Source: a virus. Taken from it: a DNA stretch of 36,126 bases. The DNA is taken from positions 1 to 36,126 of IMG/VR virus record IMGVR_UViG_3300034375_006804, one strand, 5' to 3'. How positions within the stretch are numbered: position 1 is the first letter of the stretch; each line of letters starts with the position of its first letter. The notes beneath the pieces are model-generated. The model was not told the DNA's origin, did not search any database, and saw nothing but the letters and a program-made list of their open reading frames with translations. Of this stretch, positions 1-36,126 are shown in pieces. The position numbers and the translations under genes are program-made.

Positions 1-119
1 CAAATTGGGCGAAAGAAGAAAAGACAGAGTTCTATAAAATGTATTCTAAATTACTACCTACCGAAATGGAACACACAGGCGATATACAAATCATAGTTAA
101 TAAGAATGTAGATAAGTAA
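1..119 (+). CDS. Putative small terminase, C-terminal part (duplicate of 35868-36116)
   Basis: This is the 38-residue C-terminal end of the gene that is complete at 35868-36116, cut by the contig start. Bases 4-119 are identical to 36001-36116. Base 3 differs from its partner at 36000 (a versus g), giving Asn here and Asp there. It is not a separate gene; on the circle the two copies are one. The protein ends in an acidic/amide-rich tail before the taa at 117-119. Confidence 0.85.
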   Translation, partial: NWAKEEKTEFYKMYSKLLPTEMEHTGDIQIIVNKNVDK

Positions 120-129
120 GTTTTAAATG
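4..129 (+). repeat. Terminal direct repeat, copy 1 (circular closure)
   Basis: Bases 4-129 are identical over 126 bases to 36001-36126, with one mismatch just outside (3 versus 36000). This is what is expected when an assembler writes out a circular or circularly permuted molecule with a k-mer-length overlap. A genuine short terminal redundancy is also possible. After removing one copy the genome is about 35,997 bp. Confidence 0.9.
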
Positions 130-170
130 CTCAATATCACAAGTTTTAACTTATAAAATGTAACAATATT

Positions 171-485
171 ATGGGAAAATATAGACTAGTAGCAAGTGAA
201 ATGTTAGCTTCTTTGCCCTTTGAAACAGAGCAAGAATTACTTGATGCAATAGTGAAAGAAATAGACAGTTGCGGAGATCCATCTTTAAAAGATGTTAAGG
301 TTGATATTTTTAAAAAGGCTCATGGATTATGCGGTTATAAACGCCACTCTTATAAAGAGTTGGCAAAGTCAATAAATAAATCTATTTCGACAATACGTTT
401 ATATGCAACAAAGCCGATATGGCAATTTTGGCAAAAAAAAGGTGACGTAAAAAGATTTTTAAAAGATGAAAATACAGATTCCTAA
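171..485 (+). CDS. Small pre-terminase protein, possible HTH / alternative TerS
   Basis: A 104-residue protein between the putative small terminase and TerL, overlapping the TerL start by 20 bases, which implies translational coupling. Residues about 58-80 (YKELAKSINKSISTIRLYA) look like a helix-turn-helix, and the basic C-terminus contains WQFWQKKGDVKRF. I do not recognise a family. Its position and DNA-binding look make it a rival candidate for the DNA-recognition subunit of terminase. No strong Shine-Dalgarno precedes the ATG (aacaatatt). Confidence 0.75.
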   Translation: MGKYRLVASEMLASLPFETEQELLDAIVKEIDSCGDPSLKDVKVDIFKKAHGLCGYKRHSYKELAKSINKSISTIRLYATKPIWQFWQKKGDVKRFLKDENTDS

Positions 486-1830
486 CAACTGGAAACCTAG
501 AAAATATCAAAAGCCCACATGGAAGGCTTTATGTAATGGTGCAAAGCGAGCTTGTATAGTTGCACACCGTAGATGGGGTAAAGATGATATTGCGTTACAC
601 TGGGCTGCTGTATCAGCTATGGAAAAGACGGCTACTTACTGGCATATGTTACCGCAGGCAGCACAGGCAAGAAAGGCTATTTGGGAAGCTGTAAACCCTC
701 ATACAGGTGTGAGGCGTATTGATGAGGCATTTCCACATGAAATAAGAGAAACTACACGTGAACAAGAGATGATGATTAAATTTGTCAATGGCTCAAGTTG
801 GCAGGTTGTAGGCTCTGATAACTATAACTCGTTAGTTGGTTCGCCTCCTTATGGTTTGACGTTTTCTGAGTGGTCATTGTGTGACCCGAGCGCATGGGCT
901 TATCTTAGACCTATACTTGCAGAAAATGGAGGTTGGGCTATTTTTATTTACACGTCACGTGGTAAAAATCACGGCTATAGTTTGTATAACATGGCTGAAA
1001 AATCCCCTGAATGGTACAGTACTAAATCAACGGCTAATGATACAGATGTGTTTACAGAGGAGCAATTGCAAAATGAGTTAAGAGAATATCAATCGGCTTA
1101 TGGTGAAGATGCAGGAAAGGCTTATTGGCTGCAAGAGTATTTTTGTTCGTTTGATGCTGCGTTGCCAGGGGCTTATTACGTTGGGGAGTTGTCAAAAGCA
1201 GAGCAGGATAATAGAATTACAAGCGTGCCTTATGACCCTAGTCTACCAGTACATACATGGTGGGATATTGGGCGTACAGATTATACTGCAATATGGTTTG
1301 TGCAATATGCAGGACGTGAAGTTAGAGTGATAGATTATTACCAGAATAACATGCAAGGTCCAGCACACTACGCACAAGAGTTACAAGATAGGCGTTACTT
1401 ATATGAAATACACCACTTACCACATGATGCGGATTATGTGCAAATGGGTTCAAGAGATGGTAAGAGTGTTAAGGAGCAGTTTGAAGAGCTTATGCCAAGC
1501 CAAGACTGGAAATGCCATAGAAGAACACAATCAGAAGTATCAGATATTTTTGTAGCTAAGGCGTTTTTTAATCGTTGTGTGTTTGATAAAGATAAAACAC
1601 AAGAAGGGCGTGAGTCTTTAGGGGCTTTTGCACAGCAATGGGACGATAAACATAAGGTGTTTACTGGCGTGCCAGCTAAGGGCTGGTTTAAACATGGTGC
1701 AGATGCGTTTAGATATTTGGCAGTAGGTTATCAAGAGGACTTTGACCAGAACGTTATAGTAGATGATAGAAATACTTTTATGGGAGTTATGAGACGTAAT
1801 ACACACGGTGTTAGTAGACCAATAATATAA
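466..1830 (+). CDS. terL: Terminase large subunit (TerL)
   Basis: The 454-residue DNA-packaging motor: an N-terminal ATPase drives DNA into the procapsid and a C-terminal RNase H-like nuclease cuts the concatemer. The Walker A-like segment is AHRRWGKDD (residues about 33-41), with Asp where most NTPases have Thr/Ser. Walker B is probably in YGLTFSEWS (near 130). Nuclease acidic residues are visible in WWDIGRTDYTA (about 264-274) and KHGADAFRYLA (about 408-418), the usual first and last aspartates of the terminase nuclease. The length is normal for podovirus TerL. It is followed directly by portal, scaffold and capsid genes, the standard packaging/head order. Confidence 0.93.
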   Translation: MKIQIPNNWKPRKYQKPTWKALCNGAKRACIVAHRRWGKDDIALHWAAVSAMEKTATYWHMLPQAAQARKAIWEAVNPHTGVRRIDEAFPHEIRETTREQEMMIKFVNGSSWQVVGSDNYNSLVGSPPYGLTFSEWSLCDPSAWAYLRPILAENGGWAIFIYTSRGKNHGYSLYNMAEKSPEWYSTKSTANDTDVFTEEQLQNELREYQSAYGEDAGKAYWLQEYFCSFDAALPGAYYVGELSKAEQDNRITSVPYDPSLPVHTWWDIGRTDYTAIWFVQYAGREVRVIDYYQNNMQGPAHYAQELQDRRYLYEIHHLPHDADYVQMGSRDGKSVKEQFEELMPSQDWKCHRRTQSEVSDIFVAKAFFNRCVFDKDKTQEGRESLGAFAQQWDDKHKVFTGVPAKGWFKHGADAFRYLAVGYQEDFDQNVIVDDRNTFMGVMRRNTHGVSRPII

Positions 1831-1888
1831 CGTGTTGTATTTGTAGTTGTAATGTGTTAATGTTGTGTAACTTTTCAATGGTTGCATT

Positions 1889-3880
1889 ATGAATATAGAT
1901 AAAAAAGTTCCAGTATCAAAGAATAGTGATACCCTGAATTTTTGGCAGGGGCAAATTGCCACAGCTAAAGAATATCTAAAAGATTATCATGAAAGAGGCG
2001 ATAAAATAGAATGTCGTTATCGTGATGAGGAGCGCAATACAAGCCAAAGAAATATAGCTAGTGGAAATTTTCTGTCTAGTTATAATATTCTGTATTCTAA
2101 TACGGAAACTATACAACCAATTTTATTTAGTGAAACACCTGAGCCTGATGTAAGGGCTAACGACACTGATAGTATGAATGCCCGTAAGGCTGCAAAGATG
2201 CTAGAAGATGTTATAGCTTATAATGGAAAGTTGCCAGAAACGGTAAGCTCTATTGAAAGTGCTGTTAAGGATTTATTATTGCCTGGAACTGGCGTTTTAC
2301 GTGTGATGTATGAACCTACCTTTGATAAGAGGGAAAAGGAAGCTACCAACGATGATGGCGAAGTTGTAATAGAGCAAGATGAAAAGCTTGTTTTTGAAGA
2401 GGTGCGATATGAACATGTACAATGGAAAGATTTGCTATATCCAAAATGTAAAAAATGGGAGTCGTTACCTTGGATAGCGTTTAGGGGGTTGTTTACTTAC
2501 ACGGAAGCAAAAGAAGAGTTTGGAACATCTATTGCTAATACACTGGAATATACGTATCAAGATGAGTCTGATAAAACCAACAGAACTTACACACCAGAGA
2601 ATAACAAATTTGGAAATGCTGAGGTTTGGGAAGTATGGGATAAAACTAATAGGCGTGTTTTATGGATAGCAGATGGAAAGGCGGTCAATAGCCCATTAAG
2701 AATAGATAAAGACCCTCTTGAACTAGATGAATTCTACCCTATACCAAAGCCGTTATTCTCATCAACAACTACTGGTGAAATTAAACCAGTGCCTTTGTTT
2801 GTGTTTTATCAAGATTTAGCAAATGAACTTGATGAAGTATCTACAAGAATAAGAAGAAACGTAGACAGCTTAAGAAGACGTGGCGTTTATGATGGCTCTT
2901 TTAGTGACTTGGAGCAGTTAAGTTCAGCACAAGATAATCAGTTTATACCTATTAAAGACTTTAGTAAGCTACAAAGTAAGGGCGGTATAAAATCAGTAAT
3001 GGACACAGAGGATTTAAACAATCAGATTGCAGTACTCGAGTCTTTATATAAGCAAAGAAAAGAAATTATTGATTCTATATATCAAATAATGGGATATGCG
3101 GATATATTACGAGGGCAATCAGACCCTAGGGAGACTTTAGGAGCGCAAAGGATTAAGGGAAGGTTTGGTACGCTAAGAATATCTAAGTATCAACGTGACG
3201 TGCAGAGATTAATACGTGATGCATTTAGAATAGCAGGGCAAATTATAGTTAATAAGTTTGAGCCAAAAACTATAGCTTTGCAAACGTCTGTACCTCTTGA
3301 TGAAGTTGCGATTTATAAAGAGATATTAGAGCAAACAGAGCCTGCTAGTGTTTTGGTTGATATACAAACTGATTCAACAATAGCAGCTGATGATATAGCA
3401 GATAAACAGGACATAATAGAGTTTACTGCTGCGGTAAGTGATTTTGTACAGCGCACTCCTGCAATGGTTCAAGTGTTAGGCTTGCAAGCTACAAGCGATT
3501 TGTTGATGGCTATGCTTAAAAAGTTTAAGATGGGGCGTGATATTGAACAAGCTGTTATGGATAGGGTTAAGGAAGCTGCAAAACAAGCTAATCAACCTAA
3601 ACAACCAAGCCCTGAACAAATGAAAGAACAAAGGGAAATGGCTAAGTTGCAATTAGATGCTACGTTTAAGCAAGCTGAATTGAGATTAAAAGATAAAGAA
3701 TTAGATATAAGAGCAGCAGAAGCTGGAATGAAAGACACAAGGGAAGGTCAAAAGTTAGATTTAAAAGGAGTTGAGTTAGCTTTAAAGTCGTTAAACGAGG
3801 CGCAAAAAGCGGAAACTGAGGAAAGGAAGTTGCAAGCGGAAGAGGCGAATCCGCAAGACAATGCAATTGTAGGAGTTTAA
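1889..3880 (+). CDS. Portal protein (P22-like)
   Basis: A 663-residue protein whose dodecamer would form the portal vertex through which DNA is packaged and ejected. It is placed between TerL and scaffold, and its size matches the large P22-type portals. An alpha/beta stem/wing region is followed by a long charged helical C-terminus from about residue 560 (KEAAKQANQPKQPSPEQMK onward), rich in Glu/Lys/Gln, consistent with a barrel-like coiled coil. The segment DILRGQSDPRETLGAQRIKG (about 404-423) resembles the conserved ETLGAQ motif of this portal family. There is a 58-base gap to TerL and no strong SD. Assignment rests on motif recall and gene order. Confidence 0.88.
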   Translation: MNIDKKVPVSKNSDTLNFWQGQIATAKEYLKDYHERGDKIECRYRDEERNTSQRNIASGNFLSSYNILYSNTETIQPILFSETPEPDVRANDTDSMNARKAAKMLEDVIAYNGKLPETVSSIESAVKDLLLPGTGVLRVMYEPTFDKREKEATNDDGEVVIEQDEKLVFEEVRYEHVQWKDLLYPKCKKWESLPWIAFRGLFTYTEAKEEFGTSIANTLEYTYQDESDKTNRTYTPENNKFGNAEVWEVWDKTNRRVLWIADGKAVNSPLRIDKDPLELDEFYPIPKPLFSSTTTGEIKPVPLFVFYQDLANELDEVSTRIRRNVDSLRRRGVYDGSFSDLEQLSSAQDNQFIPIKDFSKLQSKGGIKSVMDTEDLNNQIAVLESLYKQRKEIIDSIYQIMGYADILRGQSDPRETLGAQRIKGRFGTLRISKYQRDVQRLIRDAFRIAGQIIVNKFEPKTIALQTSVPLDEVAIYKEILEQTEPASVLVDIQTDSTIAADDIADKQDIIEFTAAVSDFVQRTPAMVQVLGLQATSDLLMAMLKKFKMGRDIEQAVMDRVKEAAKQANQPKQPSPEQMKEQREMAKLQLDATFKQAELRLKDKELDIRAAEAGMKDTREGQKLDLKGVELALKSLNEAQKAETEERKLQAEEANPQDNAIVGV

Positions 3881-3907
3881 TTTAATGTCATTAAAAGGAG
3901 CGGTAAT

Positions 3908-4954
3908 ATGACAGAAGAAGTAGTACAAGAAAACAATGACTTAGCTAATAATTTGAAGAATGCTCTTAATGAGGCACTTGGAAAGCCAGAAGTTGTTATT
4001 GAAGAAAAAGAGGAGATAGTTGTAAATGAAGAAGAGGTTGTTGAGCAAGAAACACAAGACAATAATGATGCACTTGAAGTATCAGAAAAAGAGCAAAGTG
4101 AAGAAGTAAACCAAATAGAAGAAGAATTTAAGTTAATACCTAAAGAGTGGAAAAAAGAGGAAAAAGAAAAGTTTGAAGCTGTTTTAAATAATCCTGAAAC
4201 AAAGGAAGCAGCCGAGGTTTTAATAAGTAGGTATGAGAACTTAAGAAAAGATTATCATCGCAAGGCTGGTGAGCGTGCAGAGTTTGCAAAGCAAGTTAGT
4301 TCTTGGGATGAAATATTTGACGATAGAGCCAAGGAGGCATTGAAGGCTAGAGGCATTGAAGCACCAGAATATGTTAAAAGGTTGCTAAGTGTTGAACAAA
4401 GCCTAATCACTAATCCAGCTCCAACCATAAAAAAGCTTATGGAAGCCTATAGGGTTGACCCTAAGCAATTTGTCAACGACGAGTCTAATGATGAAGTTGT
4501 TGACTATGATAAAACAATTACCGAGTTAAAAAAAGACGTAGCACAAATAAAACAAGGCAATGTGCAAAAAGAAACTAATATTGCAGCGAGACAAGACGCG
4601 GAAATCGCCAAGCAGATACGGGACTTCAAATTTGCAATTGATGAAAGTGGTGAGCCAAAGCACCCATTATTTGAAGAAGCTTATGACGAGATGAGTTCTT
4701 TAATAGTGAAGGGCAAAGCTAAGACGCTAGAAGAAGCTTATGAAATGTCGCCAACTGTACAACTTACTAAGATGCAAGCAGAGGCAGAGCGACAAAAAAA
4801 AGTTGATTTGGAAGAAGAAAAGCGAAAAGTTGCAAAAGCTAAAAAGGCAGCTAAAGGAATCACCAATACAAGGGTTGTTAAACCAGCCCCTGAAAAATTA
4901 AGCTTTGAAGAGATGTTTAGAAGAAATCTTCGAGAGGCAAGTGCTAACTCTTAA
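3908..4954 (+). CDS. Scaffolding protein
   Basis: A 348-residue, highly acidic and helical protein between portal and capsid, the expected place for the internal scaffold that templates procapsid assembly and then exits. The N-terminal 80 residues are Glu-rich (EEKEEIVVNEEEVVEQE). A segment near 75-125 (KLIPKEWKKEEKEKFEAVL, then YHRKAGERAEFAKQV) resembles the phage scaffold/peptidase-associated motif with PxEW followed by a long coiled coil. The C-terminus is basic, as in P22 scaffold, where it contacts coat protein. SD aaaggagcgg lies upstream of the ATG. Confidence 0.82.
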   Translation: MTEEVVQENNDLANNLKNALNEALGKPEVVIEEKEEIVVNEEEVVEQETQDNNDALEVSEKEQSEEVNQIEEEFKLIPKEWKKEEKEKFEAVLNNPETKEAAEVLISRYENLRKDYHRKAGERAEFAKQVSSWDEIFDDRAKEALKARGIEAPEYVKRLLSVEQSLITNPAPTIKKLMEAYRVDPKQFVNDESNDEVVDYDKTITELKKDVAQIKQGNVQKETNIAARQDAEIAKQIRDFKFAIDESGEPKHPLFEEAYDEMSSLIVKGKAKTLEEAYEMSPTVQLTKMQAEAERQKKVDLEEEKRKVAKAKKAAKGITNTRVVKPAPEKLSFEEMFRRNLREASANS

Positions 4955-4956
4955 AA

Positions 4957-4980
4957 CTCGGCTTTATTAATTTAAGCGAG
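4957..4980 (+). promoter_or_regulatory. Hairpin overlapping the capsid gene Shine-Dalgarno
   Basis: ctcg(g)ctt at 4957-4964 pairs with aagcgag at 4974-4980, giving 7 bp with one bulged g and a 9-base AT loop. The 3' arm includes most of the gagg that serves as SD for the capsid ATG at 4988, so the structure could tune capsid translation or mark an mRNA end. No U-tract follows, which argues against a classic terminator. Confidence 0.35.
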
Positions 4981-4987
4981 GTTTAAA

Positions 4988-5965
4988 ATGACTATTCCAA
5001 ATAGTACTTTTACTGAAATTCTATCGAGTACTTTGAGAGATTTTCAAAATGATTTTGCTGATAACGTTACGGATAAAAACGCATTGCTAACGGCAATGAA
5101 AGACGTGGGCGGTATTAAGCTAAAAACAGGTGGTGAGTCTATTCAGCAACAACTTGCGTATGCTGAAAACTCAACATTTCAATATTACTCTGGTTATGAG
5201 ACTTTAGATGTAAGCGCAAGCGACACTCTAACTTCTGCTAATTATGACTGGAAACAAGCAGCTGTAAATATAACTATATCAGGGCTTGAGCGTAGACAAA
5301 ACAGCGGTGAGGCTCAAATAATTGACCTAGTAACTAATAGAACTAAGGTTGCTATGATTACTATGGCGAACAATATTAATGTTGGTTTATATTCAGATGG
5401 TACTGGTTCTTCAGGTAAACAGATCGGTGGGTTACAGCTAATTGTAGCGGACGATCCTACAACTGGAACGGTTGGCGGTATTGATGCTTCAACGCAAACT
5501 TTTTGGAGAAACGTTGCGTACGATGCAACTACTGACGGCGGTGCTGCTGCTTCTGCTTCCAACATTATTAAGTATATGAACACAGTTTATAATCAATTAA
5601 CTCGTGGTACTGATAAGCCTAATCTAATTGTAGCAGATCAAAACTATTACAATTTCTATCAGCAAGCATTACAATCAATTCAACGTGTAAACGTGAATGA
5701 GGGTGCTGTTGCTAAAATGGCTTCTAGTGGTTTTGCAGCTCTTGATTATCTTGGTGTACCTGTTGTTCTTGATAACGATATACCAACTAATCATATGTAC
5801 TTTTTGAACACTAACTACTTAGAGTTCTGTGTACATGAAAACGCAAACTTTACACCAGGTGAAATGGATAAGCCAATTAATCAAGATGCTATGGTAATGC
5901 CTATACTATTTATGGGTAACTTGACTTGTTCAAACCGTAGCTTGCAAGGTGTATTGAAAGATTAA
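4988..5965 (+). CDS. Major capsid protein
   Basis: A 325-residue protein that would form the icosahedral shell (HK97-type fold by family). Recognisable family segments are LAYAENSTFQYYSGYETLDV (about 57-76), YDWKQAAVNITISGLERRQN (about 88-107) and GLYSDGTGSSGKQIGGLQ (about 136-153), which recur in podovirus and siphovirus coat proteins of this group. It follows scaffold and precedes a small decoration protein. The SD gcgagg lies partly in a hairpin (4957-4980). No N-terminal delta domain or protease gene is evident, consistent with a separate scaffold. Confidence 0.93.
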   Translation: MTIPNSTFTEILSSTLRDFQNDFADNVTDKNALLTAMKDVGGIKLKTGGESIQQQLAYAENSTFQYYSGYETLDVSASDTLTSANYDWKQAAVNITISGLERRQNSGEAQIIDLVTNRTKVAMITMANNINVGLYSDGTGSSGKQIGGLQLIVADDPTTGTVGGIDASTQTFWRNVAYDATTDGGAAASASNIIKYMNTVYNQLTRGTDKPNLIVADQNYYNFYQQALQSIQRVNVNEGAVAKMASSGFAALDYLGVPVVLDNDIPTNHMYFLNTNYLEFCVHENANFTPGEMDKPINQDAMVMPILFMGNLTCSNRSLQGVLKD

Positions 5966-5986
5966 CAATAAATAACGGAGGATATC

Positions 5987-6448
5987 ATGGGATATCAAAT
6001 TGGTCTAGATTTAACTGTTATTGACACAAGCCCACAATTTAAACTTGGTGAGCTTGCACAACTAGATGATGGTAAAATTTACAAATACGTAAAGTATGAG
6101 GCTGCAAGTGCTGCAACGGCTGGTGTAGCTGGTGAAGTTGCTTATTACGCAACTGTTGCTGTTGGTGATGCCACTGGTACAATTGTTACTTCTGATTTAT
6201 CTGATAGTGACGAGGTTGGTGCTGGTGTATTACAAGCAGCTTTAACTGATGGTAGTTATGGTTGGATTCAAGTAAAAGGAATCGCAACATTAACTATAGC
6301 ACTAACAGCAGGTGCAGATGGTGACCCACTAACTGCAACAGGCGCGGCTGATGGTACGCTTGACGTATCTGCAGCGGTAACTGATGTTGTATGTGCGGTT
6401 GCAATTGATGCATCAGAAAAAATAATTTTGTGTGATTTTCCACACTAA
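5987..6448 (+). CDS. Capsid decoration / cement-like protein
   Basis: A 153-residue protein rich in Ala, Gly, Thr and Val with almost no charged helical segments, suggesting an all-beta fold. It sits directly downstream of the major capsid gene with a strong SD (ggagg). Alternating segments such as GVAGEVAYYATVAVGDATG and GVLQAALTDGSYGWIQVKG resemble phage head-stabilising (DUF2190-like) proteins. It probably binds the capsid surface after expansion. A G/C hairpin follows the stop. Function is inferred from position and composition. Confidence 0.72.
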   Translation: MGYQIGLDLTVIDTSPQFKLGELAQLDDGKIYKYVKYEAASAATAGVAGEVAYYATVAVGDATGTIVTSDLSDSDEVGAGVLQAALTDGSYGWIQVKGIATLTIALTAGADGDPLTATGAADGTLDVSAAVTDVVCAVAIDASEKIILCDFPH

Positions 6449-6460
6449 CTAACTAAGGGT

Positions 6461-6478
6461 GGGGGCATTATGTCCCCC
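6461..6478 (+). terminator. G5/C5 hairpin after the decoration gene
   Basis: ggggg at 6461-6465 pairs with ccccc at 6474-6478 around an 8-base loop, with additional weaker pairing outside (agg/cct). It is followed by tcctgacattttaaa, so the U-tract is poor. It sits in the 59-base gap between the decoration gene and the next gene and probably attenuates transcription or stabilises the abundant capsid mRNA 3' end. A similar G5/C5 hairpin occurs at 27267-27286. Confidence 0.55.
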
Positions 6479-6507
6479 TCCTGACATTTTAAAAAGGAGC
6501 GGATAAA

Positions 6508-7101
6508 ATGTTTAATCAAAAAAAATGGAATCCAGAAGAGGATAAATATTTAGCGGTAAAGTTTAGTAAAAAGGCAGTACATAATAAATTTAAAAGCGAA
6601 CAAGAGGGAAGGCAGGTTTTTGAAGATGTTGATTGGATAAATATAAGAATACCTGGTGATAAAACCACAGAAGTAAGTAGAAAGGTTAAAGAAGAGGATA
6701 AAGAAAGGTTTGAGTTTCAATGGAATAATTATTTAAACCGTGAAGAAGACAAAAAGAACGGTATACCGCTTGATATGTTGCCAAGCATAACACCAGCGCA
6801 AGTAGCTAATCTACAAGCGTTAAAAGTAGAAACAGTTGAGCAGTTGGCTAACTTACACGAGAAGGGTATAAAGAACCTGTTTGAAGGTAGGGATTTAGTA
6901 AAGAAAGCAAAGTTATTTTTAGAGGGTGATAACTACGCTAAAAAGTTGGAAAAAGAGATTGAAGAGCTAAAAGCAGAAATAAAAAAGCTGCAACAGCCTA
7001 ATTTAAAATTGGAGAGTGGTGATGAGCCTACTAACAATAATACAAAACGTAACAAACGAAACACTACTAGGGGAAGAGCCTCAAACGGTAGTGGGGAATA
7101 A
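6508..7101 (+). CDS. Head-region protein with C-terminal coiled coil, unknown function
   Basis: A 197-residue charged protein. Residues about 95-130 (MLPSITPAQVANLQALKVETVEQLANLHEKGIKNL) resemble a helix-hairpin-helix-like helical repeat. Residues about 140-170 (YAKKLEKEIEELKAEIKKLQ) are a clear coiled coil, followed by a basic tail rich in Asn, Lys and Arg. The start is supported by aaaaaggagcgg. The 3' end overlaps the next gene by 80 bases in another frame. Head-tail joining or minor head role is inferred only from position. Confidence 0.75.
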   Translation: MFNQKKWNPEEDKYLAVKFSKKAVHNKFKSEQEGRQVFEDVDWINIRIPGDKTTEVSRKVKEEDKERFEFQWNNYLNREEDKKNGIPLDMLPSITPAQVANLQALKVETVEQLANLHEKGIKNLFEGRDLVKKAKLFLEGDNYAKKLEKEIEELKAEIKKLQQPNLKLESGDEPTNNNTKRNKRNTTRGRASNGSGE

Positions 7102-7729
7102 TGACAAGTATGTAAAGAAAGCGTTAGCCTTGCTAAATAAAGTGGGCAAAAAGCTTTCGGCCATGCATGATTGGCAAGTTATACAAAAAGAGGTGACGTT
7201 TACAAGTAATGGTACAGGCTCTTATTCTCGTTCTAGTGTTTTTACAGATGGTGATTTTTTGCGTTATATTAATGACACTGACTGGGATAGGTCTAATTAT
7301 AGAAAGATGTCACTAGTTACGCCTCAAGAGTGGCAGGTGCTTAAAAGCTCCGTTGTAACAAATGTTGGTATTATTCGTTATTATCGTGAACAAGATAATA
7401 ATATCTTAATTACTCCTGATAAGACAGGCGACACTATCGTGTTTGAATATATCTCCAAAAACTGGATAATAGATGCAAGTGGAACAACAACAAAGGCAGC
7501 TTTCACAGCTGATGATGATGAGGTTAGATTTCCAGAGTTTTTAATGGAGCTTGGTTTGAAATACGAGTTAAAAGCAGGTGACGGCTTGCCAGCAGCGGTA
7601 GAATTAAAAGAATTTGAAGATGCTAGGGAGGATTTAATAGCAGCAGAAACACCAAAAAGAATTATAGGACCTAAATATAACTACAACACCAGAAACCCTA
7701 ACTTGCCAGATACAGGAGTAGGATTATGA
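7022..7729 (+). CDS. Head-tail connector / adaptor-like protein
   Basis: A 235-residue protein. I chose the ATG at 7022 because ggag at 7011-7014 is well spaced; two in-frame GTG codons lie just upstream. The N-terminus (VTNETLLGEEPQTVVGNNDKYVKKALALLNKVGKKL) and the following beta-rich segment resemble P22 gp4-like adaptor proteins, which lengthen the portal channel after packaging. Segments such as ILITPDKTGDTIVFEYISKN are typical of that family. It overlaps the upstream gene by 80 bases and the next by 4 (atga), indicating coupled expression. Confidence 0.72.
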   Translation: MSLLTIIQNVTNETLLGEEPQTVVGNNDKYVKKALALLNKVGKKLSAMHDWQVIQKEVTFTSNGTGSYSRSSVFTDGDFLRYINDTDWDRSNYRKMSLVTPQEWQVLKSSVVTNVGIIRYYREQDNNILITPDKTGDTIVFEYISKNWIIDASGTTTKAAFTADDDEVRFPEFLMELGLKYELKAGDGLPAAVELKEFEDAREDLIAAETPKRIIGPKYNYNTRNPNLPDTGVGL

Positions 7730-9255
7730 GGGAAGCAGTAGTACAGCAATTAGGAGGCACGGCTAGACAAGTTGAAATACCTGTTCCAAATGGAGGGTTA
7801 AATACCCGCGAATCACGTTCTGCTATGCCTTTGTTAGATGCGGTGCAATTTCAAAATGTTATATCTGAACCTGATGGCATATCCTCAAGGTTAGGTTTTG
7901 ATAGTTTTGGTACAGGCATGACTGGCACTGTTAATCATCTATCGGAATATAAGAACGCAACAACGCAACAATTGGTTGTCGGTGCTGGGACTGTTTTATA
8001 TTCGCTAGGAACAGGCGGAGGAACGGCAACAATCGTTAAAACGGGCTTTACAAATACAGACTTTGAAAGTGCTCAATTAAGCGGCTCTATGGTGCTTGTA
8101 AATGGTGCTGATACACCGCAAATATATGACGGTACAAATTCAACTGATGCGTCATACTCAAATGATTTGCACACAGATGGTCCATCTAATGTTGATGGTA
8201 TAAACGTTCATAAATCAAGAATGTATGTTTGGGACACTGATACATCTAATTTTTACTATGGTGCTACAAATGCCATACAAGGGGCTTTTACTAAATTTCC
8301 ATTAAATGAAGTCTCAAAGACTGGTGGAAATCTTTTAATAATGAAATCTATTTCTAGGGATGGTGGAAGCGGGCCAGATGATTATGCAGCGTTTATCCTA
8401 GATACAGGTGAGGTTATAGTTTACCAAGGAAATGACCCTGGTACAGCTGCAAACTGGGCTTTAGTTGGAAGGTACTTTATACCAGCACCAATTAATAAAC
8501 GTTCTGCAATAGAGTTTGCTGGTGATATAATCGTACTTACTAGGCAAGATGTTGTAGCTTTAAGTGATACTATAAACGCCTCTGGTGAGCTTGGTGGTGT
8601 ACTTTTAAAGCCATCAAAATTAGGCGGCGCAATAAGAGAAGCTTTTAACACTTACGGAACAAATAGCGATTGGCAATTGTCGCTTTATAATAATAAAGGG
8701 TGGTTGATTGTTAATGTACCAGAAGTTGATGGCAGTAACTACTTTCAATATGTCACAGTATTTCAAACGCAAGCCCCTAGTTTGTTTACTGGGTGGAACG
8801 CTACTGTATTTGCAAGTTTTAATAACGGCCTGTACTTTGGCGGTGACGGTGTTGTTTATAAGGCTGATAGTGGATTTAGTGATAATGGTAGTAATATAGA
8901 TTGCGTAGCACAACAGGCTTATTCAACCGTTAATATACCAAATATTAAGAATGTCAAAAATCTTACAATAACTTATTTATTTGATGGTACCTCAACTCTT
9001 GGAGCTGAAATAGGCTACGATTATATAGATAAACCAGTAACTAACACGGCACAAAGTGAGCCTATAGGCCCCGACTGGAATACAGCAATATGGGATGAGT
9101 CGCAATGGGCAGGAGCGGCAGCGGCAAGGAATGTTAAATTTAGTGTAGCGGGTACAGGTAGAGCAATATCAACGGTAATACAGTTTAGTATTCAGGGAGC
9201 GCAGTTTAAATGGTTGGGAACGAACATATCGCTAGAAGTTCAGAGAATGGTTTAA
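7726..9255 (+). CDS. Podovirus tail hub / stabilisation protein (P22 gp10-like)
   Basis: A 509-residue, beta-rich protein. The N-terminal signature VPNGGLNTRESRSAMPLLDA (about 19-38), followed by QFQNVISEPDGISSRLGF and later LSEYKNATTQQLVVGAGTVLYSL, matches a widespread podovirus protein predicted to be a beta-propeller hub that closes the head and carries tail fibres. Blade-like repeats continue (FILDTGEVIVYQG, GDIIVLTRQDVVAL). It overlaps the connector gene by 4 bases upstream and the GNAT-like gene by 46 bases downstream. I rely on motif recall for the family. Confidence 0.75.
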   Translation: MREAVVQQLGGTARQVEIPVPNGGLNTRESRSAMPLLDAVQFQNVISEPDGISSRLGFDSFGTGMTGTVNHLSEYKNATTQQLVVGAGTVLYSLGTGGGTATIVKTGFTNTDFESAQLSGSMVLVNGADTPQIYDGTNSTDASYSNDLHTDGPSNVDGINVHKSRMYVWDTDTSNFYYGATNAIQGAFTKFPLNEVSKTGGNLLIMKSISRDGGSGPDDYAAFILDTGEVIVYQGNDPGTAANWALVGRYFIPAPINKRSAIEFAGDIIVLTRQDVVALSDTINASGELGGVLLKPSKLGGAIREAFNTYGTNSDWQLSLYNNKGWLIVNVPEVDGSNYFQYVTVFQTQAPSLFTGWNATVFASFNNGLYFGGDGVVYKADSGFSDNGSNIDCVAQQAYSTVNIPNIKNVKNLTITYLFDGTSTLGAEIGYDYIDKPVTNTAQSEPIGPDWNTAIWDESQWAGAAAARNVKFSVAGTGRAISTVIQFSIQGAQFKWLGTNISLEVQRMV

Positions 9256-9698
9256 ATAACAATTGGTACTGGGGTACAAAACTAAATGAAGCTATCCCAG
9301 ATAGGATAGATTATAGAAAGTGTCAATGTTATGGAATTATAAAGGAGGGCAAGCCCTCAGTTGCGTGGGCTTTTAACAGCTTCTTAATGCACAAGGAAAG
9401 CAATATACAAGAGTTGGAGGCTAGTATTAGTTTGGCAGCTTTTAGAAAAGATTGGAATCCCCTTACAACTATAAAACTAATTTTATCTTTATTTTTCAAA
9501 GATTCTTGTTATAATAGGTTAACCGCAGTGACACACGCAAGCAATCGCCAAGCGGTAAGATTAGTTAAATTGGCTGGTTTTACCCTTGAAGGAATCCTAA
9601 GAAAGCCAGCAGGAATTGAAGATATAATGCAATTTTCTATATTGCGTGAAGATTGGGAGGCGAGCCGATGGGCGACATATTCACACCTGGACCATTAG
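9210..9698 (+). CDS. GNAT-like acetyltransferase in the virion gene cluster
   Basis: A 162-residue protein. The segment from about 104, LTAVTHASNRQAVRLVKLAG, then FTLEGILRKP, is the classic C-terminal half of a GNAT fold (Asn-x-x-Ala followed by a helix and a GF-x-x-EG strand), ending MQFSILREDW. Acetyl-CoA-dependent acetylation of a virion or host protein is possible. Related GNAT-fold proteins, including T7 gp13-type proteins, occur at this position in podoviruses, where they are needed for assembly. The ATG lies inside the previous gene (46-base overlap), and the 3' end overlaps the next gene by 31 bases. Confidence 0.72.
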   Translation: MVGNEHIARSSENGLNNNWYWGTKLNEAIPDRIDYRKCQCYGIIKEGKPSVAWAFNSFLMHKESNIQELEASISLAAFRKDWNPLTTIKLILSLFFKDSCYNRLTAVTHASNRQAVRLVKLAGFTLEGILRKPAGIEDIMQFSILREDWEASRWATYSHLDH

Positions 9699-10780
9699 GA
9701 AAAGCGTTTGGCTTTGGGGATGACCCAGCGCCAGCACCGCAAGCACCAGATACAGGTGCAACCATTGAGCAGCAAAAGCAAGCTACACAGTTATTTCAAA
9801 TCACACCGCAAGGCACGTTAGAATATGGCACCATAGACGAAGAGGGCAACTTCGTACCACGTCCTGATGCGGAAGGCGTAAGAATCACAGAAAGCCCATT
9901 TCAACAGCAATTTAGAGAGCAAAGAGAAGCTGCAGCGTTGGACTTGGTAAGTCAACTGCAAGGAACTCAATTAGGTGGTTTTAGAAGCGCAGCGGATATA
10001 CAGGGCGGATTACAAACACCATTGCTAGGGGATTTTGCAGACGATGCTTTGAGACTAGAGCAAGAAACGTTTGAAGCAGGGCAAAGAAGATTAGCACCAA
10101 TAATAGAGCAAGAGCGTAGAGATTTGGTGCAGAGTTTAGCAGATAGAGGCATCCCATTATCAAGCGAGGCAGCACAAAAAGAATTGACTAGATTTGACCA
10201 GTCAGTTGGCGACAGGCAACAAGACTTAGCGTTTGGTGCTATCGAAGCAGGCAGAGTAGAACAAAACAGGCTAGCTAGTTTATCAGCGGCATTAAGGGGG
10301 CAAGAAGTAAATGAACAACTAGCGTTAGCCAACCTAGAACAACAGCAAAGGGCGCAGCAGTTCGGGGAATTAGGGGCATTGGGTGGCTTCGCCGCTCCTT
10401 TTCAGCCATTCAATGCACCAACAGTTGATGTGGCTAGTATAATTAATCAAGGTTTTGCAAATCAATTGGGGGCATCACAATTTGCACAACAACAGCAAAA
10501 CCAACAGTTGCAATTCATTGGCGATTTGGCAAGTGCAGGTGCTACGGTTGCGGCATTTTCTGATTATAGGTTAAAAGAAAATATTAAGCATGTTGGTAAT
10601 GAAAAAGGATATAATTTATACCACTATAATTACATAGGCAATCCTACTAGATTTAAGGGTGTAATGGCACAAGAAGTAATGAAGGCTACACCAGAAGCGG
10701 TAACGGTAATGGAGAATGGATATTACGGCGTTTACTATGATAAGCTTGGTTTGCAAATGGAGGAAGTAAATGAGAGATAG
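9668..10780 (+). CDS. Putative ejection protein with C-terminal S74-like chaperone domain
   Basis: A 370-residue protein starting at ATG 9668, which is preceded by gggaggcg; an upstream TTG at 9653 is less likely. The body is Gln/Ala/Leu-rich and helical (ALDLVSQLQGTQ, EQQQRAQQFGELGALGGFAAP). The last 73 residues start with SDYRLKENIKHVG at residue 298, the hallmark of the Peptidase_S74 intramolecular chaperone, with YHYNYIGNPTRFKGVMAQEV following. S74 domains normally cap fibres and self-cleave before the Ser. Here it is attached to a protein positioned first of three ejection-type genes. It overlaps its neighbours on both sides. Confidence 0.72.
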   Translation: MGDIFTPGPLGKAFGFGDDPAPAPQAPDTGATIEQQKQATQLFQITPQGTLEYGTIDEEGNFVPRPDAEGVRITESPFQQQFREQREAAALDLVSQLQGTQLGGFRSAADIQGGLQTPLLGDFADDALRLEQETFEAGQRRLAPIIEQERRDLVQSLADRGIPLSSEAAQKELTRFDQSVGDRQQDLAFGAIEAGRVEQNRLASLSAALRGQEVNEQLALANLEQQQRAQQFGELGALGGFAAPFQPFNAPTVDVASIINQGFANQLGASQFAQQQQNQQLQFIGDLASAGATVAAFSDYRLKENIKHVGNEKGYNLYHYNYIGNPTRFKGVMAQEVMKATPEAVTVMENGYYGVYYDKLGLQMEEVNER

Positions 10781-11846
10781 AAATTTCTTAGCTGAGTTTT
10801 TAGCAAGGCAGCAACAACAGCCTCAACAATCTTTTGAGCAACCTACGCAAATTGTAGATGATGAGAATCGCCAATTAATAAGCGCATTACAATCGCAGCC
10901 TAGTAGAATACAAGGCACAGTGCCATTACCAGAGTTAAACACTAGAGAGGCTTTGGCTAGAAATCTATTGCAACAAGCTAATGATAGAAACGCACACCCA
11001 CTTGCAAGGGGCATAGCTGCTTATTTTGGTTCTAAACAGTTGCAAGATATAGGTGCAGAAAAAGGACGTACACAAGAGGCTATAGCAAAAGCCGAAGCAG
11101 AAGCAGAAAGGCTAAAAATAGAGGAAGAAAGAGCCTTTGAGACTGGACTGTTGGAAAGAGAGCAGGAGTTTAAAGCTGAGCAAGCAGACTTTGAGAGAGC
11201 TGAAAGAAGGAAAGAAAGGGCTTTTGATAGGCAGAGGCAATCTACTCTTGATGAAATAAATGCACGTGAACGGCAAAGAAAAGCTGATATAGATGAAAGA
11301 AGATTACAACTTGAAGAACAAAAGGCGCAAGGTGTAATAAGCGAAAAAGAAAAAAAAGCTGAAACCGCTAAGTTAGAGGAGGAGGCTGCTATTGTAGCAG
11401 CGGAGGCAGAGGCCGAAAATACGATACAATTAATTGACGATTTACTAGAGCATCCAGGTTTCAATGCAGCAGTAGGTTTTGGTTTACAGAAACTTCCTTT
11501 TACAGATGCTGGAGATTTAGACAAGCCAGGTGGTGGATTCACAGCAGGTACAGATGCAGCTTCTTTTGCAGAAAGATTAAAACAATTAAAGGGTGGAGCT
11601 TTTTTAACAGCTAGGGAAAGGTTGCGAGGGCAAGGTAATATTACCGACACAGAAAGCAACAGAGCTGAGGCAGCACAGACTAGAATGAGCTTATCACTAT
11701 CTGAAGATGAATTCACAAAGGCAGCAAGAGAGTATCAAGATATTTTACGAAAAGGTTTAAAAAGACAAAAAAACCTAGCAAAGAAAAAGGGAATAACACA
11801 AGATTCCACAGAGCCAAAAAGTATAAAATTTTTAGGGTTTGAGTAA
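10770..11846 (+). CDS. Putative internal/ejection protein, long coiled coil
   Basis: A 358-residue, strongly charged helical protein. Residues about 85-200 form a nearly uninterrupted coiled coil (for example AIAKAEAEAERLKIEEERAF and DRQRQSTLDEINARERQRKA). A conserved-looking C-terminal segment around 250-310 (GGAFLTARERLRGQGNITD) resembles a motif seen in podovirus DNA-transfer proteins. It is the second of three adjacent genes analogous in position to P22 genes 7, 20 and 16, whose products leave the virion with the DNA. SD aggaag lies upstream. The stop overlaps the next start (taatg). Confidence 0.68.
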   Translation: MRDRNFLAEFLARQQQQPQQSFEQPTQIVDDENRQLISALQSQPSRIQGTVPLPELNTREALARNLLQQANDRNAHPLARGIAAYFGSKQLQDIGAEKGRTQEAIAKAEAEAERLKIEEERAFETGLLEREQEFKAEQADFERAERRKERAFDRQRQSTLDEINARERQRKADIDERRLQLEEQKAQGVISEKEKKAETAKLEEEAAIVAAEAEAENTIQLIDDLLEHPGFNAAVGFGLQKLPFTDAGDLDKPGGGFTAGTDAASFAERLKQLKGGAFLTARERLRGQGNITDTESNRAEAAQTRMSLSLSEDEFTKAAREYQDILRKGLKRQKNLAKKKGITQDSTEPKSIKFLGFE

Positions 11847-13837
11847 TGCCAATAGCAAAAGTACAATTACCAGATGGCAGAATAGGGCGTTTTGAAGTGC
11901 CAGAGGGGACTACCCCTGAGCAGGTGACTGCATTTGCATCTAAACAATTTACACCGAAAGAGCAAATCACACAAACAGTAACGCAAGCCCCACTAGAAAC
12001 AGGGCAAGCTTTGACAGAGGTTGCTACAAGGGGGGTTACTTTAGGGTTTGCAGACCCTGCTATTGCGCTGGGGGGTGCGTTAATTGCTAAAGCAATGGGT
12101 GTAGATGATGCTACACTTACAGAGCTAACAGAAGAAGCTACGCAAAGAATGACTGCAAGAAGACAGCAAGCAAGAGAAGAAATGCCTATAACTACGGGAG
12201 CTGTTGAAATAGGTGCTAGTTTACCAGTAGGCGGCGGTGTGTTTAAAGGTGCTCAAGCATTGGCAAGAGGTGCAAATATAGGAAGGGCAGCAACTCCAAC
12301 GGCATTGGCTGCAACAGGAGCGATTGAAGCTGGTGGATTAAGTGAGGCAGAAACAACTGAGGGTATATTAAAAGACGCTGTAACAGGTGCGGTGCTAGCC
12401 CCAGTTGGTGCAAAAGTATTTGAAAAAGCCACTCCTTTTATTGCCAAGAAAGTAACACAATTTGCAGATGGCGTTTCACAACCAGTAAAGACGATTGCAG
12501 AATCTTTATTTAAGGTAAATCCAGTTGTAGTAAAAAACTTTACAGAGTCAGGCGTAAAACCTTCGTTACTAGCGGTAACAGACAGTCCAACTATAAAACG
12601 CTTGGGAAGTATTTTAAATGGTACATTAGGTTCGACATCAGTTGTAACAAATAACATAGATGAAACGCTGCAAGGAATAGAAAGAGGTGTTGCTAGGTTG
12701 GCAAAACAACAAGGAGAGATAACAGGGCAAGAAGCAGGACTTAAAATTCAAGAAGGAATCAGGGGTTTTATAAATAATTTTCAAAATAAGTCTGATCAAC
12801 TATATAATAAATTAGATAATTTTATAAAGCCAGATGATATTGCAGAAGTTGGTAATGCTACAAAGTTATTTGAAGTAAAGTCTGGTGAGTTTGCTAACCA
12901 ACCGCAACTACAAAAAAGATTACAGTCTAATAGAGCTTTTAGTTTAATGTCGGACATAGCGCAAGATGCTGCGGAAGGTGTGTTGCCATACAATGCATTA
13001 AAAGCTTATCGCTCAGAGGTTGGTAAAATTATAAAAGAGGACGTGGTAACAACTGGAGTTGAAAATAAGTTAGCTAAGCAGTTGTATGCTTCCCTAAGTG
13101 AGGATATGAGAAGTACAGCAGCTGCAAAAGGAAAACAAGCGTTACAGGCTTTTGATAAAGCAAATGATTTTTATGCAGATGGTATCAATAAAATAGAAAA
13201 AAATTTAAAAAAATATTTAGGTGATAGGGCAGATGCAGGACAGATATTTAACCAGCTAAAAACATCTTCAAAGGTTGGTGACGTAAAAGCAAGTAAGATA
13301 CTCAGTGCAATTCCTAAAGGCGATAGGGAACTTGTAAGAGATGCTGTAGTGCAAAGTTTTGGCCGAAATAATGAAAATAAATTTAGTGTTGCTAAGTTTA
13401 TAAGCGATTACGAAGCTCTTACGCCAGAAGGAAAATCAATATTGTTTGGTAAACAAAGTGGTGAATACCGCAAAGCATTAGATAAACTTATTGATATAAG
13501 CAAGACTCTTAAAAGTTCGCAAGAGTTTGTAAACACCTCAAGGACAGCTGATAATTTAGGTAATTTTGCGTTAATTGGATTAAGTACCTTTGACCCCGTA
13601 GCAGCTGTAAAAACTGGTGTAGGTGCTAATTTAAGTGCAAGACTTTTGACTAATGAAGATTTTGTTAAAAGTTTAGCAAAAGCAGCAGACCAGCCAATAA
13701 ATCGAGGTACATTTAGAACATTCTTAAAACGCATGGAACAAACTGCAATTAATAACCCAGCAATCAAAGATGACATTTCGCAATATATCGGAATAGTTGG
13801 CGCATACATGGGGCAAGCAATGGGAGAGGATAAATGA
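11846..13837 (+). CDS. Putative ejection / DNA-transfer protein
   Basis: A 663-residue protein. The N-terminal ubiquitin-like module (MPIAKVQLPDGRIGRFEVPE, then GTTPEQVTAFASKQF) is common on phage internal virion proteins. An Ala/Gly-rich segment around 110-185 (GAVEIGASLPVGGGVFKGAQ, ATGAIEAGGLSEAETTEGIL) could insert into membranes. The rest is helical, ending in a region that includes NRGTFRTFLKRMEQTAINNP. As the largest of the three ejection-type genes it is positioned like P22 gp16. Function is inference from position, modules and size. Confidence 0.66.
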   Translation: MPIAKVQLPDGRIGRFEVPEGTTPEQVTAFASKQFTPKEQITQTVTQAPLETGQALTEVATRGVTLGFADPAIALGGALIAKAMGVDDATLTELTEEATQRMTARRQQAREEMPITTGAVEIGASLPVGGGVFKGAQALARGANIGRAATPTALAATGAIEAGGLSEAETTEGILKDAVTGAVLAPVGAKVFEKATPFIAKKVTQFADGVSQPVKTIAESLFKVNPVVVKNFTESGVKPSLLAVTDSPTIKRLGSILNGTLGSTSVVTNNIDETLQGIERGVARLAKQQGEITGQEAGLKIQEGIRGFINNFQNKSDQLYNKLDNFIKPDDIAEVGNATKLFEVKSGEFANQPQLQKRLQSNRAFSLMSDIAQDAAEGVLPYNALKAYRSEVGKIIKEDVVTTGVENKLAKQLYASLSEDMRSTAAAKGKQALQAFDKANDFYADGINKIEKNLKKYLGDRADAGQIFNQLKTSSKVGDVKASKILSAIPKGDRELVRDAVVQSFGRNNENKFSVAKFISDYEALTPEGKSILFGKQSGEYRKALDKLIDISKTLKSSQEFVNTSRTADNLGNFALIGLSTFDPVAAVKTGVGANLSARLLTNEDFVKSLAKAADQPINRGTFRTFLKRMEQTAINNPAIKDDISQYIGIVGAYMGQAMGEDK

Positions 13838-13923
13838 TATTAGCTAATATACTATTATTTGTACTTATTATGGCTTTAATTGAGCCTAAACAAGAAAAAA
13901 AAGCAACATGGAGTGTTGAATAA
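13834..13923 (+). CDS. 29-residue membrane microprotein
   Basis: An ATG at 13834 overlaps the previous stop (atga) and its taa overlaps the next start (taatg), so it is perfectly fitted between two genes. The product has one hydrophobic segment (ILANILLFVLIMALI) followed by a basic tail. It is probably co-translated with the tail genes. No family is recognised; roles in the ejection channel, as a lysis helper, or as a purely coupling ORF are all possible. Confidence 0.55.
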   Translation: MILANILLFVLIMALIEPKQEKKATWSVE

Positions 13924-15047
13924 TGGCAGGATGGAACGGAAGCGGCACATTTACTAAAACCCATAGTTGGGTTGCAGATGCTGCAAACGGTATTAAGATT
14001 CGTGCAGACAGGCACGATGCAAACGATACTGATTTTACAAACGGTATTAATAATTGTATTACAAAAGACGGGCAAAATTCAGCTACTGGCAATTTACCTA
14101 TGAATGGTAATATTCATACTGGTGTAGGCAATGCAACCGCAAGAAATAATTACATTGCGATGGGGCAGTTTCAAGATGGAAGTGGAATTTATATAGCAAC
14201 CACTGGCAGTGCCAATACATACGTTGCAAATTTAAGCCCCTCAGTTACGGCATATGTTGCAGGGCAAAGATTTTTAGTTAATATAAACGCTACTAATACG
14301 GGGGCATCTACCATCAATTTTAACGCCGTTGGTGCAAAAAGTATTGTTAAAAACGGTGCTACTGCATTGCAGGGTGGTGAGTTAGTATCTGGCAGGTTAT
14401 ATACTATTATATATGATGGCACGAACTTTCAAGTTGTTAATCCTACGCCATTACCTGAAATAATATCAGGAGCGCACAGTTCAGCACGAACTAATGAAGT
14501 TCCTTTAGATAGCCAAACATTATCTAAAACAACAAATGGCGATATAACTGGAACACAGTACGAATTACACTATAAATATTTATGGGATAATTTCGCAGAT
14601 GGGCAAGCTCCTGTAGCTGGTGGGCGCGGTGCTTCCGCACAAGCAGACTGGGATGCAGATAAGGCTATTACTACTCCTGATTTTCAAGATAGGGTTGTTA
14701 TGGGCGTTTCGAGTGGTGGTTCAATCACGACAGTAGGAGATACGGCAGGTGCTACAACAGTGGCGAGTACAGGCTCTATAACTGGTAGCGTTTCAAGTCA
14801 TGCATTAACAGAGGCAGAGTTGCCAGCAACGGTAACGTTATCACAATCAAATGTTGGTGATGTAAATAACTCATCCACTGGAAGTGTTAAAATAGCAGCT
14901 TCACAAAGTGGTTCAAGGTCTTTAACTTATCAGGTTGGTTTGGGTTCTGGTGCAGCGCATACGCATGGTAATAGTTTTGCATTTAGTGGCTCTGCAAGTT
15001 CAGTTGTACAAAAGTCAATTGGTTTATATTGGTATTTGAGAGCGTAA
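13923..15047 (+). CDS. Tail fibre / tail collar-like protein
   Basis: A 374-residue virion protein. The N-terminus (THSWVADAANGIKIRADRHD, then FTNGINNCITKDGQ) is the familiar virion-anchoring start of podovirus fibres, followed by beta repeats. The C-terminal part, with HALTEAELPATVTL, GSGAAHTHGNSFAF and the final SIGLYWYLRA, matches tail-collar-type fibre tips that fold as trimers and often bind the host receptor. SD ggag is 8 bases upstream of the ATG. The next gene starts immediately after the stop. Confidence 0.8.
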   Translation: MAGWNGSGTFTKTHSWVADAANGIKIRADRHDANDTDFTNGINNCITKDGQNSATGNLPMNGNIHTGVGNATARNNYIAMGQFQDGSGIYIATTGSANTYVANLSPSVTAYVAGQRFLVNINATNTGASTINFNAVGAKSIVKNGATALQGGELVSGRLYTIIYDGTNFQVVNPTPLPEIISGAHSSARTNEVPLDSQTLSKTTNGDITGTQYELHYKYLWDNFADGQAPVAGGRGASAQADWDADKAITTPDFQDRVVMGVSSGGSITTVGDTAGATTVASTGSITGSVSSHALTEAELPATVTLSQSNVGDVNNSSTGSVKIAASQSGSRSLTYQVGLGSGAAHTHGNSFAFSGSASSVVQKSIGLYWYLRA

Positions 15048-15707
15048 ATGAGTGAAAAGTCAGGTTTATCAGATGTTGTTTTTTCCTATCATGCAGATAG
15101 TTTGGCAGATGGTGCTTCGCTTAGTAGTGGATGGCGAGATGCTGGTGTTTATGAAAAATATCAAATAGATTATGTTGCGAGCGCAAGTGGCCTTACTTTG
15201 GAAACCATTACTAACCCATTTGACCCAGATACAACTACATATCCCGATTTAACAAATTCATTTACATATACAGGAAATATATTTTTTTTAGGCACGTTCC
15301 TAGTGCGTCAACGATTTATTAAAATAAATCTTAAAAATAACACAGGCTCAACTGTAACAAATGTTAGTCTAGATGTTAAACTAATAGCGGAGATGGGTGA
15401 CGGGGCAACTGCTATCCCTTTAAATCACGCTCCAAGCACGTCTGATACATCTATTTTAACGCAAAGCATACTTGCAGGTCAAGGAAGTGGAAGTACATAC
15501 AATAATGTCAAAGTTGGTTCTGATGGTGCTATAAGAACTGCTAGCTATCCGTATGAATATGATTATGTTGACGTTAGTAATCCAACAAATACGCAAGAAG
15601 TATATACTTATAAAACAGGTGGTTCAGGCGGTACTACCGTGGGAACAATAACAATTAATTACACTGACAGCACTAAAGCGGTAATATCTAATTTTGCGAG
15701 GACGTAA
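15048..15707 (+). CDS. Tail appendage protein, beta-rich
   Basis: A 219-residue protein starting on the base after the fibre stop codon. It is low in charge, Ser/Thr/Gly/Tyr-rich and predicted to be mainly beta strand. Segments such as FLVRQRFIKINLKNNTGSTV and YTYKTGGSGGTTVGTITINY are typical of phage structural adaptors between fibre modules. Likely part of the receptor-binding appendage with the flanking fibre genes; no enzyme motif is visible. Confidence 0.68.
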   Translation: MSEKSGLSDVVFSYHADSLADGASLSSGWRDAGVYEKYQIDYVASASGLTLETITNPFDPDTTTYPDLTNSFTYTGNIFFLGTFLVRQRFIKINLKNNTGSTVTNVSLDVKLIAEMGDGATAIPLNHAPSTSDTSILTQSILAGQGSGSTYNNVKVGSDGAIRTASYPYEYDYVDVSNPTNTQEVYTYKTGGSGGTTVGTITINYTDSTKAVISNFART

Positions 15708-15751
15708 TGGCTCTATTTTTATTTTTTATAAATGTGGGTAAGGTGTAAACT

Positions 15752-15901
15752 ATGAATTTTTCAAAATCAGGAAACGTTATTACTCAAACAGGCGGTTCAA
15801 GCTCGAACAGGGACACGCCACAAGATTTAATAAATGCAGGGTTGGCAGGCGTTTCTTCCTCTGTATTGTTAAGTCTAGCGAGGTTATGGAATGTCTTTTA
15901 G
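15752..15901 (+). CDS. 49-residue ORF resembling the N-terminus of the next tail fibre
   Basis: The ORF begins MNFSKSGNVITQTG, closely paralleling MSFSLSGSTITQTG at the start of the following 767-residue protein. After about residue 15 it diverges and it stops inside the first codons of that gene (tag at 15899-15901, next ATG at 15891). It may be a remnant of a replaced fibre gene that kept the virion-binding peptide, or a real small adaptor using the same docking peptide. There is no strong SD (aaggtg is 5 bases upstream). Confidence 0.45.
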   Translation: MNFSKSGNVITQTGGSSSNRDTPQDLINAGLAGVSSSVLLSLARLWNVF

Positions 15902-18194
15902 TTTATCGGGTAGCACAATTACTCAGACTGGTACAGACACAAACCTATCAGGGTTAAATGGTGTTTCAGGATGCACATTCGAATCATTTACAGATGGGGC
16001 TAATACATATCGTAGAGTTACATTTAACACAGGGATATCACTTACAATAAATGGTGATTTAACGATTAATGCAAATACCGATCAATTAGTATTTCCGCAT
16101 ACAAACAATTCTTTCTTATGGATGACGATAGCAGGTACGCTAAAATTAGAAGATACATCCACTTTAAATGGGGTAACAGAAAGTTTTCAAAAGTTGGCCG
16201 TAAGAAGTATGGCCAGAACTAACGACCATTTTAACACTAATCAGGGCGTTCACATAAACAACGGCGGGGAACTGTTTATGAATGGGGGCGGATTCTATTG
16301 TAACTCACATATTAATTTTTTAGGTACAAATTCAACACTAACTGTGCAAAGTCCCTCGCTCATTAGATTAGGCACGGCAGCCAATGGATCTAAGAATGTT
16401 TTACGTTTTGCAGGTTCTCAGGGAGATTTAGACGCAGACGGTCTTATATTGTTAGAGAGTACCTCTGGTATAGAAACGGCGGATATTATAAAACTAGACA
16501 ATTACTCTCCCAGATTTTGCGCTGAAGGGGCATTAGTATACGGAGGAGCCAATAACGGTCAAATAACGCTAAACAGCTATAATCCTATAGGATGCACTAT
16601 CGATCTTGCCTTTATTGGTCCTGGTTCATTCTATACTGTGTATGGCTACTCCGATAAACCCTTAACAGCTACTGTGCACTTTGACCACCGCAGTGCTTCA
16701 GGCGGGGGTTGGGTTAAGTTGCGTAAAAACCTAGACATAACAGTTATTGACGAAAGTAATAATCCCTTACAAGGTGTAAAGGCTTGGTTTACAGATACCA
16801 ATAACGGCAACCGTTATAATAAGATACAGAATCTGACATCTGACATCGTTTATACAGGTTCTTCAAATGCTTCGGGTGTACTATCTTTCGATGTACTACT
16901 AGCTAATGTTCAGGTGGGTCAAAATGAGCAAACGGGGAAATTTTCATCAGCTAGGACGGTGGATTATAGGACTAAGAACAATTCAGAAGATTATAAGATG
17001 GACGTGTTCCTGATAGCATATAGCAAGCTTCTTAATACTTACACGGACGTAGACCTAAGGGGACTTGATGTTACAAACAGTATCGAGAGAGTGCTAATAT
17101 CGGACTCTGTTTTAAGTGAGTTGAGTAAATCCACAGTGGATGCTTATACAGATATAGGAACTCCCGAGAAATTTTATGATAAGGCTAAATCTTATTTGGT
17201 AGATAATTTTGCTGGTGAGACATCAACCATAGTGTCACGCTCAGGTAATGAGATAAACGCAGGAAGCTATGATGTTACTATAGACTCAACAGCCTCAACA
17301 GTTTTTGATATAACAGGCAACCTAATAACAATTAAAGCCAGTACTTTTACTGGGGATATGGTAACTACGGGTATTATTACCCTAGCTAATGGTGCTGTAT
17401 TTGACGGAATCCGAACTGACGCTAATGGAACAATAATACCCCCACAACCTGTTAGCATTACTAATATTGTTGCTGGTTCAAGATTGCAAATATACAACGT
17501 AACAACAGGCACTGAAATAGTGAATCAAATTGTTTCGGGAACTAGTTATAGTACTACTTACGTTGAAGGTACAGATTACACTGACGGCGATACAGTTAGA
17601 GTAAGATTAACTTATGTAAGCGGAACAACTGCAAAAGCTGAATATACTGCTAACGTGCTAGACACATCTAACGGATGGTCATTACTAGCAGATCAACAAG
17701 ACGATGATGTATATAACACTTTAGCTATAGATGGTTCTAATGTAGCAAATTTTGCTGCAGACTATGCAAACGATCAAGTAGATGTTGCAGTGGCTACAAA
17801 CTTTAACTTATCAAACTTTTATGCATGGTGGGTATATAATATGACTACTGCACAGGGTATAAGAGAGTTTTTTGGTGGTATAACTGCTTTAGATCAAGCT
17901 AACTTTAGAATTAACACTGGTACGTTAAGTTTATATCTAGATAACACTACGTCAACAAATTTAGTACAGCTAGACAACAGACGAATATTTAGAACTGACG
18001 GAGTATATCCTGTATTAGCAAGTACAACTGGCGGTGGTGGTATTGATGTTGTATGGCGAAATACTATACTTATTGCAGAAACAGATACAACAGGATTAAC
18101 ACCAGAGGAAAGCGCAAAACTAACATCCATAGCAACAGATAGTTCTTTAATACCAGGTATTGCGTCAAAGACTAGTTTAATATTGGTAAAATAA
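15891..18194 (+). CDS. Large tail fibre / receptor-binding protein
   Basis: A 767-residue protein, the largest product of the genome. The N-terminus includes a probable docking peptide (FSLSGSTITQTG). Residues about 50-250 are beta-helix-like (LTINGDLTINANTDQLVFPH, GLILLESTSGIETADIIKLD). An Ig-like/CNA-B-like linker sits near 280 (LDITVIDESNNPLQGVKAWF). The C-terminus, TTGLTPEESAKLTSIATDSS, is a common ending of phage tail proteins. SD gagg precedes the ATG. No glycanase active site could be assigned by eye. Confidence 0.78.
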   Translation: MSFSLSGSTITQTGTDTNLSGLNGVSGCTFESFTDGANTYRRVTFNTGISLTINGDLTINANTDQLVFPHTNNSFLWMTIAGTLKLEDTSTLNGVTESFQKLAVRSMARTNDHFNTNQGVHINNGGELFMNGGGFYCNSHINFLGTNSTLTVQSPSLIRLGTAANGSKNVLRFAGSQGDLDADGLILLESTSGIETADIIKLDNYSPRFCAEGALVYGGANNGQITLNSYNPIGCTIDLAFIGPGSFYTVYGYSDKPLTATVHFDHRSASGGGWVKLRKNLDITVIDESNNPLQGVKAWFTDTNNGNRYNKIQNLTSDIVYTGSSNASGVLSFDVLLANVQVGQNEQTGKFSSARTVDYRTKNNSEDYKMDVFLIAYSKLLNTYTDVDLRGLDVTNSIERVLISDSVLSELSKSTVDAYTDIGTPEKFYDKAKSYLVDNFAGETSTIVSRSGNEINAGSYDVTIDSTASTVFDITGNLITIKASTFTGDMVTTGIITLANGAVFDGIRTDANGTIIPPQPVSITNIVAGSRLQIYNVTTGTEIVNQIVSGTSYSTTYVEGTDYTDGDTVRVRLTYVSGTTAKAEYTANVLDTSNGWSLLADQQDDDVYNTLAIDGSNVANFAADYANDQVDVAVATNFNLSNFYAWWVYNMTTAQGIREFFGGITALDQANFRINTGTLSLYLDNTTSTNLVQLDNRRIFRTDGVYPVLASTTGGGGIDVVWRNTILIAETDTTGLTPEESAKLTSIATDSSLIPGIASKTSLILVK

Positions 18195-18216
18195 AACGTG
18201 ATTAGGAGAGTGAAAC

Positions 18217-18465
18217 ATGACAAATCAAGGTGAATTACAAGCTAGTATAAGACAGCTAACTAGCACTACTAATGATTATAATGGTGATTGGCACGCTTTA
18301 TTTGACTTAGATGGTATAGCGTCGGGTGAGTTTAATGGAAGGTTTATACTTTGGTTGCAGGGTGAAACAGGTAGCTCTGATACAGATTTAAATGGACTAA
18401 AACAATTATATGCTAGCCAAAAAGATTTTTATAACTGGAATAGTGTTAATAATGTAGGGCTGTAA
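18217..18465 (+). CDS. Small protein after the fibre gene
   Basis: An 82-residue acidic protein with SD aggag upstream of the ATG. It contains HALFDLDGIASGEFNGRFIL and ends near QLYASQKDFYNWNSVNNVGL. Proteins of this type commonly sit between tail fibre and lysis genes in phages, but I cannot name a function. The stop overlaps the next start (taatg), so it is translated with the holin-like gene. Confidence 0.7.
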   Translation: MTNQGELQASIRQLTSTTNDYNGDWHALFDLDGIASGEFNGRFILWLQGETGSSDTDLNGLKQLYASQKDFYNWNSVNNVGL

Positions 18466-19010
18466 TGAATGATAAGATTGACCTTTTAAAGGTTGTTGAA
18501 TGTCAAGAAACAAGACTAAAGGAATGTGAAAAGCGGGACAATGAGCGCACAGCAGACCACGCCGTATTATTGGAAAAAACAAACCGTGAAGAAAAGAGAC
18601 TATATAAACTTGAAGAGGATATTCAGCACTTAACGGGGACAATAATAGCGTTACAGCGTGATAAAGAGAACATGGAATCACGCCTTACTAACCACAACAA
18701 CAAGAACCAAAAAGATTTAGATGGTGTAAAACAAGATGTCAAAAGTTTAAAACAAGATTTTAAAAACCTTGAGCATGAAATCAGAAAACATTTAGATTTA
18801 AAAAATGCCGAGCTTCTAAAAAAGATTGAATTAATTAGTGAAAAAATTGAATTAATTAGTGAAGATATTAACAAAAGCAAGGGATTTTTCGGAGCAGTTA
18901 AACCAATAGCGTGGGCAATTGTAGGAATAATACTGACGGGAACAATGGGATATTTTGGTGGTAAGTTTGTTACTGCTATAGATGGAGAGAAAGTTGAACG
19001 GTCTAAGTGA
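18465..19010 (+). CDS. Coiled-coil membrane protein, holin-like
   Basis: A 181-residue protein. Residues about 1-140 are a long charged coiled coil with a tandem repeat (KKIELISEKIELISEDI), followed by one hydrophobic segment (PIAWAIVGIILTGTMGYFGG, about 147-166) and a short basic end. It overlaps the M15 peptidase gene downstream by 29 bases. By position it is the best candidate to permeabilise the inner membrane for the endolysin, but a single transmembrane segment with a large coiled coil is also compatible with a spanin-like or tethering role. Confidence 0.62.
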   Translation: MNDKIDLLKVVECQETRLKECEKRDNERTADHAVLLEKTNREEKRLYKLEEDIQHLTGTIIALQRDKENMESRLTNHNNKNQKDLDGVKQDVKSLKQDFKNLEHEIRKHLDLKNAELLKKIELISEKIELISEDINKSKGFFGAVKPIAWAIVGIILTGTMGYFGGKFVTAIDGEKVERSK

Positions 19011-19404
19011 AAAAGAAAGGCGGAAGTTAATTGAAGCTGATGAAAAATTGCAGTTGCTAGTTTTTGAAGTTAGCTCGCAAATGGATATTATTGTTATAGA
19101 GACGCACAGAAGCGTTGAGAGGCAAACAGAGTTATATGCGGAAGGCAAAACTAAAGTTAAGCACTCTAAGCACAATTTTAAGCCGTCTAGAGCTATAGAT
19201 ATAGCACCCTATTATAAGAAAAATAATAAAATGGTTATTCCTTGGGAAGACCATCGACCTTTTTATTTTTTAGGTGGTTTGATGATGAGAAGTGCAAAGC
19301 TACATAATATTAAATTACGGTGGGGCGGTGATTGGGATAGTGACCTTGATTTTGCAGACCAGACTTTTAATGACCTCGTTCATTATGAACTTATAGGAGT
19401 ATAA
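18982..19404 (+). CDS. M15-type peptidoglycan endopeptidase (endolysin)
   Basis: A 140-residue zinc peptidase that would cut peptide stems of peptidoglycan (L-alanyl-D-glutamate or D-Ala-D-Ala type). Zinc ligands are visible as His64 (SKHN), Asp73 (AIDIAP) and His134 (VHYEL), with the flanking motifs THRSVERQTELYAEGK and RWGGDWDSD typical of phage M15C endolysins. There is no signal peptide, so it needs a holin. The ATG at 18982 lacks an SD; a TTG at 18994 after ggagagaaag is an alternative start. Overlap with the holin-like gene suggests coupling. Confidence 0.9.
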   Translation: MERKLNGLSEKERRKLIEADEKLQLLVFEVSSQMDIIVIETHRSVERQTELYAEGKTKVKHSKHNFKPSRAIDIAPYYKKNNKMVIPWEDHRPFYFLGGLMMRSAKLHNIKLRWGGDWDSDLDFADQTFNDLVHYELIGV

Positions 19405-19405
19405 T

Positions 19406-20044
19406 ATGTACAAAGAACTAAGAGACCAGATACAACCATTTGATTTAATTTCATTTAGTGGAAAGGGGCACGTTTCCAACATTATAAAAGGATTTACCAA
19501 GTCCGATATAAGCCACGTTGCTATTGTGTATAAAATACAGGATGAAAAAACAAATATACATTTGGACAATCTTACGAGGGAAGATGAAAAGGCGTTAATT
19601 AGTGACGATTTGTATGACAAGGAGCGTGTGCTAATAATAGAGTCAACATCATTAGTTACATTGCCTGATAAGATACACGGTGAGTATATAAAAGGAGTGC
19701 AAATACAGGCATTATCAGAGCGTATCAAAGATTATGACGGTCAGGTTTATTGGCATAAATTAAGAAATCCAATAAGTGAGGCCAGGCAAGCTTTTATGTA
19801 TATGTGGTTAACTAACCGCCATAGAAAGCGCATCCAATACGATACAATAGGAGCGGTTCAATCCGCTATAGATACATGGGATTACATTCTAGAATCAAAG
19901 CCTGACTATGAAAAGCTATTCTGCTCAGAAATGGTAGCTAAAGCCTACGAGATAGCAGGATTTTTTATAGGCAATCCATCAGAGCAAACACCTGAAGATG
20001 TTGTAAACTTGCCGTTTTTAGAAGAAAGATTGCAAATTAAGTAG
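19406..20044 (+). CDS. Papain-like hydrolase, YiiX/C92 type
   Basis: A 212-residue cysteine hydrolase of the permuted NlpC/P60 kind. It contains PFDLISFSGKG (about 11-21), the catalytic-type His37 in ISHVAIVYK and the catalytic-type Cys173 in EKLFCSEMVAKAYEIAG. This order (His before Cys) is characteristic of the permuted YaeF/YiiX family, which acts on peptide or lipid amide/ester bonds. SD aggag is upstream and the gene follows the M15 gene by 1 base, so it is probably part of the lysis or entry set. Its last 8 bases overlap the convergent leftward gene. Confidence 0.82.
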   Translation: MYKELRDQIQPFDLISFSGKGHVSNIIKGFTKSDISHVAIVYKIQDEKTNIHLDNLTREDEKALISDDLYDKERVLIIESTSLVTLPDKIHGEYIKGVQIQALSERIKDYDGQVYWHKLRNPISEARQAFMYMWLTNRHRKRIQYDTIGAVQSAIDTWDYILESKPDYEKLFCSEMVAKAYEIAGFFIGNPSEQTPEDVVNLPFLEERLQIK

Positions 20045-20348
20045 CAATATAAGGCTGCTCAATGGCTTTTTCTAGGGCTGAAGTTAGATTTACAACCTTA
20101 TCAAGCATCTTAATGTCTACCTTATCAACCTTATTGAAATTAAGACAATAGTTGATTTCTGTATCTATAAGCACACTCATAGGAATGTCAAAAACATCGT
20201 CTATTTTATCTTGCATTTCTTCTAGCATGTAGACAGTTGTATCTAATATATGACCATCAAAAAAAGTCCCTTCTTTATCCATAGCAGCAGCTACACTTTC
20301 AAAGTCTTTATTGTTTAGCATTTGTATTTGTTCTAATAATTTATTCAT
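20037..20348 (-). CDS. Hypothetical helical protein, end of leftward operon
   Basis: A 103-residue acidic helical protein, last of the leftward block. It contains HILDTTVYMLEEMQDKIDDV and a hydrophobic-heptad C-terminus. No family is recognised. It starts within the last codons of the upstream 58-residue gene (8-base overlap) and its end overlaps the convergent C92-type hydrolase gene by 8 bases. That leaves no room for a terminator between the two converging operons. Confidence 0.68.
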   Translation of the reverse strand: MNKLLEQIQMLNNKDFESVAAAMDKEGTFFDGHILDTTVYMLEEMQDKIDDVFDIPMSVLIDTEINYCLNFNKVDKVDIKMLDKVVNLTSALEKAIEQPYIAT

Positions 20349-20517
20349 CTTGAAACTCTTTTAAATGTTTTAATTCACCATATGCTAGGTCATTGCCATA
20401 TTCATTGGCAGCACGTCTATAACAGATTGTTAGCATTCTAAACCAACGCCTCCAATTCGGTGCAATGATTAACCAGCTAATAAATACACTTGTCGTAATA
20501 ATTTCTATATCAGTCAT
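20341..20517 (-). CDS. 58-residue single-span membrane protein
   Basis: I chose the ATG at 20517 because it lies just after the upstream gene's stop (20525) and is preceded by taggcataac. A longer frame open from 20655 would run through most of the end of the regulator gene. The N-terminus is hydrophobic (IEIITTSVFISWLIIAP), followed by a basic WRRWFR segment and a soluble tail. It would sit in the inner membrane with a positively charged cytoplasmic part. Function unknown. Confidence 0.58.
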   Translation of the reverse strand: MTDIEIITTSVFISWLIIAPNWRRWFRMLTICYRRAANEYGNDLAYGELKHLKEFQDE

Positions 20518-20524
20518 GTTATGC

Positions 20525-21124
20525 CTATATATGTGTTGTACAATCGTAAAATCCGTAATACTCTCTTTTATTCTTATCGGTCTTAATATTAGGCATTGCC
20601 CCTTCCCAGACACCGCCTTGATGTACCTCGCTGTGTACCCTAATAATCCCCTCATCTACTACACTTTTCACAGTGGTAATCTCAACAGCGTAGTTAGGTA
20701 CTTCAATAAGTTTTAGCTGTCCTGATTCCTGTTTATGTGTATCTTGTTTTGGTCTACCTGCATAATTACCACTTTTGTATTTTTCTTGGTTTTTCTTCAT
20801 GTTTTCATGGTGTCTTTTATATGCACAAGTACCTTTAACGTGCATATCACCACAAGCCTTACGCCCTCTATCTGGGTTAATAAGCTTACCACATACGACA
20901 CATGGTCTTAATTTGTACGTGCCATCCTCTAGTAAATCTTGTGGTTTACATTTTAATATTAAAGCTAGCCTTTTAACTGTTTTCATTTCTGGAAAGCGTA
21001 CGGCATCCTTTTCATATCTAACGATATCTTTGTGTTGAACACCTAAACCTTTTGCTAGTTGATTTTTATTTAATCCTTTTAATTCTCTTAATTCTTTTAA
21101 TTTCTTCCCCGATAATCTTTTCAT
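20525..21124 (-). CDS. XRE-family regulator fused to a zinc-cluster domain
   Basis: A 199-residue protein. Residues 8-66 are a Cro/cI-type helix-turn-helix (KGLNKNQLAKGLGVQHKDIV, then VKRLALILKC). A probable zinc module follows with Cys75, Cys78, Cys91 and Cys100 plus nearby histidines (KRHHENMKK). The C-terminal third is unassigned. It would bind DNA, perhaps as repressor of the divergent early promoters near 22 kb and 27 kb. The start overlaps the upstream stop (atga), with aggagg as SD. Confidence 0.78.
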   Translation of the reverse strand: MKRLSGKKLKELRELKGLNKNQLAKGLGVQHKDIVRYEKDAVRFPEMKTVKRLALILKCKPQDLLEDGTYKLRPCVVCGKLINPDRGRKACGDMHVKGTCAYKRHHENMKKNQEKYKSGNYAGRPKQDTHKQESGQLKLIEVPNYAVEITTVKSVVDEGIIRVHSEVHQGGVWEGAMPNIKTDKNKREYYGFYDCTTHI

Positions 21125-21300
21125 TTAAACCTCCTGCTTAATTTATTATCAATAATTAGTAAATCGTTTTTATTAAAGTCATGCCCTCCTATACGCGGCT
21201 CATGTATCTTAATAATGGCTAGGGCTATTTTCTGTAAGGTTCGTTGTGATGCAGCCTTTAAATAAGCCTCTTTAAAATATGGTTTTCCGTTAAGTATCAT
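21121..21300 (-). CDS. 59-residue hypothetical protein
   Basis: A short basic protein (GKPYFKEAYLKAASQRTLQK, ending LIIDNKLSRRFK) whose tga overlaps the ATG of the XRE regulator gene (atga). The regulator's SD aggagg lies inside its last codons, which argues that the two are translated together. No family is recognised; the composition would suit a small nucleic-acid-binding or helical adaptor protein. Confidence 0.6.
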   Translation of the reverse strand: MILNGKPYFKEAYLKAASQRTLQKIALAIIKIHEPRIGGHDFNKNDLLIIDNKLSRRFK

Positions 21301-21317
21301 TTTAAATCCTTTGTCAT

Positions 21318-21518
21318 TTAGTCCTTTTTGTCTTTGTAGGTGTTACGCTCCTCTATAAGCTCATCTATTATTGTCATTGCCAGTTGCAGCTTATAAGCGT
21401 GTTCTTTGTTAGATTCTGCTTTGTCAGTATGCCCCTTTGCCTCATGGTAAGTCACATATCCAATAAATGTATCACGACCATGTTGTACTAATTCTTTTAT
21501 CTCTTGCAGTTTATCCAT
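21318..21518 (-). CDS. 66-residue hypothetical helical protein
   Basis: A small acidic/basic mixed helical protein (LQEIKELVQHGRDTFIGYVT, ending EERNTYKDKKD). Its ATG overlaps the stop of the upstream gene (taatg) and agaggg precedes it. I see no motif. Position and tight spacing place it in the leftward early-type operon. Confidence 0.62.
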   Translation of the reverse strand: MDKLQEIKELVQHGRDTFIGYVTYHEAKGHTDKAESNKEHAYKLQLAMTIIDELIEERNTYKDKKD

Positions 21519-21721
21519 TAGTTTACCCTCTCTTTTCCATAACCAGCTAATCTATTTTGGCGTACAATTTGATCCTCAGTTAAATCCGTTATATTTACAT
21601 GTTCTATTAGCTTAGTAGCCTGTATTGCACGTTTCGGAGTTATAGTCTCCTCATTAATAATATCGTTTAACATATTAATAAGCATAACTCGCTCTAATTC
21701 TTTTTGTGTTTCTATTGTCAT
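21518..21721 (-). CDS. 67-residue hypothetical protein
   Basis: A small protein with a central charged helix (MLINMLNDIINEETITPKRA) and the C-terminal segment TEDQIVRQNRLAGYGKERVN. No family is recognised. The ATG follows taggaggtacttatg-type spacing, a strong SD. One-base stop/start overlap with the next gene downstream. Confidence 0.62.
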   Translation of the reverse strand: MTIETQKELERVMLINMLNDIINEETITPKRAIQATKLIEHVNITDLTEDQIVRQNRLAGYGKERVN

Positions 21722-21730
21722 AAGTACCTC

Positions 21731-21982
21731 CTAATATGGTGTTTCTACTTGATTTTCAAAAGCCTTGTCGATTACATCGCAAAATACATCCCAATATTTA
21801 CCTGTTATTACTTGTTCACTATGGTTGCGTATCTTGTAACGTGTAAGTTCCATGTTATATAAACACGGCTCTTCTGAATATGAGTTAATTAAATCCTGTG
21901 CTAAGCCACTTAAACTATCATTTTCGTGATAATCACCGTTGCGTAACTCTGCACTAAAAAATACATCATTTTTAAAAGCCAT
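21731..21982 (-). CDS. 83-residue hypothetical protein, first gene of leftward operon
   Basis: I place the start at 21982 because the ATG is preceded by ggggaaataatt; a longer frame from 22045 would begin inside the promoter. The protein begins MAFKNDVFFSAELRNG and ends with WDVFCDVIDKAFENQVETPY. It is likely the first cistron transcribed from the promoter at 22014-22042. No family is recognised. Confidence 0.66.
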   Translation of the reverse strand: MAFKNDVFFSAELRNGDYHENDSLSGLAQDLINSYSEEPCLYNMELTRYKIRNHSEQVITGKYWDVFCDVIDKAFENQVETPY

Positions 21983-22013
21983 AATTATTTCCCCGATGGG
22001 TTGTTCTAAGTTT

Positions 22014-22042
22014 AGTTTAAGAGCAATGATAATATAAGTCAA
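22014..22042 (-). promoter_or_regulatory. Leftward sigma70-type promoter
   Basis: Reading the minus strand, ttgact (22037-22042) is followed after 17 bases by taaact (22014-22019). It lies 32 bases upstream of the first leftward ATG. The -35 matches 5 of 6 and the -10 matches 4 of 6 consensus positions, and the spacing is optimal. Confidence 0.6.
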
Positions 22043-22106
22043 CATCTTTTTATAAAAAAATATAATAAATTATTATTGCTATATATATTATAATAATATA
22101 ATATAG
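22043..22106. other. Extremely AT-rich divergent intergenic block with rightward promoter
   Basis: The stretch between the leftward and rightward operons contains only two or three G/C bases in about 60. On the plus strand ttattg (22073-22078) and tataat (22097-22102) are spaced 18 bases apart and could drive the pentapeptide-repeat operon. The low melting stability would also suit a DNA-unwinding element, but no iterons are visible here. Confidence 0.5.
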
Positions 22107-22139
22107 GTGTATTGTTTAATTTCAAATGTAGGTAATGAC

Positions 22140-22820
22140 ATGCATAATAACACTGGCGACTATAACACTGGCGACTGTAACACTGGCGACTATAACACTG
22201 GCAACTGTAACACTGGCTACAAGAACACTGGCTACATGAACACTGGCGACTGGAACACTGGCGACAGGAACACTGGCAACTGGAACACTGGCAACTGGAA
22301 CACTGGCGACAGGAACACTGGCAACTGGAACACTGGCTACAAGAACACTGGCTACTGTAACACTGGCGACTGGAACACTGGAGACTATAACACTGGCGAC
22401 AGGAACACTGGCTACTGTAACACCATAACGCTTGATGAAGTGCTTATATTTAATAAATTGGGTAAGCGTAAGGATTGGGAAAACGCAGATAAACCAGATT
22501 GGATGTTTGTTGATTTAACTGAATGGATTTATGAATCAAATATGACGGATAAAGAAAAAGAAGCCTACCCATCATATGTTACAACAGGTGGTTATCTGAA
22601 ATGCTATCCTAGCTTAAAAGCGGCGTATATTGAAGCTTGGGAAAATGCGGATAAAGAAGATAGGGATAAAACTTTTAAATTACCTAACTTTGACCCAGTT
22701 GTTTTTGAAGAAATATTCGGCTTTAACCCATGTGATTGCGTAGAAGAAAAGCGAGAACATGAAGTTGTAGAGCAAGATGTAATAACAATTAATGGCGTTA
22801 AATATAAAAAGGTAGATTAA
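22140..22820 (+). CDS. Pentapeptide-repeat (NTGxx) protein
   Basis: A 226-residue protein. I prefer the ATG at 22140 (preceded by aggtaatgac) over an in-frame GTG at 22107. Residues 4-93 are 18 perfect five-residue units NTG[DNY]x, a pattern predicted to form a right-handed quadrilateral beta-helix; some pentapeptide proteins mimic DNA. The rest is a folded domain with DWENADKPDWMFVDLTEWIY and AYIEAWENADKEDRDKTFKL, then the tail ITINGVKYKKVD. A similar tail ends the unrelated repeat protein at 34266-34973. First gene of the rightward block; function unknown. Confidence 0.78.
   Translation: MHNNTGDYNTGDCNTGDYNTGNCNTGYKNTGYMNTGDWNTGDRNTGNWNTGNWNTGDRNTGNWNTGYKNTGYCNTGDWNTGDYNTGDRNTGYCNTITLDEVLIFNKLGKRKDWENADKPDWMFVDLTEWIYESNMTDKEKEAYPSYVTTGGYLKCYPSLKAAYIEAWENADKEDRDKTFKLPNFDPVVFEEIFGFNPCDCVEEKREHEVVEQDVITINGVKYKKVD
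22149..22418 (+). repeat. 15-bp tandem repeat, 18 units, coding
   Basis: Eighteen contiguous 15-base units based on aacactggcgactat encode the NTGxx pentapeptides. The aacactggc core is nearly invariant, while the last two codons vary among gac/aac/tac and tat/tgt/tgg/agg/aag/atg. The nucleotide uniformity beyond what the protein needs indicates recent expansion or gene conversion. It is coding, so it is not a CRISPR array. Confidence 0.9.
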
Positions 22821-23011
22821 TGGAAGAGATTAAACCAGAAAATATAAAGAAACAAATAGAGGGTTCGGGTTATACTGTACGTAAAATATTATTACGTGCT
22901 GGCGTTAACCCTGCCACATTTAGCAATTGGCTTAATGGCAAGTCAGGAACAACAATTGATACGTATAATAGTATTGTACGTGCTTATAATGATTTCAGGG
23001 AGAACAAATAA
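22820..23011 (+). CDS. Small Cro-like helix-turn-helix protein
   Basis: A 63-residue protein that is almost entirely one HTH domain: IEGSGYTVRKILLRAGVNPA (about 13-32) and TFSNWLNGKSGTTIDTYNSI. The size fits a Cro-type or DNA-binding anti-repressor protein. It starts on the last base of the previous stop (taatg) and ends overlapping the next ATG (taatg). It probably binds operators near the divergent promoters and is the natural counterpart of the leftward XRE/zinc regulator. Confidence 0.7.
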   Translation: MEEIKPENIKKQIEGSGYTVRKILLRAGVNPATFSNWLNGKSGTTIDTYNSIVRAYNDFRENK

Positions 23012-23181
23012 TGTCAATGATAGTATGTGACAACTGCGGAATATATGCAGATTCAGACTATGGCGATTGTGTTTTTGGTGATGTGCATAGTTTTTGTAGT
23101 GAAGAGTGTCAAGAGAAGTTTGGCAGCGACATTGATGTCGGTATCAAAGTTAATAACAAATTAAAGGAGAATAAAGAATGA
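23011..23181 (+). CDS. 56-residue zinc-ribbon-like protein
   Basis: A small protein with CDNCG at residues 6-10 and CSEEC at 29-33, a spacing compatible with one treble-clef or ribbon zinc site; the middle (YADSDYGDCVFGDVHSF) is acidic. It resembles the FCS-type zinc modules that recognise protein partners. It overlaps the genes on both sides by 1 and 4 bases. Function unknown. Confidence 0.62.
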   Translation: MSMIVCDNCGIYADSDYGDCVFGDVHSFCSEECQEKFGSDIDVGIKVNNKLKENKE

Positions 23182-23369
23182 GTAGTGTGTGGATTGTATT
23201 TAACCGTAACGAACCTCTATTAGCTTTTAACACGTCATTAGCGGCTGGAAAATACAGAGCTGAAAGAGATTTTCTTGATGATGAAGGAATTTTTACAATT
23301 AAATGTATAGAATTAATAGATAATCTAAAGGGGTCGAATTCGACTGGTTTAAAAAAGGATAATAAATAA
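23178..23369 (+). CDS. 63-residue hypothetical protein
   Basis: A small mixed alpha/beta protein (SSVWIVFNRNEPLLAFNTSL, ending NSTGLKKDNK). It starts with a 4-base overlap (atga) with the previous gene and has aaaggag upstream. No family is recognised. A ten-codon ORF follows at 23369-23401, too short to call. Confidence 0.6.
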   Translation: MSSVWIVFNRNEPLLAFNTSLAAGKYRAERDFLDDEGIFTIKCIELIDNLKGSNSTGLKKDNK

Positions 23370-23402
23370 TGGATATAAACATAGATAAAAAGAATCAATA
23401 AC

Positions 23403-23609
23403 ATGTGGAAAACATTTTACCAAGAGATGCCTAGCGATAATTGCAAAATTGTTGCTTTATATGGTGATGGCCCAGGAGCCAAGATGTTTCTAAATGGTGA
23501 TAACGTCTTAATAGCATTGCAAGATAAAGATAGAGACGTTTTAGAAGAGGTGGGCTATTTCATGTGGGCGTATTTGCCAGATAACTTTAAGCTATGGGGT
23601 GAAGAATGA
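23403..23609 (+). CDS. 68-residue DUF551-like protein
   Basis: A small protein beginning MWKTFYQEMPSDNCKIVALY, with a later GYFMWAYLPDNFKLWG segment. The W-x-P-E-M/P start and the W-x-x-LP ending are reminiscent of the DUF551 family found in phages. Family assignment is tentative and no function is known. The stop overlaps the next ATG by 4 bases. Confidence 0.62.
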   Translation: MWKTFYQEMPSDNCKIVALYGDGPGAKMFLNGDNVLIALQDKDRDVLEEVGYFMWAYLPDNFKLWGEE

Positions 23610-23824
23610 AAGGGCAAATTATAAAAGCAATTTCAGAAGTGCATAGCGGTAATAGACAAGAAGCTGAGCAAATAGCGGATATAGTTATGGATTTATACCG
23701 TGATGAAATTCAACAACTTGCAGATTACAGCAATACATGTGTTTATAGATTAATTAAGCCAGCTATCTGCGTTGGTTGTAGATGCGGAAAGGAGAAGAGC
23801 AATGACAAAGCAATATTATTATGA
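23606..23824 (+). CDS. 72-residue hypothetical protein
   Basis: A small helical protein (KGQIIKAISEVHSGNRQEAE, then DLYRDEIQQLADYSN) whose last third is Cys-rich (CVGCRCGKEKSN) and partly read in the same DNA as the start of the next gene (23-base overlap). The Cys-rich tail may be incidental to that overlap. Function unknown. Confidence 0.55.
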   Translation: MKGQIIKAISEVHSGNRQEAEQIADIVMDLYRDEIQQLADYSNTCVYRLIKPAICVGCRCGKEKSNDKAILL

Positions 23825-24212
23825 CTGCCCATTACAAGCTGCGTATATGGCAAAAAAGTTTGGCGTTAAATTTCAGTGCGACTTAGATATACGCAAGCTG
23901 TTACACAATGCGCAAGTGTCACAGATTGGAACGCCAGTACCACGTTGTTATGTAAAGTATGAGCAAGAACTATTGTTCGAACCTAAAATCGGTGACTTGT
24001 GCAAAGTTAATGTCAATGATGATATAGCGTCAGAGGTAAGTCACGATTTTTGCTTGTGGGAAGATTCAGAAGGTGGAGGCTGTTATAGTTCGCCTTTAAA
24101 AAAATACAACGAAGATAACAAACTTGTATTTAGTGATTTTGTATACACCGATTTAATAATAGTACAGCGGAATAATAAACCTTTTTTTATGCCAGAGAGG
24201 ATAATTAAATGA
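23802..24212 (+). CDS. Phage protein with PLxAAYMA motif, paralogue of 33026-33484
   Basis: A 136-residue protein; the ATG at 23802 has aaaggagaag upstream and is preferred to a TTG at 23772. It shares three blocks with the 152-residue protein at 33026: YYDCPLQAAYMAKKFGVKF versus YYDDPLIAAYMAREFGVNY, FEPKIGDL versus FEPQVGDL, and IIVQRNNKPFFMP versus EIIQRNGKNFFMP. The middle is divergent. No catalytic motif is evident. Last gene before the hairpin at 24235. Confidence 0.72.
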   Translation: MTKQYYYDCPLQAAYMAKKFGVKFQCDLDIRKLLHNAQVSQIGTPVPRCYVKYEQELLFEPKIGDLCKVNVNDDIASEVSHDFCLWEDSEGGGCYSSPLKKYNEDNKLVFSDFVYTDLIIVQRNNKPFFMPERIIK

Positions 24213-24234
24213 CAAAACAACTAACAAAAGAAAA

Positions 24235-24251
24235 CCCCTCTAAATGAGGGG
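24235..24251 (+). terminator. Hairpin at end of rightward small-gene operon
   Basis: cccctc (24235-24240) pairs perfectly with gagggg (24246-24251) over a 5-base loop. An AT-rich tract follows (taatcaataattatttt), so it is a plausible intrinsic terminator with an imperfect U-tract. It separates the 22.1-24.2 kb operon from the RusA promoter. Confidence 0.65.
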
Positions 24252-24286
24252 TAATCAATAATTATTTTGGGGAATAATTATAACTT

Positions 24287-24316
24287 TTGAACACTAAAGG
24301 TTGTTAGCTTTATTAT
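24287..24316 (+). promoter_or_regulatory. Candidate promoter of rusA
   Basis: ttgaac (24287-24292) and tattat (24311-24316) are separated by 18 bases and lie 40 bases upstream of the RusA start, right after the terminator-like hairpin. The -10 matches 5 of 6 consensus bases. Confidence 0.5.
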
Positions 24317-24356
24317 TTGGGTTTATTCAATATAACATAATTGGGGTATTTGTCAA

Positions 24357-24725
24357 ATGTGCATAGAGTTAGAGTTACCATATCCACCAACATTAAACCA
24401 CTATCGCACACCAGTAACCCGAAAACGCAAGGGCGGTAAATCCTATGCTACGTTGATTACAACTCCTAATGGTGAGCAATATAAAAAATCATTATGGCAA
24501 CATATAGGCAAGGTCTATAATATAGATTATGACGTACATGTGTCTATTACGTTATATCCAAAAACAAAAGCTAAGTATGATGTAGATAACTACCTTAAAG
24601 CGTTACTTGACGGTTTGACAGAATGTAAGGTCTGGTTAGATGATTCGCAGGTTGCTAGCCTATACGTAGAAAAGGGTGAAGTTGTAAAGGGTGGTAAGGT
24701 ATTTGTTAAGATAAGCAAGAAGTAA
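24357..24725 (+). CDS. rusA: RusA-family Holliday junction resolvase
   Basis: A 122-residue endodeoxyribonuclease that resolves four-way junctions, useful for clearing recombination branches before packaging. The N-terminal ELPYPPTLNHYR is the family start. The catalytic acidic cluster is visible as Asp75 and Asp77 in YDVDNYLKALLDGL with Lys81, and Asp95/Asp96 in WLDDSQV, matching the Asp70/Asp72/Asp91/Lys76 arrangement of E. coli RusA. Length is normal. It has its own promoter and is convergent with ninB, separated by 25 bases. Confidence 0.93.
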   Translation: MCIELELPYPPTLNHYRTPVTRKRKGGKSYATLITTPNGEQYKKSLWQHIGKVYNIDYDVHVSITLYPKTKAKYDVDNYLKALLDGLTECKVWLDDSQVASLYVEKGEVVKGGKVFVKISKK

Positions 24726-24750
24726 CAACAAAAATCACATTATTGAAACA

Positions 24751-25146
24751 TTAATCACGCATCATAGCAAATAGAAAATCATCTGGCATAGGTAAGTTAA
24801 TATTAAACCGTCTTGCCAAAAGGTCTATCTTATTTAAGAACTCTGCAAACTCCTTAACTGTCAATGTAGTAGTCGATAGAGGTCTAGTGCGTTCCTTGCC
24901 TTTAGAATTAGTCCAAGTTTCTTCACCAATAAAAGCGTATTTAAGCTCATCTTTCATTTGCTCTGGTTGATATCCAAAGTGTTCAGCTAGGTATGGAAGC
25001 CACATATGCAACAATCGGTTTTGTGCAAGGCTACGTTTGTTTTTACGCTCTTGTATAACTACCTCCCACTTATCACCATTAGGTAAGCTGTCTATGTAGT
25101 CTTTACAATTAGATTTACGGTCATTATCTATTAGAAAGAATATCAT
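24751..25146 (-). CDS. ninB: NinB-like recombination protein
   Basis: A 131-residue protein resembling NinB/Orf-type recombination mediators that bind single-stranded DNA and assist RecA or annealases. The motif RSLAQNRLLHMWLPYLAEHF (about 39-58) and the late segment STTTLTVKEFAEFLNKID are characteristic. It is the last gene of the leftward recombination operon; its start overlaps the previous stop (atga). Confidence 0.82.
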   Translation of the reverse strand: MIFFLIDNDRKSNCKDYIDSLPNGDKWEVVIQERKNKRSLAQNRLLHMWLPYLAEHFGYQPEQMKDELKYAFIGEETWTNSKGKERTRPLSTTTLTVKEFAEFLNKIDLLARRFNINLPMPDDFLFAMMRD

Positions 25147-25403
25147 ACACTATTTCTTGTCCAGTTAATCCAATATTCTTGAGTGCCGTATTTCTTCTCC
25201 CAAGTCCTTACACCTATGGTATGTATGCCCTCAGCTCCTACATGGTGATAATGACATAGGGGCATAACATCTCTATTACTTGATTTAAGCCCCATACCTG
25301 CACCAGTACGATGATGTATTTGTGGGGGCTGACTACATATACAACAGCCTAATTGAGTAACCTTAGCAAAGTATTTTTTATCTTTAGCGGTTAGCTTACT
25401 CAT
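25143..25403 (-). CDS. Ref-like (RecA-dependent) HNH nuclease
   Basis: An 86-residue protein. It contains GCCIC (19-23), the metal-site-like QIHHRTGAGMGLKSSNRDV (28-46), PLCHYHH (48-54) and GVRTWEKKYG (64-73). This is the core of the P1 Ref / DUF968-like family, HNH-type nucleases, of which P1 Ref cuts DNA at RecA-formed D-loops. Ref of P1 is longer; compact versions like this are common in phage recombination operons between ssb and ninB-type genes. The SD (gaggg) is very close to the ATG. Confidence 0.8.
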   Translation of the reverse strand: MSKLTAKDKKYFAKVTQLGCCICSQPPQIHHRTGAGMGLKSSNRDVMPLCHYHHVGAEGIHTIGVRTWEKKYGTQEYWINWTRNSV

Positions 25404-25412
25404 AACCCTCAG

Positions 25413-25859
25413 CTATACCCCTATATAAGGACTGAAAGGTATCGCATCATCAAGATCAGCAGCATAAGGCGATGTGCTAGCCTGTGGTTTTGGGTTCGCC
25501 TTTTGCGTACTACTAGGCTTTTGTCCGTCTAGCATAATTAATTTAGCATCAAAGCCCTGCAATACTATTTCTGTGCTATATCTTTCTTGTCCACTTTTAT
25601 CTTGCCATTTGCGAGTTTGCACCTTACCCTCAATATAAACCTTCGAACCTTTGTTTAAGTATGATTGGCAAACTTTAACAAGCCCCTCACTAAAAATCAC
25701 CACATTATGCCATTCACTTTTTGTTTGTCTTTCTCCGTTCTTATCTTTCCAACTTTCGGAAGTTGCAACAGAGAAACTAGCTATTTTGTTGCCATTTGAC
25801 ATACTGCGTATTTCAGGGTCTTTTCCTATATTCCCTATTAGTATTACTTTATTTAGCAT
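25413..25859 (-). CDS. ssb: Single-stranded DNA-binding protein
   Basis: A 148-residue SSB: OB fold over residues 1-110 (MLNKVILIGNIGKDPEIRSM, SEWHNVVIFSEGL, YIEGKVQTRKWQDKSG), then a Gln/Pro/Ser linker and an acidic tip DLDDAIPF. Normally Phe is the last residue and its carboxylate docks partner proteins. Here the chain continues six residues (SPYIGV) before the stop at 25413. It protects ssDNA during replication and annealing by ERF. It overlaps the upstream gene by 11 bases. Confidence 0.93.
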   Translation of the reverse strand: MLNKVILIGNIGKDPEIRSMSNGNKIASFSVATSESWKDKNGERQTKSEWHNVVIFSEGLVKVCQSYLNKGSKVYIEGKVQTRKWQDKSGQERYSTEIVLQGFDAKLIMLDGQKPSSTQKANPKPQASTSPYAADLDDAIPFSPYIGV

Positions 25860-26040
25860 CCTTTACTTTCTCCAAATTATTAATTAAATCCTGTATCTTA
25901 TCTTGTGGTACACTCCAACAGTTACCTGCTATTTGTTTCTGAGGTGTGTATATAGTCATATTAACCCAGTCCTTATGTATCTCTGACTTGCTAAATTCTA
26001 TTGACCGTTTAAACCCGTGCTTATCTGTAAACTCTGTCAT
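25849..26040 (-). CDS. 63-residue hypothetical protein between erf and ssb
   Basis: A small protein with alternating beta/charged segments (KHGFKRSIEFSKSEIHKDWV, TIYTPQKQIAGNCWSVP). The ATG is 3 bases after the ERF stop, with ggag in the ERF's last codons as SD. It overlaps ssb by 11 bases. No family is recognised; the location suggests an accessory factor for recombination. Confidence 0.66.
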   Translation of the reverse strand: MTEFTDKHGFKRSIEFSKSEIHKDWVNMTIYTPQKQIAGNCWSVPQDKIQDLINNLEKVKDAK

Positions 26041-26043
26041 AAC

Positions 26044-26658
26044 CTACTCCACGACTACAACATCAACTAAGCCATTCTTAGCATTAGTTATGCACAATTG
26101 AACTGCTTTATGTATAGCTGGATAACTCTTTAATCTTTCTAAATGAGCTTTGTTTTTATTCTCTATCTCATCAACCTGCACACGCCCTGTAGCAGCCTCT
26201 ACTTGCTTCATTATATTATTAGCAAAGTCTTGAGCTTTTTGCTCAGGTGTAGGCTCTGGACGTGTATCTATATCTTGCTTGTGTTCATTAGTATCAGCGT
26301 CCTTTGTATCATCTATGGCAAATAAGCCATTTAAAGCATATTTACGGGCATAGGAGGATGTTGCACCTGTTATTTGACTATCTCCCATGCCCTTTACGGT
26401 CAACGCCTCCCTAGCGTATCCTGTAACACTTATAGAATCTTTACCGTCTGTTAGTGTGGCGGTTGCCTCTATATAGTTGCTATTACCTATATTAACTATC
26501 TTATCACTAAGCAATAAGCTAACATTAGGCTCTAATAAATCCTTTACAGCCTCAACAATATCCTCACAACTACGGTAATTATATTTACCAAAGTGATTCC
26601 ATTGATTTTTAGGGCAGTTCAAATTCTTCTGTATCTTGTATAATAGTTCGTGCAACAT
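26044..26658 (-). CDS. erf: ERF-family single-strand annealing protein
   Basis: A 204-residue recombinase that anneals complementary single strands and supports genome circularisation, as P22 Erf does. Family motifs are KYNYRSCEDIVEAV (about 26-39) and GMGDSQITGATSSYARKYAL (about 90-109), followed by FAIDDTKDADT. The ATG at 26658 is best spaced from aagggg; an ATG six bases upstream is too close to it. The C-terminal part is less conserved. It is adjacent to ssb, the usual pairing for annealases. Confidence 0.9.
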   Translation of the reverse strand: MLHELLYKIQKNLNCPKNQWNHFGKYNYRSCEDIVEAVKDLLEPNVSLLLSDKIVNIGNSNYIEATATLTDGKDSISVTGYAREALTVKGMGDSQITGATSSYARKYALNGLFAIDDTKDADTNEHKQDIDTRPEPTPEQKAQDFANNIMKQVEAATGRVQVDEIENKNKAHLERLKSYPAIHKAVQLCITNAKNGLVDVVVVE

Positions 26659-26716
26659 TATCATTCCCCTTTGTGTACAGTTGTTCTAGTGAGTAGTAAT
26701 ATTCTTCTTCTGTCAT
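26609..26716 (-). CDS. 35-residue ORF overlapping the ERF start
   Basis: A frame from ATG 26716 to taa 26609 encodes MTEEEYYYSLEQLYTKGNDN followed by 15 residues. The ATG overlaps the previous gene's stop (taatg), which would couple translation, and about 50 bases overlap the start of erf in a different frame. It may be a genuine microprotein or a device that delivers ribosomes to the erf start. Weakly supported. Confidence 0.4.
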   Translation of the reverse strand: MTEEEYYYSLEQLYTKGNDNVARTIIQDTEEFELP

Positions 26717-26961
26717 TAGTTAATACTCATAACTAAGTCATTAGCATCATCCGTACATTTATCATACATTTTTTTAAATAGTTTATATGGCTGGGCTTTA
26801 CCGTCACTATTAAGCTCTATAACACTTGTAAATAACCTAGCTAACTTTGCCATTACATACAGCGTCTCAACATCAGATAGTTCAGCATTCGTAAATACAC
26901 TTATAAGATTTTCACAAGTTTCATTCATTAATTCTTCTCTGTTTGCTTCGTTATCATTCAT
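26716..26961 (-). CDS. 81-residue acidic helical protein
   Basis: A small acidic helical protein (ANREELMNETCENLISVFTN, VETLYVMAKLARLFTSVIEL). No family is recognised. It sits second in the leftward recombination operon, with its ATG overlapping the upstream tga (atga). Acidic composition and position upstream of erf would fit an anti-nuclease or DNA-mimic role, but that is speculation. Confidence 0.64.
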   Translation of the reverse strand: MNDNEANREELMNETCENLISVFTNAELSDVETLYVMAKLARLFTSVIELNSDGKAQPYKLFKKMYDKCTDDANDLVMSIN

Positions 26962-27128
26962 TTTAATTTCCTTTTTTCATTTTTATAAAATTCTTTTAAT
27001 TGCTTATCTTCAACTAAGCTTAATATTAAATTAATCACAGCTTTAAGCAGCGGTTTAGGTACGTATAGCTTAACTAAACCGTACTTCTTTCTGTGTTGAT
27101 GTGCTTTAACTCTATCAGTACTTGTCAT
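26958..27128 (-). CDS. 56-residue ribbon-helix-helix-like protein
   Basis: A small basic protein: TSTDRVKAHQHRKKYGLVKL then YVPKPLLKAVINLILSLVED. A basic N-terminus followed by a short strand with LVKLYVPK and two helices is the layout of ribbon-helix-helix DNA-binding proteins. It is the first gene of the leftward recombination operon and lies almost at the predicted transcription start, so the message may be leaderless. It may autoregulate the divergent promoter region 27129-27240. Confidence 0.6.
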   Translation of the reverse strand: MTSTDRVKAHQHRKKYGLVKLYVPKPLLKAVINLILSLVEDKQLKEFYKNEKRKLK

Positions 27129-27133
27129 GTCTA

Positions 27134-27163
27134 TATGTAAACATAGTTAATTGCTTATGTCAA
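27134..27163 (-). promoter_or_regulatory. Leftward promoter with overlapping inverted repeat
   Basis: On the minus strand the perfect -35 ttgaca (27158-27163) is followed after 17 bases by ttacat (27135-27140). An inverted repeat tatgt-aa-acata (27134-27145) covers the -10 and could be an operator. The expected start site (about 27128) coincides with the ATG of the first gene. Confidence 0.55.
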
Positions 27164-27192
27164 TAATAAAAATAAACAAAGTTAAAATTCTA

Positions 27193-27236
27193 TTGACGGT
27201 TACATATTTTTTGTGTTAATCTAACTTTGTATTAAC
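27193..27236 (+). promoter_or_regulatory. Rightward replication promoter and operator-like repeat
   Basis: ttgacg (27193-27198) has -10-like sequences 16-18 bases downstream (gttaat at 27215-27220 or shifted by one or two). An inverted repeat gttaat (27215-27220) and attaac (27231-27236), 10 bases apart, overlaps the -10 and start region. Together they look like a regulated promoter for the replication operon starting at 27334. Confidence 0.45.
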
Positions 27237-27265
27237 ATACAAGTGGCTAGTCCGACGGGATGAAA

Positions 27266-27330
27266 AGGGGGTATCGTGACTCCCCCTGCCATAGTTTAAA
27301 AGTCACATTAACAACCTTTGTCACGGAGGA
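27266..27330 (+). promoter_or_regulatory. Structured 5' leader of the replication operon
   Basis: A G5/C5 hairpin (ggggg 27267-27271, ccccc 27282-27286) is overlapped by two competing pairings of one element. gtgact (27276-27281) can pair with agtcac (27301-27306), or cgtgac (27275-27280) with gtcacg (27320-27325), the latter abutting the SD ggagg (27325-27329). The mutually exclusive folds could control access to the SD of the gene at 27334. Inferred by eye only. Confidence 0.35.
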
Positions 27331-27333
27331 TAT

Positions 27334-28014
27334 ATGACAGATTCACAAGGCTGGATAAGCTTACACCGAAAAATTATAGATAACCCTATGTGGTTATCTG
27401 AACCCTTCACACGTTCTCAAGCATGGATAGATTTATTATTACTGGCAAACCATGAGTATGGGTATTTCTATATCAGAGGCAATAAAATTGATGTGCAGAG
27501 AGGAGAGGTTGCTAGGAGTGAGGAGCAATTAGCACTTCGTTGGAAGTGGTCGAGAGGAAAGTTAAGGGGCTTCTTGAAAGCGTTAAAAAATGAACAACAG
27601 ATTGAACAACAGAAGTCTAAGTTAATCAATAAGATAGTTATAGTAAATTACGATAATTATCAAAATAGTGTACAACAGACTGAACAACAGAAAGCCGACA
27701 GAAAGCCGACAGAAAGCCGACAGAAAGACATAAACAATAATAATAACAATAATAATAATGAAAACAATATAGGGGATTTGCCTAAATGGTTACCTATAGA
27801 TGATTGGGTAGCTTTCAAAGAAATGAGGCAAGAAATTAAAAAGCCAATGTCGCAACTTGCCGAATCTAGAATGATTAAAAAGCTAGATAGATTACGTAAT
27901 GAAGGTTATGACCCAGCAAGATTGCTTGATAGGTCTATAATTAATAAATGGCAAGATGTGTTTGAGGATAGTTCTTGCAAGGTAAAGGGTGAATTTTCGG
28001 GGATGTTCGGATGA
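27334..28014 (+). CDS. Replication initiator / replisome organiser-like protein
   Basis: A 226-residue protein. The N-terminal 85 residues (GWISLHRKIIDNPMWLSEPF, then TRSQAWIDLLLLANH) are the winged-helix start typical of phage replication initiators that resemble DnaD or lambda O-type proteins. A hydrophilic linker follows with QQ repeats, KPTESRQ and a run of nine Asn (about 132-140). The C-terminal segment (DDWVAFKEMRQEIKKPMSQL, then RMIKKLDRLRNEGYDPARLL) would contact replication proteins. The linker DNA contains repeat arrays and an A-rich tract, making it a candidate origin. SD cggagg; overlaps the methyltransferase by 4 bases. Confidence 0.8.
   Translation: MTDSQGWISLHRKIIDNPMWLSEPFTRSQAWIDLLLLANHEYGYFYIRGNKIDVQRGEVARSEEQLALRWKWSRGKLRGFLKALKNEQQIEQQKSKLINKIVIVNYDNYQNSVQQTEQQKADRKPTESRQKDINNNNNNNNNENNIGDLPKWLPIDDWVAFKEMRQEIKKPMSQLAESRMIKKLDRLRNEGYDPARLLDRSIINKWQDVFEDSSCKVKGEFSGMFG
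27591..27771 (+). other. Candidate replication origin: iterons plus A-rich tract inside the initiator gene
   Basis: Four copies of a 10-base motif tgaacaacag occur at 27591, 27603, 27669 (one mismatch) and 27681, in two pairs 12 bases apart. They are followed by three perfect 11-base repeats cagaaagccga (27688-27698, 27699-27709, 27710-27720) and a partial fourth (27721-27729). Directly after comes an about 40-base tract of almost only A and T with scattered C/G (27730-27771). Iterons next to an easily melted tract within the initiator coding sequence is the arrangement of lambda ori in gene O. Function is inferred. Confidence 0.6.
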
Positions 28015-28880
28015 AAGTATTAGATTTATTCAGTGGTATAGGTGGTTTTAGCTTAGGCTTAGAGCGAGCAGGTATGGAAACCGTGGCGTTTTGTGAGATA
28101 GAGCCGTTTTGCCAGAAAGTATTAAAAAAACACTGGCCAGATGTACCAATTTTTAATGATGTAAGGAGTTTGGATTATGACGGAACAATTGATGTTATTT
28201 GCGGAGGATTCCCTTGCCAGCCATTCAGTGTTGCCGGGAAGCGAAAAGGCAAGGAAGATGACCGCCACTTATGGCCGGCTATGTTTAACCTCATCAAAAA
28301 ATATAAACCAAATTGGGTTATTGGAGAAAATGTTACTGGACTCGTTAATATGGGCCTCGATGAAGCGATTACTGACTTGGAAGGAGAAGCGTACACCACA
28401 AGGGCGTTTATTATACCAGCTTGTGCCGTCAACGCCCCACATAGACGGGATAGACTCTGGATTGTTGCCAACCGCAACAGCGAGCGATGCAACAGTGGGA
28501 GCAATAATAGGAAAAAAGGACACCTTCAAAAGGAACAAGTCCGGAACACTAAGGAAAATCAACAGAAATGGAAAAAATGGGAGTCTTGGATTAGCTCGTA
28601 CATTAGCGCTGTTGCCGACACAAACAGCATCGGACGAGAAAGGGGGCAGGGCGAAGGATACCCCACGCAAGGGGGCGAAGAAGTCAAACGTTCGGGATGT
28701 GTTGAACGAAGTATATGGGCAAACTGGGATAACCACATATCCGAACCCCTCATACGTAGAGGAGATGATGGGTTTTCCCAAAGGACACACAGACTTAGAG
28801 CATTAGGAAATAGCGTAGTCCCTCAAATACCTGAGATTATAGGGCGTGCTATTATGGAGGTGGAAAATGATAACAATTAA
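28011..28880 (+). CDS. C5-cytosine DNA methyltransferase (Dcm-like)
   Basis: A 289-residue enzyme that would transfer a methyl group from SAM to C5 of cytosine. Motif I is DLFSGIGG (5-12), motif IV GGFPCQPFS with catalytic Cys69, motif VI ENV (106-108), motif VIII HRRDRLWIVA (144-153) and motifs IX/X RLRALGNSVVPQ (261-272). The region between VIII and IX is short, giving a compact target-recognition domain. No restriction enzyme is next to it, so it is probably a protective orphan methylase. A second long ORF (28177-28806) lies in another frame within it. Start overlaps the initiator stop (atga). Confidence 0.93.
   Translation: MKVLDLFSGIGGFSLGLERAGMETVAFCEIEPFCQKVLKKHWPDVPIFNDVRSLDYDGTIDVICGGFPCQPFSVAGKRKGKEDDRHLWPAMFNLIKKYKPNWVIGENVTGLVNMGLDEAITDLEGEAYTTRAFIIPACAVNAPHRRDRLWIVANRNSERCNSGSNNRKKGHLQKEQVRNTKENQQKWKKWESWISSYISAVADTNSIGRERGQGEGYPTQGGEEVKRSGCVERSIWANWDNHISEPLIRRGDDGFSQRTHRLRALGNSVVPQIPEIIGRAIMEVENDNN
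28177..28806 (+). CDS. Overprinted ORF nested in the C5 methyltransferase gene
   Basis: A 209-residue frame, +1 relative to the methyltransferase, fully inside it. It has its own SD aaggag (28163-28168), 8 bases before the ATG. The product starts MTEQLMLFAEDSLASHSVLP and contains SVLPGSEKARKMTAT, LTWKEKRTPQGRLLYQLVPS, SGLLPTATASDATVG and, at the end, NPSYVEEMMGFPKGHTDLEH. I recall very similar proteins recurring in phage proteomes beside or over Dcm-type genes, often ending LNPxxVEWLMGFPxGWTxLE. It could be a real second protein or a conserved by-product of methylase codon constraints. Function unknown. Confidence 0.6.
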   Translation: MTEQLMLFAEDSLASHSVLPGSEKARKMTATYGRLCLTSSKNINQIGLLEKMLLDSLIWASMKRLLTWKEKRTPQGRLLYQLVPSTPHIDGIDSGLLPTATASDATVGAIIGKKDTFKRNKSGTLRKINRNGKNGSLGLARTLALLPTQTASDEKGGRAKDTPRKGAKKSNVRDVLNEVYGQTGITTYPNPSYVEEMMGFPKGHTDLEH

Positions 28881-29136
28881 AGACTTATGGAGAACACAAG
28901 GTGAATACATGCAAACATGCCCAGTATGTTCACCACATCGCAAAAAGAAACGTGATAAATGCTTGGGGGTGAAAAGAGAAGGGGACGTTATTGTTTATCA
29001 CTGTTTTCATTGTGGAATAAAAGGTAAAATCCAATTAGGAGGGGAAAATGGAATTAGCAGAATTTGCGAAAGACAGAAAACTAGAGCTAGGGTTGTTGTT
29101 CGACCGAGGCGTAACAGAGTACCAGCAAAACGATGA
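28867..29136 (+). CDS. Primase zinc-ribbon protein (separate cistron)
   Basis: An 89-residue protein; ATG 28867 has ggaggtggaa upstream. Cys18, Cys21, Cys46 and Cys49 (TCPVC and YHCFHCG) form the zinc ribbon seen at the N-terminus of T7 gp4-type primases, which reads the priming site. The last 28 residues, Arg-rich (TRARVVVRPRRNRVPAKR), are encoded by DNA that also encodes the start of the Toprim-helicase and do not look like a conserved domain. It overlaps that gene by 89 bases in a different frame and the methyltransferase by 14. Confidence 0.75.
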   Translation: MITIKDLWRTQGEYMQTCPVCSPHRKKKRDKCLGVKREGDVIVYHCFHCGIKGKIQLGGENGISRICERQKTRARVVVRPRRNRVPAKR

Positions 29137-30448
29137 AAACTGGATAGAGATACCATACTACAGAGAAGGTGTGAAGGTAAACGCAAAGCATCGTTGTTTA
29201 GACGAGAAGAAATTTTATCAAGACAAAGATGGAGAGAAGATATTTTACAACATTGACAGTTTACAAAACGAAAAATGGAAAGATGAGCCATTGATTATTT
29301 GCGAAGGTGAGTTGGACGCTATAACGTTCATACAATCAGGTTATCCTAAAACTATATCAGTTCCAGAGGGTGCGCCTAATGAACAAATGGGAGGAGATGG
29401 CAAAAAATACCAGTTTCTTGACGGTATGATTGATACTATCCGAAAGCAACCAAAGGTAATACTTGCAGTTGATTCTGATAAAAACGGAAGTAATTTATTG
29501 AATGACCTAGCATCAAAGATAGGTAGAGGTAAGTGTCACGAAATCAAGTACCCTCAAGGCTGCAAGGATATTAACGAAACCCTTGTAAAATATGGACAAA
29601 AAGGGATTGTAAAGTCTTTAGATACTGCTAGAATACTAGACCAGGACGGGGTTTTTAAACTTAGTGAATTACCCAAACAACAACCAAGAAGAACCTATGA
29701 AACAGGGCATGTTACTAGTAAGCTGTTTAAGTTTAGAGAGGGTGATTTTTCTGTATTAACTGGTATTCCGAGCATGGGAAAAACTACGTTATTAAATGAT
29801 TTGTTGTGTACAACGTTACTAAACAATTCAGATTTAAAGGTTGCCTTTGCAAGTTTTGAGCAAGACCCACAAGAAGACCAAGTACCAAGTTTAATACAGT
29901 GGTATGTAGGTAAGGGGTTAGGAGATGAGAGTCAAGCTTACAGGTGGATAGACAAGAGGTTTGCTTTTATTATGCCTAGTGAGAGGCAACAGTTAAACGC
30001 TAATGAATACATAGACTTAGAGTGGTTTATAGATAAAGTAAAATATGCAGTAGATAAAATGAATTGTAAAATAATAATACTAGACCCGTGGAATGAATTA
30101 GAGCATCAACCTGCGATAAACGAGTCATTAACTCAGTATGTTGGATGGGCTATAGTTCAATTAAAACGATTAGCTAAGGTATTGAAAGTGCATATAATGG
30201 TAGTTGCACACCCTGCCAAACAGTACAAAGATAAGGATGGTAATTACAACATACCAAGTTTGTATGATATATCGGATTCAGCACATTGGTTTAATAAACC
30301 AGAGCTTGGCTGTGTAGTGCATAGAACACCAGAAGGGACTACTATTTTTAAGACAGCAAAGTCACGTTATCACGATAAGATAGGTCGGGTTGGCGATATA
30401 AAACTAAGGTTTGATATGAATAAAAAATCATTTGAGGAGGCTTGGTGA
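29048..30448 (+). CDS. Toprim-DnaB-type primase-helicase (T7 gp4-like, lacking its zinc ribbon)
   Basis: A 466-residue protein. The Toprim catalytic motifs are LIICEGELDAITF (Glu86) and VILAVDSDKNG (Asp142, Asp144), for primer synthesis. The RecA-like helicase core has Walker A GIPSMGKTT (239-247), Walker B KIIILDPWNE (Asp346) and a late VVAHPAKQ motif (H3-like). It would unwind the fork and prime lagging strands. The zinc ribbon normally fused at the N-terminus is in the overlapping upstream cistron. A strong SD aggagggg immediately precedes the ATG, and a tag stop closes this frame just upstream. Confidence 0.9.
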   Translation: MELAEFAKDRKLELGLLFDRGVTEYQQNDENWIEIPYYREGVKVNAKHRCLDEKKFYQDKDGEKIFYNIDSLQNEKWKDEPLIICEGELDAITFIQSGYPKTISVPEGAPNEQMGGDGKKYQFLDGMIDTIRKQPKVILAVDSDKNGSNLLNDLASKIGRGKCHEIKYPQGCKDINETLVKYGQKGIVKSLDTARILDQDGVFKLSELPKQQPRRTYETGHVTSKLFKFREGDFSVLTGIPSMGKTTLLNDLLCTTLLNNSDLKVAFASFEQDPQEDQVPSLIQWYVGKGLGDESQAYRWIDKRFAFIMPSERQQLNANEYIDLEWFIDKVKYAVDKMNCKIIILDPWNELEHQPAINESLTQYVGWAIVQLKRLAKVLKVHIMVVAHPAKQYKDKDGNYNIPSLYDISDSAHWFNKPELGCVVHRTPEGTTIFKTAKSRYHDKIGRVGDIKLRFDMNKKSFEEAW

Positions 30449-30594
30449 TGAAACATATATCAGAAATACTGCAAGAATATTGGGAACGTGTAGGCATATG
30501 CATGTATGACGGTAAGTTATCAGAAGATGCTGCAAAAGATATAGCAAAAAATCAAATTAAAGATGATTATGATATTGACATACCAGAGGATTGA
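30448..30594 (+). CDS. 48-residue acidic protein
   Basis: The ATG overlaps the helicase stop (tgatg), and ggagg in the last helicase codons is a good SD. The product starts MKHISEILQEYWERVG and ends in a strongly acidic tail DDYDIDIPED. It is too small for enzymatic function; an acidic peptide partner of the helicase or a DNA mimic is possible. Confidence 0.6.
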   Translation: MKHISEILQEYWERVGICMYDGKLSEDAAKDIAKNQIKDDYDIDIPED

Positions 30595-30609
30595 TAATAA
30601 GCTTGTATC

Positions 30610-30659
30610 GGGACGTTATCTCGATTGCGTCCCTCCCAAATAAATAATAATCGGAGGGA
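30610..30659 (+). promoter_or_regulatory. Mutually exclusive hairpins upstream of the SNF2-like helicase
   Basis: gggacg (30610-30615) pairs with cgtccc (30628-30633) over a 12-base loop, while tccctcc (30630-30636) pairs perfectly with ggaggga (30653-30659) over 16 AT-rich bases. The two stems share tccc and cannot form together. Either may act as attenuator or terminator between the replication operon and the helicase/methylase pair. No good U-tract is present. Confidence 0.4.
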
Positions 30660-30688
30660 TTAAAATAAATAATAAATGCGAGAATTTT

Positions 30689-32041
30689 ATGAACTATAAT
30701 CAGTTTTTATCTAAAAAATCATTTAATGTCAGTTTTAAAGGTGTATCAGAATATAATATTCACAATGAACTTTTTGATTATCAAAAGTGCTTGGTTGAAT
30801 GGGCATTAAAAAAAGGTAAATGTGCAATATTTGCAGATTGTGGACTTGGTAAAACTGTTATGCAAATATCATGGGCTGCAAATGTAGCTAAATACACTGG
30901 CAAGCCTGTTTTAATTTTAGCACCATTAGCAGTGGGCAATCAGACAATTGATGAGGCGTTATTAATTAACGAGCACATAAACTGGTATGATTGTTCAAGT
31001 AAAATTCAAATATTGAATTATGATAAACTTCATACGATAGATGCATCGCAATTTTCAGGAGTTGTATTAGATGAATCATCAATATTAAAAAACTTTACTG
31101 GAAAAATACGCAATCAGTTAATCGATATGTTTAAATATACCGATTTCAAATTGTGTTGTACTGCTACACCAAGTCCAAACGATTTAATGGAGCTTGCAAA
31201 CCATAGTCAGTTTTTAGGCGTTATGAATCGTGAAGAAATGCTTGCAACATTCTTTGTGCATGATGGCGGTGAAACTTCCAAATGGAGATTAAAAGGACAT
31301 GCAAAGGCGGACTATTGGGAGTGGGTAAGTCAATGGGCTGTTATGCTAGATAAACCTAGTGATATAGGTTTTAGCGACAAAGGTTTTGAAAAAACAGATT
31401 TAATTTATCATCAGCATATTGTTAGCGTAGAGCACAAATCTAGTGATTTCCTATTTCCAATGCAGGCTAGTACATTACGCGAAAGGCAATCAGAAAGGCG
31501 GGCGACTGTAGAAGTCCGAGTTAATCAGGCTGCTGAGCTGGTTAATAACAATGATGAGCCTTTTTTATTATGGTGCGATAGAAATGATGAATCTGAAAGG
31601 TTAAGAAAAGCTATTAATGAGTCTGTCGAAGTTAAAGGAAGTGATAAACCAGAAGTAAAGGCAAGTAGACTACACGGATTTTCAAATGGTAATATTAAAA
31701 GAATGATTAGTAAGCCGTCTATCGCTGGTTTTGGCATGAACTGGCAGCATTGCAGCAATATGGCGTTTGTAGGACTTTCCGATTCGTACGAGCAGATGTA
31801 CCAAGCAATAAGAAGGTGTTGGAGGTTCGGTCAAACAAAAGATGTTAATGTGCATGTTATAGTGGCTGAGACGGAAGGAAATGTGCTGCAAAATATTAAA
31901 AGAAAGGATTTGCAAGCAAAAGAAATGAAACTGGAAATGTTAAATCAAATGCGAGATTTTCAGAGTAATAAAATAAGAACTATTACAAAAAATACAAAAG
32001 AATACGCTCCAAGCGTATCATTTAAAAAACCATTATTTTAG
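30689..32041 (+). CDS. SNF2-like DNA helicase/translocase
   Basis: A 450-residue superfamily 2 ATPase. Motif I is FADCGLGKTVM (48-58), motif Ia LILAPLAVGNQT, motif II VVLDESS (DESS in place of DEAH), motif III CCTATPSPND, motif V AGFGMNWQHCSN and motif VI QAIRRCWRFGQTKDV, the QxxRRxxRxGQ form typical of SNF2 enzymes. It would translocate on duplex DNA rather than unwind a fork. It is paired with the methyltransferase 10 bases downstream, a pairing seen in phages and suggestive of an anti-restriction or modification cassette. SD is weak. Confidence 0.85.
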   Translation: MNYNQFLSKKSFNVSFKGVSEYNIHNELFDYQKCLVEWALKKGKCAIFADCGLGKTVMQISWAANVAKYTGKPVLILAPLAVGNQTIDEALLINEHINWYDCSSKIQILNYDKLHTIDASQFSGVVLDESSILKNFTGKIRNQLIDMFKYTDFKLCCTATPSPNDLMELANHSQFLGVMNREEMLATFFVHDGGETSKWRLKGHAKADYWEWVSQWAVMLDKPSDIGFSDKGFEKTDLIYHQHIVSVEHKSSDFLFPMQASTLRERQSERRATVEVRVNQAAELVNNNDEPFLLWCDRNDESERLRKAINESVEVKGSDKPEVKASRLHGFSNGNIKRMISKPSIAGFGMNWQHCSNMAFVGLSDSYEQMYQAIRRCWRFGQTKDVNVHVIVAETEGNVLQNIKRKDLQAKEMKLEMLNQMRDFQSNKIRTITKNTKEYAPSVSFKKPLF

Positions 32042-32051
32042 GATAATTATT

Positions 32052-32927
32052 ATGAAAACAGTTATAAATCAAAAACAAACAGATACTTACTCAATATACA
32101 ATGGCGATAGTTGTGAAGTGTTGCAATTCTTAGATAGTGAATCTATAGATTTTCAAATATTTTCTCCTCCCTTTGCATCTTTGTACACGTATTCACATTC
32201 TGATAGGGATTTGGGTAACAGCAAAACATACGAAGAGTTTTGGAATCATTATAAATTTTTAATAAAAGAACAATATAGAATTTTAAAACCAGGTAGGCTT
32301 GTATCAATTCACTGTATGAATCTACCTACATCCAAACAGCGTGATGGTTTTATTGGTATTCAGGATTTTAGAGGGGATATAATTAGGGCTTATCAAGATG
32401 CAGGCTTTGTTTATCATTCAGAAGTGTGTATATGGAAAGACCCAGTAATAGCAATGCAAAGAACAAAAGCACTTGGATTGAAGCACCAGCAAATAAAAAA
32501 AGATAGTGCAATGAGTAGACAAGGCATACCAGATTACTTGGTTACAATGCGAAAAAAGGGAGACAACCTAGATCCGATAAAGCATACAAATGAGAATTTC
32601 CCTTGTCGAGTATGGCAAAAATATGCAAGTCCTGTGTGGATGGATATTAATCCATCTGATACACTTCAACACAGGTCAGCACGTGAACATGATGATGAAC
32701 GTCATATATGCCCATTGCAATTGCAAGTAATATCAAGAGCTATAGACCTATGGACAAATAAGGGAAATGTTGTTTTAAGTCCTTTTATGGGGATTGGCTC
32801 GGAGGGTTATGTTGCGCTTGAAAAACAAAGAAAATTTATAGGATGTGAGCTAAAGGAAAGTTACTATAAACAAGCAGAAAAAAACCTTGAATCAGTTAAG
32901 AAAAAAACATACGAGTTAGACGTGTAA
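32052..32927 (+). CDS. Beta-class DNA methyltransferase, probably N4-cytosine
   Basis: A 291-residue SAM-dependent enzyme. Motif IV is IFSPPFASL (SPPF at 38-41); motif I is near the C-terminus, LSPFMGIGSEGYVAL, followed by FIGCELKESYYKQAEKNL. Motif IV before motif I is the beta-class order. SPP[FY] more often marks N4-cytosine enzymes, whereas DPP[YF] marks N6-adenine enzymes, but this rule has exceptions. No restriction endonuclease gene is adjacent. It forms a two-gene unit with the SNF2-like helicase upstream. Confidence 0.88.
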   Translation: MKTVINQKQTDTYSIYNGDSCEVLQFLDSESIDFQIFSPPFASLYTYSHSDRDLGNSKTYEEFWNHYKFLIKEQYRILKPGRLVSIHCMNLPTSKQRDGFIGIQDFRGDIIRAYQDAGFVYHSEVCIWKDPVIAMQRTKALGLKHQQIKKDSAMSRQGIPDYLVTMRKKGDNLDPIKHTNENFPCRVWQKYASPVWMDINPSDTLQHRSAREHDDERHICPLQLQVISRAIDLWTNKGNVVLSPFMGIGSEGYVALEKQRKFIGCELKESYYKQAEKNLESVKKKTYELDV

Positions 32928-32938
32928 AGAATCCCTAC

Positions 32939-33003
32939 GTGGATAGTGAGGGGTGTGTTAACCATTAATACTTTGTTAAAATCCACCTTATATGCCCCTC
33001 ACT
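32939..33003 (+). promoter_or_regulatory. Interleaved stems with pseudoknot topology
   Basis: gtggat (32939-32944) is complementary to atccac (32981-32986), and agtgagggg (32945-32953) to cccctcact (32995-33003). The four arms alternate (S1, S2, S1', S2'), so the pairs form either a pseudoknot or two competing hairpins. It lies between the methyltransferase stop and the paralogue gene at 33026. Because the 9-bp stem ends in cttt, it may be a terminator in one state. Confidence 0.45.
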
Positions 33004-33025
33004 TTATTAACAAAAGAGGTATAAC

Positions 33026-33484
33026 ATGAAACTATATTACGATGACCCATTGATAGCAGCATATATGGCGAGGGAGTTTGGGGTTAATTATAATATTTAT
33101 CGTAGAGTAAAAGGAGAGTGGATAAAAGTGCCTTTGCACATTAAGGACGCTAAGAGAGCAACGAAAACCTATGTTAGTAATTTAATTTTAAAATCAAAGA
33201 GAAAAAAGCACTTTATACACACAGACAGTATAGGCATATTTGAGCCACAGGTTGGAGATTTAATAACCGATAAGCATGATTTTAAACTTAACAAAAGTGA
33301 TTATGAATCACCAAGTAAGTTCTTAATAGAAAAGTCTAATGAGCTGTTTAATTTGACATGTTTGTCACAATTTATACTAACTGAAGATAATTATGATTGT
33401 GCTTGGAGTGATTATCATTGGGAAGGGCAGGAAATAATTCAAAGAAACGGTAAAAACTTTTTTATGCCTAGAAGGGAAGTATAG
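33026..33484 (+). CDS. Phage protein with PLxAAYMA motif, paralogue of 23802-24212
   Basis: A 152-residue protein. Its N-terminal LYYDDPLIAAYMAREFGVNY, central FEPQVGDL and C-terminal EIIQRNGKNFFMPRRE match the same three blocks in the 136-residue protein at 23802, with a divergent, longer middle. SD agaggt is upstream. Two copies in one small genome, one in each early-type rightward operon, suggest duplication. No enzymatic motif is seen. Confidence 0.75.
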   Translation: MKLYYDDPLIAAYMAREFGVNYNIYRRVKGEWIKVPLHIKDAKRATKTYVSNLILKSKRKKHFIHTDSIGIFEPQVGDLITDKHDFKLNKSDYESPSKFLIEKSNELFNLTCLSQFILTEDNYDCAWSDYHWEGQEIIQRNGKNFFMPRREV

Positions 33485-33525
33485 CCTATAAGGAAATCAT
33501 GAGTAATTAATTTTTAAAACAAGTG

Positions 33526-33554
33526 TTGACATATCACATATGACACTGTATAAA
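33526..33554 (+). promoter_or_regulatory. Strong sigma70-type promoter of the late-side operon
   Basis: Perfect ttgaca (33526-33531) and tataaa (33549-33554) are 17 bases apart, the best promoter in the genome. Near-direct repeats (acatatca, acatatga) inside the spacer could be an operator. It is the only strong promoter found before the long rightward run that continues across the circular junction to the virion genes. Confidence 0.7.
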
Positions 33555-33605
33555 TAATAACAGGACAGGCAATAAAGCAAGTCTATAAAATCAGGAGTAA
33601 CGATT

Positions 33606-33743
33606 ATGACAGATATTCAAACTATAGTTAACAATATGACCGAAGAGCAATACCTTAATCTGCTTAAGATTGCAGATGGGGAAATTTCGGAAGAAATAAA
33701 AAATATGACTGATGATGAGTTGCTAAAAGAATTGGGGGTGTAG
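33606..33743 (+). CDS. 45-residue acidic helical protein
   Basis: The first gene after the strong promoter, with SD aggag 8 bases before the ATG. The product contains two similar half-units, VNNMTEEQYLNLLKIADG and IKNMTDDELLKELGV, suggesting an internal duplication of a short acidic helix. Such small early proteins often bind and redirect a host protein; no family is recognised. Confidence 0.68.
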   Translation: MTDIQTIVNNMTEEQYLNLLKIADGEISEEIKNMTDDELLKELGV

Positions 33744-33744
33744 T

Positions 33745-33909
33745 GTGTCTAACATGTCATACATTGTAAACAGAATAGTAATTATTATATTTGCGATTAT
33801 TGGATGTGTAATGATAATTAGCTTAAAATTTGAAGAAGGGTTGTTATGCTTCATATTTTGTCAGTTAATTGAATTAGAGATAAAATTGCGAGATAAATGG
33901 ATTAGTTAG
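33745..33909 (+). CDS. 54-residue membrane protein
   Basis: GTG start at 33745 preceded by gggggtg; an ATG at 33754 is an alternative. Two hydrophobic stretches (IVIIIFAIIGCVMIISL and LLCFIFCQLIELEI) suggest one or two inner-membrane spans, followed by a basic C-terminus. Function unknown; one of several tiny membrane proteins in this block. Confidence 0.5.
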   Translation: MSNMSYIVNRIVIIIFAIIGCVMIISLKFEEGLLCFIFCQLIELEIKLRDKWIS

Positions 33910-33920
33910 GTTGGTAATAT

Positions 33921-34013
33921 ATGAGTGAGATATTTACATTTGTGGATTGGGTTTTTTTAAATATATCAGTTGGATTAATTATAGGTGTGCTAATTTGGAA
34001 GATTATAAAGTGA
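33921..34013 (+). CDS. 30-residue membrane microprotein
   Basis: The ATG at 33921 follows taggttggtaatat. The product is mostly one hydrophobic segment (WVFLNISVGLIIGVLIW) with a lysine-containing end. Its tga overlaps the GTG start of the HTH gene, which supports expression as a coupled unit. Function unknown. Confidence 0.5.
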   Translation: MSEIFTFVDWVFLNISVGLIIGVLIWKIIK

Positions 34014-34201
34014 GTTGGCAAGAACAAGCAAGGGAAGTGTTAGGGTATCATTGGATTGTTACTCTAGCACATATGACGGATTTTAGTAAAAGGACTGTTC
34101 AAAGATGGCGTACAGGTGAATTGCAAATCCCTGAGCATGTAGTTGAGCAGATAAACGAAACATATAATATCTGGATAGCCTTACAGGGCGATAAAGAGTA
34201 G
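34010..34201 (+). CDS. 63-residue helix-turn-helix protein
   Basis: GTG start at 34010 overlaps the previous tga (gtga); upstream in-frame TTG starts are less likely. The sequence WIVTLAHMTDFSKRTVQRWR, then TGELQIPEHVVEQINE, is a compact HTH where RTVQRWRTGE is the recognition helix and wing. It may regulate the strong promoter at 33526 or act on other operators. Ends in a short acidic tail. Confidence 0.62.
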   Translation: MSWQEQAREVLGYHWIVTLAHMTDFSKRTVQRWRTGELQIPEHVVEQINETYNIWIALQGDKE

Positions 34202-34265
34202 TTACGGTTACAAAAGATTAAACTTGTGGCTAGGAAGGGCTTAAAATTAATATAAGGGCTAAAAG

Positions 34266-34973
34266 ATGAAGATACTTAAAACAGATAAAAGGCTAGTTGA
34301 CGAGGGTTATCGTTATAAAATCGACGGTGATTTAATGAGTGTAGAATGTATAGATTTAACGGATTTAGATAAACCTATATATGTAACGGGCTTTATCAAA
34401 GCTGGTGGGTTTATCAAAGCTGGTGGGTTTATCGAAGCTGGTGAGTCTATCGAAGCTGGTGGGTTTATCAAAGCTGGTTGGTCTATCAAAGCTGGTAAGT
34501 CTATCGAAGCTGGTTGGTCTATCAAAGCTGGTGAGTCTATTACAGCTGGTTGGTCTATCGTAGCTAATGAGTTTATCAAAGCTGGTGGGTCTATTACAGC
34601 TGGTAAGTCTATCAAAGCTGGTGGGTCTATTACAGCTGGTTGGTCTATCGTAGCTAATGAGTTTATCAAAGCTGGTGGGTCTATTACAGCTGGTAAGTCT
34701 ATCGAAGCTGGTGGGTTTATTACAGCTGGTGAATCGCATGGAATAGCAGCAGGTTTATATATAACAGCAAACACCACAATAACAGCAGGTTTAAAAATAT
34801 TTGCAGGTGTATGTACGTGGCGTAAAATATCAGACGAAGATAAAACCATTACATGTACTGAGCTAAACGGAGGTGCGACGGTTGAATATGGTATCCTTAA
34901 TATTATAGAAGAAGCTGAATCAAGTAGCGATAAGATTATAACGCTTAATGGCAAGAAATATAAGTTAATATAA
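34266..34973 (+). CDS. Hexapeptide-repeat (IxAGxS/F) protein
   Basis: A 235-residue protein. Residues 43-156 are 19 six-residue units of the form [FS]I[KETV]A[GN]x, a periodicity expected for a left-handed parallel beta-helix, followed by a less regular region (AAGLYITANTTITAGLKIFA) that continues the helix and a short capping domain. It ends ITLNGKKYKLI, similar to the tail of the pentapeptide-repeat protein at 22140-22820. Function unknown; such solenoids often bind sugars or other virion proteins. Confidence 0.75.
   Translation: MKILKTDKRLVDEGYRYKIDGDLMSVECIDLTDLDKPIYVTGFIKAGGFIKAGGFIEAGESIEAGGFIKAGWSIKAGKSIEAGWSIKAGESITAGWSIVANEFIKAGGSITAGKSIKAGGSITAGWSIVANEFIKAGGSITAGKSIEAGGFITAGESHGIAAGLYITANTTITAGLKIFAGVCTWRKISDEDKTITCTELNGGATVEYGILNIIEEAESSSDKIITLNGKKYKLI
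34392..34733 (+). repeat. 18-bp tandem repeat, 19 units, with an exact higher-order duplication
   Basis: Nineteen 18-base units of the type tctatcaaagctggtggg encode the hexapeptides. Units 9-12 (from 34536) are repeated exactly as units 14-17 (from 34626), identity running about 78 bases, so a 90-base block duplicated recently. The antisense strand is also open across the array, a consequence of the repeat composition. Confidence 0.9.
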
Positions 34974-34983
34974 GGGGTATGTT

Positions 34984-35127
34984 ATGGAAAAGTTATTAGC
35001 AGGAATATTACTAGTGTTAATAGTTTTATCAGGCTTTGCATATATGGGCTATGAGGATATGAAAGCTATGAAGGCTTGCCAAGAGAAATATAGCCGTGAT
35101 TATTGTTTTAGGCAGATAATGAGATAA
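34984..35127 (+). CDS. 47-residue single-span membrane protein
   Basis: The ATG at 34984 begins MEKLLAGILLVLIVLSGFAY, a hydrophobic segment resembling a signal anchor, followed by a basic/Cys-containing tail (MKACQEKYSRDYCF). The two Cys could form a periplasmic disulfide if the tail is exported. Small phage proteins of this kind include superinfection-exclusion factors; that is only a guess. Confidence 0.58.
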   Translation: MEKLLAGILLVLIVLSGFAYMGYEDMKAMKACQEKYSRDYCFRQIMR

Positions 35128-35218
35128 GAATCCTGAAAGGGAAGGCGGTGGAAGCCTGTATGGATATTGGTAAAACTTACAATACTTGCTTTAGACTTGT
35201 ATATGGGAGGGGATAAAG

Positions 35219-35704
35219 ATGACTAATGAAATAGAAAAAGCTGCAAGGGCTGTTATTGAGGCTGAGGATAATATAATAAGTTTAGATGAGAAAGAGAATG
35301 TGAGCCCTATAGAGAAAGTGGACGCTAATATAATGCTCGACAAGGCTATATACAACTTAAGGCGCAGTTTAGACCCTCAGCCTACAAAAGAGGAATGTAT
35401 TAATTGGCTAAATCAGATAACAGACAATGTGTTTTTTAATGAAGATGGCGAAGAATTTGAGATTCCATATTGTGAGTCTAACCTTAAAGCAATAATCCAA
35501 TACCTGCAAGAACCGCAAAAAGGAGTGTGGATAGAGAATACGGGGGTCAATCCAAATTTATCTGATTGTAAATTAATTATTCAGTATGGCGGTTATGATA
35601 ATTGCGCTGATTTAAAAGAGGTGCATTCTAGCGATTTAAAGGCAGTTGATTGGGTTGAATGGTGTCCAGAAGATAGAATATATCAATACATGATAATTGA
35701 ATAA
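35219..35704 (+). CDS. 161-residue hypothetical protein
   Basis: An acidic protein: the N-terminus NEIEKAARAVIEAEDNIISL is helical, the C-terminal half contains GVWIENTGVNPNLSDCKLII and AVDWVEWCPEDRIYQYM. The latter resembles small phage proteins with a W-x-x-x-P pattern of unknown role. A gggaggggataaag SD precedes the ATG. The 91 bases upstream hold no convincing gene. Confidence 0.68.
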   Translation: MTNEIEKAARAVIEAEDNIISLDEKENVSPIEKVDANIMLDKAIYNLRRSLDPQPTKEECINWLNQITDNVFFNEDGEEFEIPYCESNLKAIIQYLQEPQKGVWIENTGVNPNLSDCKLIIQYGGYDNCADLKEVHSSDLKAVDWVEWCPEDRIYQYMIIE

Positions 35705-35723
35705 AAATTAAAGGAGAAAGCGG

Positions 35724-35828
35724 GTGAGTAAGGTAATAGAATGGACTATAATAACTAGCTATATATTGTTATTTAGCTATGGAATAAAACAAATAGTTGA
35801 TTTAATTAGTAATTATAGTATAATGTAA
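35724..35828 (+). CDS. 34-residue membrane microprotein
   Basis: GTG start at 35724 with SD aaggagaaagcgg. The product has one hydrophobic segment (WTIITSYILLFSYGI) and is otherwise featureless. It lies immediately before the putative small terminase. Function unknown. Confidence 0.5.
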   Translation: MSKVIEWTIITSYILLFSYGIKQIVDLISNYSIM

Positions 35829-35867
35829 TAGGAAAGGAACTTTATTCACTAAAACAGTGAGGATTTT

Positions 35868-36116
35868 ATGCCAAAGTTTGAAAAAGGTCATAAAAAAGTA
35901 GGCGGTAGAACTAAAGGCACTAAGAATAAAATAGGGCAAGACGTTAAAAATAGTCTTTTGTTTGTATATGAAACAATCGGGGGCGATAAGTCTTTTTCAG
36001 ATTGGGCGAAAGAAGAAAAGACAGAGTTCTATAAAATGTATTCTAAATTACTACCTACCGAAATGGAACACACAGGCGATATACAAATCATAGTTAATAA
36101 GAATGTAGATAAGTAA
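35868..36116 (+). CDS. Putative terminase small subunit
   Basis: An 82-residue protein beginning MPKFEKGHKKVGGRTKGTKN, the basic KxGGRxKGxxNK start that recurs in small phage proteins encoded just before TerL. The rest is helical (NSLLFVYETIGGDKSFSDWA) with YKMYSKLLPTEMEHTGDI before the end. It would recognise phage DNA and load TerL, but the 104-residue protein at 171-485 is an alternative candidate. A weak hairpin tcact/agtga precedes the ATG. The gene spans the circular junction. Confidence 0.7.
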   Translation: MPKFEKGHKKVGGRTKGTKNKIGQDVKNSLLFVYETIGGDKSFSDWAKEEKTEFYKMYSKLLPTEMEHTGDIQIIVNKNVDK

Positions 36117-36126
36117 GTTTTAAATG
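36001..36126 (+). repeat. Terminal direct repeat, copy 2 (circular closure)
   Basis: Identical to bases 4-129. See copy 1 for the mismatch immediately outside the repeat at base 36000 versus 3. Confidence 0.9.

Follow-up and report, generated by a model that had tools for sequence, protein, structure and literature searches.

Two C5 cytosine methyltransferases, M.AquI and M.EcoHK31I, are natural two-polypeptide enzymes (PMC3404938), and M.EcoHK31I has been used as a naturally split enzyme (PMC3439449). In the passages of PMC3404938 that deal with M.EcoHK31I (YGGCCR; Lee, Kam and Shaw 1995, as cited there), the large polypeptide comprises motifs I-VIII and X and the small one motif IX. Several monomeric C5 methyltransferases have been complemented from pieces, the best cut lying between motif VIII and the recognition domain (PMC3404938). 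Canonical monomeric enzymes such as M.HhaI and M.HaeIII carry motifs I-X in one chain, and the beta polypeptide of M.AquI (CYCGRG, alpha/beta) consists of the distal variable region, motif IX and motif X. The gene for the small polypeptide of M.EcoHK31I is located within that for the large one and is read in a different frame.

The locus described here is situated in a virus record of 36,126 nt (IMGVR_UViG_3300034375_006804), the whole of which is referred to as the window. Judged from its sequence, it very probably encodes one two-polypeptide C5 cytosine methyltransferase, in which an inner gene specifies the second subunit with motif IX and, probably, target recognition. The outer gene (28011-28880, plus strand) encodes a C5 cytosine methyltransferase of 289 aa, the proposed large (alpha) polypeptide, with motifs I-VIII and X and without IX. 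Wholly inside it, on the same strand, lies the inner gene (P0001; 28177-28806), which encodes the proposed small (beta) polypeptide of 209 aa; the offset between the two ORFs is 166 nt, and the inner frame is thus +1. Both the nested 209-codon ORF and the Shine-Dalgarno sequence 8 nt 5' of its ATG (TAAGGAG, 28162-28168) are present as an earlier note on this DNA had described them.

Landmarks of the two frames alternate along the overlap. The outer frame contributes the motif IV Cys codon (28215-28217; residue 69, in PCQ), which is invariant in the alignment and which we take to be that of the catalytic Cys of C5 methyltransferases, the motif VIII region HRRDRLWIVA (28440-28469), where the inner frame reads HIDGIDSGLLP, and motif X, RLRALGNSVVPQ (28791-28826). 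In the inner frame, a conserved LTWK...RLLYQLVPS segment (28366-28434; inner residues 64-86), in which W68 and L82 are at least 90% conserved among 105 sequences, is followed by two repeats, LLPTATASD (28462-28488; T99 97% and P100 90% conserved in the family) and LLPTQTASD (28609-28635; T148/P149 in the family), and by a motif-IX-like element, NPSYVEEMMGFPKGHTDL (28744-28797), assigned by family conservation and by a chain of profile alignments to canonical motif IX. The earlier note had seen conserved-looking motifs of both frames on the same DNA at two places. At HRRDRLWIVA this does not hold, since PQGRLLYQLVPSTPH of the inner frame (28396-28440) abuts its start and adjoins it rather than overlaying it; at the other place it does, the inner stop codon (28804-28806) being overlapped by RLRALGNSVVPQ.

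Several neighbouring features were noted in passing. A 173-codon antisense ORF crosses the same methyltransferase gene on the minus strand (28269-28790). A second DNA methyltransferase gene is found at window positions 32052-32927 (N6_N4_Mtase, PF01555, E 1e-21), so that modification genes in this phage number at least two. At 28867-29136, a short ORF whose product has two CxxC pairs, reminiscent of a zinc ribbon, shares about 90 nt, in the +1 frame, with the start of an ORF for a Toprim-DnaB_C protein (29048-30448, Pfam matches); the two look like a primase-helicase divided between overlapping frames. A pentapeptide-repeat protein is encoded at 22107-22820 (PF01469, E 4e-26).

The motif content of the two products is complementary. 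The outer protein matches the Pfam methyltransferase profile PF00145 with an E value of 4e-48, but only over profile positions 1-213 of 324, and phmmer aligns only its residues 2-157 with M.HhaI; both matches end at motif VIII or a little past it. The C-terminal profile of its family aligns with canonical enzymes at motif X only (E 2.1e-6); motif IX did not turn up in the outer frame in this comparison. Searches of Pfam, NCBIfam and PDB sequences gave no match to the inner protein; its family is PHROG 1008 (E 6.5e-31), which carries the label ‘DNA methyltransferase’. The most conserved block of the family is LNPxWVExLMGFPxGWTDL, in which N190, P191, V194, E195, M198, G199, P201, W204 and T205 are each conserved in at least 90% of members, and a protein of the family contains 0-6 (L/W)PTP repeats at a median spacing of 35 residues. 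In a direct profile alignment with canonical enzymes, the inner C-terminus, LNPxWVExMMGFPxxW, falls on motif IX only, and weakly (E 0.04). The connection is made by a module of actinophage methyltransferases: it aligns with the inner protein (hhalign E 2e-15; the X-HMM matches 89/90 modules) and, in a profile comparison, with canonical motifs IX-X (E 1.5e-4), the alignment placing RLs..F.EWMMGlPxGW on the motif IX sequence RkLTxREcARlQGFPd. Jointly, outer and inner protein possess the full motif set, each being without what the other has; a heteromeric C5 methyltransferase is the most likely reading.

The two frames could yield such an enzyme in the following manner: The outer frame would be translated into a large polypeptide bearing motifs I-VIII, for cofactor and catalysis, and the closing motif X, the poorly conserved stretch between VIII and X, which has no motif IX, serving as a linker. 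From its own ATG, the inner +1 frame would give a 209-residue partner consisting of an N-terminal part, the (L/W)PTP repeat region and motif IX, with the repeat region occupying the position of the target-recognition domain. The two polypeptides may then associate into the active enzyme, to which the inner protein would supply the small (DNA-recognition) domain. We infer translation, association and activity of both polypeptides from the comparisons reported here; a role of the (L/W)PTP repeats in target choice is suggested by their position and conservation.

This arrangement has the motif division of M.EcoHK31I, with I-VIII and X in the large and IX in the small polypeptide as far as the cited passages describe that enzyme, and it has the same kind of small gene, nested in another frame. 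It differs in that the target-recognition domain predicted for M.EcoHK31I, again according to those passages, is in the large polypeptide, whereas the fused forms discussed below suggest a location in the inner frame here; moreover, the locus is that of a phage without a recognised restriction partner, and the likeness drawn here is one of motif layout and nesting. With M.AquI it shares the natural division of a C5 methyltransferase into two polypeptides (PMC3404938). However, the small subunit of M.AquI combines IX and X, whereas in the present locus the outer frame specifies motif X and encloses the small gene completely. The monomeric enzymes M.HhaI and M.HaeIII have the same catalytic domain and the same total motif set.

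Relatives in actinophages connect the nested form with single-chain enzymes. In mycobacteriophage WillSterrel and its relatives, LLPTP repeats followed by RLNPAFPEWMMGWPTGWVT stand in the methyltransferase frame itself, between motifs VIII and X; the inner module is homologous to this segment (PHROG 1008 vs WillSterrel, E 1e-57). Mundrea has two overlapping ORFs labelled ‘DNA methylase’, and the second of these, gp77, matches PHROG 1008 with an E value of 1e-78. Of 94 loci of this type, 43 have the fused form, and in 45 the enzyme is split, an overlapping +1 second ORF carrying the module and motif X. Actinophage split forms such as Mundrea gp78/gp77 are AquI-like; L032, L386-L393 and about 40 other actinophage-like loci are divided in this manner into two ORFs, the second of which overlaps in +1 and holds the repeats, IX and X. 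In a model of a fused enzyme (pTM 0.70), the C5-methyltransferase fold extends over the IX and X regions as well; the model matches M.HhaI with an E value of 8e-14, the (L/W)PTP repeats being mostly of low confidence. In Gordonia phage Gudmit (L027, 2260-3642), LLPTP repeats occur in both frames, three in +1 and then two in frame 0, the latter pair beyond a stop in +1, which gives the impression that the frame was switched by an indel inside the repeat array.

The earlier note had left the inner product with an unknown role, naming a partner or an anti-restriction factor as possibilities. A real inner protein with a separate role of this kind, be it anti-restriction or regulation, would fit the lack of a Pfam or NCBIfam domain and an N-terminal half that has conserved residues of its own and in which strands are predicted at residues 65-72 and 78-85 (mean pLDDT 92 over residues 71-80). 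It also counts against the two-subunit reading that AlphaFold gives a low-confidence model for the inner protein by itself (pLDDT 68, pTM 0.34), with which a structure search returned no match. Yet the C-terminal module is the in-frame VIII-to-X segment of actinophage methyltransferases, the inner protein supplies exactly the motif that the outer protein lacks, and no inner gene without a methyltransferase was present among the 275 loci examined. A separate role is therefore improbable, and the suggested anti-restriction factor finds no support; it was the other suggestion, that of a partner, that anticipated the reading preferred here, in which the inner protein is a subunit of this very methyltransferase, contributing motif IX and probably target recognition.

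Conservation of the inner frame was assessed on loci chosen in two ways: 80 loci (L036-L115) were fetched by the methyltransferase frame alone, blind to the inner frame, and further ones were fetched by the inner frame (80 viral and 80 from bacterial genomes) or taken from annotated phages, giving 275 in total. The inner frame is found in 275/275, in the same +1 relation, so that homologues of the inner product do lie in the alternate frame of methyltransferase genes; this count includes L067, which had been considered as a stand-alone inner gene and proved to be a second methyltransferase gene in tandem that has an inner frame itself. All 80 loci picked by the methyltransferase frame contain it, 78 with essentially full-length coverage. 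In L004-L006, the inner ORF has a later start; recoding of TAG, considered as a way of opening the N-terminus, was rejected, TAG being an ordinary stop of neighbouring ORFs. Two assemblies contain equally scoring copies of the nested pair at several places, a Lihuaxuella genome at three (L202-L204) and a Roseovarius assembly at five (L233-L237), suggesting near-identical prophages in one host.

Stop codons were counted in the 74 loci with clear landmarks, separately for the two halves of the overlap. The inner frame contains none, where synonymous shuffles predict 101 and 123; such alternate-frame stops in homologues, about 225 of which would be expected, are what the earlier note had said would speak against the gene. 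The outer frame likewise contains none, as compared to 168 and 285 expected when inner codons are shuffled. With zero stops in either frame over both halves, both frames are coding throughout. This bears on programmed frameshifting, by which ribosomes would pass from the outer to the inner frame after motif VIII and back again, making one chain of motifs I-VIII, target recognition, IX and X. Such a product would restore the canonical motif order, and fused forms do exist. Frameshifting, however, has no need for an open and constrained inner frame over motifs IV-VIII, where there are zero stops and synonymous divergence is low (see below), or for an open outer frame over the IX region, and it requires two shifts. 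Furthermore, Shine-Dalgarno matches of at least 5 bases are enriched near in-frame inner starts (50% of 219 loci vs 20% after shuffling, 2.5x), which favours separate initiation. Frameshifting is thus even less probable than a separate role, and two separately initiated polypeptides are the preferred reading.

As a measure of selection on the overlap, divergence was determined at those codons of the methyltransferase that are fourfold-degenerate and conserved. Values of 0.454 and 0.464 were obtained upstream and downstream of the inner ORF, and values of 0.213 and 0.177 inside it, the former for motifs IV-VIII and the latter for the part that follows. In 66 independent pairs, each locus being used once (pair counts in the pooled analysis are partly non-independent), it is 0.488 outside and 0.221 inside the inner ORF, a decrease of more than half, and is lower inside in 62/66 (Wilcoxon p = 2e-12). 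In a profile along the gene, divergence declines near the inner start, from about 0.65 to about 0.30, and recovers at the inner stop codon, from 0.40 to 0.67. The excess constraint at synonymous sites for which the earlier note had called is thus present; homologues, profile scores and this constraint lend strong support to the conserved, overprinted gene pair that the note had suggested. From these patterns we infer that the inner ORF is translated as a gene and that selection acts on its protein.

The openness of the inner frame points in the same direction. In the gene described here, the longest +1 open run is 213 codons, whereas 500 synonymous-codon shuffles give 65 on average (p = 0.002), and the +2 control frame gives 32 vs 37; across the 80 loci, the median longest +1 run is 246 codons vs 102 after within-gene synonymous shuffling, with no excess in the +2 frame (45 vs 48). 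The 22 canonical C5 methyltransferases tested, from bacterial genomes carrying the phage type, have no conserved +1 frame: none matches the inner profile, and their +1 runs are not outstanding against shuffles (two p below 0.1, none below 0.03), whereas phage-type genes in the same bacterial-genome sample have the inner frame in 8/8. That the inner ORF is a by-product, kept open and similar by chance through a conserved methyltransferase protein and codon bias, is scarcely credible and is rejected by the synonymous shuffles and the fourfold-site tests: although shuffled genes still reach a median of 49 bits against an inner-protein profile built from 14 other sequences, so that part of the raw tblastn similarity is such a by-product, the real genes reach 176 bits and exceed the best of 20 shuffles per locus in 80/80, openness is confined to +1, synonymous constraint is bounded by the inner ORF, the canonical enzymes have neither openness nor profile matches, and split-type genes, whose inner frame is mostly closed by stops over the same segment, drop only a little there (from 0.65 to 0.51).

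According to the titles of the genome loci, the nested pair occurs in phages and prophages of Bacillota, Bacteroidota, Pseudomonadota and others, and in most records seen only one gene of the pair is annotated; plasmid searches gave only further matches under methyltransferase labels. Members of the inner family in Paenibacillus larvae phages, Shelly gp56 and Lily gp63, are annotated as ‘g55 internal gene’ and ‘g62 internal gene’, which in the records seen are bare labels with no analysis of function or conservation attached. K1G ORF30, labelled ‘Mte8-like’, is nested too, and no informative paper on ‘Mte8’ was found in the literature searched. The arrangement as such is already known from M.EcoHK31I. 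No report of a phage-wide nested dcm gene was found in the open literature searched, and what appears to be unreported so far is the breadth and constraint of the nested gene in phages and its relation to the split and fused forms.

The pair is a fully nested, same-strand overlap of about 210 codons with unusually strong comparative evidence. When such phage Dcm genes are cloned singly, a subunit is expected to be missing, which could give inactive or misassigned enzymes. For the family as a whole, a wider picture has, in our estimate, about an even chance of being correct: across a phage family of very large size, a shuffling (L/W)PTP array and motif IX, in a frame overlapping the catalytic half, would together form the half of a C5 methyltransferase that recognises DNA, and indels in the array would move lineages among the nested, split and fused forms, so that a single indel could rewire the frame of target recognition. 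With these three forms, one can test directly how a gene overlap evolves and how the halves of an enzyme are joined and separated.
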